Shown in pieces: positions 1-63,427 of a stretch of DNA of 63,427 nt. Source of the stretch: Oscillospiraceae bacterium (lineage in GTDB: Bacteria; Bacillota; Clostridia; Oscillospirales; Oscillospiraceae); contig CACWYC010000007.1 in NCBI GenBank assembly GCA_902765025.1, forward strand, positions 1 to 63,427. Direction: 5' to 3'. The notes beneath the pieces were generated by a model, which was not told the DNA's origin, made no database searches, and saw nothing but the letters and a program-made list of their open reading frames with translations. Positions within the stretch are counted from its first letter, which is position 1, and each line of letters opens with the position of its first letter. The position numbers and the translations under genes are program-made.

Positions 1-19
1 GCCATGCCATTTTTCATGA

Positions 20-51
20 AAATGAGCACACCGTTTCCGATGTGCTCATTT
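20..51. terminator. hairpin downstream of the mazF-like gene
   Basis: A perfect 11-bp stem (20-30 with 41-51) encloses a 10-base loop. It lies downstream of the minus-strand toxin gene. Neither side carries a long T run, so termination is only possible. The adjacent 11-22 is itself a short A/T palindrome. Confidence 0.45.
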
Positions 52-71
52 CTTCAGGTTTCCCGTCCTCC

Positions 72-100
72 GCCAATGCCTCTATCTTAATGACATTGGC
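72..100. repeat. 29-base hairpin repeat, copy 1
   Basis: This 29-base element is nearly identical (27 of 29) to positions 50355-50383. It is self-complementary: the outer CCAATG and TGACATTGG parts pair, with a wobble on one strand, around a loop containing CTATCTTAA. It sits in the 3' region of the mazF-like gene. It looks like a dispersed intergenic hairpin element. Confidence 0.6.
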
Positions 101-120
101 CGTTGGGCCCGCCGGTTTTG

Positions 121-486
121 TCAGATGAGCGTAGGTGGCCGCAGGCCGAAGCTGACGGCAATGGCGGCGTCCACCTTTTCCATCACGGCGCCGTCCACCT
201 GTCCCATCCGCTCCCGCAGCCGCCGCTTATCCAGCGTGCGTATCTGCTCCAGCAGCACCACCGACTCCTTGGGCAGCCCATAGCTCTGGGCCTTCAGGGA
301 GATGTGGGTAGGCAGCTTGGCCTTGCCCAGCTGGGAGGTGATGGCCGCCGCAATCACGGTGGGGCTGTGGCGGTTGCCTGTGTCGTTCTGCACAATCAGC
401 ACAGGCCGGATTCCGCCCTGCTCGCTGCCCACCACCGGGCTCAGGTCGGCGTAGTATATTTCGCCGCGTTTCACATTTGTATCCAC
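121..486 (-). CDS. mazF: MazF/NdoA-family endoribonuclease toxin
   Basis: About 121 residues, the usual size for Firmicutes NdoA/MazF. The N-terminus VKRGEIYYADLSPVVGSEQG and the following RPVLIVQND closely match the conserved SH3-like barrel of this mRNA-cleaving toxin family. I chose the GTG at 486 because AGGAA lies just upstream and this length fits the family; an ATG 45 bases upstream (531) has no good ribosome site. Family members cut single-stranded RNA at short motifs and are normally held inactive by a MazE-like antitoxin encoded immediately upstream. No such small ORF is visible between this start and nrdR, so the gene looks solitary. The role is inferred from family similarity. Confidence 0.88.
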   Translation of the reverse strand: MDTNVKRGEIYYADLSPVVGSEQGGIRPVLIVQNDTGNRHSPTVIAAAITSQLGKAKLPTHISLKAQSYGLPKESVVLLEQIRTLDKRRLRERMGQVDGAVMEKVDAAIAVSFGLRPPTLI

Positions 487-699
487 TGTTTCCTTCACAC
501 TCCGCCGATGAGAAGTACCCGCTTGGTTCATTCAGGTCATTGGCATTTTGCCACGCCGCTGCCTGTTTTATACTCCGTAGGGAGCTATTTTCTCCGCCCT
601 GTACCATCCTATGAGCGAAGCATCGGAAGGGTGTGGCGTAAAAAAACCCCATATTTTGCGTAAAAAATGAAAAAAACACTACCACATTTTGACGGAATG

Positions 700-708
700 T
701 GCTATAAT
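700..708 (+). promoter_or_regulatory. extended -10 promoter for nrdR
   Basis: A consensus TATAAT at 703-708 is preceded by TG at 700-701, giving an extended -10 element about 50 bases before the nrdR start. The TTGACG at 689-694 is too close to serve as its -35. No NrdR-box palindrome is visible here, so autoregulation is not supported. Confidence 0.5.
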
Positions 709-757
709 TATGTCAACTAAGCGGGATTGCACCGCGGAATACGGAGGGTACAGAGAG

Positions 758-1213
758 ATGAGATGTCCCTATTGTGGCTATAAAGAGAGCAAAGTGGTGG
801 ATTCCCGCCCCGCCGACGAGGGCGCCAGCATCCGCCGCCGCCGGGAGTGCCTCCAGTGCGAGAAGCGCTTCACCACCTATGAGACGGTGGAGAGCCTGCC
901 CATGGTGGTCATCAAGAAGGACGGCAGCCGCCAGAGCTTTGACCGCAACAAGGTGCTGCGGGGCATCCAGCGCTCCTGCGAGAAGCGGCCTGTGTCCGTG
1001 GCGGACATGGAGCGCATGGCCATGGAGATCGAGCAGGAGATTCAGAACTCCCTGGAGCGGGAGGTCAGCACCGACATCATCGGCGAAAAGGTGATGGAAA
1101 AGCTGAAAACCGCCGACGAGGTGGCCTACGTCCGCTTCGCCTCCGTGTACCGCCAGTTTAAGGATATCAACACCTTCATGGCGGAGCTGAGCAAGATTCT
1201 GGAGGAGAAGTAA
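758..1213 (+). CDS. nrdR: transcriptional repressor NrdR
   Basis: A 151-residue protein with both NrdR modules. The N-terminal zinc ribbon has cysteines at 3, 6, 31 and 34, followed by an arginine-rich segment. An ATP-cone begins near residue 48 ([17 protein letters not shown]). The family senses ATP/dATP and represses ribonucleotide reductase genes at paired palindromic boxes. The ATG at 758 follows GGAGGG with good spacing; an upstream in-frame ATG at 689 would add unrelated residues. A plausible target in the same window is nrdD-nrdG, whose upstream region (48524-48573) carries NrdR-box-like palindromes. The gene converges with the DUF4363 gene 10 bases downstream. Confidence 0.97.
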
Positions 1214-1223
1214 GGCAGTACCC

Positions 1224-1604
1224 TTATAATATATTCTCCGCGCTCAGCCGTTCCATATCGGCGATATGCCCCAGTTGCATCGATAATTCCACCGCCGCGG
1301 CGTGCAGCGCCGCGGCGTCTTTTTGCCCGCAGGCCACCAGGCAGCGCTGCAACAGCTCCGCCGCCTTGTCAATCTCCGCGTGCTCCATCACCATGTGCAG
1401 CGGCCCCTGGGCCCTTTGCCAGTCCTGCTGCAAGTCCGTGAGCTGCGCCTCCGCCCGGCGCCAATGGCCCTGCCCGGCGCTGCGCTGGGCCTGGGATAAC
1501 TGCTGCTGCCAGCTGTCGCACCGCCCGGCGATGGCCGCCCCCGCCGCCAGACATACCACAAACAGCGCCGCCAGTACGGCGGCGGAGATACGCAGCGCCC
1601 TCAT
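1224..1604 (-). CDS. DUF4363-type membrane-anchored protein
   Basis: 126 residues with one N-terminal hydrophobic helix (about 5-27) that could be a membrane anchor or uncleaved signal. The remainder is helical, rich in Gln and Ala, and predicted extracytoplasmic. Size, architecture and position directly behind a DUF421 gene match the DUF4363 family, which is often paired with YetF-like proteins in spore-forming Firmicutes. Its start overlaps the stop of the upstream DUF421 gene by four bases, so the two are translationally coupled. The molecular role is unknown. Confidence 0.7.
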   Translation of the reverse strand: MRALRISAAVLAALFVVCLAAGAAIAGRCDSWQQQLSQAQRSAGQGHWRRAEAQLTDLQQDWQRAQGPLHMVMEHAEIDKAAELLQRCLVACGQKDAAALHAAAVELSMQLGHIADMERLSAENIL

Positions 1605-2284
1605 GCCGCCCCCTCCTTTGCCACCACGGTCACCGTGCCGTCCTGTCCCACCGTCAGCAAAAACACGTCCTCCGTCCTGTTAAGCCCCTGGGCGGCAAGC
1701 TGCTGCCTCAGCCACGCATCGTCCTTTCCCAGCCGGGCCAGGGCCTTGGTCATCACCCGGCCGTCATTGATGACCACCACCGGCAGAAATACGTCGTCCT
1801 CCACCGTAAGGCCCAACTGCTTGGGCGTCACCCCCTGCTCGTGGGTGTAGGGCAGCACCGACAGGTGCCCCGTGGTCTCCAGCACGGCGTACTTCACCGC
1901 CTTCAAATCCCCCACGCCCTGGGAGCGCAGCTCCTCCATCACCTCGTCCGGCGTCAGCCGGTTGCGGCGCATCACGTCCTGGCAAAGCCGCCCCTCCCGT
2001 ATCACGATGGCGGGCTCACCGCACACCAGCGCCCGGAACCGCACACTTCGCAGGTTCAGGCAGCTGAGCATGGTGCTCATGGCCAGCAGCGCCGCGATGG
2101 GAATGAGGCCGTTTACCAGCGGGATGCCGAAGTCCTGCATGGGCACCGCCGCCAGGTCGCTGATGAGCATGGTCAGCACCAACTCAATGGGCTCTAACTG
2201 CCCGATTTGCCGCTTGCCCGTCAGCCGCAGCCCTATTATCAGCACGGCGTACAGTATCACCGTCCGCACCAGCGCCGTCACCAT
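1601..2284 (-). CDS. DUF421/YetF-family membrane protein
   Basis: 227 residues from an ATG at 2284, preceded by AAGGAGG at eight-base spacing; the longer frame to 2338 has no such site. There are three hydrophobic segments within the first 90 residues (LVRTVILYAVLIIGLRL, then the stretch around LVLTMLISDLAAVP, then LIPIAALLAMSTML). A soluble YetF-like C-terminal domain follows, containing repeated 'G.L..V' strands and GRVMTKAL. YetF/DUF421 proteins are found in the membrane of spore formers and a few are linked to sporulation or germination. No biochemical activity is established. It forms a two-gene unit with the DUF4363 gene and diverges from kamB. Confidence 0.85.
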   Translation of the reverse strand: MVTALVRTVILYAVLIIGLRLTGKRQIGQLEPIELVLTMLISDLAAVPMQDFGIPLVNGLIPIAALLAMSTMLSCLNLRSVRFRALVCGEPAIVIREGRLCQDVMRRNRLTPDEVMEELRSQGVGDLKAVKYAVLETTGHLSVLPYTHEQGVTPKQLGLTVEDDVFLPVVVINDGRVMTKALARLGKDDAWLRQQLAAQGLNRTEDVFLLTVGQDGTVTVVAKEGAA

Positions 2285-2317
2285 GGCCCCGCCCTCCTTT
2301 GTGAGTGATAAATCGTT

Positions 2318-2341
2318 CCTGTGGAGTATTTGCGCCACAGG
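2318..2341. promoter_or_regulatory. inverted repeat in the yetF-kamB divergent spacer
   Basis: A perfect 7-bp inverted repeat, CCTGTGG and CCACAGG, is separated by 10 bases in the 147-base spacer between the divergent DUF421 gene and kamB. It could be an operator. No specific regulator can be assigned. A possible -10 for kamB, TATGAT, follows at 2383-2388. Confidence 0.35.
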
Positions 2342-2431
2342 CCAAAAATATGTGCCAACCGGGGTTTCTTTTTTCGGCGGCGTATGATAACATTATCCAT
2401 TGGAACGAAACGAAGGAAAAGGAGTGGTGGT

Positions 2432-3361
2432 ATGACCGACGCCCTGCTGCAGGATCTCCACAGCGTGAAAACCATGTCCATTGTGGGCATGTGCAAAAAC
2501 GCGGGCAAAACCACGGTGCTGAACTGGTTTTTGCACCACAGCCGCCGGGACAGCGTGCTGGGCCTGACCTCCATCGGCCGCGACGGCGAGTCCACCGACG
2601 TGGTCACCGGCACGGAAAAGCCCAGCATCTACGTGCCCGCCGGCACGCTGATCGCCACCGCCAGGGATATGCTGCGGCTGTGCGACGTGACACGCGAAAT
2701 CGTCATGACCACCGGCATCCCCACCCCCATCGGCGAGGTGGTGATTCTCCGTGCCCGCAGCGACGGTTACGTCCAGCTGGCCGGCCCCTCCATCACCACC
2801 CAGCTGCAAACCGTGTCCCGCCACTTTTTCGATCTGGGGGCCCGCCAGTCGGTCATCGACGGCGCCCTGGGCCGCAAGAGCCTGGGGGCCCGGGCCGTGG
2901 CGGAGGGCGTCATCCTCTGCACCGGCGCCAGCTACAACATGAGCATGGAAAAGGTGGTGGCCGACACCGCCCACATCTACCGGCTGATGAATCTGCCCAA
3001 GGCGGAGACCATTCCGGCGGCAGGGGAGGGCCTGGGGGAGGACTTCAAGAAAAACGGTGAAGCCATGGTTACCGGTGCCCTCACCGACACCATGGTGGTG
3101 CCGCTGCTGAAGAGCGGCGTGCTGCGCCGTGGCCGCATCGTGGTGCTGGACCCCAGTAAGGTGCTGCTCACCGCCGACACCCTGGACAAGCTGGCCCTGC
3201 GGGATGTCCGTCTGGAAACGGCCCAGTCCGCCCGCACCCTGTGCGTCACCGTGAACCCCGTGTCCGCCTACGGCTGGCGGTTTGATAAAGACGCCTTTAT
3301 GGCGGCCATGTCCGAGGCGGTAGACGCCCCGGTGATCAACGTGAAGGAGGAGTTGGCATGA
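2432..3361 (+). CDS. kamB: lysine 5,6-aminomutase reactivase subunit KamB
   Basis: 309 residues. A P-loop lies near the N-terminus (MSIVGMCKNAGKTTVLN). The protein is followed, with a four-base overlap, by the MutS-like KamC, and both precede a lysine fermentation operon; this arrangement is typical of the KamB/KamC pair. These proteins are thought to reactivate the adenosylcobalamin-dependent lysine 5,6-aminomutase by exchanging damaged cobalamin, using ATP. The ATG at 2432 is preceded by an AAGGAAAAGGAG ribosome site; the upstream in-frame ATG at 2321 lacks one. The gene lies upstream of the riboswitch promoter, so it is not under lysine-riboswitch control. Assignment rests on motif, size and context. 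Confidence 0.82.
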   Translation: MTDALLQDLHSVKTMSIVGMCKNAGKTTVLNWFLHHSRRDSVLGLTSIGRDGESTDVVTGTEKPSIYVPAGTLIATARDMLRLCDVTREIVMTTGIPTPIGEVVILRARSDGYVQLAGPSITTQLQTVSRHFFDLGARQSVIDGALGRKSLGARAVAEGVILCTGASYNMSMEKVVADTAHIYRLMNLPKAETIPAAGEGLGEDFKKNGEAMVTGALTDTMVVPLLKSGVLRRGRIVVLDPSKVLLTADTLDKLALRDVRLETAQSARTLCVTVNPVSAYGWRFDKDAFMAAMSEAVDAPVINVKEELA

Positions 3362-4818
3362 TTACCGTCACCTTTGACGAAAAAGTGAAAATCGGCCTGC
3401 AATACGCCCTGGAGACCCTCCACGGCTGCTCCCCCTTTGGCCAGGAGAGAATCCGCAAGCTGCGGTTTTACACCCCGGCGGAGCGTGATGAACTGGACGT
3501 GGAGCTGGGCAACGTGGAGCGCTGCGCCCGGGCCGCCGGCGACTTAAAGGAAACCTACGATAAAATCATGGTGCTGCTGTGCCAGATTAAGGACATCCGC
3601 ACCAGCCTCCGCCGCTGCCGTGACGGGGAGACCCCCGACCACGTGGAGCTGTTTGAGATAAAGGGCTACCTCCAGCGCCTGGAGGGCCTGCGGCCCCTGT
3701 TCGCCCAGGCGGACGAGATGGTGCATTTTGAGGATTTGACTTTCCATGACCCTGCCCCTGCCCTGGCCATTCTTGACCCGGAGGCCACCGGCAGCCGTGG
3801 CTTCTACATCCCCGACAGCGCCACCGCCCGTCTCAAAGAGATTCGCCAGGCCAAGAAGGACGTGGAGGAGCACCTCTACCACGCCCAGACCGACGGGGAA
3901 AAGGACGACCTGCGCCTCAAACGCACCCGCATCTGCGCCGAGGAGGAGAGCGAGGAGATGAAGGTGCGCAAGGCTATGGGCGCGGCGCTTGCCCCACTGG
4001 CGGAGGATTTGCTGGCCGATGCCGAGTCGGTGGGCCGTCTGGACTTCATGTTGCAAAAGGCCCTGTTCGCCGTGCGCTACGGCGGCGTCCGCCCCACCAT
4101 TACGGACACGGAATTGACCCTCACCGACATGGTGAACCCGGAGCTGGTGGACTTGCTCTCCGAGCAGCACCGGGCCTTCGTGCCGGTGTCCGTGGCATTG
4201 GACCAGGGCGCTACCGTCATCACCGGCGCCAACATGGGCGGCAAATCCGTGGCCATGAAGACAGTGGCCCTGAACGTGCTGCTGCTCCACGCCGGCTTCC
4301 TGGTGTGTGCCCGGGAGGCCCGCATGCCTCTTTTCCACACGGTGAAGATGCTCTTTGACGACCTCCAGTCCATCCAGTCCGGCCTCAGCGGCTTCGGCAG
4401 CGAGATTGTCCAGTTTGAAAAGGCGCTGAACGAGGTGGAGCAGGGTTACTCCCTGTTTTTGCTGGATGAATTCGCCCGGGGCACCAACCCCGACGAGGGC
4501 GCCGTCATCGTCCAGGCCGTCACCCGGTATTTGAACGACGTCCACGCCATCTCCCTGCTCACCACCCACTACGACAAGGTGGCCGACTGCGCCCGGGCCC
4601 ACTATCAGATCATCGGTCTCCGGGACGTGGACCCCCAGGCCATCCGCAGGGAACTCTCCGTCACCGGCGAGGACGGCGTGGCCGTTATCGCCCGCCATAT
4701 GAACTACGGCCTCTACCGGGTGGAGGGCAAGTCCGACTGCCCCCGGGATGCCCTGAACATCTGCCGCATGCTCTCCCTCAAGCCGGAGATTTTAGACAAG
4801 ATAGAGCAGGGCTATTAA
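3358..4818 (+). CDS. kamC: lysine 5,6-aminomutase reactivase ATPase KamC (MutS-like)
   Basis: 486 residues. The C-terminal half is a MutS-family ATPase domain: Walker A GANMGGKSVAMKT, Walker B LFLLDEFARGTNPDEG, then LLTTHYDKVA. The N-terminal half is helical and lacks a MutS mismatch-recognition domain, so this is not a repair protein. MutS-like ATPases of this size inside lysine fermentation clusters are annotated as KamC, working with KamB on the B12-dependent aminomutase. The start overlaps the kamB stop by four bases (ATGA). The operon appears to stop here; a new promoter and the lysine riboswitch follow within 110 bases. Confidence 0.85.
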   Translation: MITVTFDEKVKIGLQYALETLHGCSPFGQERIRKLRFYTPAERDELDVELGNVERCARAAGDLKETYDKIMVLLCQIKDIRTSLRRCRDGETPDHVELFEIKGYLQRLEGLRPLFAQADEMVHFEDLTFHDPAPALAILDPEATGSRGFYIPDSATARLKEIRQAKKDVEEHLYHAQTDGEKDDLRLKRTRICAEEESEEMKVRKAMGAALAPLAEDLLADAESVGRLDFMLQKALFAVRYGGVRPTITDTELTLTDMVNPELVDLLSEQHRAFVPVSVALDQGATVITGANMGGKSVAMKTVALNVLLLHAGFLVCAREARMPLFHTVKMLFDDLQSIQSGLSGFGSEIVQFEKALNEVEQGYSLFLLDEFARGTNPDEGAVIVQAVTRYLNDVHAISLLTTHYDKVADCARAHYQIIGLRDVDPQAIRRELSVTGEDGVAVIARHMNYGLYRVEGKSDCPRDALNICRMLSLKPEILDKIEQGY

Positions 4819-4927
4819 GCCATCTTCTGTGCAGATTGACATAATATTTCCCCTTTCGCCCCGCTCTGCGGGACGAAATTTTTATTTGATTGCCAAAAAG
4901 TTATTGAGGCTATTCTGGGAAATCGCC

Positions 4928-4955
4928 TTGACAAAAGCGGGAAAAAAGCTATAAT
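4928..4955 (+). promoter_or_regulatory. sigma-A promoter of the lysine fermentation operon
   Basis: Consensus -35 TTGACA (4928-4933), a 16-base spacer, and consensus -10 TATAAT (4950-4955). The predicted start is near 4962, about 20 bases before the riboswitch P1 helix. It is the closest to consensus of the promoters I found in the window. Confidence 0.88.
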
Positions 4956-4975
4956 TTTGGGTGTAGACAATTCGA

Positions 4976-5155
4976 TATATGCAATAGAGGCGCGGAGTGC
5001 AGGGTACCTGTCGGATGAGGTACGGCCCTTGATGGCCGGCAGGGAAGGGGCGCTCCGCCGAAGGGGGGCGGCGTGCCCGAGCCGCGTCCTTGGCAGCACC
5101 GTGTAAGCGGCACTGTTGTCATGCCCTTTGTGACATGGAGCGCTATTGGTCATAA
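4976..5155 (+). promoter_or_regulatory. lysine riboswitch (L box) aptamer, predicted ON switch
   Basis: The region matches the L-box layout. P1 pairs CAATAG (4982-4987) with CTATTG (5143-5148). The conserved AGAGGCGC follows the 5' strand. P2 pairs 4992-4997 with 5053-5058 and is followed by the conserved GCCGAAGG core near 5057-5064. P3 pairs about 5068-5072 with 5081-5085. A P4 arm follows TTGGCAGC. P5 pairs TGTCA (5117-5121) with TGACA (5131-5135), followed by the conserved GGAGCGCTATTGG. The 3' strand of P1 is also part of the 5' arm of the terminator at 5140-5171, so ligand-stabilised P1 should block termination and turn the operon on. Family assignment is by motif recognition; the ON logic is inferred from the overlap. 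Confidence 0.9.
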
Positions 5156-5186
5156 CAGTGACCGATGGCGCCCTTTTGTTATTTTT
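5140..5186 (+). terminator. riboswitch-controlled intrinsic terminator
   Basis: A 13-bp stem (5140-5152 with 5159-5171, two G-U pairs) with a six-base loop is followed by a T-rich run (5174-5186). The 5' arm contains the whole 3' strand of riboswitch P1 (5143-5148), so P1 and terminator cannot form together. A second, weaker hairpin (5187-5194 with 5203-5210) lies between it and the kal ribosome site. Confidence 0.85.
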
Positions 5187-5259
5187 GACGGGGGTTCGTC
5201 AGTCCCTGTCGAAGCGTCAGCAACCATTTTGTCAGAATTTTTTTAAGGAGGAAACTACT

Positions 5260-5661
5260 ATGGAAAAGATGACATCCCTGCTGCGGCTGCGCATGAGCGC
5301 CAAGGACGCCCACTACGGCGGCAACCTGGTGGACGGCGCCCACATGGTGCACCTGTTCGGCGACGTGGCCACCGAGCTCCTCATCATGTGCGACGGCGAT
5401 GAGGGCCTGTTCTGCGCTTACGACAACATCGAGTTCCTGGCTCCCGTCTATGCCGGCGACTACATCGAGGCCTACGGCGAGATCGAGAAGATCGGCAACA
5501 CCTCCCGCACCATGAAGTTCGAGGCCCGCAAGGTCATCGTCTCCCGCCCCGACATCAGCGCCTCCGCCGCCGACGTTCTGGCCGAGCCCATCGTGGTCTG
5601 CCGCGCCCACGGCACCTGCGTCACCCCCAAGGACTGCCAGCGCAAGCCCATTGAGAAGTAA
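5260..5661 (+). CDS. kal: 3-aminobutyryl-CoA ammonia-lyase
   Basis: 133 residues, a small single-domain hotdog-fold protein as expected for Kal. It removes ammonia from L-3-aminobutyryl-CoA to give crotonyl-CoA, the last step specific to lysine fermentation. The recognisable segment is [23 protein letters not shown] near residues 10-28 and the strand [19 protein letters not shown]. It is first in the riboswitch-controlled operon, followed 15 bases later by kce. The ATG at 5260 follows AAGGAGG with good spacing; a longer frame from 5146 runs through the terminator and is rejected. The name rests on family resemblance plus complete pathway context. Confidence 0.9.
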
Positions 5662-5676
5662 GGCAGGGCAGAGAGA

Positions 5677-6504
5677 ATGGAGAAGCTGATTATCACCGCC
5701 GCCATCTGCGGCGCCGAGGTCACCAAGGCCTCCAACCCCGCTGTGCCCTACACCGTGGAGGAGATGGTCCGTGAGGCCAAGTCCGCCTACGAGGCCGGCG
5801 CAGCCATTCTGCACATCCACGTCCGCGAGGACGACGGCACCCCCACCCAGGACCGTGAGCGTTTCCGGGTGGTGATGGACGCCATCCGCAAGGAGCTGCC
5901 CGACGTCATCATGATCCCCTCCACCGGCGGCGCCACCGGCATGAGCCCCGAAGAGCGCCTGCAGCCCACCGAGCTGTTCCCCGAGATGGCCACCCTGGAC
6001 TGCGGCACCTGCAACTTCGGCGATGAGATTTTCGACAACACCATGCCCACCATGCGGGCCTTCGGCAAGCGCATGATCGAGAACGGCATCAAGCCCGAGT
6101 ATGAGTGCTTCGAGATCGGCCACCTGGATACCATCCTCACCATGGCCCGCAAGGGTGAGGTGCCCGGCGCCCCCATGCAGTTCAACTTCGTGCTGGGCGT
6201 CAACGGCTGCACCCCCGCCACCGTGGAGAACCTGTGGTTCCTGGTGAACAAGATTCCCGCCGGCTCCACCTGGACCGTCACCGGCGTGGGCCGCAGCGCC
6301 TGGACCATGGCCGCCGCCGGCATCGCCATGGGCGGCAACGTCCGCGTGGGCTTTGAGGATAACGTGTACCTGGGCAAGGGCCAGAAGGCCGCCTCCAACG
6401 GCGAGCTGGTGGCCAAGGTGGTGCGTCTGGCCAAGGAGCTGGGCCGCGAAATCGCCACCCCCGCCGAGGCCCGCGAGATTCTCTCCCTCAAGCCCCTGCA
6501 GTAA
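5677..6504 (+). CDS. kce: 3-keto-5-aminohexanoate cleavage enzyme (BKACE family)
   Basis: 275 residues. Zinc ligands H46 and H48 lie in the motif LHIHVRED, matching His46/His48 of the characterised enzyme; a third ligand Glu lies in GFEDNVY near residue 230. Kce condenses 3-keto-5-aminohexanoate with acetyl-CoA, giving acetoacetate and 3-aminobutyryl-CoA, the substrate of Kal. The family includes many beta-keto acid cleavage enzymes with other substrates, but flanking kal and kdd make the lysine role firm. The ribosome site (GGCAGAGAGA) is weaker than those of its neighbours. The downstream gap of 47 bases carries a strong site for kdd. Confidence 0.93.
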   Translation: MEKLIITAAICGAEVTKASNPAVPYTVEEMVREAKSAYEAGAAILHIHVREDDGTPTQDRERFRVVMDAIRKELPDVIMIPSTGGATGMSPEERLQPTELFPEMATLDCGTCNFGDEIFDNTMPTMRAFGKRMIENGIKPEYECFEIGHLDTILTMARKGEVPGAPMQFNFVLGVNGCTPATVENLWFLVNKIPAGSTWTVTGVGRSAWTMAAAGIAMGGNVRVGFEDNVYLGKGQKAASNGELVAKVVRLAKELGREIATPAEAREILSLKPLQ

Positions 6505-6551
6505 GTTGGTAAACACATTTATATAAAAACATTTTTAGGAGGATTATTACA

Positions 6552-7604
6552 ATGGCTGAGCTGAAAGGCAACAAGTACGGTACCCACCGCGTGATCGAGC
6601 CCAAGGGCGTTCTGACCCAGGCTGCCTGGAAAATCGACAACGATATGTCCAAGGTCTACTCCAACGAGATCGTCTGCGACGTCACCTCCCTGAACATCGA
6701 CTCCGCTTCCTTCACCCAGATCTCCGACGCCTGCGGCGGCGACGAGAAGAAGATCGGCGAGATGATCATGGGCATCGTGGCCGAGCGCGGCAAGCAGCAG
6801 AACCCCGTCACCGGCTCCGGCGGCATGTTCAAGGGCGTTGTGGCCCACATCGGCGAGGACCTGAAGAAGAAGCCCGGCTTCGACCTGAAGGAAGGCGACA
6901 AGATCGTCTCCCTGGTGTCCCTGTCCATGACCCCCCTGAAGATTGACAAGATCCTGGCCATCCACAAGGACATCGACCGCGTGGACATCATCGGCAAGGC
7001 CATCCTGTTCGAGTCCGCCCTGTACTGCAAGATGCCCGACGATATGTCCGAGGCTCTGGCCCTGGCCGCTCTGGACGTGGCCGGCGCTCCCGCCCAGGCC
7101 CGCAAGCTGCCCCACGAGGGCGACAACGTCCTGATTCTGGGCGCCAACGGCAAGTCCGGCGTGCTGTGCGGCTGGGAGGCCATGAAGAAGGTTGGCCCCA
7201 ACGGCAAGGTGGTGGGCGTTGTCCGCAACCCCAAGCAGGTTCCCGCTCTGCTGGAGCTGGGCGTGTACACCGACGTCATCGTGGCCGACTGCACCAAGCC
7301 CGTTGAGGTGATGGAAGAGGCCCTGAAGGTCACCGGCGGCAAGGAGTACGACCTGTCCATCTGCTGCGTCAACATCGAGTCCTGCGAGATGTCCGCCATC
7401 CTGCCCGTCCGCGACGACGGCCTGGTGTACTTCTTCTCCATGGCCACCTCCTTCACCAAGGCCGCCCTGGGCGCCGAGGGCATCGGCAAGGACGTCACCA
7501 TGATCGTGGGCAACGGCTATACCAAGAACCACGCCCAGATCACCCTGGACGTGCTGCGTGAGAATCCCAAGCTGCGCAAGCTGTTCGACGAGAAGTATTG
7601 CTGA
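6552..7604 (+). CDS. kdd: L-erythro-3,5-diaminohexanoate dehydrogenase
   Basis: 350 residues, the usual Kdd length. A nucleotide-binding Rossmann region is visible around NVLILGANGKSGVLCGWEAM, with a Kdd-like N-terminal domain (GTHRVIEPKGVLTQAAWKID). Kdd oxidatively deaminates 3,5-diaminohexanoate to 3-keto-5-aminohexanoate with NAD(P)+, releasing the first ammonia of the pathway. The ATG follows AGGAGG at nine-base spacing. The gene ends at 7604 and is separated from kamA by a GC-rich hairpin (7614-7643) lacking a T run, so read-through is expected. Confidence 0.93.
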   Translation: MAELKGNKYGTHRVIEPKGVLTQAAWKIDNDMSKVYSNEIVCDVTSLNIDSASFTQISDACGGDEKKIGEMIMGIVAERGKQQNPVTGSGGMFKGVVAHIGEDLKKKPGFDLKEGDKIVSLVSLSMTPLKIDKILAIHKDIDRVDIIGKAILFESALYCKMPDDMSEALALAALDVAGAPAQARKLPHEGDNVLILGANGKSGVLCGWEAMKKVGPNGKVVGVVRNPKQVPALLELGVYTDVIVADCTKPVEVMEEALKVTGGKEYDLSICCVNIESCEMSAILPVRDDGLVYFFSMATSFTKAALGAEGIGKDVTMIVGNGYTKNHAQITLDVLRENPKLRKLFDEKYC

Positions 7605-7613
7605 GTAAACTGC

Positions 7614-7643
7614 GCCCGGGGCGGCCGCCTCGCTGCCCCGGGC
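7614..7643 (+). other. intercistronic GC-rich hairpin between kdd and kamA
   Basis: A perfect 9-bp stem (GCCCGGGGC with GCCCCGGGC) and 12-base loop sit between kdd and kamA. There is no following T run, so it is unlikely to be a terminator. It may set mRNA stability or processing. A similar element follows kamA. Confidence 0.65.
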
Positions 7644-7691
7644 CTGCCGTACCTATCCCACTCACATTATTCATTTAAAGGAGAAGTGATT

Positions 7692-8942
7692 ATGAAGACT
7701 CGTAACGGTCTGTTTGCTGACGTTCCCGAAGAACTGTGGAACGACTGGCATTGGCAGGTTGACAACCGCGCTGAGACGGTGGAGGACCTGAAGAAGTACA
7801 TGACCCTGACTCCCGATGAGGAAGAGGGCGTCCGCAAGACCCTGGGCAAGCTGCGCATGGCTGTCACGCCTTACTATCTGTCCCTCATCGACCTGGACGA
7901 TCCCTTCGATCCCATCCGCAAGATGGCCATTCCCCGCGCCGAGGAGCTGGATTATGCCGACTATGAGGACGCCGATCCCCTCCACGAGGATACCGACTCT
8001 CCCACCCCCGGCCTGACCCACCGCTATCCCGACCGCGTGCTGCTGCTCATCACCGACCAGTGCTCCATGTACTGCCGTCACTGCACCCGTCGCCGCTTCG
8101 CCGGTCAGAACGACTGCGAGGTGCCCATGCAGCAGATCGACAAGTGCATCGAGTACGTGGCCAACCATCCCGAGGTCCGCGACGTGCTGCTCTCCGGCGG
8201 TGACGCTCTGATGGTCTCCGATGAGACGCTGGAGTACATCATCAGCAAGGTCCGCGCCATCCCCCATGTGGAGATCGTTCGCCTGGGCTCCCGCACCCCC
8301 GTGGTATGCCCCCAGCGTATCACCCCCGAGCTGTGCAACATGCTGAAGAAGTATCATCCCATCTGGCTCAACACCCACTTCAACACCCCAAAGGAGTTCT
8401 CTCCCGAATCCGCCAAGGCCTGCGCCATGCTGGCCGATGCCGGTATCCCTCTGGGCAACCAGTCTGTGCTGCTGGCCGGCGTCAACGACTGCACCCACGT
8501 GATGATGGAGCTGGTCCATGGCCTGGTGCAGATGCGCGTCCGCCCCTACTACATCTACGCCTGCGATCCCTCCCTGGGCCTGAGCCACTTCCGCACCCCC
8601 GTGTCCAAGGGCATCGAGATCATGGAGGCCCTCCGCGGCCATACCTCCGGCTACTGCATCCCCACCTTCGTGGTGGACGCTCCCGGCGGCGGCGGCAAGA
8701 CCCCCGTTATGCCCAACTACCTCATCTCCCAGACGCCTCGCAAGGTGATCCTGCGCAACTTCGAGGGCGTCATCACCTCCTACACCGAGCCTGCCAACTA
8801 TGTCCAGAACTGCCACTGCGACGTCTGCACCGGCAAGAAGAAGGTGGACAAGACCGGCGTGGCCTGGGTGGCCGAGGGGACGCTGCAGCGCTACTTGGAG
8901 CCCACCAAGCTGCTGCGTAACGAGCGTCACGTCAAGCACTAA
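7692..8942 (+). CDS. kamA: L-lysine 2,3-aminomutase (radical SAM, PLP)
   Basis: 416 residues, the same size as the clostridial enzyme. The radical-SAM cluster cysteines are C124, C128 and C131 (CSMYCRHC). The PLP lysine is K336 in APGGGGKTPVMPNY. The C-terminal cysteines CHCDVC match the zinc-binding site of KamA. It interconverts L-lysine and L-beta-lysine, the entry step of the pathway. The chosen ATG at 7692 has AAAGGAG eight bases upstream; a GTG two codons earlier is possible but less well placed. It lies between two GC-rich hairpins in the riboswitch-controlled operon. KamA is oxygen sensitive, which suits a strict anaerobe. Confidence 0.97.
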   Translation: MKTRNGLFADVPEELWNDWHWQVDNRAETVEDLKKYMTLTPDEEEGVRKTLGKLRMAVTPYYLSLIDLDDPFDPIRKMAIPRAEELDYADYEDADPLHEDTDSPTPGLTHRYPDRVLLLITDQCSMYCRHCTRRRFAGQNDCEVPMQQIDKCIEYVANHPEVRDVLLSGGDALMVSDETLEYIISKVRAIPHVEIVRLGSRTPVVCPQRITPELCNMLKKYHPIWLNTHFNTPKEFSPESAKACAMLADAGIPLGNQSVLLAGVNDCTHVMMELVHGLVQMRVRPYYIYACDPSLGLSHFRTPVSKGIEIMEALRGHTSGYCIPTFVVDAPGGGGKTPVMPNYLISQTPRKVILRNFEGVITSYTEPANYVQNCHCDVCTGKKKVDKTGVAWVAEGTLQRYLEPTKLLRNERHVKH

Positions 8943-8957
8943 GCGTTTTCTCATGCC

Positions 8958-8989
8958 GGCGGCGGGCCGTCTTTCTCCGGCCCGCCGCC
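8958..8989 (+). other. intercistronic GC-rich hairpin between kamA and kamD
   Basis: A perfect 12-bp stem of almost pure G/C (8958-8969 with 8978-8989) with an eight-base loop. No T run follows. Together with the kdd-kamA hairpin it brackets kamA. It may protect or separate the kamA message. Confidence 0.7.
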
Positions 8990-9026
8990 GCGCTGCCATT
9001 TCGACATTTAATAAAGAGGTAACACT

Positions 9027-10589
9027 ATGGAAAGCAAACTCGGCTTGAATTTTGATCTGGTCAATCAGGCCCGGGCCTCCGCCGCCAAGATTGCGGACGA
9101 TACCCAGCGCTTCATCGACCAGCACACCACCGTCACGGTGGAGCGCGCCGTTTGCCGTCTGCTGGGCATCGATGGCGTCAACGATATGGACGTCCCCATG
9201 CCCAACGTGCTGGTGGATCACCTGATGGCCAATGGCCTGCTGCCACTGGGCGCCGCCTGGACCATCGGTAACGCCATCATCGAGACCGGCAAGGACCCCC
9301 AGGGCGTGGCAGAGGCCATCGACGCCGGCGATGTGGACCTGAGCAAGGTCCCCGCCCATTCCGACGCGGAGATTCGCGCCGCCATTAAGCCCTATGTGGA
9401 CAAGACTATTGAGCGCATAAAGGGCAACGTGGCCAAGCGCAACGAGTTCCTGAACCGCTTCGGCGACAAGGAAGGCCCGTATCTCTATATCATCGTGGCC
9501 ACCGGCAATATCTACGAGGATATTATCCAGGCCAAGGCCGGCGCCAAGCAGGGCGCCGACATCATCGCCGTCATCCGCACCACCGGCCAGTCCCTGCTGG
9601 ACTACGTGCCCTACGGCGCTACCACCGAGGGCTTCGGCGGCACCTACGCCACCCAGGAGAACTTCCGCCTGATGCGCGCCGCCCTGGACGAGGTGGGCGA
9701 GGAGCAGCACCGCTATATCCGCCTGTGCAACTATTGCTCCGGCCTGTGCATGCCCGAAATCGCCGCCATGGGCGCCCTGGAGCGCCTGGACGTCATGCTC
9801 AACGACGCCCTCTACGGCATCCTGTTCCGCGACATCAACATGCAGCGCACCATCGTGGACCAGTTCTTCTCCCGCGTCATCAACGGCTACACCGGCGTCA
9901 TCATCAACACCGGTGAGGACAACTACCTCACCACCGACGACGCCATCACCTCCGCCCATACCGTGCTGGCCTCCCAGTTCATCAACGAGGCCTTCGCCAA
10001 GAGCGCCGGCATGCGTGAGGAGCAGATGGGTCTGGGCCACGCCTTCGAGATGGACCCCTCCGTGGAGAACACCTTCCTCTACGAGCTGGCCCAGGCGCAG
10101 ATGGCCCGGGAAATTTTCCCCAAGGCGCCCCTGAAGTATATGCCTCCCACCAAGTTCATGACCGGCAACATCTTCCGCGGCCACATCCAGGATGCCCTGT
10201 TCAACATGGTCACCATCCTCACCGGCCAGAAGCTGCACCTGCTGGGCATGATGACCGAGGCCATCCACACCCCCTTCATGTCCGACCGCGCCCTGTCCAT
10301 TGAGAACGCCCAGTATATCTTCCGCACCATGAAGGACCTGGGCAGCGAGCTGACCTACAAGGAGAACGGCATCATCCGCAACCGCGCCAACGAGGTGCTG
10401 GTGAAGGCCACCGACCTCCTGAAGGAGATCGAGACCCTGGGCCTGTTCACCACCATCGAGAAGGGCATCTTCGCCGACGTGAAGCGCCCCAAGGACGGCG
10501 GCAAGGGCCTGGCCGGCGTGGTGGTGAAGGACGACAAGTACTTCAATCCCTTTGTGGAAGAGATGAAAGGTAAGGTGGCAGGAGAATGA
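9027..10589 (+). CDS. kamD: lysine 5,6-aminomutase alpha subunit
   Basis: 520 residues, close to the known alpha subunit length of about 516. KamD forms the TIM-barrel subunit that binds adenosylcobalamin and PLP with KamE, and moves the terminal amino group of beta-lysine to give 3,5-diaminohexanoate. Recognisable segments include LPLGAAWTIGNAIIETGKDPQ-like text near residue 75 and RLCNYCSGLCMPEIAAM near residue 233. It overlaps kamE by four bases, consistent with one-to-one subunit production. Identification rests on length, sequence resemblance and position. Confidence 0.95.
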   Translation: MESKLGLNFDLVNQARASAAKIADDTQRFIDQHTTVTVERAVCRLLGIDGVNDMDVPMPNVLVDHLMANGLLPLGAAWTIGNAIIETGKDPQGVAEAIDAGDVDLSKVPAHSDAEIRAAIKPYVDKTIERIKGNVAKRNEFLNRFGDKEGPYLYIIVATGNIYEDIIQAKAGAKQGADIIAVIRTTGQSLLDYVPYGATTEGFGGTYATQENFRLMRAALDEVGEEQHRYIRLCNYCSGLCMPEIAAMGALERLDVMLNDALYGILFRDINMQRTIVDQFFSRVINGYTGVIINTGEDNYLTTDDAITSAHTVLASQFINEAFAKSAGMREEQMGLGHAFEMDPSVENTFLYELAQAQMAREIFPKAPLKYMPPTKFMTGNIFRGHIQDALFNMVTILTGQKLHLLGMMTEAIHTPFMSDRALSIENAQYIFRTMKDLGSELTYKENGIIRNRANEVLVKATDLLKEIETLGLFTTIEKGIFADVKRPKDGGKGLAGVVVKDDKYFNPFVEEMKGKVAGE

Positions 10590-11374
10590 GCAGCGGACTG
10601 TATAACACCCATAAAATCGATTTTGATACCACGCTGGACCTGACCCGCCTGAAGCCCTACGGCGACACCATGAACGACGGCAAGGTGCAGACCAGCTTCA
10701 CCCTGCCCGTCAAGGACGACGCCCGCGGCGAGGAAGCCGCCCGTCAGATCGCCAAGAAGATGGGTCTGGAAGAGCCCAACGTGGCCTACCATGCCCCCCT
10801 GGATAAGGAGTTTACCTTCTACGTGGTGTACGGAAGCTGTGTCCACAGCGTCAACTACGAGGATATCCACGTCATCACCGTGGAGTCCGAGGTCATGAGC
10901 ATGGAGGAGACCAACGACTACATCCGGGAGCACATCGGCCGCAAGGTAGTCATGGTGGGCGCCTCCACCGGCACCGACGCCCATACCGTGGGCATCGACG
11001 CCATCATGAACCGCAAGGGCTTCGCCGGCCACTACGGCGTGGAGCGCTACGAGATGGTGGAGGCCTACAACCTGGGCTCCCAGGTGCCCAACGAGGAGTT
11101 CATCAAGAAGGCCGTGGAGCTGCATGCCGACGCCCTGCTGGTGTCCCAGACTGTGACCCAGAAGGACGTCCACATCCAGAACCTGACCAACCTCATCGAG
11201 CTGCTGGAGGCCGAGGGCCTGCGTGATAAGTTCGTGGTGGTCTGCGGCGGCCCCCGCATCACCCATGAGCTGGCCAAGGAGCTGGGCTATGACGCCGGCT
11301 TCGGCGCCGGCACCTATGGCGACGACGTGGCCAGCTTCGTGGTCACCGAGATGGTCAAGCGCGGCATGAAATAA
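10586..11374 (+). CDS. kamE: lysine 5,6-aminomutase beta subunit (B12/PLP)
   Basis: 262 residues with a C-terminal cobalamin-binding domain. The B12 motif DxHxxG is D131-A-H133-T-V-G136; His133 is the expected axial ligand. K144 in NRKGFAG matches the PLP-binding lysine of the characterised beta subunit exactly by number. It partners KamD and is coupled to it by a four-base overlap. It is last in the riboswitch-controlled operon and is followed by a strong terminator. The enzyme inactivates during turnover, which explains the KamB/KamC pair upstream. Confidence 0.97.
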   Translation: MSSGLYNTHKIDFDTTLDLTRLKPYGDTMNDGKVQTSFTLPVKDDARGEEAARQIAKKMGLEEPNVAYHAPLDKEFTFYVVYGSCVHSVNYEDIHVITVESEVMSMEETNDYIREHIGRKVVMVGASTGTDAHTVGIDAIMNRKGFAGHYGVERYEMVEAYNLGSQVPNEEFIKKAVELHADALLVSQTVTQKDVHIQNLTNLIELLEAEGLRDKFVVVCGGPRITHELAKELGYDAGFGAGTYGDDVASFVVTEMVKRGMK

Positions 11375-11390
11375 GTTTTTGCGCCGGGTG

Positions 11391-11420
11391 AACGACCGCG
11401 GACTTTCCTCCGCGGTCGTT
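11391..11420 (+). terminator. terminator of the lysine operon
   Basis: A perfect 12-bp stem (11391-11402 with 11409-11420) with a six-base loop, extended by outer pairing of GCCGGGTG with CACGCCCGGC. Only a short T run follows. It lies 16 bases after the kamE stop. A second hairpin with a 10-bp perfect stem follows at 11441-11468. Confidence 0.8.
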
Positions 11421-11440
11421 TTCACGCCCGGCACCCCTCA

Positions 11441-11468
11441 GCACCGAAAAATGCCCCCTTTTCGGTGC
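11441..11468. other. 10-bp hairpin between kamE and the CoA-transferase genes
   Basis: GCACCGAAAA pairs perfectly with TTTTCGGTGC around an eight-base loop. It follows the kamE terminator and precedes the promoter at 11511. It may be a second terminator, as its 3' arm starts with TTTT, or part of the upstream control region. Confidence 0.45.
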
Positions 11469-11510
11469 GAAAAACCTGCATTTTTTGTGAAAAAGTGCCC
11501 GTTGTCGGGG

Positions 11511-11539
11511 TTGCTTTTTCCGATGGGGCGTGATATGAT
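11511..11539 (+). promoter_or_regulatory. promoter of the CoA-transferase pair
   Basis: TTGCTT (11511-11516), a 17-base spacer and TATGAT (11534-11539). The roughly 55-base leader contains an A/T hairpin (11551-11558 with 11565-11572). The CoA-transferase genes are therefore probably transcribed separately from the riboswitch operon. Confidence 0.7.
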
Positions 11540-11602
11540 ATGCCTGTTAAAAAAATAGCGAACACTATTTTTGGGAAACAGTAACAACAAGGAGGACTAC
11601 AA

Positions 11603-12295
11603 ATGGCAAAGAAACCTGTTCTCACTGCCGCTGAGGCAGCGAAGATGATCCCGGAAGGCGCCACCATTCTGTGCGGCGGCTTCCTGGCTTGCGGTCAGGC
11701 CCGCGCAATCGTCAAAGAGCTGGTGAAGCTGGGTACCAAGAATCTGACTCTGGTGGCCAATGATATGGCCCGTGAGACCGGCCCCATGGGCGAGAAGTAC
11801 TTCGGCATCGCCGAGCTGATTCATAACCACCAGGTCAAGCGCATCATCGCCACCCACGTGGGCATGACCCCCGAGGTGGGCCAGCAGAGCGCCGAGGGCA
11901 CACTGGAGGTCAACCTGATCCCCCAGGGCTCCCTGGCCGAGTGCGTTCGCGCCGGCGGCGCCGGCCTTGGCGGCGTGCTGACTCCCGTGGGCGTGGATAC
12001 GCTCATCGAGCAGAGCCCCCTGTGCCTGGGCAAGCAGACCATCGACGGCAAGGAATACCTGCTGATGAAGCCCATCCGCGGCGACTTCGCCCTGCTGGGC
12101 ACCTATAAGTGCGATGAGTACGGCAACTGCTGGTACAAGGGCACCATGCGCAACTTCAACACGGTCATGGCCACCGCTGCCGACACCGTGATCGCTGAGT
12201 GCGAGTACATTGTTCCCGTTGGCGAGATCGAGCCCGAGAACATCCACACCTACGGCATGTGCGTTGACTACATCGTGGAAGGAGAAAGAAAGTAA
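11603..12295 (+). CDS. atoD: butyryl-CoA:acetoacetate CoA-transferase, alpha subunit
   Basis: 230 residues, a family I CoA-transferase A subunit. The glycine-rich segment ATILCGGFLACGQ near residue 20 is in the expected CoA-binding position, and the later GTYKCDEYGNCWYKG matches the family pattern. With the beta subunit it exchanges CoA between butyryl-CoA and acetoacetate, producing butyrate and the acetoacetyl-CoA needed to close the lysine route. Related pairs use acetate or 3-oxoacids, so substrate is inferred from position directly after the lysine genes. The stop and the next start share one base. Confidence 0.85.
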   Translation: MAKKPVLTAAEAAKMIPEGATILCGGFLACGQARAIVKELVKLGTKNLTLVANDMARETGPMGEKYFGIAELIHNHQVKRIIATHVGMTPEVGQQSAEGTLEVNLIPQGSLAECVRAGGAGLGGVLTPVGVDTLIEQSPLCLGKQTIDGKEYLLMKPIRGDFALLGTYKCDEYGNCWYKGTMRNFNTVMATAADTVIAECEYIVPVGEIEPENIHTYGMCVDYIVEGERK

Positions 12296-12963
12296 TGGAA
12301 AAGTCTGAGATCAAGGCCTTTATTGCCAAGCGCTGCGCCAAAGAGCTGAAGGACGGCGATGTTGTCAACCTGGGTATCGGCCTGCCCACCATGATCCCCG
12401 CTTATCTGCCCGAGGGCGTTGAGCTGATCATCCATGCCGAGCTGGGCATCGTGTCCGCCGGCGCCACCCCCAAAGAGGGCGATGCCAACTACGATCCCTA
12501 CCACGTCATCGACGCCGGCGGCGGTGTTGCTTCCGTGGCTTACGGCGGCGGCTTCATCGACTCCGCCACCAACTTCGGCCTGATCCGCGGCGGTCACGTG
12601 GACGCCTGCTTCCTGGGCGCCCTGGAGGTGGACGCTGAGGGCAACCTGGCCAACTGGATCATCCCCGGCAAGAAGATGCCCGGCATGGGCGGCGCTATGG
12701 ACCTGTGTGTCGGCGCCCGCAACTGCATCGTGTGCATGGAGCACACCGCCAAGGGCAACCCCAAGATCCTCGAGAAGTGCCGCCTGCCCCTGACCGCTTC
12801 CCACTGCGTCAACAAGATCATCACCGAGATGTGCGTGCTGGAAGTCACCGATAAGGGCCTGCTCATGACCGAGATCAACCCCGAGTTCACCGTTGACGAT
12901 GTGAAGGCCGCCACCGCTGCCCCCATCACCGTCGCCGAGAACCTGAAGTCCATGCTGGACTGA
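12295..12963 (+). CDS. atoA: butyryl-CoA:acetoacetate CoA-transferase, beta subunit
   Basis: 222 residues, the catalytic B subunit of a family I CoA-transferase. NLGIGLPT (25-32) is the family motif. E49 in HAELGI is at the position of the catalytic glutamate, which forms the glutamyl-CoA intermediate; most relatives read ENG there, so the Leu at 50 is a small variation. It starts on the last base of the alpha stop codon. A strong terminator follows 18 bases after the stop. The butyrate-forming role is inferred from context and known lysine-fermenting relatives. Confidence 0.87.
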   Translation: MEKSEIKAFIAKRCAKELKDGDVVNLGIGLPTMIPAYLPEGVELIIHAELGIVSAGATPKEGDANYDPYHVIDAGGGVASVAYGGGFIDSATNFGLIRGGHVDACFLGALEVDAEGNLANWIIPGKKMPGMGGAMDLCVGARNCIVCMEHTAKGNPKILEKCRLPLTASHCVNKIITEMCVLEVTDKGLLMTEINPEFTVDDVKAATAAPITVAENLKSMLD

Positions 12964-12981
12964 TTTCCCAAAAACCATAAG

Positions 12982-13015
12982 AATGACGCCCGCCGAAAGG
13001 CGGGCGTCATTTTTT
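12982..13015 (+). terminator. terminator of atoD-atoA
   Basis: A 13-bp perfect stem (12982-12994 with 12999-13011) closed by a GAAA tetraloop and followed by a T run. It separates atoA from the convergent nhaC-like gene. Confidence 0.93.
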
Positions 13016-13027
13016 ATCCAAAATCCA

Positions 13028-14386
13028 TCATTTCCGCCTGGCCTGCCGCAGTGCGGCGTACACGATGGCCGCCGCCACCATGGCAAGGTTATAGAACGTG
13101 TAGGGCAGATATTCCGCCGTGGCCACCCCCAGCACCCCGGCCATGTAGATGCCGCAGGTGTTCCAGGGCACCAGCGCCGAGGTCAGCGCCCCGCCCACAC
13201 CGATGGCAAGGGAGAGGTCCCGCCGCTCCATCCCCGCTTTGTCAAAGGCGGAGGCGTACATCCGCCCCGGCAGGGCGATGCCGATATACTGGTCCGGCAG
13301 CACCACGTTCACCAGGGCGCAGGTGGCCACCGTGCAGGCCATCAGCGGCACGAAGCCCCGAAGACGGTGAACGACAGGGGAGAGCAGCACCTCCATCTGC
13401 CCCGTCTTTTCCATCACGCCGCCGAAGGCCATGGCCAGCACCACGATGGACACGGAGTACAGCATGGAGGCGAGGCCGCCGGCGGTCAACAGTTGGTCCA
13501 CCATGGCCACACCGGTCTGCCCCGCGTAGCCGCCAAAGGCGCAGCCCATCACCTCCGCCGCCGTTGCGCCCTGCACCGCCACGGCGTACACGCCCCCCGC
13601 CACGCAGCCCAGGAAAAGGCTGGGGATGGCGGGGATTTTGCACAGGATGCACGCCAGCAGCACCGCCAGCGGCAAAAAGGCGGGCAGCCCCAGCCGGAAA
13701 GCGGATTGCAGCGTGTCCGACATGGCCGCCGCGCTGTCCGCCGCCGCGCCGCCGCCGTACCGCCAGCCCAGCACGCCAAAGGCCCCCAGGCATACCGCAA
13801 AGGTGGGCAGCGCCGCCTTGGCGATGTTGCGTATGCTGGCAAACACGTCGATTTCCGCCATGGCCGCTGCCAGCACCGTGGAGTCCGCCAGAGGGGAGAG
13901 CTTGTCGCCCACGTAGGCCCCGGAGATGACGGCCCCCGCCGCCATGGGCAGCGGCACGCCCATGGCCCGGGCCATGCCCATAAAGGCGATGCCTACCGTG
14001 CCCGCCGTGCCCCAGGAGCCCAGGGCCATGGACAGCAGGGCACACACCAGCATGGCGCTGGCCAGGAACAGCCTCGGCGAGATGAGCCGCAGCCCGTACA
14101 CCACCATGGCCGGCACCGTGCCCGCGGCGATCCACACCCCCACCAGCACGCCGATGAGCAGCAAAATCAGCACCGCCTCCAGCGACCGGCTGATGCTGTC
14201 CACCATGCCCCGGCAGATGTCCTCCCATTTCCAGCCGTACAGCAGCGCAATGGCCGTCGCCACGCCGCAGCCCAGCAGCAGCGGGATCTGGGGCTCGCTG
14301 TGCCATACCACCAGGCACACAAACATAATGCCCGCCGTGAGGATGAGCCCCAGCAGGGCCGCCCAAAAGGGAATCTTTTTCACCAT
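13028..14386 (-). CDS. NhaC-family Na+/H+ antiporter
   Basis: 452 residues, strongly hydrophobic, about 10-12 predicted membrane helices. The segments ISGAYVGDKLSPLADST and ALGSWGTAGTVGIAF match the NhaC family signature. Members exchange sodium for protons, and some relatives exchange organic anions or amino acids. It sits convergent to the CoA-transferase genes at the edge of the lysine locus, where such antiporters recur in lysine fermenters, so a role in ion balance during amino acid fermentation is plausible but not shown. No dedicated lysine permease is visible nearby. It is separated from the next gene by a 121-base divergent spacer. Confidence 0.88.
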   Translation of the reverse strand: MVKKIPFWAALLGLILTAGIMFVCLVVWHSEPQIPLLLGCGVATAIALLYGWKWEDICRGMVDSISRSLEAVLILLLIGVLVGVWIAAGTVPAMVVYGLRLISPRLFLASAMLVCALLSMALGSWGTAGTVGIAFMGMARAMGVPLPMAAGAVISGAYVGDKLSPLADSTVLAAAMAEIDVFASIRNIAKAALPTFAVCLGAFGVLGWRYGGGAAADSAAAMSDTLQSAFRLGLPAFLPLAVLLACILCKIPAIPSLFLGCVAGGVYAVAVQGATAAEVMGCAFGGYAGQTGVAMVDQLLTAGGLASMLYSVSIVVLAMAFGGVMEKTGQMEVLLSPVVHRLRGFVPLMACTVATCALVNVVLPDQYIGIALPGRMYASAFDKAGMERRDLSLAIGVGGALTSALVPWNTCGIYMAGVLGVATAEYLPYTFYNLAMVAAAIVYAALRQARRK

Positions 14387-14507
14387 TTTTCAATAACGCT
14401 TCCTTTTTCTTTCTAATATATCCATCATAGTCCAAAAAGCCCTTGCTGTCAAACACCCCCGGGATTATAATGGTGAATATAATGGTGAAGAAAGGATGTG
14501 ACGCCCC

Positions 14508-15359
14508 ATGGAAGCCTATGTGATGGATGCCTTTTCCCGCCGCGTGTTCGGCGGCAACCAGGCCGGCGTGGTGCTGCCGGACCGCCCGCTGGACGACGCC
14601 CTCTGCACCCAAATCGCCGGGGAGTTCAAGCACTCGGAGACCGCCTTTGTCACGGCAGGGGAGGGGGGCGTCACGCTGCGCTACTTCACCCCCGCCGGGG
14701 AGGTGGAGCTGTGCGGCCACGCCACCGTGGCCTCCTTCGCCCTGCTGCGCCAGCTGGGCAAAATCGACGACGGCGACCATATCGCCCACACCAAGGCCGG
14801 GGATTTGTCCATCACCGTCGCCGGCGACACGGTGTGGATGGACATGGCCCCGCCCCGTCTGCTACGTACCCTGACGGCGGAGGAGCTGCCGGAGCTGTAC
14901 GGCGCCTACGGCATCACTCCCGCCGACTGCCCCGACGGCTTCGCCCCACAAATCGTGTCCACCGGCCTTGCCGACATTATGATGCCCGTCCGCGACCACG
15001 ACACGCTGCTGCGCGCCGTGCAGAACGACGCCGCCGTCACCGCCCTCAGCCGCTGGTACGACTGCGTGGGCGTCCATATGTTCTGCCTGGGCGATGGCGT
15101 CACCTATTGCAGCAACTTCGCCCCCCTCTACGACATCCCAGAGGAGTGCGCCACCGGCACCTCCAACGGCGCCCTGACCTATTATCTCTATCTCCGCGGC
15201 CTGGTGCAGCCGGGGCAGGAGAACGTGTTCTGCCAGGGGGAGCACATGCGCCGTCCCTCGGAAATCCGCAGCCGCCTTACCATGGGGGCGGACGGCAGCC
15301 CAACCGTCCGCATCGGGGGCAGCGCCGTCATGAGCCTGGCCTGCGATTTGAAAATCTGA
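14508..15359 (+). CDS. PhzF-family isomerase/epimerase
   Basis: 283 residues. The PhzF signature is clear: N-terminal VMDAFSRRVFGGNQAGVV, then FKHSETAFV with the likely catalytic Glu at 44, and later ELCGHATVASFAL. The fold is a duplicated diaminopimelate-epimerase-like domain. Family members catalyse proton shifts on small metabolites; most outside phenazine clusters have no known substrate, and no phenazine genes are seen here. The start has an AAAGGATG site somewhat far upstream (about 12 bases). A bidirectional terminator follows. Confidence 0.88.
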   Translation: MEAYVMDAFSRRVFGGNQAGVVLPDRPLDDALCTQIAGEFKHSETAFVTAGEGGVTLRYFTPAGEVELCGHATVASFALLRQLGKIDDGDHIAHTKAGDLSITVAGDTVWMDMAPPRLLRTLTAEELPELYGAYGITPADCPDGFAPQIVSTGLADIMMPVRDHDTLLRAVQNDAAVTALSRWYDCVGVHMFCLGDGVTYCSNFAPLYDIPEECATGTSNGALTYYLYLRGLVQPGQENVFCQGEHMRRPSEIRSRLTMGADGSPTVRIGGSAVMSLACDLKI

Positions 15360-15371
15360 TATTTAGCGCAA

Positions 15372-15401
15372 AAAAGAGGTGCCGCCACCGGCACCTCTTT
15401 T
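15372..15401. terminator. bidirectional terminator between phzF-like and eamA genes
   Basis: A 13-bp perfect stem (15372-15384 with 15389-15401), with an A run before and a T run within its 3' side, so it can end transcripts from both converging genes. Confidence 0.9.
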
Positions 15402-15410
15402 CAATAAAAC

Positions 15411-16289
15411 TCATTCTTTATACGCCAAAATCACGCCCACCGTGATCAGCACCGCCCCTAAAATGGACATGAGTGAGATGGGCTCGCCCAGCAGCAGCCA
15501 CCCCACGAACACTGTCACGAACGGGGAGGCGTACAGGTAGTTGTTGGTCACCACCACGCCCAGCCGCTGGAAGGCGATGTTCCAGATGGCGAAGCACACC
15601 GCGTTGCCGAACACCGCCAGGAACAGCCAGGAGATCCACACCTTGGGGTCAGCGAACACCGGCTGCAAATTGGGCAGCCCGTCGGTGAGCAGCATCAGCG
15701 GCACGGCGGTGATAAAGGCCCACAGGAACACCCGCCGCGTCACGATGAAGTTATCATACTGCTCCGTGTATTTCTTGATGAGGATGGAGTACACCGCCCA
15801 GGCCAGGGCCGCGCCCAGCGCCAGCAGGTCGCCCACAGGGCTCAAGTGAAAGGCCAGGGTGCCATTGAGCACCACCAGCACCACGCCGGCGATGGCCACC
15901 ACCGCCCCCACGTACACCCACTTGCCCAGTTTCTCCCCCTGCCGGGAGAAGAGCTGCGCCAGTATCACCGTCAGCACCGGCGACATGGCCACAATGATGC
16001 CCACGTTGGCGGCATAGGTGTAGGTCAGCGCCTTGTTCTGCAAGAAGAAGTAAAAGCTGCCGCCCATAATGCCGATGAGGACAAACATCAACTCATCTTT
16101 CAACGGCAGGCGCAAAAACCTGGGCCGCATGGCCAGCAGCGCCAGATAGGCAAGCCCCATCCGCAGCGGGATGATCTGAATGGCGGTAAGCCCCGCCCCC
16201 AGCAGGTTTTTCGTCAGCACGAAGCAGCTTCCCCACACCAGCACGGTGAAGATGGCGTACACGTGCCCCATCAGCTTTTCACGGTTCAT
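15411..16289 (-). CDS. EamA/DMT-family transporter
   Basis: 292 residues with ten predicted membrane helices in two EamA repeats. The first ends near residue 135 (AGVVLVVLNGT) and the second ends with ITVGVILAYKE. N-terminal AIFTVLVWGSCFVLTKNLL is typical of drug/metabolite exporters. These carry amino acids, nucleobases or other metabolites outward; the substrate cannot be read from sequence. It is a single gene transcribed divergently from the nucleotidyltransferase gene. Confidence 0.9.
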   Translation of the reverse strand: MNREKLMGHVYAIFTVLVWGSCFVLTKNLLGAGLTAIQIIPLRMGLAYLALLAMRPRFLRLPLKDELMFVLIGIMGGSFYFFLQNKALTYTYAANVGIIVAMSPVLTVILAQLFSRQGEKLGKWVYVGAVVAIAGVVLVVLNGTLAFHLSPVGDLLALGAALAWAVYSILIKKYTEQYDNFIVTRRVFLWAFITAVPLMLLTDGLPNLQPVFADPKVWISWLFLAVFGNAVCFAIWNIAFQRLGVVVTNNYLYASPFVTVFVGWLLLGEPISLMSILGAVLITVGVILAYKE

Positions 16290-16390
16290 AGTCTCCCACG
16301 CTCCTCGGCTCTCGTTTCTCTAACACATTATTATATACCGTTCCTCGTCCAAAAGCTACAAATAATTTCCCGCCATATCCGGTTTAACGG

Positions 16391-16419
16391 TTGCCCGCCG
16401 GGATAAATTGTGGTATGAT
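16391..16419 (+). promoter_or_regulatory. promoter of the nucleotidyltransferase gene
   Basis: TTGCCC (16391-16396), a 17-base spacer, TATGAT (16414-16419), about 45 bases before the ATG. Confidence 0.7.
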
Positions 16420-16465
16420 GGTGAAACCAAATGGCTACTACTATCATTTCAGGAGGTTTTTCAAT

Positions 16466-17389
16466 ATGGCAAAGGCTGCATTGGTTATCATGGCTGCCGG
16501 TATGGGCTCCCGCTACGGCGGCAACAAGCAGGTGGACGGCGTCGGCCCCAACGGCGAGTTTTTGATGCAGTACGGCGTGTTCGACGCCGTGCGGGCCGGC
16601 TTTGATAAGATCGTGTTCATCATCAAGCCGGAGATTCTGGACCTGATCCGCTCCATGTGCGGCAACATGGTGGAGAAGCTCACCACCCCCGACGGCCGCA
16701 AGGTGGAGGTGGCCTACGCCTACCAGACCTATGACAGCATCCCCAAGTTCTACCACATCCCCGAAGAGCGCACCAAGCCCTTCGGCACCTGCCACGCCAT
16801 TCTGTGCGCTAAGGACGTGGTCAACGAGCCCTTCTGCGTCATCAATGCCGACGACTATTACGGCGTGGACGCCTACCGCACCATCTATGAGGAGCTGATG
16901 CGCCTGCCCAAGGACGGCAACGCCACCATGGTGGGCTACCTGCTGAAGAACACCGTCACCGAGCACGGCACCGTGTCCCGCGGCGTCTGCCAGACCGAGG
17001 ACGGCCACCTGACCTTTATCAAGGAGACGCTGAAGATTCAGCTCTTCCCCGACGGCTCCATCGCCGACATCGACAGCGGCGAGCGGGTTGACCTGCCCGG
17101 CGACACCGTGGTGTCCATGAACTTCTGGGGCTTCATGCCCTCCATCTTCCCCGTGATGGAGCAGTATTTTGAGGACTTCCTGCGCAATGCCGGCGACAAC
17201 ATCAAGGCCGAGTGCCTGCTGCCCAACATGGTGGGCGACCTGATTCACCAGGGCAAGCTGCAGGTCTCCGTCCTCAGCAGCAAGGACCGCTGGTTCGGCA
17301 TGACCTATCACGAGGACCGGGCCATGGTGGCCGACGAGCTCAAGCGCCTCCAGTCCATCGGCGTCTATCCCGCCAAGCTCACTGACTGA
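16466..17389 (+). CDS. sugar-phosphate nucleotidyltransferase-like protein
   Basis: 307 residues with the NTP-transferase N-terminal motif AALVIMAAGMGSRYGGNK (residues 4-21) and a metal-binding CVINADDYYG near residue 128. Members activate sugar phosphates with NTP. This branch stands alone without a sugar pathway beside it, so the substrate is unknown. The ATG at 16466 follows AGGAGG at nine-base spacing; a longer frame to 16391 overlaps the promoter and is rejected. The gene is followed by a palindromic element with a T-poor end. Confidence 0.85.
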   Translation: MAKAALVIMAAGMGSRYGGNKQVDGVGPNGEFLMQYGVFDAVRAGFDKIVFIIKPEILDLIRSMCGNMVEKLTTPDGRKVEVAYAYQTYDSIPKFYHIPEERTKPFGTCHAILCAKDVVNEPFCVINADDYYGVDAYRTIYEELMRLPKDGNATMVGYLLKNTVTEHGTVSRGVCQTEDGHLTFIKETLKIQLFPDGSIADIDSGERVDLPGDTVVSMNFWGFMPSIFPVMEQYFEDFLRNAGDNIKAECLLPNMVGDLIHQGKLQVSVLSSKDRWFGMTYHEDRAMVADELKRLQSIGVYPAKLTD

Positions 17390-17413
17390 CGATAAAAAGA
17401 ATAGACATAGTGT

Positions 17414-17439
17414 AGGGGCGGACGACTCTGTCCGCCCCT
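17414..17439. repeat. TAGGG-type palindromic intergenic element, copy 1
   Basis: A 10-bp perfect stem (AGGGGCGGAC with GTCCGCCCCT) with a six-base loop, 25 bases after the nucleotidyltransferase stop. It may act as terminator. Its design (preceding GT, AGGG start, 6-base loop) resembles 24893-24914, suggesting a dispersed family. Confidence 0.55.
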
Positions 17440-17484
17440 CAAGCTGTCCGCCCCCTATTTTCTCAAAAAAACCGCAAAAAACAG

Positions 17485-17513
17485 TTGACAACGCCTTTCC
17501 CATAGTGTAATAT
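17485..17513 (+). promoter_or_regulatory. promoter of infC-rpmI-rplT
   Basis: Consensus TTGACA (17485-17490), a 17-base spacer and TAATAT (17508-17513). It leaves a leader of about 150 bases before infC. Confidence 0.85.
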
Positions 17514-17519
17514 ATCCCA

Positions 17520-17645
17520 GGAAAACAAAGAAGGTCGGTGCATCCGCCTCACCTCACGCCTATGGCAAAGAGGTCAACAGCGTATCATTCTCGCCCGTAG
17601 TATGGGCGGTTGTTGTTCGCGGATGCTGCCAGCATCCGCGTTTTT
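17520..17645 (+). promoter_or_regulatory. infC leader with attenuator terminator (L20-type leader)
   Basis: The untranslated leader holds a small hairpin (CGCCC with GGGCG near 17592-17608) and a strong intrinsic terminator: 10-bp perfect stem 17618-17627 with 17631-17640, then TTTTT. This terminator lies upstream of infC rather than after a gene, so it is an attenuator. In Bacillus subtilis the same operon is controlled by ribosomal protein L20 binding its leader; that mechanism is inferred here from position and gene order. Confidence 0.75.
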
Positions 17646-17670
17646 GATTTTGAATGGAGGTGCGTTAGGT

Positions 17671-18189
17671 ATTAGCAAGGTAGTGCATCAACTCAACGAG
17701 GATATCCGGGATAAGGAAGTCCGCCTCATCGGTGAAGACGGTGAGCAGTTGGGCATTCTCTCGTCTGAGCAGGCGCTGGAGATCGCCGAGGAGCGCGGTC
17801 TTGACCTGGTGAAGATTTCTCCCCAGGCCGTTCCCCCTGTCTGCAAGCTCATGAACTACGGCAAGTTCCGCTTCGAGCAGTCCAAGCGGGAGAAGGAAGC
17901 AAAGAAAAATCAGCATACGGTGGAGATCAAGGAAATCCGTATGTCCCCCGGTATCGATGTTGGCGATTTCAACACCAAGCTGAAAAACGCCCAGAAGTTC
18001 CTGTCCGAGGGCAACCGTGTGAAGGTCAGCGTCCGTTTCCGCGGCCGCGAGATGGCCCACACCGAGATCGGCAAGGATTTGCTGGATCAGTTTGCCGCAA
18101 GCTGCACCGAGATGGCCAATTTGGAGAAGAACGCCAAGCTGGAGGGACGCAATATGTCCATCTTCCTGGCCCCCAAGGCGGCGAAGTAA
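17671..18189 (+). CDS. infC: translation initiation factor IF-3
   Basis: 172 residues covering both IF-3 domains: the N-domain ([20 protein letters not shown]), a lysine-rich linker ([12 protein letters not shown]) and the C-domain ([16 protein letters not shown]). IF-3 binds the 30S subunit and checks start codon choice. The start is read as ATT at 17671, with GGAGGTG eight bases upstream. Rare AUU-type starts are a conserved feature of infC, allowing IF-3 to limit its own translation. An in-frame ATG at 17602 lies inside the leader hairpin and is rejected. It is the first gene of infC-rpmI-rplT. Confidence 0.95.
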
Positions 18190-18244
18190 TCAATGTCCCG
18201 ACCGCCCCACCGGGCGCGAGGATGAATTTGGAAGGAGTAACATT

Positions 18245-18442
18245 ATGCCTAAACTGAAGACCCATAGCGGCGCAAAGAAGCGCTTCAATCTGACGAAGTC
18301 CGGCAAGGTCAAGAGAGCTCATGCGTTCAAGAGCCACATCCTGACCAAGAAGGATACCAAGCGTGGCCGTCGTCTGCGCAGCACCACCTACGCTGACAAC
18401 ACCAACGAGGCTGCGATCCGCAAGATGATCCCCTACAAATAA
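18245..18442 (+). CDS. rpmI: ribosomal protein bL35
   Basis: 65 residues, very basic. The start [14 protein letters not shown] and the central [15 protein letters not shown] are diagnostic of bL35, a small 50S protein. The ATG is preceded by GGAAGGAG. It lies in the universal order infC-rpmI-rplT, 55 bases after infC and 37 before rplT. Confidence 0.98.
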
Positions 18443-18479
18443 GACACGGACTACGTTAGAAATAGGAGGCAATTGAAAT

Positions 18480-18830
18480 ATGGCACGTATTAAGGGCGCG
18501 ATGATGACGCGCAAAAGAAGAAATAAAGTTCTGAAGCTGGCCAAGGGCTACTGGGGCGCCAAGTCCAAGCACTTCAAGATGGCCAACGAGCAGGTCATGA
18601 AGTCTCTGACCTACGCCTATGTGGGCCGCCGTCTGAAGAAGAGAGACTTCCGCAAGCTGTGGATTACCCGCATCTCCGCCGCCTGCAAGATCAACGGCAT
18701 GAACTACTCCACCTTTATGCATGGCCTGAAGGTGGCCGGCATCGAGATCAACCGCAAGATGCTCTCCGAGATGGCCATCAACGACGCCGTGGCCTTTGCC
18801 GCCCTGTGCGACATCGCCAAGAAGGCGTAA
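18480..18830 (+). CDS. rplT: ribosomal protein bL20
   Basis: 116 residues, basic. [20 protein letters not shown] at the N-terminus and the segment [14 protein letters not shown] identify bL20, an early assembly protein of the 50S subunit. In relatives it also represses its own operon by acting on the infC leader, which fits the attenuator at 17618-17645. The ribosome site AGGAGG lies 7 bases upstream. A terminator follows. Confidence 0.98.
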
Positions 18831-18898
18831 CCTATCCATGCCACCGCTCAGCGTCGGCGGCAATATCGCCGACAATGGGCAGCCGGATATCGAAATGC

Positions 18899-18935
18899 AA
18901 AAGCGCCGCACTAAACGTGCGGCGCTTTTTTGCGC
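18899..18935 (+). terminator. terminator of infC-rpmI-rplT
   Basis: 9-bp G/C stem (18903-18911 with 18917-18925) flanked by A4 and a T6 run. Confidence 0.9.
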
Positions 18936-18940
18936 TTTTT

Positions 18941-19090
18941 TGCCCCTGCTGCGACAAAAATACAGCAGCAGGGGCAAATTTTCGCCCGCAATCTTGCCAA
19001 ATCAGCCCGTAAGCAGTAAAATTACAATAGCACCGCCTTTCAACGGCGGCAGCCCCCGGCGCCGAAATACGGCGCTCCCACCGGGGGAAT
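18941..19090. other. structured spacer before sbcD
   Basis: The 328-base gap between rplT and sbcD has no plausible gene. Besides the rplT terminator it contains a perfect 12-bp hairpin (18941-18952 with 18965-18976), a small stem (19033-19037 with 19045-19049) and a nested stem: outer CCCCCG/CGGGGG (19053-19058 with 19082-19087), inner GCGCCG/CGGCGC (19059-19064 with 19070-19075). I recognise no RNA family. Confidence 0.4.
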
Positions 19091-19158
19091 AGAGGGATTA
19101 CGCCGCCTGCGGCCCCGCCGCGGCGGATACGATAGAAATGGGGAAAGGATGATTCCGC

Positions 19159-20403
19159 ATGCGATTTCTGCATATTTCGGACCTGCACCTGGGCAAGATG
19201 CTCCACGGCGTCTCCCTGCTGGAAAACGGCGACCAGCCCTACTGGGTGCTGCAATTTCTGGCGCTGGCGGAGGAGGTGCGGCCCCAGGCCGTGGTGATTT
19301 CCGGCGACGTCTACGACCGCAGCTCCCCCTCCGGCGAGGCGGTGTCTCTGCTGAGCCAGTTGGTGGAGGGCCTGGCCCAGCGGAATATCGCCGTTCTGAT
19401 GGTGGCCGGCAACCACGATTCCGGCCAGCGGCTGTCCTTTGCCAGGGAGATGCTGGCCCGTGAGCAGATCCACATCGCCGGCACGGTGGAGCGGGAAATG
19501 GCCCGCGTCACCCTGACGGACGAGTACGGCCCCGTCACCTTCTGGCTGATGCCCTATGTGTTCCCTGCGGCGGTGGCCCAGGTGCTGCATGACGACGCCA
19601 TCCGTGACTATGACGGGGCGGTGCGCCGCCTGCTGGCGGAGCAGCAGATGGACGCCGCCGCCCGTAACGTGATCGTGGCACACCAGAACGTGACGGCCTT
19701 CGGCGCAGAGGCGCCCCGGGGCGGCTCGGAAAGCGCCGTAGGCGGCGTGGGCCAGGTGGAGTATACCGCCTTCGACGGCTTCGATTACGCCGCCCTGGGC
19801 CACATCCATGGGGCCTATTCCGTGGGCCGCGACGCCGTCCGCTACGCGGGCTCCCCCATGTGTTACCATTTCAACGAGACCCGCCAGGCCCGCAAGGGCC
19901 CGGTGCTGGTGGAGCTGGGTCGTAAGGGTGAGGTGTCCATCACCACCCTGGAGATTCAGCCCCTGCACCCCATGCGGGAGCTGCGCGGCCCCTTTGAGAC
20001 GCTGCGGGAGCAGGAACTGGCCCACACCCGGCGAGGGGAGTACCTGCGCCTTGTCCTCACCGACCGGCCCCTGACGCCGGAGGCGGTGGCCTTTTTCCAA
20101 AGCCTGGCGGAGTCCCGCGGCAGCGTGCTGATGGAGCAAACCTCGGAATACCGGGCCTATGCCGACCTGCTGCCGGAGGCGGCGCCGGATGCGGTGGGCG
20201 ATCAGCCCCTGGAGGCCCTGTTCTCCGATTTTTTTGCCAGCCGCACGGGCAGCGACCCGGACCCCGAAGAGCTGGCGTTGCTGCATTTCGCCGGTGAGCT
20301 GCTGCGCAATACGCCGGCGGACCCGAAGCAGCGCAGCGCCGCCGATCCCAAGACCACGGAAGCCCTTTTACGCCATCTGATGCCCGGGGAGGTGAAGGCA
20401 TGA
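19159..20403 (+). CDS. sbcD: exonuclease subunit SbcD
   Basis: 414 residues, a calcineurin-like phosphoesterase. The motifs are FLHISDLHLGK (3-13), VISGDVYDR near 47-55, MVAGNHDSG near 80-88 and ALGHIHGAY near 213-221, supplying the two-metal site. With SbcC it forms the Mre11-Rad50-like complex that cuts hairpins and blocked DNA ends. The ATG follows a GGAAAGGATG site. It overlaps sbcC by four bases, as in most genomes. Confidence 0.96.
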   Translation: MRFLHISDLHLGKMLHGVSLLENGDQPYWVLQFLALAEEVRPQAVVISGDVYDRSSPSGEAVSLLSQLVEGLAQRNIAVLMVAGNHDSGQRLSFAREMLAREQIHIAGTVEREMARVTLTDEYGPVTFWLMPYVFPAAVAQVLHDDAIRDYDGAVRRLLAEQQMDAAARNVIVAHQNVTAFGAEAPRGGSESAVGGVGQVEYTAFDGFDYAALGHIHGAYSVGRDAVRYAGSPMCYHFNETRQARKGPVLVELGRKGEVSITTLEIQPLHPMRELRGPFETLREQELAHTRRGEYLRLVLTDRPLTPEAVAFFQSLAESRGSVLMEQTSEYRAYADLLPEAAPDAVGDQPLEALFSDFFASRTGSDPDPEELALLHFAGELLRNTPADPKQRSAADPKTTEALLRHLMPGEVKA

Positions 20404-23400
20404 GACCGCTGAAGCTGACCATGAAAGCCTTCGGCTGCTACGCAGAGGAAACGACGGTGGATTTTCAGCAGTTCACCGACGGCCTGTTCCTCATTGTGGG
20501 CAAGACCGGCGCGGGAAAGACTACGGTTTTCGACGCCATCTCCTTCGCCCTCTTCGGCCGTCCCAGCGGCTCGGAGCGCACGGCGGAGATGCTCCACTCC
20601 GACTTTGTCCCCCTGTCGGAGGACATGGAGGTGTCCCTGGACTTTCTGCACCAGGGCCGCACCTATCATGTAGAGCGCAAAATGCACTTCCCCAAAAAGC
20701 GCAGCGGCGATTACGGCGACCCCACCGTCAGCGCCGCCATGTGGGGCGATGAGCAGGCGGCCATCCAGGTGGCCACCCGGGTCACGGCCCGCTGTGAGGA
20801 GCTGTTGGGCCTGAATGCCGAGCAGTTCCGCCGCATCGTCATGCTGGCCCAGGGTGAATTCCGGGAATTTCTGCGCTCGGGCAGTGATAAGAAAAATGAG
20901 ATTCTGGGCAAGCTCTTCGACAATTCCGAATACCTTCGCTTTCAGAATCTGCTCTCTGCCGGATACACCGAGCTGAAAAGACGGCGTGATGTCTACGAAT
21001 CGGAGATTGCCGCCGTCATGGATACGCTGTTCGACCTGCCGGAGGCGGCGGACGAACAGGAACGGGAGGGCTATCTCCCCGGCCATCCCGGACTGGTGGA
21101 GAATCTGCAGGCGCTGGTGGAGCGTGACGAGCTGCGGCTGTCTGGGCAGCAAACGGTTTACGAGGCGATCAAAAAGGATGTGGAGGCGTTGCATACGCGC
21201 CGCGGCGCCGCGGAAATGAGCAACCGCCTGCTGGCCCAGCGAGAGGCGTGTATTGACCACCTGACCAGCCTGGAGGCCCAGCAAGGGAGCTATGCCCTGC
21301 GTCAGCGCCGGTACGGAGAGGCGGAAAAGGCGTTTCGCCGGGTTAGGCCCGCTGAGCAGGACCTGCGGCGCGGAGCGTCCGAGCTGGCAAAAACCCAAAA
21401 TGATATCGCCGCCAACGAAGCCCATCTGGAGCGGCAGCAGCGAGAATGTGCGGCGGCCCAGGCTGCGGCGGACGGGGATTTGCCCCTCCGTGATGAAATG
21501 GAGGCTCTGAAGGCAGAGGGCACCCGGCTGAAGGAAGTGCTGCCCGCCTATCGGCGTATGACAGAGCAGTGTGCCAGGCTGGATGAGACAAAAAAAGAGC
21601 GGGCCAAACTGCATGAGAGCATCGGCCAGCAGGAGGAGCGGAAGGCCGCGCTTACCCTGGAACTGAAACGCATCCAGGACGAGCTGCACGATCTGGAGGG
21701 CTGCGAAGCGGCGGCAGTGCGCCTGGAGGGTCGGCGGAACGACGCCCGGGAGCGTAACGACGCCTTTTCTCTGCCCCGTGAGGGCCTTTCGGCGCAAATC
21801 ACCGCCATTGTGAAGGAGGAGAAGGAATGGGAACTGGCCCGGATCGCCTTGAACGGGTTGATGCTGAATGCCCTCGATGCAGAGAAGCGTTATCACCGTG
21901 TCTACCAGGCGTTCCTGGCAAGCCAGGCGGGTGTGCTTGCGTCCAGAATGGAGCGTGAGCTGCAGGACGACGGCCATACGGTGTGCCCGGTGTGCAGCAC
22001 CCCGTTCCACCGGGGGCAGGCCCATGCCTTTGCTCTCCCCGCGGAAACCGTCCCGGAGGAGGACGATGTGAAGAAGGCGGAGCAGGCCTTCAAGGCGGCG
22101 GAGAATCGTCGGCTTTCACGGAAAGAGGAGCTGGAAAAGCAGGAGATGCAGCTCGAGCAGCGGAAGAAAGCCGTGGTCCGGGAAATGGGCAGAATCCTGC
22201 CGGACGCCGCCCATTGGGACACGCTTACCGCCCCCGGTGCGCTGGACGATCTCGGCCGCCGGCTGGCCCAGGCGCTGGGTGAGGCGGAGGCGGCCTACTC
22301 CGCCGCTTCAGCGCAATGCGACGCCAGGAAACACCTTCAGCAGAAGCAGAAGGAAAAAAACGATTCGCTGCAGGAGCTGGAAGAAGAGCAGGCGGCGGAC
22401 CGGGAGCGGTTGGCAGCTTTATCCCAGGATGAGCGGGAGTTTGCCACCACCATCAGTGAGCTGAAAAAGCAGCTCCCCCTGCCGGAGGAGAAGGCGGCCA
22501 GGGAACGGCTGACCTGGCTGCGGGAGCGGTACAGCCTGCTCCGTGATACAATAGAGCAACACCAGCAGGCGCTGGATGCGGCCAATAAAGCGCTGCACGT
22601 CACGAAGGGACAGTTGACCACCCTGCAAGCCGCCCTCTCCGGCTGTCAGCAGTCTGTGGAAGCGGCAGAGCGCCTGCTGCGGCAGGCCCTGACGGAAAAC
22701 GGCTTCGCCACCCTCGATGACGCCCTGGCGGCCCTTGCGCCCATGGGCGAGGAGGATGGTGAGTCGTGGCTCCGCCATGAGAAAGCCGCCATAGATGCGT
22801 ACCGCCATGACCTGGCCGACACGAAACGGCGCATCGACGAGCTGACGCAGCAGACGGCGGACAAGACCGTGGTGGATCTGGCGGCGCTGGACCAGCAGCT
22901 GGCGCAGGCCAAGGCGCTGCAGGACCAGTCGGAGGCACTGTGCGGCGACCTGCGCAGCGCCCTGGAGAACCACGGAACCGTTCTGGATAAGGTGCGCAGC
23001 GCCAAAAAGAAGCTGGCCGGGACGGACAGCGCCTACCGCCGGCTGGCGCGTTTGGCGGCGGCAGCCGTGGGCGTCTCCGCCGAAGGCGGCAAGCTGAGCT
23101 TTGACCGCTATGTGATGGGCGCCTTCTTCCGGGAGGTGCTGCACATGGCAAATCGGCGGCTGGACACCATGACCGGCGGGCGGTTTGCGCTGATTCATAC
23201 CGTGGACGCAGGCAGAAAGAACGCCTCCGCCGGCCTGGAGATCGAGGTGCTGGACCGGACGTCGGGCAGGCAGCGTCCCTCAGGCAGCATCTCCGGCGGC
23301 GAGGGCTTCATGGTCTCCCTGGCCCTGGCCCTGGGCCTGTCCGACGTGGTGCAGAGCCATGCAGGCGGCCAGAAGCTGGACACCCTGTTTATCGACGAGG

Positions 23401-23582
23401 GCTTCGGCACCCTGGACGACGGCAAGCTGGACAACGTGATCGCCGTGCTGAACCAGCTCACCCAGGGCAACCGTCTGGTGGGCCTCATCTCCCACGTGGA
23501 CAAGCTGGAGGAGAGCATCCACCAGAAGCTCCGCGTGGTGGGCGGCGACCACGGCAGCACCCTGCGAGTGGAGTTCACCTGA
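20400..23582 (+). CDS. sbcC: exonuclease subunit SbcC (Rad50-like ATPase)
   Basis: 1060 residues. The N-terminal Walker A is VGKTGAGKTTVFDAISFALF. Two long coiled coils surround a central zinc hook CPVC (C529 and C532). The C-terminal half has the ABC signature SISGGEGFMVSLALALG and Walker B DTLFIDEGFGTLDD. This is the ATPase and tether of the SbcCD nuclease. The coiled-coil part has more mixed codon use than the housekeeping genes around it, common for rapidly changing coils. A terminator follows at 23620-23657. Confidence 0.97.
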   Translation: MRPLKLTMKAFGCYAEETTVDFQQFTDGLFLIVGKTGAGKTTVFDAISFALFGRPSGSERTAEMLHSDFVPLSEDMEVSLDFLHQGRTYHVERKMHFPKKRSGDYGDPTVSAAMWGDEQAAIQVATRVTARCEELLGLNAEQFRRIVMLAQGEFREFLRSGSDKKNEILGKLFDNSEYLRFQNLLSAGYTELKRRRDVYESEIAAVMDTLFDLPEAADEQEREGYLPGHPGLVENLQALVERDELRLSGQQTVYEAIKKDVEALHTRRGAAEMSNRLLAQREACIDHLTSLEAQQGSYALRQRRYGEAEKAFRRVRPAEQDLRRGASELAKTQNDIAANEAHLERQQRECAAAQAAADGDLPLRDEMEALKAEGTRLKEVLPAYRRMTEQCARLDETKKERAKLHESIGQQEERKAALTLELKRIQDELHDLEGCEAAAVRLEGRRNDARERNDAFSLPREGLSAQITAIVKEEKEWELARIALNGLMLNALDAEKRYHRVYQAFLASQAGVLASRMERELQDDGHTVCPVCSTPFHRGQAHAFALPAETVPEEDDVKKAEQAFKAAENRRLSRKEELEKQEMQLEQRKKAVVREMGRILPDAAHWDTLTAPGALDDLGRRLAQALGEAEAAYSAASAQCDARKHLQQKQKEKNDSLQELEEEQAADRERLAALSQDEREFATTISELKKQLPLPEEKAARERLTWLRERYSLLRDTIEQHQQALDAANKALHVTKGQLTTLQAALSGCQQSVEAAERLLRQALTENGFATLDDALAALAPMGEEDGESWLRHEKAAIDAYRHDLADTKRRIDELTQQTADKTVVDLAALDQQLAQAKALQDQSEALCGDLRSALENHGTVLDKVRSAKKKLAGTDSAYRRLARLAAAAVGVSAEGGKLSFDRYVMGAFFREVLHMANRRLDTMTGGRFALIHTVDAGRKNASAGLEIEVLDRTSGRQRPSGSISGGEGFMVSLALALGLSDVVQSHAGGQKLDTLFIDEGFGTLDDGKLDNVIAVLNQLTQGNRLVGLISHVDKLEESIHQKLRVVGGDHGSTLRVEFT

Positions 23583-23619
23583 CGCCGCCTCCCGGGGGGG
23601 GCAGCCGTCTCGGCAGTGG

Positions 23620-23657
23620 AAAAGGGAAGTGGCCGTTTTACCGGTCACCTCCCTTTT
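23620..23657 (+). terminator. terminator of sbcD-sbcC
   Basis: A 16-base arm (23620-23635) pairs with 23642-23657 with one mismatch and one G-U pair; T run at the end. Confidence 0.85.
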
Positions 23658-23705
23658 TTCATCCATAATAATGGTATCATTTCGAAAAAATGCAAGGCCC
23701 ATCCG

Positions 23706-23734
23706 TTGCATCTTGCAAAACGGCGGCGTATAAT
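23706..23734 (+). promoter_or_regulatory. promoter of the yitT-like gene
   Basis: TTGCAT (23706-23711), a 17-base spacer and consensus TATAAT (23729-23734). Confidence 0.78.
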
Positions 23735-23768
23735 AGCCCCCGGTTTGCAAACAAAGGAGGGACGCCTT

Positions 23769-24686
23769 ATGGAAAATATGGGTGTCAAAAAGGCCCGGGA
23801 GCTGCTTCTGGTGATGGCCATGGGCTTCGTCATGGCGCTGAACTATGTGGTGTTCATTTTCCCCAACGCCTTTGCCCCCGCGGGGCTCAACGGCATCGCC
23901 ACCATGGTGCAGTACAAGCTGGGCTTCTCCGTGGGCTATATGAATCTGCTGATCAACGTGCCTCTGTGTCTGGTGGCCATGTTCGTGCTGAATCGGGACT
24001 ACGCCGTGAAAACGCTGCTGTTCTCCCTGTGCTCCGCCGGCGGCATCCTGCTGCTGCAACGGGGCGTCATTGACGTCACCCCCTGGATTTACGCCGCCAC
24101 CGATAACGGCGTCAGCACCGTGCTGGCCCCCATCGCCGCCGGCGTGGTCAACGGCTGCCTCTACGGCGTGGTCATCCGTCAGAATGCCAGCACCGGCGGC
24201 ACCGATGTGGTGGCGGCCTTCGTCCACCATGTCCACCCGGAGCAGAGCCTGGTGTGGATTATCTTCGCCTTTAACTGCGCCGTGGCGGGCATCTCCTTTT
24301 TCGTCTACGATTACCGCTATGAGCCGGTGATCCTCTGCGTGATGTACTGCTTCATCAGCACCCGCATCAGCGACCAGATCGTTCGGGGCGGCAAGGAGCA
24401 GTTGAAATTTGAAATTATCACCCACGACGCCACCGCCATGGCCGCCGATATTATCCACGACCTGCACCATACTGCCACCGTCCTGCCCGCCCGGGGCATG
24501 TACAGCGGCGAGGCCACCGACCTGCTGACCTGCGTCATCAATAAGCATCAGATTATCGACATGCAGCGCATCATCGCCCGCTATCCCGGCTCCTTCGCCT
24601 ACGTAGGCGATGTGGACGAGGTGTTCGGCAACTTCCGGGCCTGGAGCGAAATCGAGCGCCGTCAGCGCCAGGGCCTTTATAAATGA
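23769..24686 (+). CDS. YitT-family membrane protein
   Basis: 305 residues. Five or six hydrophobic segments fill the first 200 residues, including MAMGFVMALNYVVFIFP and LAPIAAGVVNGCLYGVVIR, with the conserved STGGTDVVA motif. The last 90 residues form a soluble DUF2179 domain (GEATDLLTCVINKHQI). YitT/DUF161 proteins are abundant in Firmicutes and their transport function is unproven. The ATG at 23769 follows AAAGGAGGG; the earlier frame begins inside the promoter. It is a single gene ended by a terminator. Confidence 0.9.
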   Translation: MENMGVKKARELLLVMAMGFVMALNYVVFIFPNAFAPAGLNGIATMVQYKLGFSVGYMNLLINVPLCLVAMFVLNRDYAVKTLLFSLCSAGGILLLQRGVIDVTPWIYAATDNGVSTVLAPIAAGVVNGCLYGVVIRQNASTGGTDVVAAFVHHVHPEQSLVWIIFAFNCAVAGISFFVYDYRYEPVILCVMYCFISTRISDQIVRGGKEQLKFEIITHDATAMAADIIHDLHHTATVLPARGMYSGEATDLLTCVINKHQIIDMQRIIARYPGSFAYVGDVDEVFGNFRAWSEIERRQRQGLYK

Positions 24687-24693
24687 AAATAAA

Positions 24694-24726
24694 CACCGTT
24701 TTCTGCGAAAAAAGCGGAAAACGGTG
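24694..24726 (+). terminator. terminator of the yitT-like gene
   Basis: 13-base arms (24694-24706 and 24714-24726) pair with one wobble around a seven-base A-rich loop; a modest T-containing tail follows. Confidence 0.8.
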
Positions 24727-24892
24727 CTGCTTTATGCCATAATAATCACCTTCCCCAGGGGGGTGTCCCGGTGCGCACACTGGGGCGGATGAGGGGGCGA
24801 TGATCGGAACCTTTCCGGAGAACCGTCCCATCATCCGCTTCGCTTCGCTCAGCACTCTCCTCCCGGCGAAAAGGCTGTGTTATTCTCCGTAG

Positions 24893-24914
24893 GGCGGGAC
24901 CTATGTGTCCCGCC
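24893..24914. repeat. TAGGG-type palindromic intergenic element, copy 2
   Basis: Perfect 8-bp stem (GGCGGGAC with GTCCCGCC) and six-base loop in the 325-base gap between the yitT-like gene and trmB. The gap holds this element, the yitT terminator and no convincing ORF. It resembles 17414-17439. Confidence 0.5.
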
Positions 24915-25011
24915 ACCAGGCAATGCTACCCGCCGCCCCCGGTTGAATGCCAAAAGGCGGCGTTATCGCCAACCTAACCCCGTCGCAAAACGCCCCAGGG
25001 CAGGGGAGACC

Positions 25012-25695
25012 TCACGCCTGGGCAGCGTCCTCCGCCGCATCCTCCACCGGCTCCTCCCAGGGTACCATGGTGGCCACGCACCGGTTGATGTTCTTGCCCA
25101 GACCGTAGAACTTGGCCTCGTAGTCCGTCATCACGCCCACAGGACCATTTGCGTGGAGGTCAAACGTCAGCTCCGACAGGGTGAAGCCGAACTGGGGAAT
25201 CTCCTCGATGGACCAGGCAAACAGCTTGTCGTTGTCGGTCTTGAAATGAATCTGTCCGCCCATGGGCAGTACCTTGCGGTACTGCTTGAGAAAATTGCCG
25301 TGGGTGAGACGGCGCTTTTTCTGGTTGCTCTTGGGCCAGGGGTCGCAGAAATTGATGTAAATCCGGCTGATTTCCCCGCCTGCAAACATCTCCGGCAGCA
25401 GCGCCGCGTCGCCGTCGATGAAAAATACGTTCCGCAGCCCCATCTCCGTCACCCGTTCCATGGCCACCACCATGGCGTCGGGCACCTTCTCCACGGCGAT
25501 GAGCAGCACGTCCGGCTCCGCCTGGGCCGTCTCGGCGGTAAAGCGCCCCTTGCCGCAGCCCAGCTCCAGCCGGATCTCCCTGGCCTGGGGCATCAGGTCC
25601 CGCCAGTGGCCCCGCATCTCATAGGGGTTTTGCACCCAGCAGTCCCGGCAGGCCTCCATCCGGGGCTGTAAATTCTTCTTTTTCCGCATGCGCAT
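25012..25695 (-). CDS. trmB: tRNA (guanine-N7)-methyltransferase
   Basis: 227 residues. SAM-binding ELGCGKGRFTAE near residue 43, the family hallmark YINFCDPWPKSNQKKRRL, and the C-terminal TDYEAKFYGLGKNI are all present. TrmB makes m7G46 in tRNA. I chose the ATG at 25695 because AGGAGG lies nine bases upstream; a longer frame to 25851 is unsupported. The last dozen residues are an acidic, Ala-rich tail. Single gene, divergent from the crt operon. Confidence 0.96.
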   Translation of the reverse strand: MRMRKKKNLQPRMEACRDCWVQNPYEMRGHWRDLMPQAREIRLELGCGKGRFTAETAQAEPDVLLIAVEKVPDAMVVAMERVTEMGLRNVFFIDGDAALLPEMFAGGEISRIYINFCDPWPKSNQKKRRLTHGNFLKQYRKVLPMGGQIHFKTDNDKLFAWSIEEIPQFGFTLSELTFDLHANGPVGVMTDYEAKFYGLGKNINRCVATMVPWEEPVEDAAEDAAQA

Positions 25696-25833
25696 AATAT
25701 CATTCCTCCTGCATTTCCACGACAGAATACCATAAAAATCGCCCCTTGTGAAGCCCGTCCCGGAAAAAACAGAGAAGATACGCCCCCCGATTTGTGAAAT
25801 CTGATGAAAAGCCAAAAAGGGGCCCGGTGGGGC

Positions 25834-25862
25834 TTGATAAAAAAATAGCAATATATTATAAT
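25834..25862 (+). promoter_or_regulatory. promoter of crt-hbd-bcd-etfB-etfA
   Basis: TTGATA (25834-25839), exactly 17 bases, then consensus TATAAT (25857-25862). It is near-consensus. The 70-base leader includes a small GGCG/CGCC hairpin followed by TTTTT (25873-25892), which might weakly attenuate. Confidence 0.85.
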
Positions 25863-25938
25863 AATGAACACATGAGGCGTATTGCGCCCTTTTTCATTTG
25901 GTAAGGGTGACCACGCCTTGGATTGAGGAGGAGCGAAC

Positions 25939-26718
25939 ATGACAAATGTTCTCTTGGAGAAGAAGGGCAACATCGCCGTCGCCACCATCAACCGCCCCCA
26001 GGCGCTGAACGCACTGAACAGTGATGTCCTCACCGACCTGGACGAGCTGGTGAACGTGGTGAGCGCCGACAGCGACATCCGCGCCCTGGTCATCACCGGC
26101 AGCGGCGCCAAGGCATTCGTGGCAGGTGCCGATATTGCGGAGATGAGCACCCTGACCCCCGCCGAGGGCGAGGCCTTCGGCAAACACGGCAACGACGTGT
26201 TCCGCCGCATAGAGACGCTGCCCATCCCCACCATCGCCGCGGTCAACGGCTTTGCTCTGGGCGGCGGCTGCGAGCTGAGCATGGCCTGCGATATCCGCAT
26301 CTGCGCCGACACTGCCGTGTTCGGTCAGCCCGAGGTGGGCCTGGGCATCACCCCCGGCTTCGGCGGCACCCAGCGTCTGGCCCGGCTGGTGAGCCCCGGC
26401 ATGGCCAAGCAGCTTATCTACACCGCCCGGAACATCAAGGCCGACGAGGCCTACCGCATCGGCCTGGTGAACGCCGTCTATCCCGCCGAGGAGCTGCTGC
26501 CCCAGGCGGAGAAGCTGGCTGGCACCATCGCCGCCAACGCCCCCATCGCCGTCCGCGCCTGTAAGAAGGCCATCAATGAGGGCCTCCAGGTGGATATGGA
26601 CGCCGCCGTGGTCATCGAGGAAAAGCTGTTCGGCAGCTGCTTCAAGACCGCCGACCAGATGGAGGGCATGGGCGCCTTCCTGGAAAAGCGGAAGCACGAG
26701 CCCTACCAGAACAAGTGA
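25939..26718 (+). CDS. crt: 3-hydroxybutyryl-CoA dehydratase (crotonase)
   Basis: 259 residues, a crotonase-fold protein. The oxyanion-hole strands are AFVAGADIAEM and ALGGGCELSMACD; the two catalytic glutamates are expected in GGGCEL and QPEVGLGITPGFGG. It interconverts 3-hydroxybutyryl-CoA and crotonyl-CoA. It heads the operon with a near-consensus promoter and a GGAGGAG ribosome site. Since lysine already yields crotonyl-CoA, this gene is needed for the acetyl-CoA-derived route rather than for the lysine route. Confidence 0.93.
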   Translation: MTNVLLEKKGNIAVATINRPQALNALNSDVLTDLDELVNVVSADSDIRALVITGSGAKAFVAGADIAEMSTLTPAEGEAFGKHGNDVFRRIETLPIPTIAAVNGFALGGGCELSMACDIRICADTAVFGQPEVGLGITPGFGGTQRLARLVSPGMAKQLIYTARNIKADEAYRIGLVNAVYPAEELLPQAEKLAGTIAANAPIAVRACKKAINEGLQVDMDAAVVIEEKLFGSCFKTADQMEGMGAFLEKRKHEPYQNK

Positions 26719-26797
26719 GTTAATTAACAGGCTGCCATAAACGGTGCCTGATGATTAAAATAATGTGTCAAAATTAACATTTTTAGGAGGAAACGTC

Positions 26798-27634
26798 ATG
26801 AAAGTCGCTGTTTTCGGCGCGGGAACTATGGGCAGCGGTATTGCCCAGGTATTTGCCCAGAAGGGTCACACTGCCCTGATGTACGCTTCCAGCGTGGCAA
26901 GCGCGCAGCGTCACAAGGACAAGCTGGCCGCCTCTCTGAACAAGAAGGTGGCCCGGGGCAAGATGGACCAGGCTGCTGCGGATGACATCATGTCCCGCAT
27001 CCTGGTGGAGGAGTTCGAGGCCGCTGCCGATGCCGATCTGGTCATCGAGTGCGTGGCGGAGAACATGGCCGTGAAGAAGGAGCTGCTGGGCAAGCTGGAC
27101 GAGATGTGCAAGGAGAGCACCGTCTTCGCCTCCAACACCTCCTCTCTGTCCATCACCGAGATGGCCCAGGGCCTGAAGCACCCCCTGGTGGGTATGCACT
27201 TCTTCAATCCCGTCCCCGCTATGAAGCTGGTGGAGGTCATCGCCGGCGGCAACACCCCCGCCGAGCTGGTGGAGTGGACCAAGAAGCTGTCCGAGGACAT
27301 CGGCAAGACCCCTGTGGTGGTCAACGAGGCCCCCGGCTTTGTGGTCAACAAGATCCTCATCCCCTACTGCAACGAGGGTGTCTGCGTGTTGCAGGAGGGC
27401 GTGGCCTCTGCCGAGGACATCGACATCGCCATGCAGCTGGGCTGCAACCATCCCATGGGCCCCCTGCACCTGGGCGACCTCATCGGCTGGGACATCGTGC
27501 TGAACATCATGGACGTGCTGTATAACGAGACCCACGACAGCAAGTACCGCGCCAACGTGCTGATCCGCAAGATGGTGCGGGCCGGTAAGCTGGGCATCAA
27601 GTCCGGCGAGGGCTTCTTCAGCTACAACAAGTAA
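26798..27634 (+). CDS. hbd: 3-hydroxybutyryl-CoA dehydrogenase
   Basis: 278 residues. The NAD-binding motif GAGTMGSG starts at residue 7, the catalytic region is HFFNPVPAMKLVEV near residue 138, and EAPGFVVNKILIPY introduces the helical C-domain. It reduces acetoacetyl-CoA to 3-hydroxybutyryl-CoA. The ATG at 26798 follows AGGAGG; a longer frame from 26765 lacks a site. It is second in the crt operon; the 79-base gap to crt contains a GTTAATTAAC palindrome of unknown meaning. Confidence 0.95.
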   Translation: MKVAVFGAGTMGSGIAQVFAQKGHTALMYASSVASAQRHKDKLAASLNKKVARGKMDQAAADDIMSRILVEEFEAAADADLVIECVAENMAVKKELLGKLDEMCKESTVFASNTSSLSITEMAQGLKHPLVGMHFFNPVPAMKLVEVIAGGNTPAELVEWTKKLSEDIGKTPVVVNEAPGFVVNKILIPYCNEGVCVLQEGVASAEDIDIAMQLGCNHPMGPLHLGDLIGWDIVLNIMDVLYNETHDSKYRANVLIRKMVRAGKLGIKSGEGFFSYNK

Positions 27635-27661
27635 AAACTATTTAGAAAAGGAGAAAATAGT

Positions 27662-28825
27662 ATGGATTTCCATCTGACTAAGGAGCAGCTGCTCGTTCAG
27701 AAGATGTACCGCGAGTTTGCGGAGAACGAAGTGAAGCCCCTGGCCGCCGAGATCGACGAGGAGGAGCGCTTCCCCATGGAGACCGTGGAGAAGATGGCCA
27801 AGCTGGGCATGATGGGCATTTACTTCCCCAAGGAGTATGGCGGCGCCGGCGGCGACGTCCTCAGCTACGCCATGTGCGTGGAGGAGCTGGCCAAGGTCTG
27901 CGGCACCACCGCTGTGGTGGTCTCCGCCCATACCTCCCTGTGCGCCGCCCCCATCTTTGAGAACGGCACCGAGGAGCAGAAGAAGAAGTACCTGCCCGAG
28001 CTGTGCTCCGGCCGCAAGATCGGCGCTTTCGGTCTGACCGAGCCCGGCGCCGGCACTGACGCCCAGGGCCAGCAGACCACCGCTGTGCTGGACGAGTCCG
28101 GTGAGAACTATATCCTCAACGGCTCCAAGTGCTTCATTACCAACGGCAACGTGGCCTCCATCTTCGTGGTCATCGCCGTCACCGGCAAGATTACCGATAA
28201 GCGCGGCCGCTCTCTGAAGGAGATCTCCGCCTTCATCGTGGAGGCCGGCGACCCCGGCTTCTCCCAGGGCAAGCACGAGAAGAAGATGGGTATCCGCGGC
28301 AGCTCCACCTGCGACCTGATCTTCGAGGATTGCATCATCCCCAAGGATCGTATGCTGGGCAAGAAGGGCGACGGCTTCAAGATCGCCATGAAGACCCTGG
28401 ACGGCGGCCGTATCGGCATTGCCTCCCAGGCCCTGGGCCTGGGCGAGGGCGCCGTGGCCGAGGCTGTCAAGTACACCCAGGAGCGCGTCCAGTTCGGCAA
28501 GCGCATCTCCCAGTTCCAGAACACCCAGTTCCAGCTGGCCGATATGCACACCCGCATGGAGGCTGCCAAGTATCTGGTGTACTCCGCTGCCATGAAGAAG
28601 CAGAACCACGAGCCCTACTCCATGGACGCCGCCATGGCCAAGCTGTTCGCTGCCGAGGCCGCTTCCGATGTGACCCGCCGCGCCGTGCAGCTGTTCGGCG
28701 GCTACGGCTACACCCGTGAGTATCCCGTGGAGCGCATGATGCGCGACGCCAAGATCACTGAGATCTACGAGGGCACTTCCGAGGTCCAGCGTATGGTCAT
28801 TTCCAGCCACCTGGGCGTGAAGTAA
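27662..28825 (+). CDS. bcd: butyryl-CoA dehydrogenase
   Basis: 387 residues, a short-chain acyl-CoA dehydrogenase. FAD-site segments include AFGLTEPGAGTDAQGQQT and KCFITNG; the catalytic base is the Glu of IYEGTSEVQRM (residue 370). It reduces crotonyl-CoA to butyryl-CoA. In anaerobes it works with EtfAB, coupling the reaction to ferredoxin reduction by electron bifurcation, and the etf genes follow directly. This step joins the lysine pathway to butyrate. Confidence 0.95.
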   Translation: MDFHLTKEQLLVQKMYREFAENEVKPLAAEIDEEERFPMETVEKMAKLGMMGIYFPKEYGGAGGDVLSYAMCVEELAKVCGTTAVVVSAHTSLCAAPIFENGTEEQKKKYLPELCSGRKIGAFGLTEPGAGTDAQGQQTTAVLDESGENYILNGSKCFITNGNVASIFVVIAVTGKITDKRGRSLKEISAFIVEAGDPGFSQGKHEKKMGIRGSSTCDLIFEDCIIPKDRMLGKKGDGFKIAMKTLDGGRIGIASQALGLGEGAVAEAVKYTQERVQFGKRISQFQNTQFQLADMHTRMEAAKYLVYSAAMKKQNHEPYSMDAAMAKLFAAEAASDVTRRAVQLFGGYGYTREYPVERMMRDAKITEIYEGTSEVQRMVISSHLGVK

Positions 28826-28843
28826 TAAGGAGGTAAAAGGAAA

Positions 28844-29644
28844 ATGAAGATTTTAGTTACCGTTAAGCAGGTCCCCGATACCTCCGGTAAGGTGGCCGTG
28901 AATCCCGATGGCACCCTGGACCGTGCGTCCATGCAGACCATCATCAACCCCGATGACCTGAACGCCGTGGAGGCCGCCCTGAAGCTGAAGGACGAGCTGG
29001 GCTGCAAGGTGGTGGCCTTCACCATGGGCCCCCCTCCCGCCGAGGGCATGCTGCGTGAGCTGATGGCCATGGGCGTGGACGAAGGCGTGCTGATTACCGC
29101 CCGGGAGTTCGGCGGCTCCGACACCTACGCCACCTCCCAGATCATTGCCGCCGGTATCGACACCTACGGCATCGACGATGACGACATCATCCTGGCCGGC
29201 CGCCAGGCCATCGACGGCGATACCGCCCAGGTGGGCCCCCAGATTGCGGAGAAGCTGCATCTGCCCCAGGTGGCCTACGCCGGTGAAATCACCAAGAACG
29301 GCAACGAGCTGACCGTCAAGCGCATCCTGGAGGACGGCTACATGACCATCAAGGTCAAGACCCCCTGCATGATCACCTGCATCAAGGAGCTGAATGAGCC
29401 CCGCTACCTGTCCGTGGGCGGCGCTTTCGAGGCCTATTCCAAGCCCCTGGTCACCATGACCTATGAGACGCTGAAGGATCATCCCCTCATCGACAAGAGC
29501 ACTATCGGCCTGGCCGGTTCTCCCACCAATATCCTCACCTCCTTTACGCCTCCCCAGAAGGGCGCCGGCATGATGCTCGAGGGCGCCGGCAAGGAGACCA
29601 CTGACAAGCTGGCTGGCATCCTGGCCGCCAAGCACATCATCTGA
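28844..29644 (+). CDS. etfB: electron transfer flavoprotein beta subunit
   Basis: 266 residues. MKILVTVKQVPDTSGKVAV and the later GRQAIDGDTAQVGPQIAEKL are typical of EtfB. With EtfA it carries electrons to butyryl-CoA dehydrogenase. Bifurcating complexes of this type oxidise NADH and reduce both crotonyl-CoA and ferredoxin; that activity is inferred from the operon, not from a residue I can prove. The ATG follows AAGGAGG. A gap of 18 bases separates it from etfA. Confidence 0.95.
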   Translation: MKILVTVKQVPDTSGKVAVNPDGTLDRASMQTIINPDDLNAVEAALKLKDELGCKVVAFTMGPPPAEGMLRELMAMGVDEGVLITAREFGGSDTYATSQIIAAGIDTYGIDDDDIILAGRQAIDGDTAQVGPQIAEKLHLPQVAYAGEITKNGNELTVKRILEDGYMTIKVKTPCMITCIKELNEPRYLSVGGAFEAYSKPLVTMTYETLKDHPLIDKSTIGLAGSPTNILTSFTPPQKGAGMMLEGAGKETTDKLAGILAAKHII

Positions 29645-29662
29645 TCGAAAGGAGAAACGAAA

Positions 29663-30784
29663 ATGGCTTTTAATAGTGCGGATACCGCTGCCTTCAAGAA
29701 CGTTTGGGTTTTCTGCGAGCAGCGTCAGGGCGTTATGATGCCCACTACCTTTGAACTGATCTCCGAGGGTCGCAAGCTGGCCAATGAGCTGGGCGTGGAG
29801 CTGTGCGGCATTCTCCTGGGCGACAACGTGGACGGCATCGCCGCCGAGCTGGGTCAGTACGGCGCCGACAAGGTTTACGTTTACAACAGCCCCCTGCTGA
29901 AGGACTACACCACCGACGGCTACACCAAGGTCATCGTGGACGCCGTGGAGGACATCAAGCCCGAGATTCTGCTCTTCGGCGCCTCCAACATCGGCCGTGA
30001 CCTGGCGCCCCGCTGCGCCGCCCGTCTGCACACCGGCCTGTGCGCCGACTGCACCCACCTGGACATCGACATGCCCAACTATAAGGGCTTCCTCCGCGAG
30101 GCTTCCACCCTGCCCGAGGAGCGCATCGAGAAGCTGGGCACCGTCATGATCAACCGCGAGCCCCATAGCGTGGAGCGCGACCTGAAGATGACCCGTCCCG
30201 CCTTCGGCGGCCATCTGATGGCCTCCATCATCTGCCCCCGCTTCCGTCCCGCCATGGCCACTGTCCGCCCCGGCGTGATGAAGAAGCGCGAGTGCCCCAA
30301 GAACGTGGAGATTCTCCACCCCGCTTTCGAGCTGAACGCCTCCGATATCAAGACCGAGGTCACCGAGACCGTCAAGGCCGCCAAGAAGCTGGTGGACCTG
30401 ATCGGCGCTGACTTCATCGTCTCCGTGGGCCGCGGCATCAGCAAGGACGTGGAGAAGGGCATTGCCCTGGCCGAGGAGCTGGCCGAGGTCCTGGGCGGCG
30501 TGGTAGGTTCCTCCCGCGCCTGCGTGGACGCCGGCTGGATCACCGCCGACCATCAGGTTGGCCAGACCGGCAAGACCGTCCATCCCAAGGTCTACGTTGC
30601 CCTGGGCATCTCCGGCGCCATCCAGCACAAGGCTGGTATGCAGGAGTCCGAGTGCATCATCGCCGTCAACAAGAACGAGACCGCTCCCATCTTCGAGGTG
30701 GCCGACTACGGTATCGTGGGCGATCTGTTCAAGGTTGTGCCCGAGCTGATCGAGTCTATCAAGGCTGCCAAGGCCGCCAAGTAA
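29663..30784 (+). CDS. etfA: electron transfer flavoprotein alpha subunit
   Basis: 373 residues, somewhat longer than many EtfA. The C-terminal FAD domain shows SSRACVDAGW, GQTGKTVHPKVYVALGISGA and IQHKAGM. The N-terminal domain begins VWVFCEQRQGVMMPTTFELI. It partners EtfB and the dehydrogenase. It is the last gene of the operon and is ended by a very strong terminator. Confidence 0.95.
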   Translation: MAFNSADTAAFKNVWVFCEQRQGVMMPTTFELISEGRKLANELGVELCGILLGDNVDGIAAELGQYGADKVYVYNSPLLKDYTTDGYTKVIVDAVEDIKPEILLFGASNIGRDLAPRCAARLHTGLCADCTHLDIDMPNYKGFLREASTLPEERIEKLGTVMINREPHSVERDLKMTRPAFGGHLMASIICPRFRPAMATVRPGVMKKRECPKNVEILHPAFELNASDIKTEVTETVKAAKKLVDLIGADFIVSVGRGISKDVEKGIALAEELAEVLGGVVGSSRACVDAGWITADHQVGQTGKTVHPKVYVALGISGAIQHKAGMQESECIIAVNKNETAPIFEVADYGIVGDLFKVVPELIESIKAAKAAK

Positions 30785-30796
30785 GGACTTCACAGT

Positions 30797-30843
30797 ATGC
30801 AAAAAGAGTACCATTCCGAAAGGAATGGTACTCTTTTTTGCAT
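30797..30843 (+). terminator. terminator of the crt-etf operon
   Basis: About 21 bp of stem (30797-30817 with 30822-30843) with a GAAA tetraloop, including an A5 tract opposite a T6 tract, so it can also serve the convergent aroF-like gene. Confidence 0.95.
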
Positions 30844-30859
30844 AGTGGAATATAAAAAA

Positions 30860-31858
30860 TTATCGAAGGGCGGAAAGCAGCTTTTGCACCCTCTCCGCCA
30901 GCGCGGCAAATCCCGCCAGATCCAGCGCCTGAGCGCCGTCGGACAGGGCAGAGGCGGGATCGTTGTGTACCTCCACCATCAGTCCGTCTGCCCCGGCGGC
31001 CACCGCCGCCAAGGCCAGGGGCGTCACGTAATCGCTGCGCCCTGCGGCGTGGCTGGGGTCTACGATCACCGGCAAATGGGTGGCTTGTTTCAGTGCAGGG
31101 ACGGCGCCCACGTCCAGCGTTGCCCGCATCTGCCCGGCAAAGGTGCGGATGCCCCGCTCGCACAGCACCACGTTGCCGTTGCCGTACCGCAGCAGGTATT
31201 CCGCCGACTGCAGCAGTTCCTCTATGGTGGCTCCCATGCCCCGTTTCAGCAGCACCGGCTTGCCAAAGGCTGCCACCTCCCGCAGCAGAGCGAAATTCTG
31301 CATGTTCCGCGCCCCCACTTGCACCATGTCCACGTCCTCAAACAGGGACAGATCACGAACGTCCGTCACCTCGCTGACCACCGGCAGCCCGGCCTTACGT
31401 CCCGCTTCCATCAGCAACGAGAGGCCCTCGGCCCCCAGTCCCTGGAAGGTGTAGGGGGATGTGCGGGGCTTGAAGGCGCCGCCCCGCAGCACCGCCGCGC
31501 CGCTGCGGGCCACAGAGGAGGCGATGGCGGCCATCTGTTCCGCCGACTCCGCCGCGCAGGGCCCCGCCAGCAGGCAGAAGTCCCGGCCGATGGCTGCCTT
31601 GCCCACATGCACCACCGTGCCCGCCTCCTTGGCGGACCGTGCCGCCAGCGGATAGGGGGACGTCAGCCGCTGCACGTCCACCACGTAGGGCAGGGCTTTC
31701 AGCCCTTCGCCGTCTATCCGCCAGGTCTCCCCGGCCAGGTACAGCAGCGTGGCATCCTCCGCCGTTACGGTAGTGACGCGCAGACCCCTGTTCTCCAACG
31801 AAACGGTGAGCCGAACCAGGTCGGCGGCAGGCGTATCTTTTGCAATGATGACCAGCAT
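30860..31858 (-). CDS. aroF: 3-deoxy-7-phosphoheptulonate synthase (AroF type)
   Basis: 332 residues. A short N-terminal ferredoxin-like regulatory domain (LVIIAKDTPAADL) precedes a TIM-barrel catalytic domain with LLAGPCAAES, RGGAFKPRTSPYTFQG, LLKRGMGAT and IVDPSHAAGR. It condenses phosphoenolpyruvate and erythrose 4-phosphate, opening the shikimate pathway. The ATG at 31858 follows AAGGAG at seven bases; a TTG two codons upstream is less likely. It is a single gene convergent with etfA. Confidence 0.94.
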   Translation of the reverse strand: MLVIIAKDTPAADLVRLTVSLENRGLRVTTVTAEDATLLYLAGETWRIDGEGLKALPYVVDVQRLTSPYPLAARSAKEAGTVVHVGKAAIGRDFCLLAGPCAAESAEQMAAIASSVARSGAAVLRGGAFKPRTSPYTFQGLGAEGLSLLMEAGRKAGLPVVSEVTDVRDLSLFEDVDMVQVGARNMQNFALLREVAAFGKPVLLKRGMGATIEELLQSAEYLLRYGNGNVVLCERGIRTFAGQMRATLDVGAVPALKQATHLPVIVDPSHAAGRSDYVTPLALAAVAAGADGLMVEVHNDPASALSDGAQALDLAGFAALAERVQKLLSALR

Positions 31859-31954
31859 GGGCAATCTCCTTATGGTATTCCAAAACTTGTGTCATTATAT
31901 CCTATTCCGCCCCAAAGCGCAAGCCGGGGCGGCGAATAATGACGAAATCCCGCA

Positions 31955-31987
31955 AAAAACGGCGCAGGAGGCTTATCCTGCGCCGTT
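31955..31987 (-). terminator. terminator of the liv operon
   Basis: On the minus strand a 12-bp perfect stem (31987-31976 with 31969-31958) is followed by a T run, 20 bases after the livF stop. Confidence 0.9.
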
Positions 31988-32007
31988 ATGTTGTCAATGG
32001 GGGGGGC

Positions 32008-32712
32008 TTAGCCGCCCAGGTACGCCTTACGCACCTGCTCGCTCTGGGCCAGCTCCTTGCCGGTGCCGGACAGGGAGATATGGCCGTTTTCCAGCACGTA
32101 GGCCCGGTCGGCGATGGACAGCGCCATCTGGGCGTTCTGCTCCACCAGCAAAATGGTGGTGCCCGCCTTGTGGAGGGAGCGGATGATGTCAAACACCTGC
32201 TCCACCAGAATGGGGGCCAGGCCCATGGAGGGCTCGTCCAGCATCATCAGCTTGGGCTTGCTCATCAGCGCCCGGCCCATGGCCAGCATCTGCTGCTCGC
32301 CGCCGGACAGGGTGCCGGCAATCTGCCGCCGCCGCTCCTCCAGCCGGGGGAACAGCTCGTACACCTGCTCCAGCGACCCGGCGATTTCCGCGTTGCTGCG
32401 GCTGAACGCGCCCATCTCCAGATTCTCCTCCACGGTCATCTGCAGGAAGATGCGACGTCCCTCCGGCACCAGCGCCAATCCCTCCTTCACCACGGAGTGG
32501 GCGGGGATGTGGGTGATGCTGCGGTCATGGAACTTCACGTCGCCGGTCTTGCTGCGCAGCAGACCGCTGATGGTGTTCAGCGTGGTGGTCTTGCCGGCGC
32601 CGTTGGCGCCGATGAGGGTCACGATCTCGCCCTCTTCCACATGGAAAGAGATGCCCTTGATGGCGTGGATGGCGCCATAGTACACATTGATGTTATCCAC
32701 TTCCAGCAGCAT
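32008..32712 (-). CDS. livF: branched-chain amino acid ABC transporter ATPase LivF
   Basis: 234 residues. Walker A IGANGAGKTTTLNTI, signature LSGGEQQMLAMGRALM and Walker B LMMLDEPSMGLAP are typical LivF forms. It powers uptake with LivG. The ATG at 32712 follows GGAGG at seven bases; the TTG two codons upstream is rejected. It is the last gene of livJ-H-M-G-F. The substrate class (branched-chain or related amino acids) is inferred from the family. Confidence 0.93.
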   Translation of the reverse strand: MLLEVDNINVYYGAIHAIKGISFHVEEGEIVTLIGANGAGKTTTLNTISGLLRSKTGDVKFHDRSITHIPAHSVVKEGLALVPEGRRIFLQMTVEENLEMGAFSRSNAEIAGSLEQVYELFPRLEERRRQIAGTLSGGEQQMLAMGRALMSKPKLMMLDEPSMGLAPILVEQVFDIIRSLHKAGTTILLVEQNAQMALSIADRAYVLENGHISLSGTGKELAQSEQVRKAYLGG

Positions 32713-32714
32713 AC

Positions 32715-33558
<844 letters not shown>

Positions 33559-33566
<8 letters not shown>

Positions 33567-34632
33567 TGTCAGCGCCCTCCTTTTTCCGTCCGGGAATCAG
33601 CTTGCCCAGCAGCGTTTTCATCTGGGCCGTGTTGGTGGCCAGCATGACGAGAATCAGCACAATGGCGTAAATCAGCATACGGTAGGTGGCGAAGCTGCGC
33701 AGGGCCTCGGGCAGGATGTACAGCACCACCGTGGCGATGATGGAGCCCCAGATGTTGCCCAGGCCGCCCAGCACCACGAACACCAGCACCAGAATGGAGG
33801 TGTTGAAGTCGAATTTGGCTGCCGCCAGGTTGGAGTAGTTCAGTCCGAACAGCGCGCCGGCGGCGCCCGCCAGGGCAGCGGAGGTGACGAAGGCGATCAT
33901 CTTGTACCGGGTGATGCTGATGCCCACGCTCTCGGCGGCGATACGGTTGTCACGGATGGCCATGATGGCCCGGCCCGTGCGGCTGCGAATCATGTTCTGC
34001 ACGACAAGCAGCGTCACCATAATCAGAATAAAGCCGGCGGTAAAGGTGGCGATGGTCTGGGTACCGGTGGCGCCTTGGGCACCCTTGATGATGACCCGTC
34101 CGCCCTCCAGCAGATGCAGGTCCTCGGCGGTTTTGCTGCCGGTGATGTTGAAGAGGATGTGGAGGCCCTTGCCGTCGGAGCCCACAATGAGGCAGGTAAT
34201 CAGCTCTTTGAGAATTTCGCCGAAGGCAAGCGTCACGATGGCCAGGTAGTCGCCCCGGAGCCGCAGCACGGGGATGCCCACCAGGAAGCCCACGACGCCC
34301 GCCAAAATGGCGCCCACCACCATGGCGATGGCCAGGCGGATGCCGGGGGAGGGGATGATGTCGGCCAGGCTCATGGCGGCGATGATGCCGCTGAAGGCGC
34401 CCACGCTCATGAAGCCGGCGTGGCCCAGGCTCAGCTCGCCCATGATGCCCACCGTCAGATTCAGAGACACTGCCATCACGATGTAGCAGCAGATGGGCAC
34501 CAGCAGACCGGACTGGGAGCGGTTCAGCCCGCCGGTGCTTTTCAGCACAGTCAGAATGATAAAGGCAACGGTCACGCCCAGATACGTCAGCATATCGGTG
34601 CGGGCGCTGCGATTTCTGTTCTTAAAATTCAT
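33559..34632 (-). CDS. livM: branched-chain amino acid ABC permease LivM
   Basis: 357 residues, multi-helix permease. ELSLGHAGFMSVGAFSG and LRLRGDYLAIVTLAFGEI are strong LivM signatures, and AIRDNRIAAESVGI forms the cytoplasmic coupling loop. It forms the channel with LivH. It starts nine bases after livH ends and overlaps livG at its own end. Confidence 0.94.
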
Positions 34633-34641
34633 ACCCTCACC

Positions 34642-35529
34642 TCACACCTTCTCGGGCACATACTTGCCCAGCAGACCGGCGGGACGCACCAGCAGCACCA
34701 CAATCAGCACCGCAAACACGATGGAGTTGGAGAGTTGCGTGGAGATGTAGCCCCTGGCCAACGATTCAATCACGCCCAGCAGAATGCCCCCCAGGAACGC
34801 GCCGGGGATGGAGCCGATGCCGCCGAACACCGCGGCGGTAAAGGCCTTGATGCCGGGCATGGAGCCGGTGGTGGGCATCAGCGTGGGGGAGAAGGAGCAC
34901 AGCAGCGCGCCGGCGATGGCCGCCAGAGCGGAGCCGATGGCGAACGTGAGAGAAATGGTGCGGTTCACGTTGATACCCATGAGCTGTGCCGCACCCTTGT
35001 CCTCAGAGCAGGCCCGCATGGCCTTGCCCATCTTGGTGCGCCCGGTAAACAGCGTCAGGGCGATCATGATGACGATGCAGGCCACGATGGTCAGCAGCGA
35101 CACGTAGGAGATGGTGAGCTGCCCGTCAAACAGGTGCAGCGTGCCGGACACCACCGGGGTGTAGGACTTGGGGTTGGCGCCCCAGATCAGCAGGGCGGAG
35201 TTCTGCAGCAGATAGCTGACGCCGATGGCGGTAATCAGCACCGCCAACGACGGCGCGCTGCGCAGCGGCCGGTAGGCCAGTCCCTCGATCACCACGCCCA
35301 GAATCGTGCATACCGCCATGGCGACAATGACGGATACCAGCGTGGGCAGGCCCAGATAGTTGGCGGCAATAAAGGAGATGTAGCCGCCGATCATGATCAC
35401 GTCGCCGTGGGCGAAGTTCAGCATCTTGGCAATGCCGTACACCATGGTGTAGCCCAAGGCGATGATGGCGTACACGCTGCCCAGGCTGATCCCACTGATC
35501 AGATAGGCAAGGAATTTCATGAAATGCAC
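34642..35529 (-). CDS. livH: branched-chain amino acid ABC permease LivH
   Basis: 295 residues. N-terminal YLISGISLGSVYAIIALGYT and AKMLNFAHGDVIMIGGY are diagnostic of LivH; ACSEDKGAAQLMGIN is the coupling loop. It pairs with LivM. The upstream spacer to livJ (177 bases) holds two strong hairpins, so its expression is probably lower than that of livJ. Confidence 0.94.
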   Translation of the reverse strand: MHFMKFLAYLISGISLGSVYAIIALGYTMVYGIAKMLNFAHGDVIMIGGYISFIAANYLGLPTLVSVIVAMAVCTILGVVIEGLAYRPLRSAPSLAVLITAIGVSYLLQNSALLIWGANPKSYTPVVSGTLHLFDGQLTISYVSLLTIVACIVIMIALTLFTGRTKMGKAMRACSEDKGAAQLMGINVNRTISLTFAIGSALAAIAGALLCSFSPTLMPTTGSMPGIKAFTAAVFGGIGSIPGAFLGGILLGVIESLARGYISTQLSNSIVFAVLIVVLLVRPAGLLGKYVPEKV

Positions 35530-35561
35530 CTCTCAATCTAACAAAAAAACACTGCGCCTTC

Positions 35562-35676
35562 TTCTGGCCTTCGCGCCAGAAAGGGGCCCGGCAGGGGGAA
35601 AAGGCGGGTTTTGCCGGGCTCCTTTCCGGAGTGAATAATACTCCGATTGCCGGGGGGTAAAGCCCCCCGGCAATCG
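35562..35676 (-). other. tandem hairpins between livJ and livH
   Basis: Three inverted repeats: a 14-bp perfect stem (35644-35657 with 35663-35676), a 13-bp stem with one wobble (35580-35592 with 35613-35625), and a small TTCTGGC/GCCAGAA stem (35562-35568 with 35575-35581) that shares two bases with the second. None has a clean T run immediately after it on the minus strand. They may protect livJ mRNA or partly terminate. Confidence 0.7.
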
Positions 35677-35706
35677 TATGACGAATCAGAGTATCCTTAA
35701 ATCGTC

Positions 35707-36897
35707 TCAGTTCTCGGGAGTGACGTACACGCCGTCCTTGATGACCACGGCCATGGGAGCCTTGGACACCTCACCGGTGGCGGCCCAGGTCATGCCCTCG
35801 CCGGTGATGCCGTCCACGGTGATGGTGGGCATCACCTTGATGAGCGCCTCGCAGATCTCAGCGGCGGACATGTCGGGGGTGCAGCCGGCAGCCTCCAGAG
35901 CGGCCTTGACGATGTACACAGCGTCATAGCCGTCGGCGGCGAACTGGTTGGGCACCTCGCCGTAACGCTTCTGGTACTCGGCCACGAAAGCCTGGGTGCG
36001 GGCGTCGTCAGCGTCGGCGGAGAAGGGGGTCAGCAGGTACACACCCTCGGCCAGGGAGGTGTCGAAGTTCTCCAGGGTCAGGATGCCGTCCATGCCGTCC
36101 ACACCGAAGAAGGTGGGGGCGTAGCCCATCTGGTTGGCCTGCTGCAGGATGACAGCGGCGGGCTGGTAGTAGATAGGCAGGAACAGCATGTCAGCGCCGG
36201 CGCTCTGGGCGGCGGTGAGCTGCACGGAGAAGTCGGTAGCGGTGTCAGCGGTGAAGGTGCCCTCGTACTCCAGGGTCAAGCCCTTGGCGGCAAGCTCGGC
36301 CACGAAGGTGTCGCGGATGCCCTGGGAGTAAGCGTCGTCGTTACGATAGATCACGGCCACCTTGGCGCCGGGAAAGTGCTCGGCGATGTAGTCAGCGGAG
36401 CCGGTGCCCTGGTTGGGGTCGGTGAAGCAGACCTGGAAGGCGTTGTCCTTGTCCTTGATCACGTCCACGGAGGAGCCGGAGGGGGTCAGCATAAAGGTGC
36501 GATCCTGGAAAGCCTGGGCGGAAACGGTGATGCCGGAGCCGGAGGTAACGGTGCCCACCATGACCTGCATACCCCAGTCCATCAGGGTGTTGTAGGCGTT
36601 GATGGCCTTGTCGCCGGAGTCAGCCTCGTCGTCCTGGGCCTGGAACTCGAAGTGAATGCCGTCCATGGCGTTGATTTCGTCCACGGCGATGCGTGCGGCG
36701 TTCATCACAGCGGTGCCGTAGATGGCAGCGCCGCCGGTCAGGGGGCCGCTGGAGCCGATCTTAAAGGTGGGGTTACCGTCGTTGTTGGCAGGGGCGGCGG
36801 TCTCGTTGTCGGCGCTGTTGCCGGCGTTGGAGCCGCAGCCCGCCAGCATGCCCACGACCATTACGAGGGCGAGCAAGAGGCAAAGGGTCTTTTTCAT
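35707..36897 (-). CDS. livJ: branched-chain amino acid ABC substrate-binding lipoprotein
   Basis: 396 residues. A signal peptide ends in the lipobox LAGC with Cys21 as the lipid attachment site. A Ser/Asn/Ala-rich linker follows and then a type I periplasmic-binding fold beginning FKIGSSGPLTGGAAIYG. It captures the ligand outside the membrane and delivers it to LivHM. The ligand may be a branched-chain amino acid or another small amino acid or amide. It is first in the operon; ribosome site AAAAGGAG. Confidence 0.93.
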   Translation of the reverse strand: MKKTLCLLLALVMVVGMLAGCGSNAGNSADNETAAPANNDGNPTFKIGSSGPLTGGAAIYGTAVMNAARIAVDEINAMDGIHFEFQAQDDEADSGDKAINAYNTLMDWGMQVMVGTVTSGSGITVSAQAFQDRTFMLTPSGSSVDVIKDKDNAFQVCFTDPNQGTGSADYIAEHFPGAKVAVIYRNDDAYSQGIRDTFVAELAAKGLTLEYEGTFTADTATDFSVQLTAAQSAGADMLFLPIYYQPAAVILQQANQMGYAPTFFGVDGMDGILTLENFDTSLAEGVYLLTPFSADADDARTQAFVAEYQKRYGEVPNQFAADGYDAVYIVKAALEAAGCTPDMSAAEICEALIKVMPTITVDGITGEGMTWAATGEVSKAPMAVVIKDGVYVTPEN

Positions 36898-36944
36898 GTG
36901 TGTGTTCTCCTTTTAAAAATATGGATTTTTACTTTATGCATATA

Positions 36945-36975
36945 AAAACGGCCCTGTCCGATGGGACAAGGCCGG
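36945..36975 (-). terminator. terminator after the small membrane protein gene
   Basis: On the minus strand, GGCC(T)TGTCC pairs with GGACA(G)GGCC around a short loop, followed by TTTTTATATG. It separates the small gene from livJ, whose leader begins here. Confidence 0.75.
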
Positions 36976-36990
36976 ATGCATCAACCGGTA

Positions 36991-37209
36991 TTATCTCACT
37001 CGGAGCTGTGCGGGGGTGACGTTGGCAATCAGGGCTACCAGGCCCAGAATAATGCACAGTCGTACGGCTACGACGTTGCCCAGGAAAAAAATAACGGACA
37101 TCGCCATAGCGATGCCCGCAATCAGCAACACGGCAGAAGTGTGCGCAGCAAAAGTACCGCCACAGCGGTTGGCGGTGGAATTATTCGTTGCAAAAGAATA
37201 ATTACTCAT
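36991..37209 (-). CDS. small two-helix membrane protein, unknown
   Basis: 72 residues from an ATG at 37209 with GAAGGAG eight bases upstream, so translation is well supported. A polar, Asn/Ser-rich N-terminus is followed by two hydrophobic stretches: SAVLLIAGIAMAMSVIFFLG and AVRLCIILGLVALIANV. I do not recognise a family. It lies upstream of livJ in the same direction but has its own terminator. Confidence 0.7.
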   Translation of the reverse strand: MSNYSFATNNSTANRCGGTFAAHTSAVLLIAGIAMAMSVIFFLGNVVAVRLCIILGLVALIANVTPAQLRVR

Positions 37210-37458
37210 TTGGCGCACTCCTTCAAAATTTGTCTGTATGATAGCACGCCGCGCTTTTTGCGTCAATGGGGAATTTTGCGAAATTTACCCACCATAGCTG
37301 TCCAATTTTGTAAAAATTCACAAAGAGCAGATAAAAATACAGATTGGGAGTGGTTTCCAATGGGTTTGCAGCCCGGAAAACCTTGCGAAAAGCCACTTTT
37401 CAAAGCCTATATATAATGGTATACTTGTCATATATTCACAACCAAAGGAGCGTTATCC

Positions 37459-38682
37459 ATGAAGAAGTCTGTTTTGCGTCAATATGCCCGCCTCATCGCC
37501 CGCAGCGGCGTCAATGTGCAGCCGGGCCAGGAGGTTTTCATCATCGCCGAGCTGGACCAGCCGGAGTTTGTGGCCATGGTGGTGGAGGAGTGCTACCGCT
37601 GCAAGGCCAAAAAGGTGGTGGCGGACTGGGATTACCAGCCCCTGCAGAAGCTCCACTACCGCCACGCCAGCCTCACCACCCTGGGCACCGTCACCGATTA
37701 TGAGCTGGCCCGCTGGCAGCACTATGTGGACAACATCCCCTGCCGCATCTATCTGATTTCCGACGATCCCGACGGCCTCAAGGGCATCAACCAGGAGAAG
37801 ATGGCGAAGGCCCAGCAGAAGCGGTATCCCATCATCAAGCCCTTCCGGGACAAGCTGGAGAACCAATACCAGTGGTGCATCGCCGCCGTCCCCGGCAAGG
37901 CCTGGGCCAAGAAGCTGTTCCCGGAGCTGCGGGCCTCCCAGGCCATGGAGAAGCTGTGGCAGGCCATTCTCTCCACCTCCCGGGTGGACGACGATCCCGT
38001 GGCCGCCTGGCAGGCCCACAATGAGGACTTGCGCCGCCGCTGCGAATATCTCAACGGCCTGGGCATAGAGCAGCTCCATTACCACAGCGCCAACGGCACC
38101 GAGTTTACCGTGGGCATGATTCCCGAGGCTCATTTCTGCGGCGGCAGCGAGACCAGCCTCCGGGGCATCGTTTTCAACCCCAACATCCCCACCGAGGAGT
38201 GCTTCATCTCCCCCAAGCGGGGCCAGGCCGAGGGCGTGGTCTACGCCACCAAGCCCCTGTCCTACCAGGGCCAGCTCATCGACGGCTTCTGGATTCGCTT
38301 CCACGAGGGCAAGGCGGTGGAGTGGCACGCCGACAAGAACAACGACCTGCTCACCAAGCTCATCACCATGGACGAGGGCAGCGCCTACCTGGGCGAGTGC
38401 GCCCTGGTGCCCTACGACAGCCCCATCAGCCAGTCCGGCCTGCTGTTCTACAACACCCTCTTTGACGAGAACGCCGCCTGCCACCTGGCCCTGGGCATGG
38501 GCTTTGCCGACACCATCAACGATTTTGAGCATAAGACTCTGGACGAGTGCCGTGCCCTGGGCGTCAACGACTCCATGATTCACGAGGATTTCATGATCGG
38601 CTCCCCGGATATGAACATCGACGCCATCTGCCGGGACGGCAAGACCGTCCCCGTGTTCCGCAATGGCAACTGGGCCTTTTAA
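37459..38682 (+). CDS. M29-family metalloaminopeptidase
   Basis: 407 residues, the usual length of the AmpS/PepS-type M29 peptidases. N-terminal LRQYARLIARSGVNVQPGQEV and the C-terminal EDFMIGSPDMNIDAICRDG match the family; NGTEFTVGM and the Glu/His-rich DEGSAYLGECALVP region hold the expected metal ligands. It releases N-terminal residues from peptides in the cytoplasm, which would feed amino acid fermentation. AAAGGAG precedes the start. The PHP phosphatase gene follows after 19 bases and is probably cotranscribed. Confidence 0.92.
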   Translation: MKKSVLRQYARLIARSGVNVQPGQEVFIIAELDQPEFVAMVVEECYRCKAKKVVADWDYQPLQKLHYRHASLTTLGTVTDYELARWQHYVDNIPCRIYLISDDPDGLKGINQEKMAKAQQKRYPIIKPFRDKLENQYQWCIAAVPGKAWAKKLFPELRASQAMEKLWQAILSTSRVDDDPVAAWQAHNEDLRRRCEYLNGLGIEQLHYHSANGTEFTVGMIPEAHFCGGSETSLRGIVFNPNIPTEECFISPKRGQAEGVVYATKPLSYQGQLIDGFWIRFHEGKAVEWHADKNNDLLTKLITMDEGSAYLGECALVPYDSPISQSGLLFYNTLFDENAACHLALGMGFADTINDFEHKTLDECRALGVNDSMIHEDFMIGSPDMNIDAICRDGKTVPVFRNGNWAF

Positions 38683-38701
38683 GGCACCATAGGAGAGAAC
38701 C

Positions 38702-39403
38702 ATGGTAGATTTCCACACCCACATTCTCCCCGGCATGGATGACGGCGCCGCCACCGTGGCGGACAGCCTGGCCATGCTGGAGCGGCTCCGGGACCAGGGA
38801 GTGGACACGGTGTGCCTCACCTCCCACTTTCTGAAAGAAGAGCCCTCGGTGGAGGACTTTTTGCGCCGCCGTGCCGCCGCATGGGACGCCCTCCGCGCCG
38901 CCCTGCCGGAAAAGCACCCCCGGCTGCTGCTGGGGGCGGAGGTGCAGTACCGCCCCGGCCTGGATGAAATGCCGGGCCTCCATCAGTTGTGCCTGCAGCA
39001 CACCAACGTACTGCTGCTGGAGATGCTGTTCCATCCCTGGCGCCGGGAGGAAATCGACACCGTCTTCCGCCTGGCGGAGGGCGGGGAGTATACGGTGATG
39101 CTGGCCCACGTGGAGCGATATATGCCCCTGCAACGGCCCTCGGTGTGGCAGCAGCTTGCCGACAGGGGCGTCATCTTCCAGTCCAACGCGGAGATTTTCC
39201 TCCTGCCCGCTATGCGCGGCGTGGCCCTCACCATGCTCCGCAGCGGCTACATCCACGTCCTGGGCACCGATACCCACAATCTCCGCCTTCGGGCCCCCCG
39301 GATGGACGCGGCCCTGGACCTGATTGCCCGGGAAATGGGCGACGGCGCCCGCCGCGCCATGCGCCAGCGCAGCGACGACTACCTGGCCATGTGGACGATT
39401 TAA
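38702..39403 (+). CDS. CpsB/YwqE-type PHP tyrosine phosphatase-like protein
   Basis: 233 residues with the PHP N-terminal metal motif VDFHTHILPGMDDGA, a later HPWRREEIDT and a C-terminal GTDTHNLRLR. This matches the metal-dependent tyrosine phosphatases that control capsule assembly kinases in Firmicutes. No capsule genes are near it, so the substrate is open. It probably shares a transcript with the M29 peptidase. A terminator usable from both directions follows. Confidence 0.85.
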   Translation: MVDFHTHILPGMDDGAATVADSLAMLERLRDQGVDTVCLTSHFLKEEPSVEDFLRRRAAAWDALRAALPEKHPRLLLGAEVQYRPGLDEMPGLHQLCLQHTNVLLLEMLFHPWRREEIDTVFRLAEGGEYTVMLAHVERYMPLQRPSVWQQLADRGVIFQSNAEIFLLPAMRGVALTMLRSGYIHVLGTDTHNLRLRAPRMDAALDLIAREMGDGARRAMRQRSDDYLAMWTI

Positions 39404-39423
39404 TGGTATATTATTGTAAAAAA

Positions 39424-39454
39424 CGGCTGACGCAACGCGCCAGCCGCCTTTTTT
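39424..39454. terminator. bidirectional terminator
   Basis: CGGCTG (39424-39429) pairs with CAGCCG (39441-39446), flanked by A6 and T6 runs, between the convergent PHP and ogt-like genes. Confidence 0.85.
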
Positions 39455-39466
39455 ATGCCAAAACAA

Positions 39467-39970
39467 TCACCGTGGCAAAGCGCCCTCCAACTGTAACAGC
39501 GCCGTTTTTCGTTCCAGTCCCCCGGCGTAGCCCGTCAGCCTGCCGCCTGCGCCCAGTACCCGATGGCAGGGAATAATAAGGGAGATGGGGTTGCGTCCCA
39601 CCGCGCCGCCCACCGCCCGGGCCGACACACTGCGGCCCAGCCTATGGGCAAGAGCGGCGGCAATTTCGCCGTAGGTGCGGGTCTCCCCGTAGGGGATGGT
39701 CAGCAGCACATCCCACACCGCTCTCTGAAAGTCCGTGCCCTCCGGTGCCAGAGCAGGGCGGCCCTCCGGGACAGCACCGCCGAAATACCGCTCCAGCAAC
39801 GCCTCCGTCTCCCGGAACACCGAGCACTCACCGGCCACGGCAGCGGGGGAGAGACCCGCCCCAAAGTGGGCCTGGCCCACAAACCAAAGCCCCGTCAAAG
39901 CCTCCCCGTCGCTGCTCATCAGTACAGGCCCCAACGGCGTCCCGGTCTCAAACGTCCATCTGTTCTGCAT
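39467..39970 (-). CDS. ogt: O6-alkylguanine-DNA alkyltransferase
   Basis: 167 residues. The active-site motif IIPCHRV contains the acceptor Cys135. The preceding RAVGGAVGRNP and following GYAGGLERKTALLQLE are typical. The protein removes alkyl groups from DNA guanine or thymine by transferring them to itself. The ATG at 39970 has AAGGA about 11 bases upstream; the longer frame to 40054 lacks one. Confidence 0.94.
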   Translation of the reverse strand: MQNRWTFETGTPLGPVLMSSDGEALTGLWFVGQAHFGAGLSPAAVAGECSVFRETEALLERYFGGAVPEGRPALAPEGTDFQRAVWDVLLTIPYGETRTYGEIAAALAHRLGRSVSARAVGGAVGRNPISLIIPCHRVLGAGGRLTGYAGGLERKTALLQLEGALPR

Positions 39971-40040
39971 GGTGCCACATGTCCTTCCGTCAATAGTTAC
40001 CGCTATTATATGCCAAATTAACCCATCCCGCAACACAGAA

Positions 40041-40075
40041 CCGCCCCCTGCCAAACAGCAAGGGGCGGCATTTTT
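40041..40075 (+). terminator. terminator-like hairpin beside the island
   Basis: CCGCCCC (40041-40047) pairs with GGGGCGG (40062-40068), with an inner TGC/GCA stem, then TTTTT at 40071-40075. It points rightward although no plus-strand gene precedes it. The remaining 365-base gap holds only the island end and its internal repeat. Confidence 0.6.
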
Positions 40076-40087
40076 ATGCAGAAGCGA

Positions 40088-40102
40088 TTATTCCCACTCG
40101 AT
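40088..40102 (-). repeat. distal att-like copy of the guaA tail
   Basis: Matches 42152-42166 at 13 of 15 positions and preserves codons for IEWE-stop on the minus strand. Likely far boundary of the island. Confidence 0.55.
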
Positions 40103-40199
40103 AAAACTTAACTGATTTTGCTTAGGAAATATTGTCCGTCCTGTTTGTGGTTCCTTCGATTATTTGATGTATCCATATTATCCAGCCTATCATCCTTTC

Positions 40200-40229
40200 T
40201 GTTATCATTTTGTTATCAGCGTTGATAAC
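40200..40229. repeat. island-internal 30-base repeat, left copy
   Basis: Contains GTTATCA twice in direct orientation and once inverted (GTTATCA-GCG-TTGATAAC). Matches the right copy at 25 of 30 positions. Could be recombinase arm sites or operators. Confidence 0.6.
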
Positions 40230-40335
40230 AGTGGACGGGGTCTGATGCGGATAATCACAAACCTATTATACTTGCTTGAACGCTGTTATTCAAGATTAAT
40301 GTGCTTGTTGTCATTCCGGAAAGAAATCCATTTAT

Positions 40336-41724
40336 TTATTGAATCCTGTGCAGGATGGAGGTGTATTTCCGTTTTTGTATTGCCTTGCTGATTGGATAAA
40401 ACAGGATACCGGCTGCAACTCCAATGATCCACACATATTTCCAACTGATAAGAAATCCAACCAGAAGGATGGCGGCGATGGTTATCGCCCAGTATATGAA
40501 GTGGAATCTCACTGTCGATTTATTCAGCTCACCAACAACATCTGATTCGTTCGATGCATGCGGTGCATTCTCGATAAACTCCGCTGCCCCGACAGCACCT
40601 GAACAGGAACGAAAATCTGTACTGCACACCTCTGCGGCTTTCGCGTAGGCGGAGTTGCGCAGAATCTCCTGTACAGACGCCCGGATCCCGTCAATGGAAT
40701 CGTCATTTAAAGCCGTACCGGCACCAATTTCCATTACCCTTCTCGCTACTGCTTTCTGCTCGCTTGTCTGGGGATAGAGCACCATCGGCGCAGCCATATA
40801 GAGACTTTCGGAAACGCTGTTCATGCCACAGTGTGTTATAAAAACGTCCGCTTTGGAAAGAATATCGAGCTGATCCACGTAGGGATACACTTGGATGCCG
40901 TCATGCAGCACTCCCAATGACGCGCGGTTTACCGCATTTCCGCACGAAATGACGACGTCAACCTTCTGATCCTGCAACGCCGCTATGCATTTTGTGTAGA
41001 AATCGGGTCTGTCATTGATGACGGTCCCCAGAGAAATATAAACAAGCGGGCGGTCCTTCGCTTTTTCCGGAACGGCATCTGAGAAAACAGAAGGTCCTAC
41101 AAATGCGTAGTGATCCGAAAAGCTCTCTGCATAGGGCTGAAAACGCCGCGAAGTATAGACGATGCTATCTGTCTGATTGTCGCTCTGTACCAGAGACAAA
41201 GCCCCCTTCACACGATAGCCGTATGGTTCGAGCTTTTTCAACTCCTTAGAGATCCTCGGCAACCCGAAGATCATATCTGCCAGTTCCTTAGGTGTGTTCT
41301 TCATATACTGGGATGACAATTGATTAAAAGCAAATGTGCTGGTAGAAACAACCATCGGCACATGGTGTTTCCATGCGTTTAATTTTCCCCAGAAGCAAAC
41401 GGAATCCGTATATACGACGTCAGGCCGGAAGGTCTTGAACTCTTCGTCGAGAAAGCTGTCCATGCTGAGCGTGATCCGAATGTCCTGAATCGTCATCTCT
41501 GTAGTGGAAACATTCTTCAGTCCGGCTTCTTCCCGCTTCGTGAGTTTCGGCAGAAAAGCGTCGCAGGAGATAAATTCTGCGCCTGTTGCATTGATCTTCT
41601 CTTCAAATTCGTTGAACGAATAGAATCGTACTGTATTCCCCCTTTTCACCAGTTCCGCTGCAACCGGGAGCATGGGATTTGTATGACCGTGCGCAGGAAT
41701 ACAGAAAAAGGCAACCTTTTTCAT
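40336..41724 (-). CDS. MGT-type glycosyltransferase with C-terminal membrane helices
   Basis: 462 residues. The N-terminal acceptor domain begins VAFFCIPAHGHTNPMLPVA. The C-terminal donor domain has PLVYISLGTV and the UDP-sugar motif THCGMNSVSESLYMAAPM, as in YjiC and macrolide glycosyltransferases (GT1). An unusual extension (about 390-462) adds two hydrophobic helices, FIYWAITIAAILLVGFLISW and VWIIGVAAGILFYPI, which would anchor the enzyme in the membrane. Relatives glucosylate macrolides, flavonoids or lipids; anchoring favours a lipid or membrane-soluble acceptor, but this is inference. Codon use is more A+T-rich than its neighbours, indicating transfer. Translation is coupled to the upstream AbrB gene by a four-base overlap. 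Confidence 0.85.
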   Translation of the reverse strand: MKKVAFFCIPAHGHTNPMLPVAAELVKRGNTVRFYSFNEFEEKINATGAEFISCDAFLPKLTKREEAGLKNVSTTEMTIQDIRITLSMDSFLDEEFKTFRPDVVYTDSVCFWGKLNAWKHHVPMVVSTSTFAFNQLSSQYMKNTPKELADMIFGLPRISKELKKLEPYGYRVKGALSLVQSDNQTDSIVYTSRRFQPYAESFSDHYAFVGPSVFSDAVPEKAKDRPLVYISLGTVINDRPDFYTKCIAALQDQKVDVVISCGNAVNRASLGVLHDGIQVYPYVDQLDILSKADVFITHCGMNSVSESLYMAAPMVLYPQTSEQKAVARRVMEIGAGTALNDDSIDGIRASVQEILRNSAYAKAAEVCSTDFRSCSGAVGAAEFIENAPHASNESDVVGELNKSTVRFHFIYWAITIAAILLVGFLISWKYVWIIGVAAGILFYPISKAIQKRKYTSILHRIQ

Positions 41725-41939
41725 ACCTTATCACCCTCCTGATCCTGAAAAACTATCTTAAACCATTCTGCAAAGGTTTGCTTCGGAGGGATGGCAATCC
41801 CCCTCGTCTCATCGCCCAAAAGCAGCAGCGTATCTCCAGGCTTGATTCCAAAAATATCACGAGCCTGTTTCGGGATTACGATTTGTCCTTTTTCTCCGAC
41901 GGTGGCCGTCCATGCATATTTTCCTTCAGGTGCTTTCAT
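41721..41939 (-). CDS. AbrB/SpoVT-type DNA-binding regulator
   Basis: 72 residues. WTATVGEKGQIVIPKQARD and IFGIKPGDTLLLLGDE form the swapped-hairpin AbrB domain. The short C-terminal tail is not a known partner domain. I take the ATG at 41939 with GGAGG seven bases upstream rather than 41972. It overlaps the glycosyltransferase by four bases, so it is probably a local regulator of that gene; dyad repeats at the island ends (40200-40229, 42041-42070) are candidate binding sites. It is not next to mazF, so an antitoxin role is unsupported. Confidence 0.85.
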   Translation of the reverse strand: MKAPEGKYAWTATVGEKGQIVIPKQARDIFGIKPGDTLLLLGDETRGIAIPPKQTFAEWFKIVFQDQEGDKV

Positions 41940-42040
41940 TATACCGCCTCCAAAGTATGATTTGTATAACATATTATACCGTATGAATTCGAATATGTCA
42001 AGGAATAATGGGCGGCGAAAATTGCTTTCAGCTACCGTAA

Positions 42041-42070
42041 TGTTATCATTTCGTTATCAATATTGATACC
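42041..42070. repeat. island-internal 30-base repeat, right copy
   Basis: Counterpart of 40200-40229 (25 of 30 identical, same orientation), about 100 bases upstream of the AbrB start and just inside the guaA end. Confidence 0.6.
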
Positions 42071-42106
42071 AAAAACAGCAGGCATTCCGTAGAATGCCTG
42101 CTGTTT
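42071..42106 (-). terminator. terminator downstream of guaA
   Basis: A perfect 15-bp stem (42073-42087 with 42092-42106). On the minus strand it is followed by TT, extending the TTT at the end of the stem, so it can end xpt-guaA transcripts before the island genes. Confidence 0.85.
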
Positions 42107-42151
42107 CAAGCTATTCAGGATAACGCAGCACATTTCAAGATAAAATGTGCT

Positions 42152-43126
42152 TTACTCCCACTCAATGGTGGCCGGCGCCTTCGGCGTCAAATCATACAGC
42201 ACACGGTTCACGCCCTTCACCTCGGAGGTGATGCGGGCCGTGATGTGGTGCAGCAGGGAATAGGGGATCTCCTCGATGGTGGCGGAGGTGGCGTCCACGG
42301 AGTTCACCGCACGGATGACCACGGGCCATGCGTCGGTGCGCTTGCCGTCGCAGATGCCGGTGGAGGTGAAGTCGGGCACGATGGTGAAATACTGCCACAC
42401 CTTGCCCTGCAATCCGTTCTTGGCAAACTCCTCCCGCAGAATGGCGTCGGACTCCCGCACGGCCTCCAGCCGGTCACGGGTGATGGCACCCACGCAGCGC
42501 ACGCCCAGGCCGGGGCCGGGGAAGGGCTGGCGGTACACCATGCTCTCGGGCAGACCCAGGGCCAGGCCCACCTGGCGCACCTCGTCCTTGTAGAGGTACT
42601 TCACCGGCTCCACCAGCTCAAACTGCAAGTCCTCCGGCAGGCCGCCCACGTTGTGGTGGCTCTTCAGACCCACGGATTCCAGAATGTCGGGGTAAATGGT
42701 GCCCTGGGCCAGGAAGGCGATGCCATGGAGCTTCTTGGCCTCCTCGGCAAACACGTCGATGAACTCCTTGCCGATGATCTTCCGCTTGCGCTCGGGGTCG
42801 GCCACCCCGGCCAGCTTATCCAGGAAGCGGTCCACCGCGTCCACGTAGATGAGCTCGGCGCCCATCTCGTTGCGGAACACCTGCACCACCTGCTCAGGCT
42901 CGCCCTTGCGCAGCAGGCCGTGGTTCACGTGGACGCAGACAAGCTGCTTGCCGATGGCGCGGATCAGCAGAGCCGCTACCACGCTGGAGTCCACGCCGCC
43001 GCTGAGGGCCAGCAGCACCTTCTTGTCGCCCACCTGGGCGCGGATGGCGCTGATCTGCTCTGCGATAAACGCCTCGGCCAGCGCGGGGGTGTTGATGCGT
43101 GCCATAGATTCGGGTCTTTTATCCAT
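42152..43126 (-). CDS. guaA: GMP synthase ATP-pyrophosphatase subunit, no amidotransferase domain
   Basis: 324 residues: the PP-loop domain (LALSGGVDSSV, residues 39-49; HVNHGLLRKGE) and dimerisation domain (RQPFPGPGLGVRC; C-terminal APATIEWE). The usual N-terminal class I glutamine amidotransferase of about 190 residues is absent, and xpt lies directly upstream, so it is not hidden in another frame. The enzyme adenylates XMP and aminates it to GMP. Either a separate amidotransferase subunit exists elsewhere or free ammonia is used. I chose the ATG at 43126, nine bases after a GGAGG inside the xpt end. The 3' end is the apparent insertion site of an island. Confidence 0.9.
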   Translation of the reverse strand: MDKRPESMARINTPALAEAFIAEQISAIRAQVGDKKVLLALSGGVDSSVVAALLIRAIGKQLVCVHVNHGLLRKGEPEQVVQVFRNEMGAELIYVDAVDRFLDKLAGVADPERKRKIIGKEFIDVFAEEAKKLHGIAFLAQGTIYPDILESVGLKSHHNVGGLPEDLQFELVEPVKYLYKDEVRQVGLALGLPESMVYRQPFPGPGLGVRCVGAITRDRLEAVRESDAILREEFAKNGLQGKVWQYFTIVPDFTSTGICDGKRTDAWPVVIRAVNSVDATSATIEEIPYSLLHHITARITSEVKGVNRVLYDLTPKAPATIEWE

Positions 43127-43127
43127 T

Positions 43128-43709
43128 TCAGTCATCCTCCCTGAAAGTAATTCCGTTTTCATCGGCCTTCTCGATGACGGCCAGGGCGTGATAGGGCACG
43201 TTCTCCATGGCGCGGAACTTGTCGCCGCCGCCCTGGAAGCCCTTCTCCACCGCCACGCCGATGCCCACCAGCTCGGCCCCGGCGGCGTTGACGATGTCCA
43301 CCAGGCCCTGCATGGCGTAGCCGTTGGCCATAAAGTCGTCGATGATCAGCACCTTGTCCTCCGGGCCCAGCCACTCCTGACTCACCAGCAGCGTCACCTT
43401 TTTCTTATAGGTATAGGAGAACACCTCGCTCTGGTACAGACCGCTCTCTATGTTGTCGCTCTTGGCCTTCTTGGCGAACAGCATAGGCACGCCGTAGTGC
43501 TGGGCGCACACGGTGGCCAGGGCGATGCCGCTGGCCTCGGCGGTCAGCACCCGGGTAATGCGCTTGGTGTCGAAATACTTGGCAAATTCCTCGGCAATGT
43601 CGTCCATCAGCCGGGTATCCACCAGATGGTTGAGAAACCCGTCCACCTTGACGATGTTGCCGGGCAGCACCTTGCCCTCCCGGGCGATGCGCTCTTTCAG
43701 CTTCTGCAT
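43128..43709 (-). CDS. xpt: xanthine phosphoribosyltransferase
   Basis: 193 residues. The PRPP-binding motif is VLIIDDFMANGYAM near residue 123, and the segments LTAEASGIALA and FAKKAKSDNIE are typical of Xpt. It salvages xanthine to XMP, which is the substrate of the GMP synthase encoded one base downstream, so the pair forms a short xanthine-to-GMP route. No purine riboswitch was recognised upstream. Confidence 0.96.
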   Translation of the reverse strand: MQKLKERIAREGKVLPGNIVKVDGFLNHLVDTRLMDDIAEEFAKYFDTKRITRVLTAEASGIALATVCAQHYGVPMLFAKKAKSDNIESGLYQSEVFSYTYKKKVTLLVSQEWLGPEDKVLIIDDFMANGYAMQGLVDIVNAAGAELVGIGVAVEKGFQGGGDKFRAMENVPYHALAVIEKADENGITFREDD

Positions 43710-43907
43710 AGTGAAATGTCTCCTTTTATTTTGTTGTAATTTTTAAGCTATATCATGCACTATCAGCCGTGGAAATGCAACGGAAAAAACGGACAAGTTT
43801 GCTAAATTTCGATGGTTTTTATTGTCATTTCTTCCAAAGGGATAAATGTGGCTGAACGCTGCCATGAGAGCAGCAAAGCAGAGGAGGCAATGCCCCCTCT
43901 GCTTTCG

Positions 43908-44795
43908 TTATTCTGCGCCTTGGCGCACGAAGTCGGCAAACTTCCGGGCCGCCGCCGTCTGGGGCACGCCCTTGAGTACGCACATATCCACGCTGCGCTC
44001 GGGAATCACAAAATCGGTTTTCAGCCGGCGCAGCTTGCCCTCCGCCAGCTCCCGTGTTACAAACTCCTCCGTCACCCCGGCCACGCCGAAGCCGATGGCC
44101 GCCAGGTCCACCAGCAGGCTGCGGGCGCCCAGCTCGATTTCCGGCCGCAGATGGCAGCCGTTCTGCAGGAAATATTTCTCCAGATACACCCGGGAGGAGG
44201 CCTTCCGCTCCAGCAGGATCAGGGGGAAATCGGCAATCTCCCCCAGGGAATACACGTGGTCAAAATCGCAGGGATAGTCTGCCGCCGCCACAAAGATGGA
44301 GTGGGTGGCGAAGCAGGGCGTAGCCTCCAGGGCCTCGTCGTTGGGCGTGCTGGCAAAGGCGATATCCACCTTGCCGGACTGCAGCAGGGCAAGCACCTTG
44401 CCGCTGCGGCCGGAGATAATCTGAATGTGAATATTGGGGTAACGGCGGTGGAAGCTGTCCAGATAGGGCAGCAAAAACTGGCTGGTGACGGTGTCGCTGG
44501 CGCCGATGGTCAGCTGGCCCAGCTGCAGCTCGTGGGTCTGGCTCAGCTTGGCCTCGCCGGTTTCCAGCAGCCCCATGGCGCTGCGGACATACTCGTACAG
44601 CATCTTGCCCTCGGCGGTCAGCATCACGCCCCGGCTGTTGCGGGAGAAGAGCCGGGTCTGCAGCTCCGTCTCCAGCTGCTTGATGCTCTGGCTGACGGCG
44701 GATTGGCTGATATACAGCGCCTGGGCGGCAGCAGTGATGTTGCCCGCGTCGGCCACCTCTTTGAACACCTTGTAAAGCTCCAGTTTCACAGACAT
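43908..44795 (-). CDS. LysR-family transcriptional regulator
   Basis: 295 residues. The N-terminal winged helix-turn-helix contains ITAAAQALYISQSAVSQSIKQLE, shown here only in part as AAAQALYISQSAVSQSI; the C-terminal effector domain starts about residue 90 (LGQLTIGASDTVTSQFLLP). LysR proteins often control neighbouring divergent genes; here the divergent neighbour is an uncharacterised membrane protein with a good promoter (44888-44916). Target and ligand are unknown. Confidence 0.93.
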   Translation of the reverse strand: MSVKLELYKVFKEVADAGNITAAAQALYISQSAVSQSIKQLETELQTRLFSRNSRGVMLTAEGKMLYEYVRSAMGLLETGEAKLSQTHELQLGQLTIGASDTVTSQFLLPYLDSFHRRYPNIHIQIISGRSGKVLALLQSGKVDIAFASTPNDEALEATPCFATHSIFVAAADYPCDFDHVYSLGEIADFPLILLERKASSRVYLEKYFLQNGCHLRPEIELGARSLLVDLAAIGFGVAGVTEEFVTRELAEGKLRRLKTDFVIPERSVDMCVLKGVPQTAAARKFADFVRQGAE

Positions 44796-44887
44796 ATACG
44801 CCCTTACCTCATAATCTGAATTTATGGATATGACAGCAGCAATTTGGAATGATTATATCAAAACATGGCGGAATTGCAATCGGCAAT

Positions 44888-44916
44888 TTGACGATTTTCC
44901 CCTGATATGGTATGAT
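44888..44916 (+). promoter_or_regulatory. promoter of the 178-residue membrane protein gene
   Basis: TTGACG (44888-44893), 17 bases, TATGAT (44911-44916), in the 150-base divergent spacer with the LysR gene. Confidence 0.78.
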
Positions 44917-44945
44917 TGGGATTAGTAAAAAGCGAGGTGTTGTGT

Positions 44946-45482
44946 ATGGACAGCATGAAGAATATGTGGCGTCGTCAGGATTGGGTGAACCGCATCCTTC
45001 TTGTCAGCGGCCTGGCGGCTGCCATCACCTTTTTGGTGAAAGGGCAGGGGGGCTACGGCATTGTGGTGGTGCTGCTGATGGGCATGCTGTGTATCGCCCG
45101 CACCAACGGCCGGGTCAACCGTCTGATGCGGCTCTATGGGTCGCTGTACTACCACGCCCCCGACGGGGAAATCGTTCCCATGAGCTTCGATCAGGTCCGC
45201 CGTGCCTACGGCGAGGGCAAGGGTGGCACCTATATGGGACGGCCTGTGACGCTGCGCTTCCCCTACTGGAGCCGCAACACGGAGGGCCAGCTGGAGACGG
45301 GCTTTGGCCTGTGCATCGATCTGGCGGGCTATGCCGATGAGGAGGGCCTGTTGCCCACGCTGCAAAAGGGGCAGTATATCTCTGTCACCGGGGAACTGGT
45401 GCCCCAGGGGAGGCAGTATTTTTACCTGGGTAACGTGACGGAGCTCCGCAGAATCAGCGAAAAAGAGCTGTATTTGAAGTGA
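44946..45482 (+). CDS. uncharacterised membrane protein
   Basis: 178 residues from an ATG at 44946, with GAGGTG upstream. Two hydrophobic helices lie near the N-terminus (ILLVSGLAAAITFLV and YGIVVVLLMGMLCIA), followed by a soluble domain with strands such as YISVTGELVPQGRQYFYLGN. I do not recognise a family. It has its own promoter and a strong terminator, and is divergent from a LysR regulator that may control it. Confidence 0.75.
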   Translation: MDSMKNMWRRQDWVNRILLVSGLAAAITFLVKGQGGYGIVVVLLMGMLCIARTNGRVNRLMRLYGSLYYHAPDGEIVPMSFDQVRRAYGEGKGGTYMGRPVTLRFPYWSRNTEGQLETGFGLCIDLAGYADEEGLLPTLQKGQYISVTGELVPQGRQYFYLGNVTELRRISEKELYLK

Positions 45483-45497
45483 TTTTGCCCTGTCAAA

Positions 45498-45561
45498 CGG
45501 AACAAAAAATGAGCCCCGCAGCATCCAAACGTGATGCCGCAGGGCTATTTTTTGTTCCGTT
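45498..45561. terminator. long bidirectional terminator
   Basis: The outer AACGGAACAAAAAAT arm pairs with ATTTTTTGTTCCGTT; inner AGCCC/GGGCT and GCATC/GATGC stems lie inside. Suits both converging genes. Confidence 0.93.
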
Positions 45562-45573
45562 TTTTCCTTTTGT

Positions 45574-46107
45574 TCACCGCCGCAGGGGGGCCCACTGGGT
45601 GATGACACCCGTTCTTCTCGTCTCGTTCATGTCGATGACCCGCTGGTTTCGGCTGCCGCGAAACTGGAGGCTGATGTCCTTCAGCTCCTGCACGAACCGG
45701 CCGTCCACCAGCACGTCGATATAGCCCAGCATCTCGTCCGTCACCTCGCACCGGGGATGGCTGCCCTCACGCAGCAGCTCGCCGTCCAGGGTGAAGCCGG
45801 AGAAGACCCAGACGTCCTTTTCCGGGTAGTTCTCCTTCACCTGCCGCAACAGCTTTACCAGCTGGCGCTGGTTTTCCGGCTCGAAGGGCTCGCCGCCCAG
45901 CACCGTCAGTCCACGGACGTAGGGCTTTTCCAACTCGGCAAAGATCTCCCGCTGGGTGTCCGCCGTGTAGGGCTGACCGTAGGTGAAATCCCAGGTCTGG
46001 GGCTGGAAGCAGCCGGGGCAGTGGTTGGTGCAGCCGGACACGAACAGCGTCACCCGCACGCCGGCGCCGTTGGCGATGTCGCATTTTTTCAGTTCGCCGT
46101 AATACAT
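45574..46107 (-). CDS. nrdG: anaerobic ribonucleotide reductase activase
   Basis: 177 residues, a radical SAM activase with cluster cysteines C26, C30 and C33 (CTNHCPGC) and LTVLGGEPFEPENQ near residue 70. It generates the glycyl radical on NrdD using SAM and an electron donor. It follows nrdD by 72 bases with a hairpin between them. Both genes are probable NrdR targets. Confidence 0.96.
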   Translation of the reverse strand: MYYGELKKCDIANGAGVRVTLFVSGCTNHCPGCFQPQTWDFTYGQPYTADTQREIFAELEKPYVRGLTVLGGEPFEPENQRQLVKLLRQVKENYPEKDVWVFSGFTLDGELLREGSHPRCEVTDEMLGYIDVLVDGRFVQELKDISLQFRGSRNQRVIDMNETRRTGVITQWAPLRR

Positions 46108-46123
46108 GGTGTTACCTCACGGA

Positions 46124-46152
46124 AAAGGGACGGGCGCACAGCCCGCCCCTTT
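46124..46152 (-). other. hairpin between nrdD and nrdG
   Basis: 12-base arms (46124-46135 with 46141-46152) pair with one wobble/mismatch around a five-base loop, with only a short T tail on the minus strand. It may reduce nrdG relative to nrdD. Confidence 0.55.
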
Positions 46153-46179
46153 ATGATGGATGGTTGCGAATGAATCGTC

Positions 46180-48354
46180 TTACAGGTGCAGCACCCGGTC
46201 TTTGATCTCCTGGGTGCGGCCCTGGTTCCAGAACTGGGTGCCGATGTAGCCGCAGGTACGGCGGGCCACGTTCATCTTGTCCTGGTCGGTGTTGCCGCAC
46301 TGGGGGCATTTCCAGATCAGCTTGCCGTCCACGTCCTCGATGTCGATCTCGCCATCCCAGCCGCACACCTGGCAGTAGTCGCTCTTGGTGTTCAGCTCGG
46401 CGTAGATGATGTGGTCATAGATGAACTGCATCACGCTGAGCACAGCATCAATGTTGTTCTGCATATCCGGCACTTCCACGTAGCTGATGGCGCCGCCGGG
46501 GGACAGGTGCTGGAACTGGGCCTCAAACTCCAGCTTCTTGAAGGCGTCAATCTTCTCCGTCACGTGGACGTGGTAGCTGTTGGTGATATAGCCCTTGTCG
46601 GTGATGCCCTCAATGACGCCGAACCGCTTTTGCAGGCACTTGGCGAACTTGTAGGTGGTGGACTCCAGGGGCGTGCCGTACAGGGAGAAGTCGATGTTGT
46701 GCTTGGCCTTCCAGCCCTTGCAGGCGGCGTTGAGTCGGTTCATAATCTCCAGGGCGAAGGGGGTGGCACTGGGGTCGGTGTGGGACTTGCCGGTCATGTA
46801 CTTGACGCACTCATAGAGGCCGGCGTAGCCCAGGGAGATGGTGGAGTAGCCGCCGTAGAGCAGCTTGTCAATGGGCTCGCCCTTCTTCAGGCGGGCCAGG
46901 GCGCCGTACTGCCACAGGATGGGGGCGGCGTCGGACAGCGTGCCCTTCAGCCGCTCGTGACGGCACATCAGCGCCCGGTGGCACAGCTCCATGCGCTCGT
47001 CGAAAATCTTCCAGAACTTCTCAATATTGCCGCCGGAGGACAGGGCGATGTCGGGCAGGTTCACGGTGACCACGCCCTGGTTGAAGCGGCCGTAGTACTT
47101 GGGCTGGCCGTTTTCATCCACATAGGGGGTGAGGAAGCTGCGGCAGCCCATGCAGGTGTAGCAGTGGCCCTCGCCGTTCTTGTCCACCTTCAGCTCCAGC
47201 ATCTTCTTCTCGCTGATATAGTCGGGCACCATCCGCTTGGCGGTGCACCTGGCGGCCAGCTTGGTCAGATTCCAGTAGCGGCTGCCCTCGGTGATGTTGT
47301 CCTCCTCCAGCACGTAGATCAGCTTGGGGAAGGCGGGGGTGATCCACACGCCCTTTTCGTTCTTCACGCCCTCGATGCGCTGCAGGAGCATCTCCTCGAT
47401 GATCATGGCCAGGTCGTTGCGCTCCTGCTGGTTGCGGGCCTCGCCCAGGTACATGAACACGGTGATGAAGGGGGCCTGTCCGTTGGTGGTCAGCAGCGTC
47501 ACCACCTGGTACTGAATGGTCTGCACGCCCCGGCGGATCTCCTCCCGCAGCCGCTTCTCGGCTACGGCGTTGATCTGGTCGGTGCTGACGGACACGCCGA
47601 TGGCGTCAAACTCCTCCCGCACGGTGGCGCGCAGCTTCTGACGGCTCACGTCCACAAAGGGGGCCAGGTGGGTCAGGCTGATGGACTGGCCGCCGTACTG
47701 ATTGCTGGCCACCTGGGCCACAATCTGGGTGGCGATGTTGCAGGCGGTGGCAAAGGAATGGGGCTTTTCAATGAGCGTACCGGTGATGACGGTGCCGTTT
47801 TGTAGCATATCCTCCAGGTTCACCAGGTCGCAGTTGTGCATATGCTGGGCGAAATAGTCGGCGTCATGGAAGTGAATCAAGCCCTCCCGGTGGGCCTCCA
47901 CGATGTCCGCCGGCAGCAGGATGCGCTCGGTGATGTCGCGGCTGACCTCGCCGGCCATGTAGTCACGCTGGGTGGAGTTCACCACCGGATTCTTGTTGGA
48001 GTTCTCCTGCTTGGCCTCCTCGTTGTTGCACTCGATGAGGGAGAGAATCTTATCGTCGGTGGTGTTGGACTTACGCACCAGGGAGCGGGTGTAGCGGTAG
48101 GTGATGTAGTGCTTGGCCACCTCGAAGGCGCCGTGGGCCATGATGTGATGCTCCACCATGTCCTGAATCTCCTCCACGGTGGCGGCCCGGTTCATCTTCT
48201 CGCATTGCAGCGCCACGTTCTCGGCGATGCGCTGAATCTGCACAGGGGTCAGCCGGTCGCCCTCCTCCACAGTGTCGTTGGCACGGGTGATGGCCATGAT
48301 GATTTTGGTGATATCAAAGGTGACTTCCGCACCGTTGCGCTTGATAATCTTCAT
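46180..48354 (-). CDS. nrdD: anaerobic ribonucleoside-triphosphate reductase
   Basis: 724 residues. An N-terminal ATP-cone (KIIKRNGAEVTFDITKI) gives allosteric control. The catalytic barrel follows, and the C-terminus has two zinc CxxC pairs (YCQVCGW and KCPQCGN) and the glycyl radical motif RTCGYIG with G702. It makes deoxynucleotides without oxygen, fitting a strict anaerobe; no aerobic reductase is seen in the window. NrdR-box-like sites lie about 170-220 bases upstream. Confidence 0.97.
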   Translation of the reverse strand: MKIIKRNGAEVTFDITKIIMAITRANDTVEEGDRLTPVQIQRIAENVALQCEKMNRAATVEEIQDMVEHHIMAHGAFEVAKHYITYRYTRSLVRKSNTTDDKILSLIECNNEEAKQENSNKNPVVNSTQRDYMAGEVSRDITERILLPADIVEAHREGLIHFHDADYFAQHMHNCDLVNLEDMLQNGTVITGTLIEKPHSFATACNIATQIVAQVASNQYGGQSISLTHLAPFVDVSRQKLRATVREEFDAIGVSVSTDQINAVAEKRLREEIRRGVQTIQYQVVTLLTTNGQAPFITVFMYLGEARNQQERNDLAMIIEEMLLQRIEGVKNEKGVWITPAFPKLIYVLEEDNITEGSRYWNLTKLAARCTAKRMVPDYISEKKMLELKVDKNGEGHCYTCMGCRSFLTPYVDENGQPKYYGRFNQGVVTVNLPDIALSSGGNIEKFWKIFDERMELCHRALMCRHERLKGTLSDAAPILWQYGALARLKKGEPIDKLLYGGYSTISLGYAGLYECVKYMTGKSHTDPSATPFALEIMNRLNAACKGWKAKHNIDFSLYGTPLESTTYKFAKCLQKRFGVIEGITDKGYITNSYHVHVTEKIDAFKKLEFEAQFQHLSPGGAISYVEVPDMQNNIDAVLSVMQFIYDHIIYAELNTKSDYCQVCGWDGEIDIEDVDGKLIWKCPQCGNTDQDKMNVARRTCGYIGTQFWNQGRTQEIKDRVLHL

Positions 48355-48523
48355 AGGTGGCTCCTCCTGTTTTTCTCTCTATGTCCTGCGCCGCAAGGCG
48401 CGCCTTTTTCGTACTCTACCATACTACCCCATATATTGGGCCTGCGCAAGGGTAAAATCCCAAAATATAGAGAAGAATGACGGAGAAAAAAGACAGATAA
48501 AATTGTGAAACTTGCCTAAATTG

Positions 48524-48573
48524 CCACAAGATATTGTGGAGAATCGGGGCGGCGGCCCCACGATATATGCCTT
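48524..48573 (-). promoter_or_regulatory. tandem NrdR-box-like palindromes upstream of nrdD
   Basis: Site 1 (48524-48539) reads CCACAAGATATTGTGG, a perfect palindrome apart from its central GATA, matching the core of the NrdR box. Site 2 (48558-48573) is a weaker match with the central GATATATG. Centres are 34 bases apart. A possible promoter, CTGTGG-17-TATAGT on the minus strand with its -10 at 48584-48589, would place both sites just downstream of the transcription start. The 364-base gap holds no gene. Confidence 0.65.
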
Positions 48574-48658
48574 TTCTGACTCTACTATACCGCCATGGCC
48601 GGGATGCCACAGTTGCAAATGCAACAAAGGACGCAGAAATGCTGGAAGAAAGCAACAG

Positions 48659-48688
48659 TTGCGAAAAGGGAGGGGGATGTGGTAAAAT
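48659..48688 (+). promoter_or_regulatory. promoter before the 105-residue gene and rimM-trmD
   Basis: TTGCGA (48659-48664), 18 bases, TAAAAT (48683-48688). Confidence 0.55.
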
Positions 48689-48718
48689 AGGCTGAACAAT
48701 GGGAAAGGAGGCTCTGCC

Positions 48719-49036
48719 GTGAAGCGCAACCGGGACGTGCTGTCGTTCATCCATGGAATACTGAATCTGGTCTGGCCCATCTTCGCCTACGACCTGGCCC
48801 AGCTGGCATCGCTGACCATCTGGGGCTATGGCTGGACCTCGTTTCTGCCCATGACCGTCATGCTGGTGCTGCCCATCGTGTCGGACGTGATTGCCATTGC
48901 CATCGCCGCCGTGCGGTATTACCGCCGCCAGAGCCTGATGGCCATGCTGGGCATTATTTTCGACATGGCGGCCCTGGCCATTTACTGGTTTTTGCGGGTG
49001 CAGATGCAGTTCAGCCTGGGCTGGCTGTCCGCCTGA
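48719..49036 (+). CDS. small three-helix membrane protein, unknown
   Basis: 105 residues starting with GTG at 48719; GGAGG lies seven bases upstream. Three hydrophobic segments fill most of the protein (LVWPIFAYDLAQLASLTIW, LPMTVMLVLPIVSDVIAIAI, and AMLGIIFDMAALAIYWFL). Not recognised. It precedes rimM by 14 bases and probably shares its transcript. Confidence 0.72.
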   Translation: MKRNRDVLSFIHGILNLVWPIFAYDLAQLASLTIWGYGWTSFLPMTVMLVLPIVSDVIAIAIAAVRYYRRQSLMAMLGIIFDMAALAIYWFLRVQMQFSLGWLSA

Positions 49037-49050
49037 GACAGGAGAGAGAT

Positions 49051-49557
49051 ATGAAGCAGGAATTTATCACCGTGGGCACTGTGGTGAACGCCCACGGCAT
49101 CCGGGGCGAGGTGAAGGTGAACCCGGCGGGGTTTGACCCGGAGTTTATCGCCGCCTTTTCCACACTGTATTTTAATGGAGAGGCCGTAAAGGTGCGCGCC
49201 GCCAGAGTTCACAAGTCCACCGTGCTGCTGACGCTGCCGGGGGTGGAGGACATGGACGCCGCCCTGGCCCTGAAGGGCAAAACCGTGGCCATCCGCCGCG
49301 ACGACGCCCAGCTTCCCCAGGGGGAGTACTTCGACGACGAGCTGCTGGGCTGCGACGTGGTGGACGACGCCACCGGGGAGAGCCTGGGCAAGGTGACGCG
49401 GGTGCTCCACTATCCCGCCCACAAGGTCTACGAGGTTCGGGGACAGCGGGAGTATCTCATCCCGGCGGTGAAGGGCGTGTTCATCGCGTCGGTGGACGTG
49501 GAGGGCTGCGTCATCCGCATTCACAACATGAAAGGACTGGCCACGGATGAGAATTGA
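49051..49557 (+). CDS. rimM: ribosome maturation factor RimM
   Basis: 168 residues. The N-domain begins ITVGTVVNAHGIRGEVKVNP, and the PRC-barrel C-domain contains EYLIPAVKGVFIASVD. RimM assists 30S head assembly. It overlaps trmD by 11 bases, the common rimM-trmD order. The ribosome site AGGAGAGAG is close to the ATG. Confidence 0.96.
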   Translation: MKQEFITVGTVVNAHGIRGEVKVNPAGFDPEFIAAFSTLYFNGEAVKVRAARVHKSTVLLTLPGVEDMDAALALKGKTVAIRRDDAQLPQGEYFDDELLGCDVVDDATGESLGKVTRVLHYPAHKVYEVRGQREYLIPAVKGVFIASVDVEGCVIRIHNMKGLATDEN

Positions 49558-50335
49558 CATTATGACCCTGTTCCCCGACGCCATCCGGGCCATGATGGAC
49601 CAGTCCATCATCGGCAGGGCCCAGAAGGCGGGGCACGTGGCAATCGTCACCCACCAAATCCGGGAGTACACCACCAACAAGCAGATGCAGGTGGACGACT
49701 ACCCCTACGGCGGCGGCCGGGGCGCGGTGATGCAGTGCGACCCCCTGTACCGCTGCTGGCAGCACATTTGCGACCAGGCGGGGCAGCGGGTGCATACCAT
49801 TTATATGTCCCCCTGCGGACGGGTGTTTACCCAGGGCGTGGCCCGGGAGCTGGTGGCCCAATATGACCACATTATCCTGGTGTGCGGCCACTATGAGGGC
49901 ATCGACCAGCGGTTTTTGGACGAATGCGTGGACGAGGAGCTGTCCATCGGCGACTTTGTGGTGACAGGCGGCGAAATCCCGGCCATGGCGGTGGCGGACT
50001 GCCTGTGCCGCATGGTGCCGGGGGTGCTGCCGGAGGAGAGCTGCTACACCGAGGAGAGCCATTGGAACGGCCTGCTGGAATACCCCCAGTATTCCCGGCC
50101 CGAGGAGTGGCACGGACGAAAGGTGCCGGAGGTGCTTTTAAGCGGCAACCACGGCGCCGTGGACGACTGGCGCACCAAGGAGAGCTACAAGCGCACCATC
50201 CTGCGCCGGCCCGATATGTGGGAGAAGTTCGACAAGAGCGTGATCCACAGCCGCCACGAGAAAAAGGTCTTTCAGCAGGCCATGGACGAATTGGCGGCCA
50301 TGGCGGCGGAGAGCGCAGAGGGCAAAACAGAATAA
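49547..50335 (+). CDS. trmD: tRNA (guanine-N1)-methyltransferase
   Basis: 262 residues. The trefoil-knot SAM site is visible as YMSPCGRVFTQGVARELV and VCGHYEGIDQRF, with GDFVVTGGEIPAMAV. TrmD makes m1G37 in tRNA and prevents frameshifting. It is coupled to rimM; the usual rplS does not follow here, as upp converges instead. The terminator includes a dispersed hairpin repeat. Confidence 0.97.
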   Translation: MRIDIMTLFPDAIRAMMDQSIIGRAQKAGHVAIVTHQIREYTTNKQMQVDDYPYGGGRGAVMQCDPLYRCWQHICDQAGQRVHTIYMSPCGRVFTQGVARELVAQYDHIILVCGHYEGIDQRFLDECVDEELSIGDFVVTGGEIPAMAVADCLCRMVPGVLPEESCYTEESHWNGLLEYPQYSRPEEWHGRKVPEVLLSGNHGAVDDWRTKESYKRTILRRPDMWEKFDKSVIHSRHEKKVFQQAMDELAAMAAESAEGKTE

Positions 50336-50404
50336 AAAATCGCTTCCCGGATGGGCCAATGCCACTATCTTAATGACATTGCCCGGATGGGAAGCGATTT
50401 TTTG
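50336..50404. terminator. trmD/upp convergent terminator enclosing a repeat
   Basis: Outer arms AAATCGCTTCCC and GGGAAGCGATTT pair perfectly, followed by a T run. The loop is a second hairpin made by the 29-base repeat at 50355-50383. Works for both converging genes. Confidence 0.85.
50355..50383. repeat. 29-base hairpin repeat, copy 2
   Basis: 27 of 29 identical to 72-100. Inner arms GGGC-CAATG and CATTG-CCC pair with one bulge around CTATCTTAA. Embedded as the loop of the terminator. Confidence 0.6.
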
Positions 50405-50417
50405 CGGTAAAGGGGTG

Positions 50418-51059
50418 TTACTTGGTGCCGAAGATACGGTCGCCGGCGTCGCCCAGGCCGGGGACGATGTAGCCGTTCTCATTCAGATGGTCGTCCAGGG
50501 CGGCGCAGTAGATCTCCACGTCGGGGTGCTTCTTGTAGATGAACTCCACACCCTCGGGAGCTGCCACCAGAATCATCAGCTTGATGTTCTTGCAGCCCAG
50601 CTCCTTCATCTTGGTGATGGCCATATCGGCGCTGCCGCCGGTAGCCAGCATGGGGTCCACCACCAGCACGTCACGGTCGGCGATATCCTTGGGGTACTTC
50701 AGGAAGTAGAAGTGGGGCTCCAGGGTCTCCTCGTCGCGGTACATACCGATGTGGGCCACACGGGCGGAGGGAATCAGGCTGAGGATGCCGTCCTCAAAGC
50801 CCAGGCCGGCACGGAGGATGGGGACGATGGCCATTTTCTTGCCCGCCAGGGTGGGCATCTCGCACTGGCACAGGGGGGTTTCGATGCGCTTGGTGGTGAG
50901 AGGCAGGTCACGGGTGGCCTCGTAGGTCAGCAGCACGGCGATTTCGCTGACCAGGGTGCGGAAATCCTTGACGCTGGTGTTCTTGTCCCGCATCTCGGTG
51001 AGCTTGTGCTGCACCAGGGGATGGTCGACGATGTGCAAGGTGGGGAATCTCTCGTTCAT
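50418..51059 (-). CDS. upp: uracil phosphoribosyltransferase
   Basis: 213 residues. [14 protein letters not shown] and the PRPP motif [16 protein letters not shown] are diagnostic, with the C-terminal [13 protein letters not shown]. It salvages uracil to UMP. The ATG at 51059 has GGAGG eight bases upstream; a start 30 bases earlier is rejected. Single gene, convergent with trmD. Confidence 0.97.
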
Positions 51060-51118
51060 TGCAGTATCCTCCGTATATAAATTGTTCAAAATGATTGCAG
51101 AAATGGGGAAAACAGTGA

Positions 51119-51832
51119 TTATTCCACCGTGATGGGCAGGCCCTTGGCCAGCCGCTCCCGCTCGGCCTGGGACAGCCGCAGATACACGGGGGCCAGCGCC
51201 TGGGCGGACACGGTGCGTCCCTGGCGCACCATCTCCTCCGCCGCCAACGCCACCCCGGCGGCGGACTGCATGATGCGGTCCGGCGGGGCCATACGGCAGG
51301 AGATGCCCTGCTCTAATAGGTGATTATAGCACAGCGACGCGCCATCGCCAACTATGATTTTCGGATTTTCGTCTTTTTTTAGCTCCTCCGCCAGCTCGGA
51401 CAGGCCAATGGCCCGGTCGGGGGTGCATCGGGTGAGGACGCCGTCGCGGCAATGGAACACGGCGTTGTAAATCTGGCTGCGGCGGGCGTCCATGGCGCAG
51501 ACCACGGTGCCGGTGTGCAAAAGGGCGTTGTAGGCCATGGCCTCCAGGGTGCTGACGGCGCAGCAGGGCTTTTCCAGCGCCCAGGCCAGGCCCTTGGCGG
51601 CGGACACGCCGATGCGCAGCCCCGTAAAGCTGCCGGGGCCGCAGGCCACCGCCACGCAGTCCATGTCGGCGGGGGTCATGCCGGCGTTTTGCAGCATGGC
51701 GTCCACCATGGGCATCAATGTGACGCTGTGGGTGAGCCCCACATTCTGGTAGGCGTAGGCCAGCATGCGGCCCTCCTCCGCCACGGCGGCGGACACGGCC
51801 TTGGCGCTGGTTTCCAGCGACAGAATCTTCAC
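51119..51832 (-). CDS. tsaB: t6A biosynthesis protein TsaB
   Basis: 237 residues, a dimerisation partner of Tsa[16 protein letters not shown] and [20 protein letters not shown] are the hallmark segments. It takes part in threonylcarbamoyl transfer to tRNA A37 with TsaD and TsaE. The start overlaps the tsaE stop by four bases. TsaD is not in the window; the Sua5 part of the carbamoyl donor enzyme is at 60.3 kb. Confidence 0.95.
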
Positions 51833-52254
51833 GTCAAATCCCTCCCTGTGATGGTGATGACCCGGCTGTCCTGTTCCGCCTCCCGGCGGATTTCCACATA
51901 AATCGTGCCCTGGGGAAGGGCGTCGGACACTTTCTCACTCCACTCCACGGCGCAGACGCCGCCACGGTCCAGATAATCCTCCCAGCCGATGTCGAACAGC
52001 TCCTCGCTGTCGCCCAGGCGGTACATATCGAAATGGAACAGGGGCAGGCGGCCCATGTACTCGTTGACAATGGTGAAGGTGGGACTGGTGACACGGCCCT
52101 CATAGCCCAGACCCCTGGCAAGGCCACGGGTGAAGGCGGTTTTGCCCATGCCCAGGCCGCCTCGGTAGGCCACCACGTCGCCGCCATGGAGATGGGCGGC
52201 CAGCGTTTCCCCCAGGGCCTCCGTCTCGGCGGCGCTATGGGTGCGATATTCCAC
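51829..52254 (-). CDS. tsaE: t6A biosynthesis ATPase TsaE
   Basis: 141 residues. Walker A region GGLGMGKTAFTRGLARGLG, SPTFTIVNEY and FHFDMYRLGD identify TsaE, the ATPase that resets the TsaBD complex. The start is read as GTG at 52254 with AAGGAGG nine bases upstream, which gives the usual family length; the longer frame to 52308 is unsupported. It is the first gene of tsaE-tsaB. Confidence 0.94.
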   Translation of the reverse strand: MEYRTHSAAETEALGETLAAHLHGGDVVAYRGGLGMGKTAFTRGLARGLGYEGRVTSPTFTIVNEYMGRLPLFHFDMYRLGDSEELFDIGWEDYLDRGGVCAVEWSEKVSDALPQGTIYVEIRREAEQDSRVITITGRDLT

Positions 52255-52328
52255 GGATAGACCCCTCCTTGCGTTTTGTTTCGCGCTATTATAACACAGG
52301 ATTTTCAAAAAGAAAAGACCGTGGCCGG

Positions 52329-52357
52329 TTTACAGACAAATGTTCTTGTGGTAAACT
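52329..52357 (+). promoter_or_regulatory. promoter of the ftsW/rodA-like gene
   Basis: TTTACA (52329-52334), 17 bases, TAAACT (52352-52357). Confidence 0.7.
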
Positions 52358-52399
52358 GCATGGGAAGAATCCGCCCATGGCGGGGAAGGAGGAGCGACC

Positions 52400-53557
52400 T
52401 TGAACAGACGATCCCGTGGTTTTCTCATCGACGTGCTGCGCCAGTGCGACTATATTTTGCTGGGGCTGTGCCTGGTGTGTTCCGCCTTCGGGCTGGTGAT
52501 GATCGCTAGCGCCACCCGGTACATGAGCTCCATGCGGTACGTGGCGGTGCAGGCCGCGGCCACGGCGCTGGGCGTGATCCTCTATATCCTCATGTCCTCG
52601 GTGGACCTGCCGGAGATGACAAAAAAGGGCTGGAAATGGATCTTATTGGCCAATTTCGTGCTGATTCTGCTGCTGCGTACCCCCTTCGGCGCGGCGGACG
52701 ACACCGGCAACCGGGCGTGGCTGAAGTTCCCCTTTTTGCCGGTGATGGTGCAGCCGGCGGAGCTGGTGAAAATCGGCTATATCCTGCTGCTGGCCAAGCA
52801 GCTGGACTGGCTGAAAAAAGAGAAAAACGACCTGAAATCCATGAAGTCCATGGCCTTTTTAGGCGGCCATTTTCTGGTGCTGTTCGGCCTGTACTACGTG
52901 ATTTCCTCGGATATGGGCAGTGATTTGGTGCTGCTGTTCATCTTCCTGTGCATGTGCTTTGTGGGCGGCGTGGCGCTGCGGTGGTTCCTGCTGGGGCTGG
53001 GCGGCGGGGCCATTGCCTTTTACCTGCTGTGGCAGGAGGACAAGATCCCTGTGTATATGAAAAATCGATTTATCGTCCTTTTTGACCATAATTACGACAC
53101 TTTGGACACCGGATGGCACCAGACCCGCAGCCTGTTGACCCTGGGCGGCGGGAAGCTGACGGGGCAGGGGCTGTTCCACGGCACCCAGACCCAGAGCGCT
53201 TTTTCCGCCAGTCTGCCCGCCCGACACACCGACTTTATCTTCGCCGTCATCGGCGAGGAACTGGGGATGCTGGGGTGTCTGCTGGTGCTGGTGCTGCTGT
53301 CCGCCGTTATCATCCGGTGCATCTACGTGGCGGTGAAGGCGGCCACGCCTATGGAGACGCTGGTGTGCGTGGGCGTGGCGTCCATGCTGCTGTTCCAGAT
53401 GATTGCCAACGTGGGTATGTGCCTGTTTGTCATGCCGGTCATCGGCCTGACGCTGCCCTTTTTCTCCTACGGCGGCTCGTCGGTGGTGGCGCTGTATGCG
53501 GCGGTGGGGCTGGTGTCCAGCGTGCACAACCACTCACTGCCGGAGTGGCTGCGGTAG
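52400..53557 (+). CDS. FtsW/RodA/SpoVE-family glycan polymerase
   Basis: 385 residues with about ten membrane helices. LKFPFLPVMVQPAELVKIGYI and the C-terminal LPFFSYGGSSVVALYAAVGL are family signatures. SEDS proteins polymerise lipid II with a partner penicillin-binding protein. Whether this one serves elongation, division or sporulation cannot be decided; no partner gene is adjacent. It starts with TTG at 52400 with AAGGAGGAG just upstream. Confidence 0.9.
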   Translation: MNRRSRGFLIDVLRQCDYILLGLCLVCSAFGLVMIASATRYMSSMRYVAVQAAATALGVILYILMSSVDLPEMTKKGWKWILLANFVLILLLRTPFGAADDTGNRAWLKFPFLPVMVQPAELVKIGYILLLAKQLDWLKKEKNDLKSMKSMAFLGGHFLVLFGLYYVISSDMGSDLVLLFIFLCMCFVGGVALRWFLLGLGGGAIAFYLLWQEDKIPVYMKNRFIVLFDHNYDTLDTGWHQTRSLLTLGGGKLTGQGLFHGTQTQSAFSASLPARHTDFIFAVIGEELGMLGCLLVLVLLSAVIIRCIYVAVKAATPMETLVCVGVASMLLFQMIANVGMCLFVMPVIGLTLPFFSYGGSSVVALYAAVGLVSSVHNHSLPEWLR

Positions 53558-53577
53558 TCTTTGAAAATAGAATCACG

Positions 53578-53617
53578 CCTCCGCTGGGCTTTTTCGCCCG
53601 GCGGAGGTGTTTTTTTC
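53578..53617 (+). terminator. terminator of the ftsW/rodA-like gene
   Basis: 12-bp stem (53578-53589 with 53596-53607, one wobble), six-base loop, long T run. Confidence 0.93.
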
Positions 53618-53628
53618 CATACGCGCGG

Positions 53629-53657
53629 TTGTAATTTGGGCGGCAATGTGATATACT
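53629..53657 (+). promoter_or_regulatory. promoter of the ddl-murF gene run
   Basis: TTGTAA (53629-53634), 17 bases, TATACT (53652-53657), 63 bases before ddl. Confidence 0.75.
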
Positions 53658-53719
53658 GCTATACTGTTAAAATAGGCTGATTGCGTTTATCTCACCATCA
53701 CAGGAAAGAGGTTGTGGAT

Positions 53720-54781
53720 ATGAAAATTGTGGTATTGGCCGGCGGGCTCAGCACCGAGCGGCATGTGAGCCTGGTCAGCGGCAGCGGCGTCTGCAAGGCG
53801 CTGCGGGAAAAGGGCCACCAGGCCATCTTTGTGGATATGTTCATGGGGCTGGAACACTATTCCGGCGCCCTGAAGGACATTTTCGACGCCCCCGACGGCC
53901 TTTTGACCGAGGTGCGCATCGAGACCACCGCCCCGGACCTGGCGGCGGTGCGCCGCAGCCGGAAGGATCAGAGTGCCTCCGTGCTGGGCAAGGACGTGTT
54001 GGCGGTATGCGCCATGGCGGACATGGTGTTTTTGGCTCTCCACGGCGCCTGCGGCGAGGACGGGCGCATCCAGGCGGCGCTGGATCTGCTGGGCGTGCCC
54101 TATACCGGCAGCGGCTATCTGGGGGCGGCCATGGCTATGGACAAATCTGTCACCAAGCGGTTTTTGGACAGCGAGGGCATCCGCACCCCCAAATGGCAGG
54201 ACGTGCGCTACACCCGGGAGGACATTCCCCGGCTCACCGAGACGCTGCCCCTGCCCTGCGCGGTGAAGATCGTCAACGGCGGCAGCTCCATCGGCGTGTA
54301 CCTGCCCGAGACCAGGGACCAGCTGCGCGATGCCCTGGAGGAGGTGCTGCGCTACGGCAACCACGTGGTGGTGGAGGAGAAAATCCGGGGCCGGGAGCTG
54401 ACGGTGGGCGTGCTGGGCGACAGCTACCTGCCGGCGGTGGAGATTATCCCCAACGCGGATTACTTCAACTACGAGACGAAATACCAGAAGGGCGGCGCCC
54501 GGGAGGTGTGCCCCGCCCCCATTACCGACGAAGAGTGGCGTGAGATGGGCGAGATGGCCCTGAAGCTCCACCGGGCGCTGGGATTGGGGGTCTACTCCCG
54601 TACCGACTTCTTGCTGGACGACAGCGGCACCCCCTGGTGCCTGGAGGTGAACACCCTGCCCGGCATGACGCCCACCAGCCTGGTGCCCCAGGAAGCGGCC
54701 CAGGTGGGGCTGGACTACGGCGCGCTGTGTGAGAGAATCGTCACGGATTCCCTGGCGGCGAGAAAGGCGGAGCGGGTATGA
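53720..54781 (+). CDS. ddl: D-alanine--D-alanine ligase
   Basis: 353 residues, ATP-grasp ligase. N-terminal VLAGGLSTERHVSLVSG, LHGACGEDGRIQAALDLLG, VNGGSSIGVY and the C-terminal LEVNTLPGMTPTSLVPQ support the assignment. It makes the D-Ala-D-Ala dipeptide of peptidoglycan. The ATG at 53720 follows GAAAGAGG; the longer frame to 53681 is not supported. It overlaps murF, the next enzyme in the pathway, by four bases. Confidence 0.94.
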   Translation: MKIVVLAGGLSTERHVSLVSGSGVCKALREKGHQAIFVDMFMGLEHYSGALKDIFDAPDGLLTEVRIETTAPDLAAVRRSRKDQSASVLGKDVLAVCAMADMVFLALHGACGEDGRIQAALDLLGVPYTGSGYLGAAMAMDKSVTKRFLDSEGIRTPKWQDVRYTREDIPRLTETLPLPCAVKIVNGGSSIGVYLPETRDQLRDALEEVLRYGNHVVVEEKIRGRELTVGVLGDSYLPAVEIIPNADYFNYETKYQKGGAREVCPAPITDEEWREMGEMALKLHRALGLGVYSRTDFLLDDSGTPWCLEVNTLPGMTPTSLVPQEAAQVGLDYGALCERIVTDSLAARKAERV

Positions 54782-56124
54782 CGCCCTGTACCATAAAGGA
54801 AATCTGCGATGCCGTAGGCGGGCGGCTGTTGCGGGATGGCGGCACCATCACCGGCGTCACCACCGACAGCCGCCATGTGGCGGCAGGGGAGCTGTTTATC
54901 CCCCTGGTGGGGGAGCGGTTTGACGGCCACGACTATCTGGAAAAGGCGTTGACCGGCGGGGCCGAGGGCTGCCTCACCATGCGCGCTCCGGCGGAAATGG
55001 TGCCCGGAAAAGGGTACATTTTGGTGGAGGACACCCGGCTGGCGTTGAAGGCGCTGGCCTCCTGGTACCGGGGCAAATTTGCCATCCCCGTGGTGCAGGT
55101 CACCGGCAGCGCCGGCAAGACCACCACCAAGGAGATGATTGCCTGCGTGCTGGCCCGGCGGTATCGGACGCTGCGGACGGAGGCCAATTATAATAATGAC
55201 ATCGGCACGCCCCAGATGCTGCTGCGGCTGACGCCAGAGCACCAGGCGGCGGTCATCGAGACGGGCATGAACCATTTCGGTGAGATTCGCTACTTAGGCG
55301 AGATGGTGAGGCCCCACTTCGCCGTCATCACCAACGTGGGGGACGCCCACATTGAGAACATGGGCGGCACCAGGCAGGGCACGCTGCGGGCCAAGTGCGA
55401 GATTTTTGAAAATCTGGATAAAGACGGTGTGGCGGTGCTGTGCGGCGACGATGCGCTGCTGCGGGAGCTTGATCTGCCCTTCAAAACGCTGCTGTGCGGC
55501 GAGGGGGAGAACTGCAACGTCCGGGTGACGGACGTGGTAGAGAAGGGCATGGACGGCACCGACTGTGTGGTGACCACGCCTCGGGGCCGGTATGGGCTGA
55601 CCATTCCCACCCCGGGCCGGTATATGATTTACGCCGCCGCCATGGCCGCCGCCATCGGCGAGGAATTGGGCCTGACGGCGGAGGAAATCGCCGCAGGCGT
55701 GGCGTCTTACGCCCCGGTGGGCAGCCGCATGAAGGTGGCCCGCCTCCCCGGCGGACGGATGGTCATCGACGACTCCTACAACGCCAACCCCCAGGCCATG
55801 GCCGAGGCGCTGAAATGCCTGGCCCAGACCCCCTGCCGCCGCCGCGTGGCAGTGCTGGGGGACATGGGAGAGCTGGGGGAGCTGGGCAAGAGTGCCCACC
55901 AGGCCCTGGGCCGCCTGACGGCGGAGATGGGATTGGACGGTGTGGTGGCCATCGGGACGCTGTCCCGCGGCATTGGGTTGGAGAACCCGGCGGCGCTGTG
56001 GTTTGCCACCATTGACGAGGCCATGCCCGCCATTCGCGCCCTTTTTACCGAAGGGACGGCGGTGTTGGTGAAAGCATCCCACGCCATGGCATTTCACAAG
56101 ATTGCAGAGGAACTGGAACACTGA
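54778..56124 (+). CDS. murF: UDP-MurNAc-tripeptide--D-Ala-D-Ala ligase
   Basis: 448 residues. The P-loop is VTGSAGKTTTKEMIA near residue 111, followed by IETGMNHFGEIRYLG and, in the C-domain, VIDDSYNANPQAMAEAL. MurF adds the dipeptide made by Ddl to the muropeptide precursor. Its stop abuts the ATG of the ABC-F gene with no gap, so the two are transcribed together. Confidence 0.96.
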   Translation: MTPCTIKEICDAVGGRLLRDGGTITGVTTDSRHVAAGELFIPLVGERFDGHDYLEKALTGGAEGCLTMRAPAEMVPGKGYILVEDTRLALKALASWYRGKFAIPVVQVTGSAGKTTTKEMIACVLARRYRTLRTEANYNNDIGTPQMLLRLTPEHQAAVIETGMNHFGEIRYLGEMVRPHFAVITNVGDAHIENMGGTRQGTLRAKCEIFENLDKDGVAVLCGDDALLRELDLPFKTLLCGEGENCNVRVTDVVEKGMDGTDCVVTTPRGRYGLTIPTPGRYMIYAAAMAAAIGEELGLTAEEIAAGVASYAPVGSRMKVARLPGGRMVIDDSYNANPQAMAEALKCLAQTPCRRRVAVLGDMGELGELGKSAHQALGRLTAEMGLDGVVAIGTLSRGIGLENPAALWFATIDEAMPAIRALFTEGTAVLVKASHAMAFHKIAEELEH

Positions 56125-58020
56125 ATGATTGACATACAAGTACAGGAGCTGGTCAAGTCCTTTGACCTGGAAAAGCGCATATTGGACGGCCTCACCTTCC
56201 AGGTGGACACCGGCGAGCGCCTGGGCATCCTGGGCAGCAACGGCGCGGGGAAAACCACCCTGTTCCGCCTGCTGACCGGGGAACTGACCCCCGACAGCGG
56301 CCAGATCAGCATCGCCTCCGGGCGGCGTCTGGGGCTGATTTCCCAGATTCCCGTGGTGCCGGCGGGCTTCACGGTGGAGGACGTGCTGCGCTCCGCCTTT
56401 GACCGCATGGCGGCGTTGGGCCGGGAGATGGAAACCCTGGCCCAGGCCATGGCGGCGGGGGACGACAGTCCCAAAACCTTGAAGCGCTATGGCGACATCT
56501 CCGCCCGGTTTGAAGCCCTGGGGGGCTACGACACCGATACCGCCGTCAACAAGGTGGCCAACGGCCTGCGTATCTCCACCGCCATGCGCACCCAGCCCTT
56601 TGACCTGCTCTCCGGCGGGGAGAAGACCCGGGTCAACCTGGGACGGCTCATCCTGGAGGACACCGACATCCTGCTGCTGGACGAGCCCACCAACCACCTG
56701 GACTTGCAGGCCACGGAATGGCTGGAGGAGTATCTCAAATCCTTCCACGGCACGGTGTTGACCATCTCCCACGACCGGTATTTCTTAGACCGCACCGTGC
56801 AGCGCATCATCGAAATCGTGGACGGCAAGGCCGCCTTTTACAGCGGCAATTACAGCTTTTATTACATTGAAAAGGAGCGGCGCTACCAGGAGCAGCTGAA
56901 GCAGTACGAGAAGGAGCAGGCGAAAATCGCCCAGCTGGAGAAGTCTGCCGAGCAGCTGCGCATGTTCGCTTTCAAGGGCAACGACAAGACGTACCGCCGG
57001 GCCATTTCCATGGAAAAGCGGATTGCCAGGATGAACACCACCGTGAAGCCCACCAAGGCAAAACGGATGGACGCCCGGTTTGCCAGCCGGGAGTTTCGGG
57101 GCGACGAGGTGTTGCAGCTCCGGGGCGTCACCAAGGCCTTCGGCGACAGGACGCTTTTCGAGGAAATCTATCTCCACGTGGTGCCCGGCGAGCGGATTGC
57201 CCTGCTGGGGGAGAACGGCACCGGGAAAACCACACTATTAAATATGATTATGAACCGGGAGAGCGTGGACGGCGGCGTCATCCGCACGGGCCCCAGCGTC
57301 CGCACAGCCTACCTGCCCCAGATTATCCACTTCGACCACCCGGAGCGCAGCATGGTGGACACCATGATTTACGAGAAGAAGAACATGTCCGCCACCTCCG
57401 CCCGCAACCGGCTGGCGGCCTACGATTTCCGGGGGGAGGATGTGTTCAAAAGCGTGGCGGTGCTGTCCGGCGGGGAGCTGTCCCGGCTGCGGCTGTGCAT
57501 GCTGATGGACGAGGAGATCAATTTCCTCATTCTGGACGAGCCCACCAACCACCTGGACATCGCCTCCCGGGAGTGGATTGAGGAGGCGGTGGAGGCCTTT
57601 GAGGGCACTTTGCTGTTCGTCAGCCACGACCGGTACTTCATCGACCGGTTTGCCACCCGGATTTGGGAGCTGGAGGGGGGCACCATCACCGATTACCCCA
57701 TGAATTTCGCCCAGTACCGGGCGGCGAAGGCGGCCCAGGAAAAGGGAAAGCCCGCCCCGCCTCCGGCGGAGAAGAAGGGGGACACCCGGCCCGTCCGGGG
57801 AAACCGTGCCCAGCAGGCCGCCCGGCGGCAGCTCACCATCTGCGAGAGCGCCATCGCCCGGCTGGAGGAGGAATGCCGCCGGCTGGATGAGGAGATGACC
57901 CTCCACGGCGCGGAGGCGGACAAGCTGGCGGACCTGTATCAGCAGAAGCAGGCCGCCGAAGCCCAACTGGAACAGGAAATGGAACGCTGGGAAGCATTGA
58001 GCTTGCAGGCGGAAGAATAG
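56125..58020 (+). CDS. ABC-F family ATPase
   Basis: 631 residues with two ABC domains and no membrane segments. Domain 1: [38 protein letters not shown]. Domain 2: [38 protein letters not shown] charged linker (240-310) and a C-terminal coiled coil (about 555-631) follow the usual pattern. ABC-F proteins act on the ribosome and some give antibiotic resistance. The linker is of housekeeping type in appearance, but the exact subfamily needs comparison. Confidence 0.92.
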
Positions 58021-58032
58021 GAGGAACAACAC

Positions 58033-58521
58033 ATGAGCGACGTATTGTGCGTGTATTATTCCCGCAGCGGCAACACCAAGGCCGCCATGGAGGAGGTGGC
58101 CCGGGCGCTGGACGCCGAGCTGGTGGCGCTGGACGACGGCGTGGACCGCAGCGGCTTGCGGGGCTATCTCCGCTCCGGCAGAGACGCCATGCGCAAGGCC
58201 ACCCGGGCGCTGGCCCCGGTGGAGACGGAAAAGGCATTAAGCGACTACCGCCTCATCATCATCGGCACCCCTGTGTGGGCGGGCCGGTGCGCCAGCACTG
58301 TGCGTGGCTATCTCAAGCGCCGGGGGCTGGAAATGGACCGGGTGGCCTACCTGCTGACCCGCCGCAGCACCACCCGGTATGAATCCGTGTACCACCAAAT
58401 GGATATGTACACCGCCCAGCCCCACCTGTTCGAGGTGTCGTTGCAGCCCGGCAGCGAGGGCTATGACTTCTGGAAAGAGCAGTTCATCGGCGACGTGAAG
58501 CGGTATCTGGGGCGGGCATGA
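58033..58521 (+). CDS. flavodoxin-like protein
   Basis: 162 residues. The FMN phosphate loop YYSRSGNTKAAMEEVAR is near the N-terminus, and LIIIGTPVWAGRCASTVRGY forms the second FMN loop. It is probably a single-domain electron carrier or quinone-type reductase. A partner cannot be read. It overlaps prfA by four bases. Confidence 0.85.
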   Translation: MSDVLCVYYSRSGNTKAAMEEVARALDAELVALDDGVDRSGLRGYLRSGRDAMRKATRALAPVETEKALSDYRLIIIGTPVWAGRCASTVRGYLKRRGLEMDRVAYLLTRRSTTRYESVYHQMDMYTAQPHLFEVSLQPGSEGYDFWKEQFIGDVKRYLGRA

Positions 58522-59594
58522 TGCTGGAGAAATTGGCGAAAATCGCAGAGCGCTATGAAGCGCTGGAACAGCGCCTGGGCGACCCGGCGGTGTACGGCGA
58601 CCGGGAGAAGCTGAAGGAGCTGAGCCGGGAGCAAAAGGAACTGACCCCCATCGTGGCGGCCTACCGCGAGTATCGGGACGCCTGTGAAAGGGCCGACCAG
58701 GCCAAGGAACTGCTGTCCGACGAGGAGATGGGGGAGCTGGCCCGGGAGGAACTGGAGGCCGCCGAGGGCGACAAGGCCCGGTTGGAGCAGGAATTGAAGC
58801 GCCTGCTGCTGCCCCGGGACCCCAACGACGACAAGAATGTGATTCTGGAAATCCGCTCCGGCATCGGCGGCGAGGAGGGGGCCCTCTTTGCGGCGGATTT
58901 GCTGCGGATGTACCAGATGTACGCCGAGCGGCGGGGCTTCCGCATGGAATTGGCGTCCCTCAACGAGACGGAATTGGGGGGCGTGAAGGAGGCGGTGGCC
59001 ACCGTGGAGGGCGAGGGGGCCTGGTCGCGGCTGAAATTCGAGGCCGGCACCCACCGGGTGCAGCGGGTGCCGGAGACGGAGTCCAGCGGGCGCATCCAGA
59101 CCTCTGCCGCCACCGTGGCGGTGATGCCCGAGGCGGAGGAGGTGGCCCTCACCATCGACCCCAAGGATTTGCAGATCGACACCTTCCGCTCCTCCGGCGC
59201 GGGGGGACAGCACGTGAATAAAACCGAGTCCGCCATCCGCATTACCCATCTGCCCACGGGCACGGTGGTGGAGTGCCAGGACGAGCGCAGCCAATATAAA
59301 AACAAAGACCGGGCCATGAAGATTCTCCGGGCCCGGCTCTACGAGGCGGAGCGGGAGAAGCAGAACGCCGCCATTGCGGACACGCGCCGGGCCCAGGTGG
59401 GCACTGGCGACCGCAGCGGCAAAATCCGCACCTACAATTTCCCCCAGAACCGGGTCACCGACCACCGGCTCACCGGGGACAACAAAAATTTCAACATCAG
59501 CGCCATCATCAACGGCGACCTGGACGGGCTCATTGACGCCCTGACACTCAATGATCAGACCGCCCGATTGCAGGGCGGAGAAGGGGAGGCATAA
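58518..59594 (+). CDS. prfA: peptide chain release factor 1
   Basis: 358 residues. The GGQ loop reads SSGAGGQHVNKTESAIRI, and the codon-recognition loop is RVPETESSGRIQTS, giving the PxT form of RF1 that reads UAA and UAG. RF1 releases finished peptides. prmC, the GGQ methyltransferase that often follows, is absent; a LUD-domain gene comes next. It is coupled to the flavodoxin gene by a four-base overlap. Confidence 0.97.
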   Translation: MMLEKLAKIAERYEALEQRLGDPAVYGDREKLKELSREQKELTPIVAAYREYRDACERADQAKELLSDEEMGELAREELEAAEGDKARLEQELKRLLLPRDPNDDKNVILEIRSGIGGEEGALFAADLLRMYQMYAERRGFRMELASLNETELGGVKEAVATVEGEGAWSRLKFEAGTHRVQRVPETESSGRIQTSAATVAVMPEAEEVALTIDPKDLQIDTFRSSGAGGQHVNKTESAIRITHLPTGTVVECQDERSQYKNKDRAMKILRARLYEAEREKQNAAIADTRRAQVGTGDRSGKIRTYNFPQNRVTDHRLTGDNKNFNISAIINGDLDGLIDALTLNDQTARLQGGEGEA

Positions 59595-59596
59595 CC

Positions 59597-60235
59597 ATGC
59601 TGCAAGCGAAGAAAAACTGGTACGACAAGGCGGGCCCCCGTGTGGCGGAAAACCTGGGGCGGCGGCAGTTTGAGGCGTACTACTGCGCCACGGCCCAGGA
59701 GGCGGCGGAAAAGGTGCTGTCGCTGATCCCGGCGGAGGACACCGTGGCCTGGGGCGGCACCATGACCATGGACGAGCTGGGACTGAAGGCGCTGCTGCAA
59801 AGCCGGGGCCACACCCTCATCGACCGGGACACCGCCAAGACGCCGGAGGAGCGGATGGCCATGCTCCACGCGGGCCTTGGCTGCGGCACATTTATCATGA
59901 GCAGCAACGCCATCTCCGAGGACGGCCAGCTGGTGAACATCGACGGCACCGGCAACCGGGTGGCGGCGCTGTGCTTCGGCCCCCGGCAGGTTATCGTGGT
60001 GGCGGGCATGAACAAGGTGTGCGGCGATCTGGCCCAGGCGTTCCAGCGGGCCCGGCACATTGCCGCCCCCGCCAACGCCCAGCGCTTCGGCGGCAAGACG
60101 CCCTGCACCGCCACGGGCCTTTGCGGCGACTGCAAGTCCCCGGACTGCATCTGCGCCCAGATGGTGGTGACCCGGTTCTGCAAGGTGCCCGGCCGCATCA
60201 AGGTGGTGCTGGTGGGCGAGGATCTGGGCCTGTGA
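59597..60235 (+). CDS. LUD-domain protein (LutC/YkgG-like)
   Basis: 212 residues of the LUD superfamily. The segments VAWGGTMTMDELGLKALL, MSSNAISEDGQLVNIDGTGNR (in part) and NKVCGDLAQAFQRAR match the family. A C-terminal cysteine cluster (CTATGLCGDCKSPDCICAQM) could hold an iron-sulfur cluster or metal. Some LUD proteins join lactate-oxidising complexes, but no lutA or lutB is nearby, so function is open. It begins two bases after prfA. Confidence 0.82.
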   Translation: MLQAKKNWYDKAGPRVAENLGRRQFEAYYCATAQEAAEKVLSLIPAEDTVAWGGTMTMDELGLKALLQSRGHTLIDRDTAKTPEERMAMLHAGLGCGTFIMSSNAISEDGQLVNIDGTGNRVAALCFGPRQVIVVAGMNKVCGDLAQAFQRARHIAAPANAQRFGGKTPCTATGLCGDCKSPDCICAQMVVTRFCKVPGRIKVVLVGEDLGL

Positions 60236-60262
60236 TTTCACGATAAGCGAGAAGGGAAACCA

Positions 60263-61891
60263 TTGAAAACGAGAATTTTCCACCCGGAGCGGGAAAAGGA
60301 CGCCGTGGCCGAGGCCGCAGCCATCCTCCGCAATGGCGGCCTGCTGGGCATCCCCACGGAGACGGTGTACGGCCTGGGGGCCGACGCGCTGAACGAGGCG
60401 GCGGTGGCCCACATTTTTGAGGCCAAGGGGCGGCCCCAGGACAACCCGCTGATTATCCACGTCCCCAACGATAAAACGTGGCTGGAGCGGTACTGTCAGG
60501 ATGTGCCGCCGGCGGCCTACGCCCTGGCGGAGCGGTTTTGGCCCGGACCGCTGACCATGATTTTGAAGCGGCGGCCCATCGTGCCCCTGCGGACCACCGG
60601 GGGGCTGGACACCGTGGGCGTCCGCTGCCCGGACCACGTCGTCACCCGGGCCATTATTGCGGCGGCAGGCGTGCCGGTGGCGGCACCCAGCGGCAACACC
60701 TCCGGCCGGCCCAGCCCCACCACGGCGCAGCACATGGTGGAGGATATGGACGGCAAAATTGACGGCATTGTGGACGGCGGCCCCTGCGCCGTAGGCGTGG
60801 AGAGCACCATCATCGACATGACGGTGACGCCGCCCCGGCTGTTGCGGCCCGGCGGGCTGCCGCTGGAGGAGCTGGAAGCCGTGCTGGGCACCGTGGCGGT
60901 GGACAAGGCTGTGGTGGGCAAGTTGGCGGAGGGGGAGCGCCCCCGGGCGCCGGGCATGAAGTACCGCCACTACGCCCCCCACGCCCCGGTGACGGTGGTG
61001 ACGGGGATGCCCCACCGCAGCGCCGGGTATATTGTCCGCCACATGGGGCCGGAGGACGGTGTCATCTGCTTCGACGAGTTTGCGCCATTATTTGGCGGCC
61101 ACATCGTTCACCGTCTGGGGCCTGCCGCCGACAAGGGCGCCCAGGCGCGGCATGTGTTTGACGCCCTGCGCACCTTTGACGCCACGGACGTGCCCCGTAT
61201 CTGGGCCCAGTGTCCCGACGACGCGGGGCTGGGGCTTGCGGTGGGCAACCGGCTGAAAAAGGCGGCGGGCTTCCACGTGGAGGACGGGGGAGATGCACTG
61301 ATTGTGGGCATCACCGGCCCCACCGGCGCGGGAAAGACCAGCGCCCTGGAGGCCATTCGCCGTCTGGGGGGCTGCGTGCTGGACTGCGACGCGGTGTACC
61401 ACGAGATGCTTGCCAACAACGAGGATTTGCGAAATGCCATCCGGGATGCCTTTGGGGACGTGTTTGCGGGCGACAGGCTCGACCGGCAGAAGCTGGGGAA
61501 CATTGTGTTCCAAGACAGCGCCGCCATGGCGAAGCTGGACGCCATCATTTTTGCCCGCATTCCCGGGGAGCTGCAGCGGCGCATGGCGCTGTCCGGCGCC
61601 GACCTCATCTGCATCGACGCCATCAACCTGGTGGAGTCGGGGGTGGGGGCGCTGTGCCGGCGCACCGTAGCCGTGCTTGCCCCGGCGGAGGACCGGGTAA
61701 AGCGGATTATGGCCCGGGACGGCATTTCCGAGGACTACGCCCGTATGCGGGTGGCGGCCCAGAAGAAGGATGACTATTACCGGGAAAACTGCACCGATAT
61801 TTGGGTGAATACATCGTCTTCGGCGGAGGAATTCTGCCGGATTGCCATGGAAAACTTTCAAAAGATACAGGAGGAGATCAACCATGAGTGA
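60263..61891 (+). CDS. Sua5 (threonylcarbamoyl-AMP synthase) fused to dephospho-CoA kinase
   Basis: 542 residues containing two complete enzymes. Residues 1-200 form the YrdC/TsaC domain (GLLGIPTETVYGLGADAL, KGRPQDNPLIIHV, SGNTSGRPSP). PGMKYRHYAPHAP links to the Sua5 C-domain, which ends around NRLKKAAGFHVEDG (about 340). From about 346, a CoaE domain starts IVGITGPTGAGKTSALEAI with its P-loop at 349-357, then LDCDAVYHEML. The first half makes the t6A precursor; the second phosphorylates dephospho-CoA. There is no stop or frame change between them. Start is TTG at 60263 with AGAAGGG upstream. CoaE motifs are somewhat divergent. Confidence 0.88.
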   Translation: MKTRIFHPEREKDAVAEAAAILRNGGLLGIPTETVYGLGADALNEAAVAHIFEAKGRPQDNPLIIHVPNDKTWLERYCQDVPPAAYALAERFWPGPLTMILKRRPIVPLRTTGGLDTVGVRCPDHVVTRAIIAAAGVPVAAPSGNTSGRPSPTTAQHMVEDMDGKIDGIVDGGPCAVGVESTIIDMTVTPPRLLRPGGLPLEELEAVLGTVAVDKAVVGKLAEGERPRAPGMKYRHYAPHAPVTVVTGMPHRSAGYIVRHMGPEDGVICFDEFAPLFGGHIVHRLGPAADKGAQARHVFDALRTFDATDVPRIWAQCPDDAGLGLAVGNRLKKAAGFHVEDGGDALIVGITGPTGAGKTSALEAIRRLGGCVLDCDAVYHEMLANNEDLRNAIRDAFGDVFAGDRLDRQKLGNIVFQDSAAMAKLDAIIFARIPGELQRRMALSGADLICIDAINLVESGVGALCRRTVAVLAPAEDRVKRIMARDGISEDYARMRVAAQKKDDYYRENCTDIWVNTSSSAEEFCRIAMENFQKIQEEINHE

Positions 61892-63278
61892 CGCACTGAA
61901 AGAGAGAAAGGAAAAACTGTTTTACGACCACAAGAACGGCTATGACCGTTTGACCGCTGCCGACGAGGCCGCTATGGCGGACTACTGCCAGGGCTACATG
62001 GCCTTTTTGCAGCGGGGTAAGACCGAGCGGCTTTGCGTGGCCCAGGTGGTGGCCCTGGCCCAGGCGGCGGGCTTCAAGCCTTTTAGTCGGGGCATGGCCC
62101 TGACCGCCGGCGACAAGGTGTACACCGTCAACCGGGGCAAGAGCGTGATGCTGGCTGTGATGGGCAGGGAATCCCTCCGCCAGGGCTGCCAGATCACCGC
62201 CTCCCACATCGATTCCCCCCGGCTGGACGTGAAGCCCAGCCCCCTCTATGAGGACAGCGAGCTGGCCTACTTCAAGACCCACTATTACGGCGGCATCCGC
62301 AAGTATCAGTGGGTGGCCATTCCTCTGGCCATCTACGGCGTGGTGGCGCTGAAGGACGGCACCGTTCGCGAAGTGGCCCTGGGCGAGGGCAGCGAGCCCA
62401 AGTTTGTGGTCACCGACCTGCTGCCCCATCTGGGCGCGGAGCAGGGCAAAAAGCCGCTGAACGAGGCCATTCCCGCCGAAAATCTCAACATTCTCCTGGG
62501 CTCCCGCCCGGTGGAGGGCGAGGGCAGCGACCGTGTGAAGCTGACGGTGATGGAGAAGCTCCATGAGAAATACGGCATCGTGGAGGAGGACTTCATCTCC
62601 GCCGAGCTGGAGGTGGTGCCCGCCATGGACGTGACCACCATCGGCCTGGACGGCAGCATGATCGGCGCCTACGGCCACGACGACCGGGTGTGCGGCTACG
62701 CCGCCTTCCGGGCCCTGCTGGATTTGGACGCCGTGCCCGAGAAGACCGCCGTGTGCATGCTGGCGGACAAGGAGGAGATCGGCTCCATGGGCGTCACCGG
62801 TATGCAGAGCGCCTGCTTTGACACTTTCATGGAGGATCTGTGCGCCGCCCAGGGCGTGGCGCTGCGGGAGTGCTACGAAAAGGCCTTCTGCCTGTCCACC
62901 GACGTGACCGCCGCCTTTGATCCCAACTTCTCCGAGGTGTATGAGAAGAAGAATTCCGCCTATCTCAACTACGGCGTGGGCCTGTGCAAGTACACCGGCG
63001 CACGGGGCAAGTCCGGCTCCAGCGACGCCGGCGCCGAGACGGTGGCCTACGTCCGCCGGGTGCTGGACGACTACGGCGTGATGTGGCAGATGGCAGAGCT
63101 GGGCAAGACCGACGCCGGCGGCGGCGGCACCGTGGCCCAGTACATGGCCAACCGCAACATCACCACGTTGGACGCCGGCGTGCCGGTGCTGAGCATGCAC
63201 GCCCCCTTTGAGGTGGTGTCCAAGCTGGACTGCTACATGACCTACAAGGGCTGCAAGGCCGTATATCTGGCCAGGTAA
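61884..63278 (+). CDS. M18-family aminopeptidase
   Basis: 464 residues. Metal-binding and catalytic segments: ASHIDSPRLDVKP near residue 108, LADKEEIGSMG near 293, STDVTAAFDP and the C-terminal LSMHAPFEVVSKLD. M18 enzymes form large complexes that cut acidic or neutral N-terminal residues, here probably for peptide use. The ATG at 61884 follows AGGAGG and overlaps the end of the fusion gene by eight bases. A strong terminator follows. Confidence 0.94.
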   Translation: MSDALKERKEKLFYDHKNGYDRLTAADEAAMADYCQGYMAFLQRGKTERLCVAQVVALAQAAGFKPFSRGMALTAGDKVYTVNRGKSVMLAVMGRESLRQGCQITASHIDSPRLDVKPSPLYEDSELAYFKTHYYGGIRKYQWVAIPLAIYGVVALKDGTVREVALGEGSEPKFVVTDLLPHLGAEQGKKPLNEAIPAENLNILLGSRPVEGEGSDRVKLTVMEKLHEKYGIVEEDFISAELEVVPAMDVTTIGLDGSMIGAYGHDDRVCGYAAFRALLDLDAVPEKTAVCMLADKEEIGSMGVTGMQSACFDTFMEDLCAAQGVALRECYEKAFCLSTDVTAAFDPNFSEVYEKKNSAYLNYGVGLCKYTGARGKSGSSDAGAETVAYVRRVLDDYGVMWQMAELGKTDAGGGGTVAQYMANRNITTLDAGVPVLSMHAPFEVVSKLDCYMTYKGCKAVYLAR

Positions 63279-63295
63279 ACGGCTACACAAGCATG

Positions 63296-63333
63296 AAAAA
63301 TCCCCCGGAAACTACGGTTTCCGGGGGATTTTG
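63296..63333 (+). terminator. terminator after the M18 peptidase gene
   Basis: Perfect stem AAATCCCCCGGAAAC / GTTTCCGGGGGATTT with a short loop and flanking A and T runs. The group II intron begins three bases beyond. Confidence 0.95.
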
Positions 63334-63335
63334 CG

Positions 63336-63427
63336 GTGCGCCCGGCGAGCGCACGTTCTAACGGGTGAAAGTCCCGAGACCGCCCGGCAGCGGGAAGGTC
63401 ATAGCCAAAGCCAAGGGTGTCCGTCGT
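63336..63427 (+). mobile_element. 5' end of a group IIC-like intron (cut by the window end)
   Basis: The sequence starts GTGCGCCCGGC, the conserved 5' end of bacterial group II introns, and continues with the typical GGGTGAAAGTCCCGA and CAAGGGTGTCCGTCGT blocks of domain I. It lies directly after an intrinsic terminator, the preferred insertion site of class C introns. The reverse transcriptase and domains V-VI would be beyond the window. Confidence 0.8.

Follow-up and report, generated by a model that had tools for sequence, protein, structure and literature searches.

A lysine riboswitch whose P1 strand is shared with a terminator arm, probably an ON switch for lysine fermentation genes in an Oscillospiraceae bacterium

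Lysine riboswitches located upstream of kal have been described in Clostridium sticklandii and Fusobacterium nucleatum, and in Thermoanaerobacter a lysine riboswitch precedes an operon made of a regulator gene, kal and kce; both arrangements are called positively regulating in the available portion of PMC5584792. These systems resemble the one analyzed here in that an L-box aptamer stands upstream of kal-type lysine fermentation genes. However, that portion of the paper does not give the anatomy of P1 and terminator, and the switch studied here is followed by the six-gene run kal-kce-kdd-kamA-kamD-kamE. Concerning the mechanism, one sentence in the available text of PMC2258182 (2007), citing Rodionov et al. 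2003, states that parts of terminator stems are buried by some lysine riboswitches that follow ON logic, which is the same mechanism as that proposed below. According to the same text, adenine and glycine ON riboswitches likewise bury a piece of the terminator stem, whereas their ligands and aptamer folds differ. The class is not new, as lysine riboswitches before kal and lysine ON logic are both in print, and the original prediction, made from the letters of the DNA, was right in stating that catabolic L-box elements had already been proposed in other anaerobes (PMC5584792 and PMC2258182, as far as their available text goes). In the literature searched, part of it available as excerpts, we found no comparative three-strand test of lysine ON riboswitches, and the comparative evidence for the present switch goes beyond what we found in print there. 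Likewise, the mostly open literature, in part excerpted, yielded no experimental proof of a natural lysine ON switch, an engineered one being indicated by its title.

The DNA analyzed, hereafter the window, is a stretch of 63,427 nucleotides of an Oscillospiraceae bacterium (contig CACWYC010000007.1, assembly GCA_902765025.1). In its kal leader the 3' strand of the L-box P1 helix doubles as a terminator arm, and lysine would very probably close P1 and thereby free transcription into the six genes.

Leader and gene neighbourhood of the switch

The covariance-model search (cmscan) that accompanied the original prediction as a proposed check identified RF00168 as the sole Rfam match above the gathering score within the window, with 91.7 bits against a cut-off of 30 (E 7.4e-23) and a span of model positions 1-182 of 182 (Table 1). 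The predicted L-box aptamer was thus recovered, although its extent had been given as 4976-5155 and the match runs from 4977 to 5153. The claimed consensus promoter at 4928-4955 was borne out at 12/12 positions. No second lysine riboswitch was found in the rest of the genome, which is 97.88% complete. The RF00168 core segments AGAGGNGC, GCCGAA, TGTCAT and TGGAGNGCTA are all present in the window row (4/4), and most core positions are invariant or nearly so across the columns of alignment A1. When the stretch 4976-5155 was folded alone, the minimum-energy structure lacked P1 and was comparable to those of shuffled sequences (z -1.0; 30 of 200 shuffles equally good). Since this stretch folds like shuffles, it is the covariance match, and not folding energy, that carries the aptamer call.

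Table 1. Coordinates of the switch and of the surrounding genes in the window
Feature	Position	Strand	Evidence
Sigma-70 promoter match, TTGACA-N16-TATAAT	4928..4955	+	12/12 consensus matches
Lysine riboswitch aptamer (L-box, RF00168), P1-P5	4977..5153	+	cmscan 91.7 bits, full-length
P1 5' strand CAAUAG	4982..4987	+	cmscan alignment
P1 3' strand CUAUUG (switching strand common to P1 and terminator 5' arm)	5143..5148	+	
L2 segment GGUACG, candidate kissing partner of L3	5019..5024	+	search of two loops
L3 segment CGUGCC, candidate kissing partner of L2	5072..5077	+	search of two loops
Predicted intrinsic terminator hairpin, 14 bp, 4-nt loop	5140..5171	+	-23.4 kcal/mol, z -6.6
U-rich terminator tail CCTTTTGTTATTTTT	5172..5186	+	sequence
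Shine-Dalgarno-like AAGGAGG of kal	5245..5251	+	sequence
kamB-kamC reactivase genes, upstream of switch	2321..4818	+	NF052386 305.3 bits, NF052383 496.7 bits
kal, 3-aminobutyryl-CoA ammonia lyase	5260..5661	+	NF052388 193.3 bits, cut-off 160
kce, 3-keto-5-aminohexanoate cleavage enzyme	5677..6504	+	NF052387 420.6 bits, cut-off 382
kdd, 3,5-diaminohexanoate dehydrogenase	6552..7604	+	NF052381 249.9 bits, cut-off 200
kamA, lysine 2,3-aminomutase	7686..8942	+	TIGR03820 594.7 bits, cut-off 525.4
kamD, lysine 5,6-aminomutase alpha	9027..10589	+	NF052384 909.9 bits, cut-off 600
kamE, lysine 5,6-aminomutase beta	10586..11374	+	NF052385 409 bits, cut-off 280
CoA-transferase gene pair, downstream of kamE	11603-12963		

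In the cmscan alignment P1 is a six-pair helix formed by 4982-4987 and 5143-5148. Each of the six nucleotides in its 3' strand is also paired inside the 5' arm of the terminator. The segment 5138-5187, folded alone, reached -23.4 kcal/mol (z -6.6), a value equalled by none of 200 shuffles, and its U-rich tail has interruptions. The terminator that had been claimed at 5140-5186 is accordingly resolved into a 14-bp hairpin (5140-5171) and its tail; the P1 3' strand does lie within the 5' arm, as predicted, but this arm ends at 5153 and not at 5152. Strict terminators were defined by at least 7 pairs, a loop of at most 10 nucleotides, -9 kcal/mol or better and a U run. Under this rule the window leader has a single terminator within 130 nt, which overlaps the P1 3' strand, and none placed wholly downstream of that strand as in an OFF layout. 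A search of loops L2 and L3 found a complementarity of six pairs (GGUACG/CGUGCC), a hint only as its chance rate is uncalibrated; the same uncalibrated search left 6 of 40 rows without a six-pair match. The available text of PMC2258182 notes that the kink-turn is absent from some lysine riboswitches.

A ligand other than lysine, for example beta-lysine or another intermediate of the pathway, has to be considered at this point, as a catabolic switch could equally sense an intermediate and a covariance score is silent on specificity. However, 13 highly conserved nucleotides named in the available part of PMC3764141 (in T. maritima numbering G9-A10-G11-G12, G14, C15, G77-C78-C79-G80-A81, G163 and C166) are kept in the window according to a mapping done by hand that left 8 more unmapped, and the window score falls within the range of 89.2-120.6 bits found among the lysine-riboswitch matches listed. 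Another ligand is in our opinion very unlikely.

Concerning the genes under control, the six predicted downstream of the switch all score above their NCBIfam cut-offs. The reactivase genes kamB and kamC precede the switch and are outside its control; a site resembling a terminator (4854-4873) separates kamC from the promoter. On the other side, kamE and the CoA-transferase genes are 228 nt apart, and this gap contains a hairpin that has a short T run. Because kamBC come before the switch and this gap and hairpin follow kamE, the run kal-kce-kdd-kamA-kamD-kamE is most likely the part that is governed by it. The CoA-transferase genes may belong to the kal transcript, but their membership was dropped as a certainty in view of the gap with its hairpin and T run. 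The original claim that the conversion of lysine to butyrate stands under the switch is therefore kept for the six-gene run, does not extend to kamBC and may or may not take in the CoA transferases past the gap. An inverted repeat, AAAAATAG-N6-CTATTTTT, is found at 11551-11572 just before the first CoA-transferase gene and is a possible operator or hairpin. The CoA-transferase genes are followed by a hairpin with a T run and by a convergent NhaC-like transporter gene (13031-14386, minus strand), which at 369.5 bits is close to the TIGR00931 cut-off of 370. A plus-strand ORF at 12983-14416 was rejected as a gene, having no NCBIfam match and being overlapped by this NhaC-like ORF. In the cmscan of the window the NhaC-like gene has no lysine riboswitch, and 8 of the 60 comparator riboswitches described below precede members of its Pfam family.

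Strand sharing among lysine riboswitches

We compared 41 kal-linked aptamers in 39 leaders (the window, 21 genome-contig loci, 11 loci of the window's family and 8 aptamers in 6 genomes of the phylum) with 60 comparator lysine riboswitches, namely 30 loci from the best matches listed and 30 from the phylum sample, which do not represent a random draw. The 41 include L002, a near-copy of the window; L124, which repeats L002, was left unused. Searches over more than 40 genomes used the stricter filters of Infernal and may miss weak aptamers. The ON layout was scored when the first strict terminator contained at least 4 of the 6 P1 3' nucleotides. The strict rule replaced a laxer finder that had called long hairpins running from P1 to a downstream terminator 'ON' in many comparators.

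All 41 kal-linked aptamers, the window included, have the ON layout, and so have 10 of 10 further kal-linked aptamers found with cmscan and judged by the same rule. The later ten are not ten independent trials because at least five are near-copies (L221 of the window, L224 of L006, L215 of L024, and L210 and L211 of L201). By contrast, none of the 60 comparators has the ON layout by the strict rule, and 54 of them do have a strict terminator. In 50 the whole of it lies beyond the P1 3' strand, in most cases beginning 20-64 nt after the start of that strand; in four (L177, L187, L188 and L192) the only strict terminator starts upstream, and six have none. These other lysine riboswitches thus share the aptamer family with the window but differ in that the P1 3' strand is in no terminator 5' arm (60/60, strict rule). 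The direct sharing of a strand by P1 and terminator, put forward in the original prediction as an ON design, agrees with these counts (41/41 and 10/10 kal-linked against 0/60 others), and the ON interpretation is strongly supported by this comparison of sequences across loci.

A conventional OFF riboswitch, in which lysine would favor termination and low lysine would allow expression, would be expected to show the geometry of the 50 comparators. In the window, however, the P1 3' strand itself is in the terminator 5' arm, so that a P1 closed by ligand excludes the terminator, and a shut-off of lysine degradation by lysine would presumably make little metabolic sense. OFF logic was dropped as excluded by the strand-sharing geometry, and we regard it as extremely improbable.

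The first reading frames downstream of the comparators, picked mechanically and scanned against Pfam, encode transport proteins in 33 cases and enzymes of lysine or aspartate-family biosynthesis in 18. The transport frames belong to solute-binding families 3 (19) and 5 (2), NhaC-type transporters (8), amino-acid permeases (3) and a Na-Ala symporter (1), and the biosynthetic ones are semialdehyde dehydrogenases (5), lysA-type decarboxylases (8), amino-acid kinases (2), dapA (1), dapF (1) and diaminopimelate dehydrogenase (1). The others are PEP carboxykinase (3), a thioredoxin-like [2Fe-2S] protein (1) and frames with no Pfam match (5). On a laxer look, the four comparators L177, L187, L188 and L192, all of one family (f59), show short ON-like hairpins. 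Since these four are ON-like, the layout is not confined to kal; it goes with catabolic genes, though not with kal alone. In L177, L187 and L188, from three kal-bearing genomes of one family, the short ON-like hairpin stands before a frame for an ATP-type PEP carboxykinase. Another unusual target was seen at L195:1911-3180, where the lysine riboswitch is upstream of the thioredoxin-like [2Fe-2S] protein and a NuoF-like gene.

With respect to its distribution, the aptamer is directly upstream of kal in all 9 of the 10 sampled members of the window's genus that carry kal, and the tenth has neither. Beyond the genus, this arrangement was found in 21 of 80 genome-contig loci (the best 80 of 418) and, within the window's family, in 20 of the 35 further kal loci that were scanned, and in the phylum sample the aptamer is linked to a kal operon in 6 of 77 other genomes with kal. 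Most kal genes are without such a switch. One kal-linked ON-type lysine riboswitch (L202:225-1949) has as its first gene a sigma-54 regulator most like PrdR, a layout which resembles the Thermoanaerobacter arrangement in the available text of PMC5584792. A promoter match of 12/12 is found at most 80 nt upstream in 27 of the 41 kal-linked aptamers, a count fitting an always-on promoter with the RNA as gate.

In a three-strand test, each P1 3' nucleotide was checked for pairing with its partner in the P1 5' strand and with its partner in the terminator 3' arm across 40 aptamers (L002 was dropped here, from the counts on A1 and from the core-A count given below). Both pairs are kept in 213 of 240 cells, while 2000 column shuffles gave 185.8 +- 2.7 with a maximum of 198, kinship being uncorrected. 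At the last P1 3' position the base is other than G in 15 of 40 aptamers, and in 10 of these 15 both partners still pair. On the MAFFT alignment A1 (40 rows), pairing in P1 reaches 90.8%, with 14 cells showing a double change (5.3 in shuffles), and in the lower 9 bp of the terminator it reaches 96.7%, with 24 such cells (4.0 in shuffles). As judged from the aligned rows, the shared strand co-varies with both of its partners, with the proviso that the shuffles leave relatedness in place.

These results bear on the possibility that the leader is a fixed attenuator hairpin accompanied by a decayed relic of an aptamer, with expression set by the promoter alone. A relic would suit the shortness of P1 (6 bp), the margin of 18 kcal/mol by which the terminator exceeds P1 in stability, and an aptamer stretch whose folding is no better than that of shuffles. 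A relic would not be expected, however, to score 91.7 bits, to co-vary in P1, shared strand and terminator over 40 aptamers and to be kept at every one of the 9 kal genes among the 10 sampled genus members. We find this alternative very improbable indeed.

Folding energetics and second closing strands

The reading that we favor is that lysine binding would hold P1 closed, that the terminator would thereby be kept from forming and that the polymerase would then read into the six genes. The free energies are -5.4 kcal/mol for P1 and -23.4 kcal/mol for the terminator. Partition functions were calculated by transcript length with P2-P4 held folded and with an energy bonus on P1 as a stand-in for lysine, and they agree with the earlier claim that the two helices exclude each other. 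With no bonus, the probability of P1 is at most 0.05 at every length tested and that of the terminator is 0.99 from 5171 onwards. A bonus of 8 kcal/mol raises the P1 probability to 0.95 or more as far as 5167. In the full-length transcript the terminator is still favored at a bonus of 12 kcal/mol and mostly so at 16, and P1 prevails only at about 20. Because the full-length terminator beats P1 even at 12 kcal/mol, kinetic trapping during folding is a prerequisite for switching. Control would be kinetic in that lysine would have to bind while the polymerase travels from 5148 to about 5171, and P1 would have to hold until the polymerase clears the U tract. We infer that lysine is the ligand, that P1 closes before about 5171 is transcribed and that the operon is thus induced by lysine, in which case a protein regulator would be unnecessary at this step.

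Some relatives show a further element. In 13 aptamers picked by motif (L009, L024, L026, L033, L077, L113, L114, L115, L116, L122, L205, L215 and L218), all in leaders before kal or a kal operon, a second copy of the aptamer 3' closing strand, approximately ATGRAGCGCTRTTC, follows the first terminator. A strict second terminator is located at copy 2 in 8 of the 13 (L024, L026, L033, L116, L122, L205b, L215 and L218), one is called by the laxer finder only in L113 and L114, and none was found at copy 2 in L009, L077 and L115. Copy 2 keeps 4-6 of the 6 P1 pairs in the 13 aptamers. Compared by eye with the P5 5' strand of the same locus, it is an exact fit in 8 and needs wobble pairs in 5, and the fit, also by eye, holds where CATC or CATAT replaces CATG. 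A shuffle test on 41 leaders flagged a second copy in 5 at p <=0.01, one of which is a true second aptamer. The window leader has no second strand copy in this test, its best candidate having 7/15 matches (shuffle p 0.975). Copy 1 lacks the core A that precedes G163 in 7 of 13 two-copy members, against 0 of 34 single-copy members. This A is absent as well from 6 of 60 comparators and from 1 of 3 further tandem aptamers, and a single clade seems to account for five of the seven losses among two-copy members.

A tentative and rather doubtful reading of these data is that lysine ON switches of catabolic genes form a lineage of their own, with the window as its single-gate form and with some relatives gating two stops in turn by handing over a strand. 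The lysine-bound aptamer would in such leaders pass its closing strand (the P5 3' end, the junction and the P1 3' strand) from copy 1 to copy 2, the latter being located in most cases within the 5' arm of a second terminator. Common descent or a plain duplication of the copies would equally explain the two-copy pattern.

True tandem lysine aptamers were observed in two genomes of the phylum (G689 and G732), at L205:313-757 and L206, each aptamer with its own ON-type terminator. The tandem of L205 precedes kdd, kamB, kamC, kamD and kal, so that the reactivase genes are there downstream of the switch. Double lysine riboswitches are already in print, according to the available text of PMC9481103.

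Lysine induction and biological meaning

In Intestinimonas AF211 the proteins of the lysine pathway are induced about 10-fold on lysine, with the exception of Kal, which was undetected (available portion of PMC4697335). No riboswitch was found named in that portion, and our literature searches returned nothing joining Intestinimonas, lysine and riboswitch. Two Intestinimonas records of our set (L024 and L026) have the ON layout before kal. The induction in AF211 is correlative support for an ON switch. The same portion of PMC4697335 presents the fermentation of lysine to butyrate as one way for gut bacteria to make a host-signaling fatty acid from an amino acid. If the proposed mechanism is true, lysine would gate its own fermentation route through an RNA that stands behind a consensus promoter. 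ON and OFF forms built on one aptamer and differing in the position of the terminator would then represent a clean pair for the evolution of riboswitch logic.
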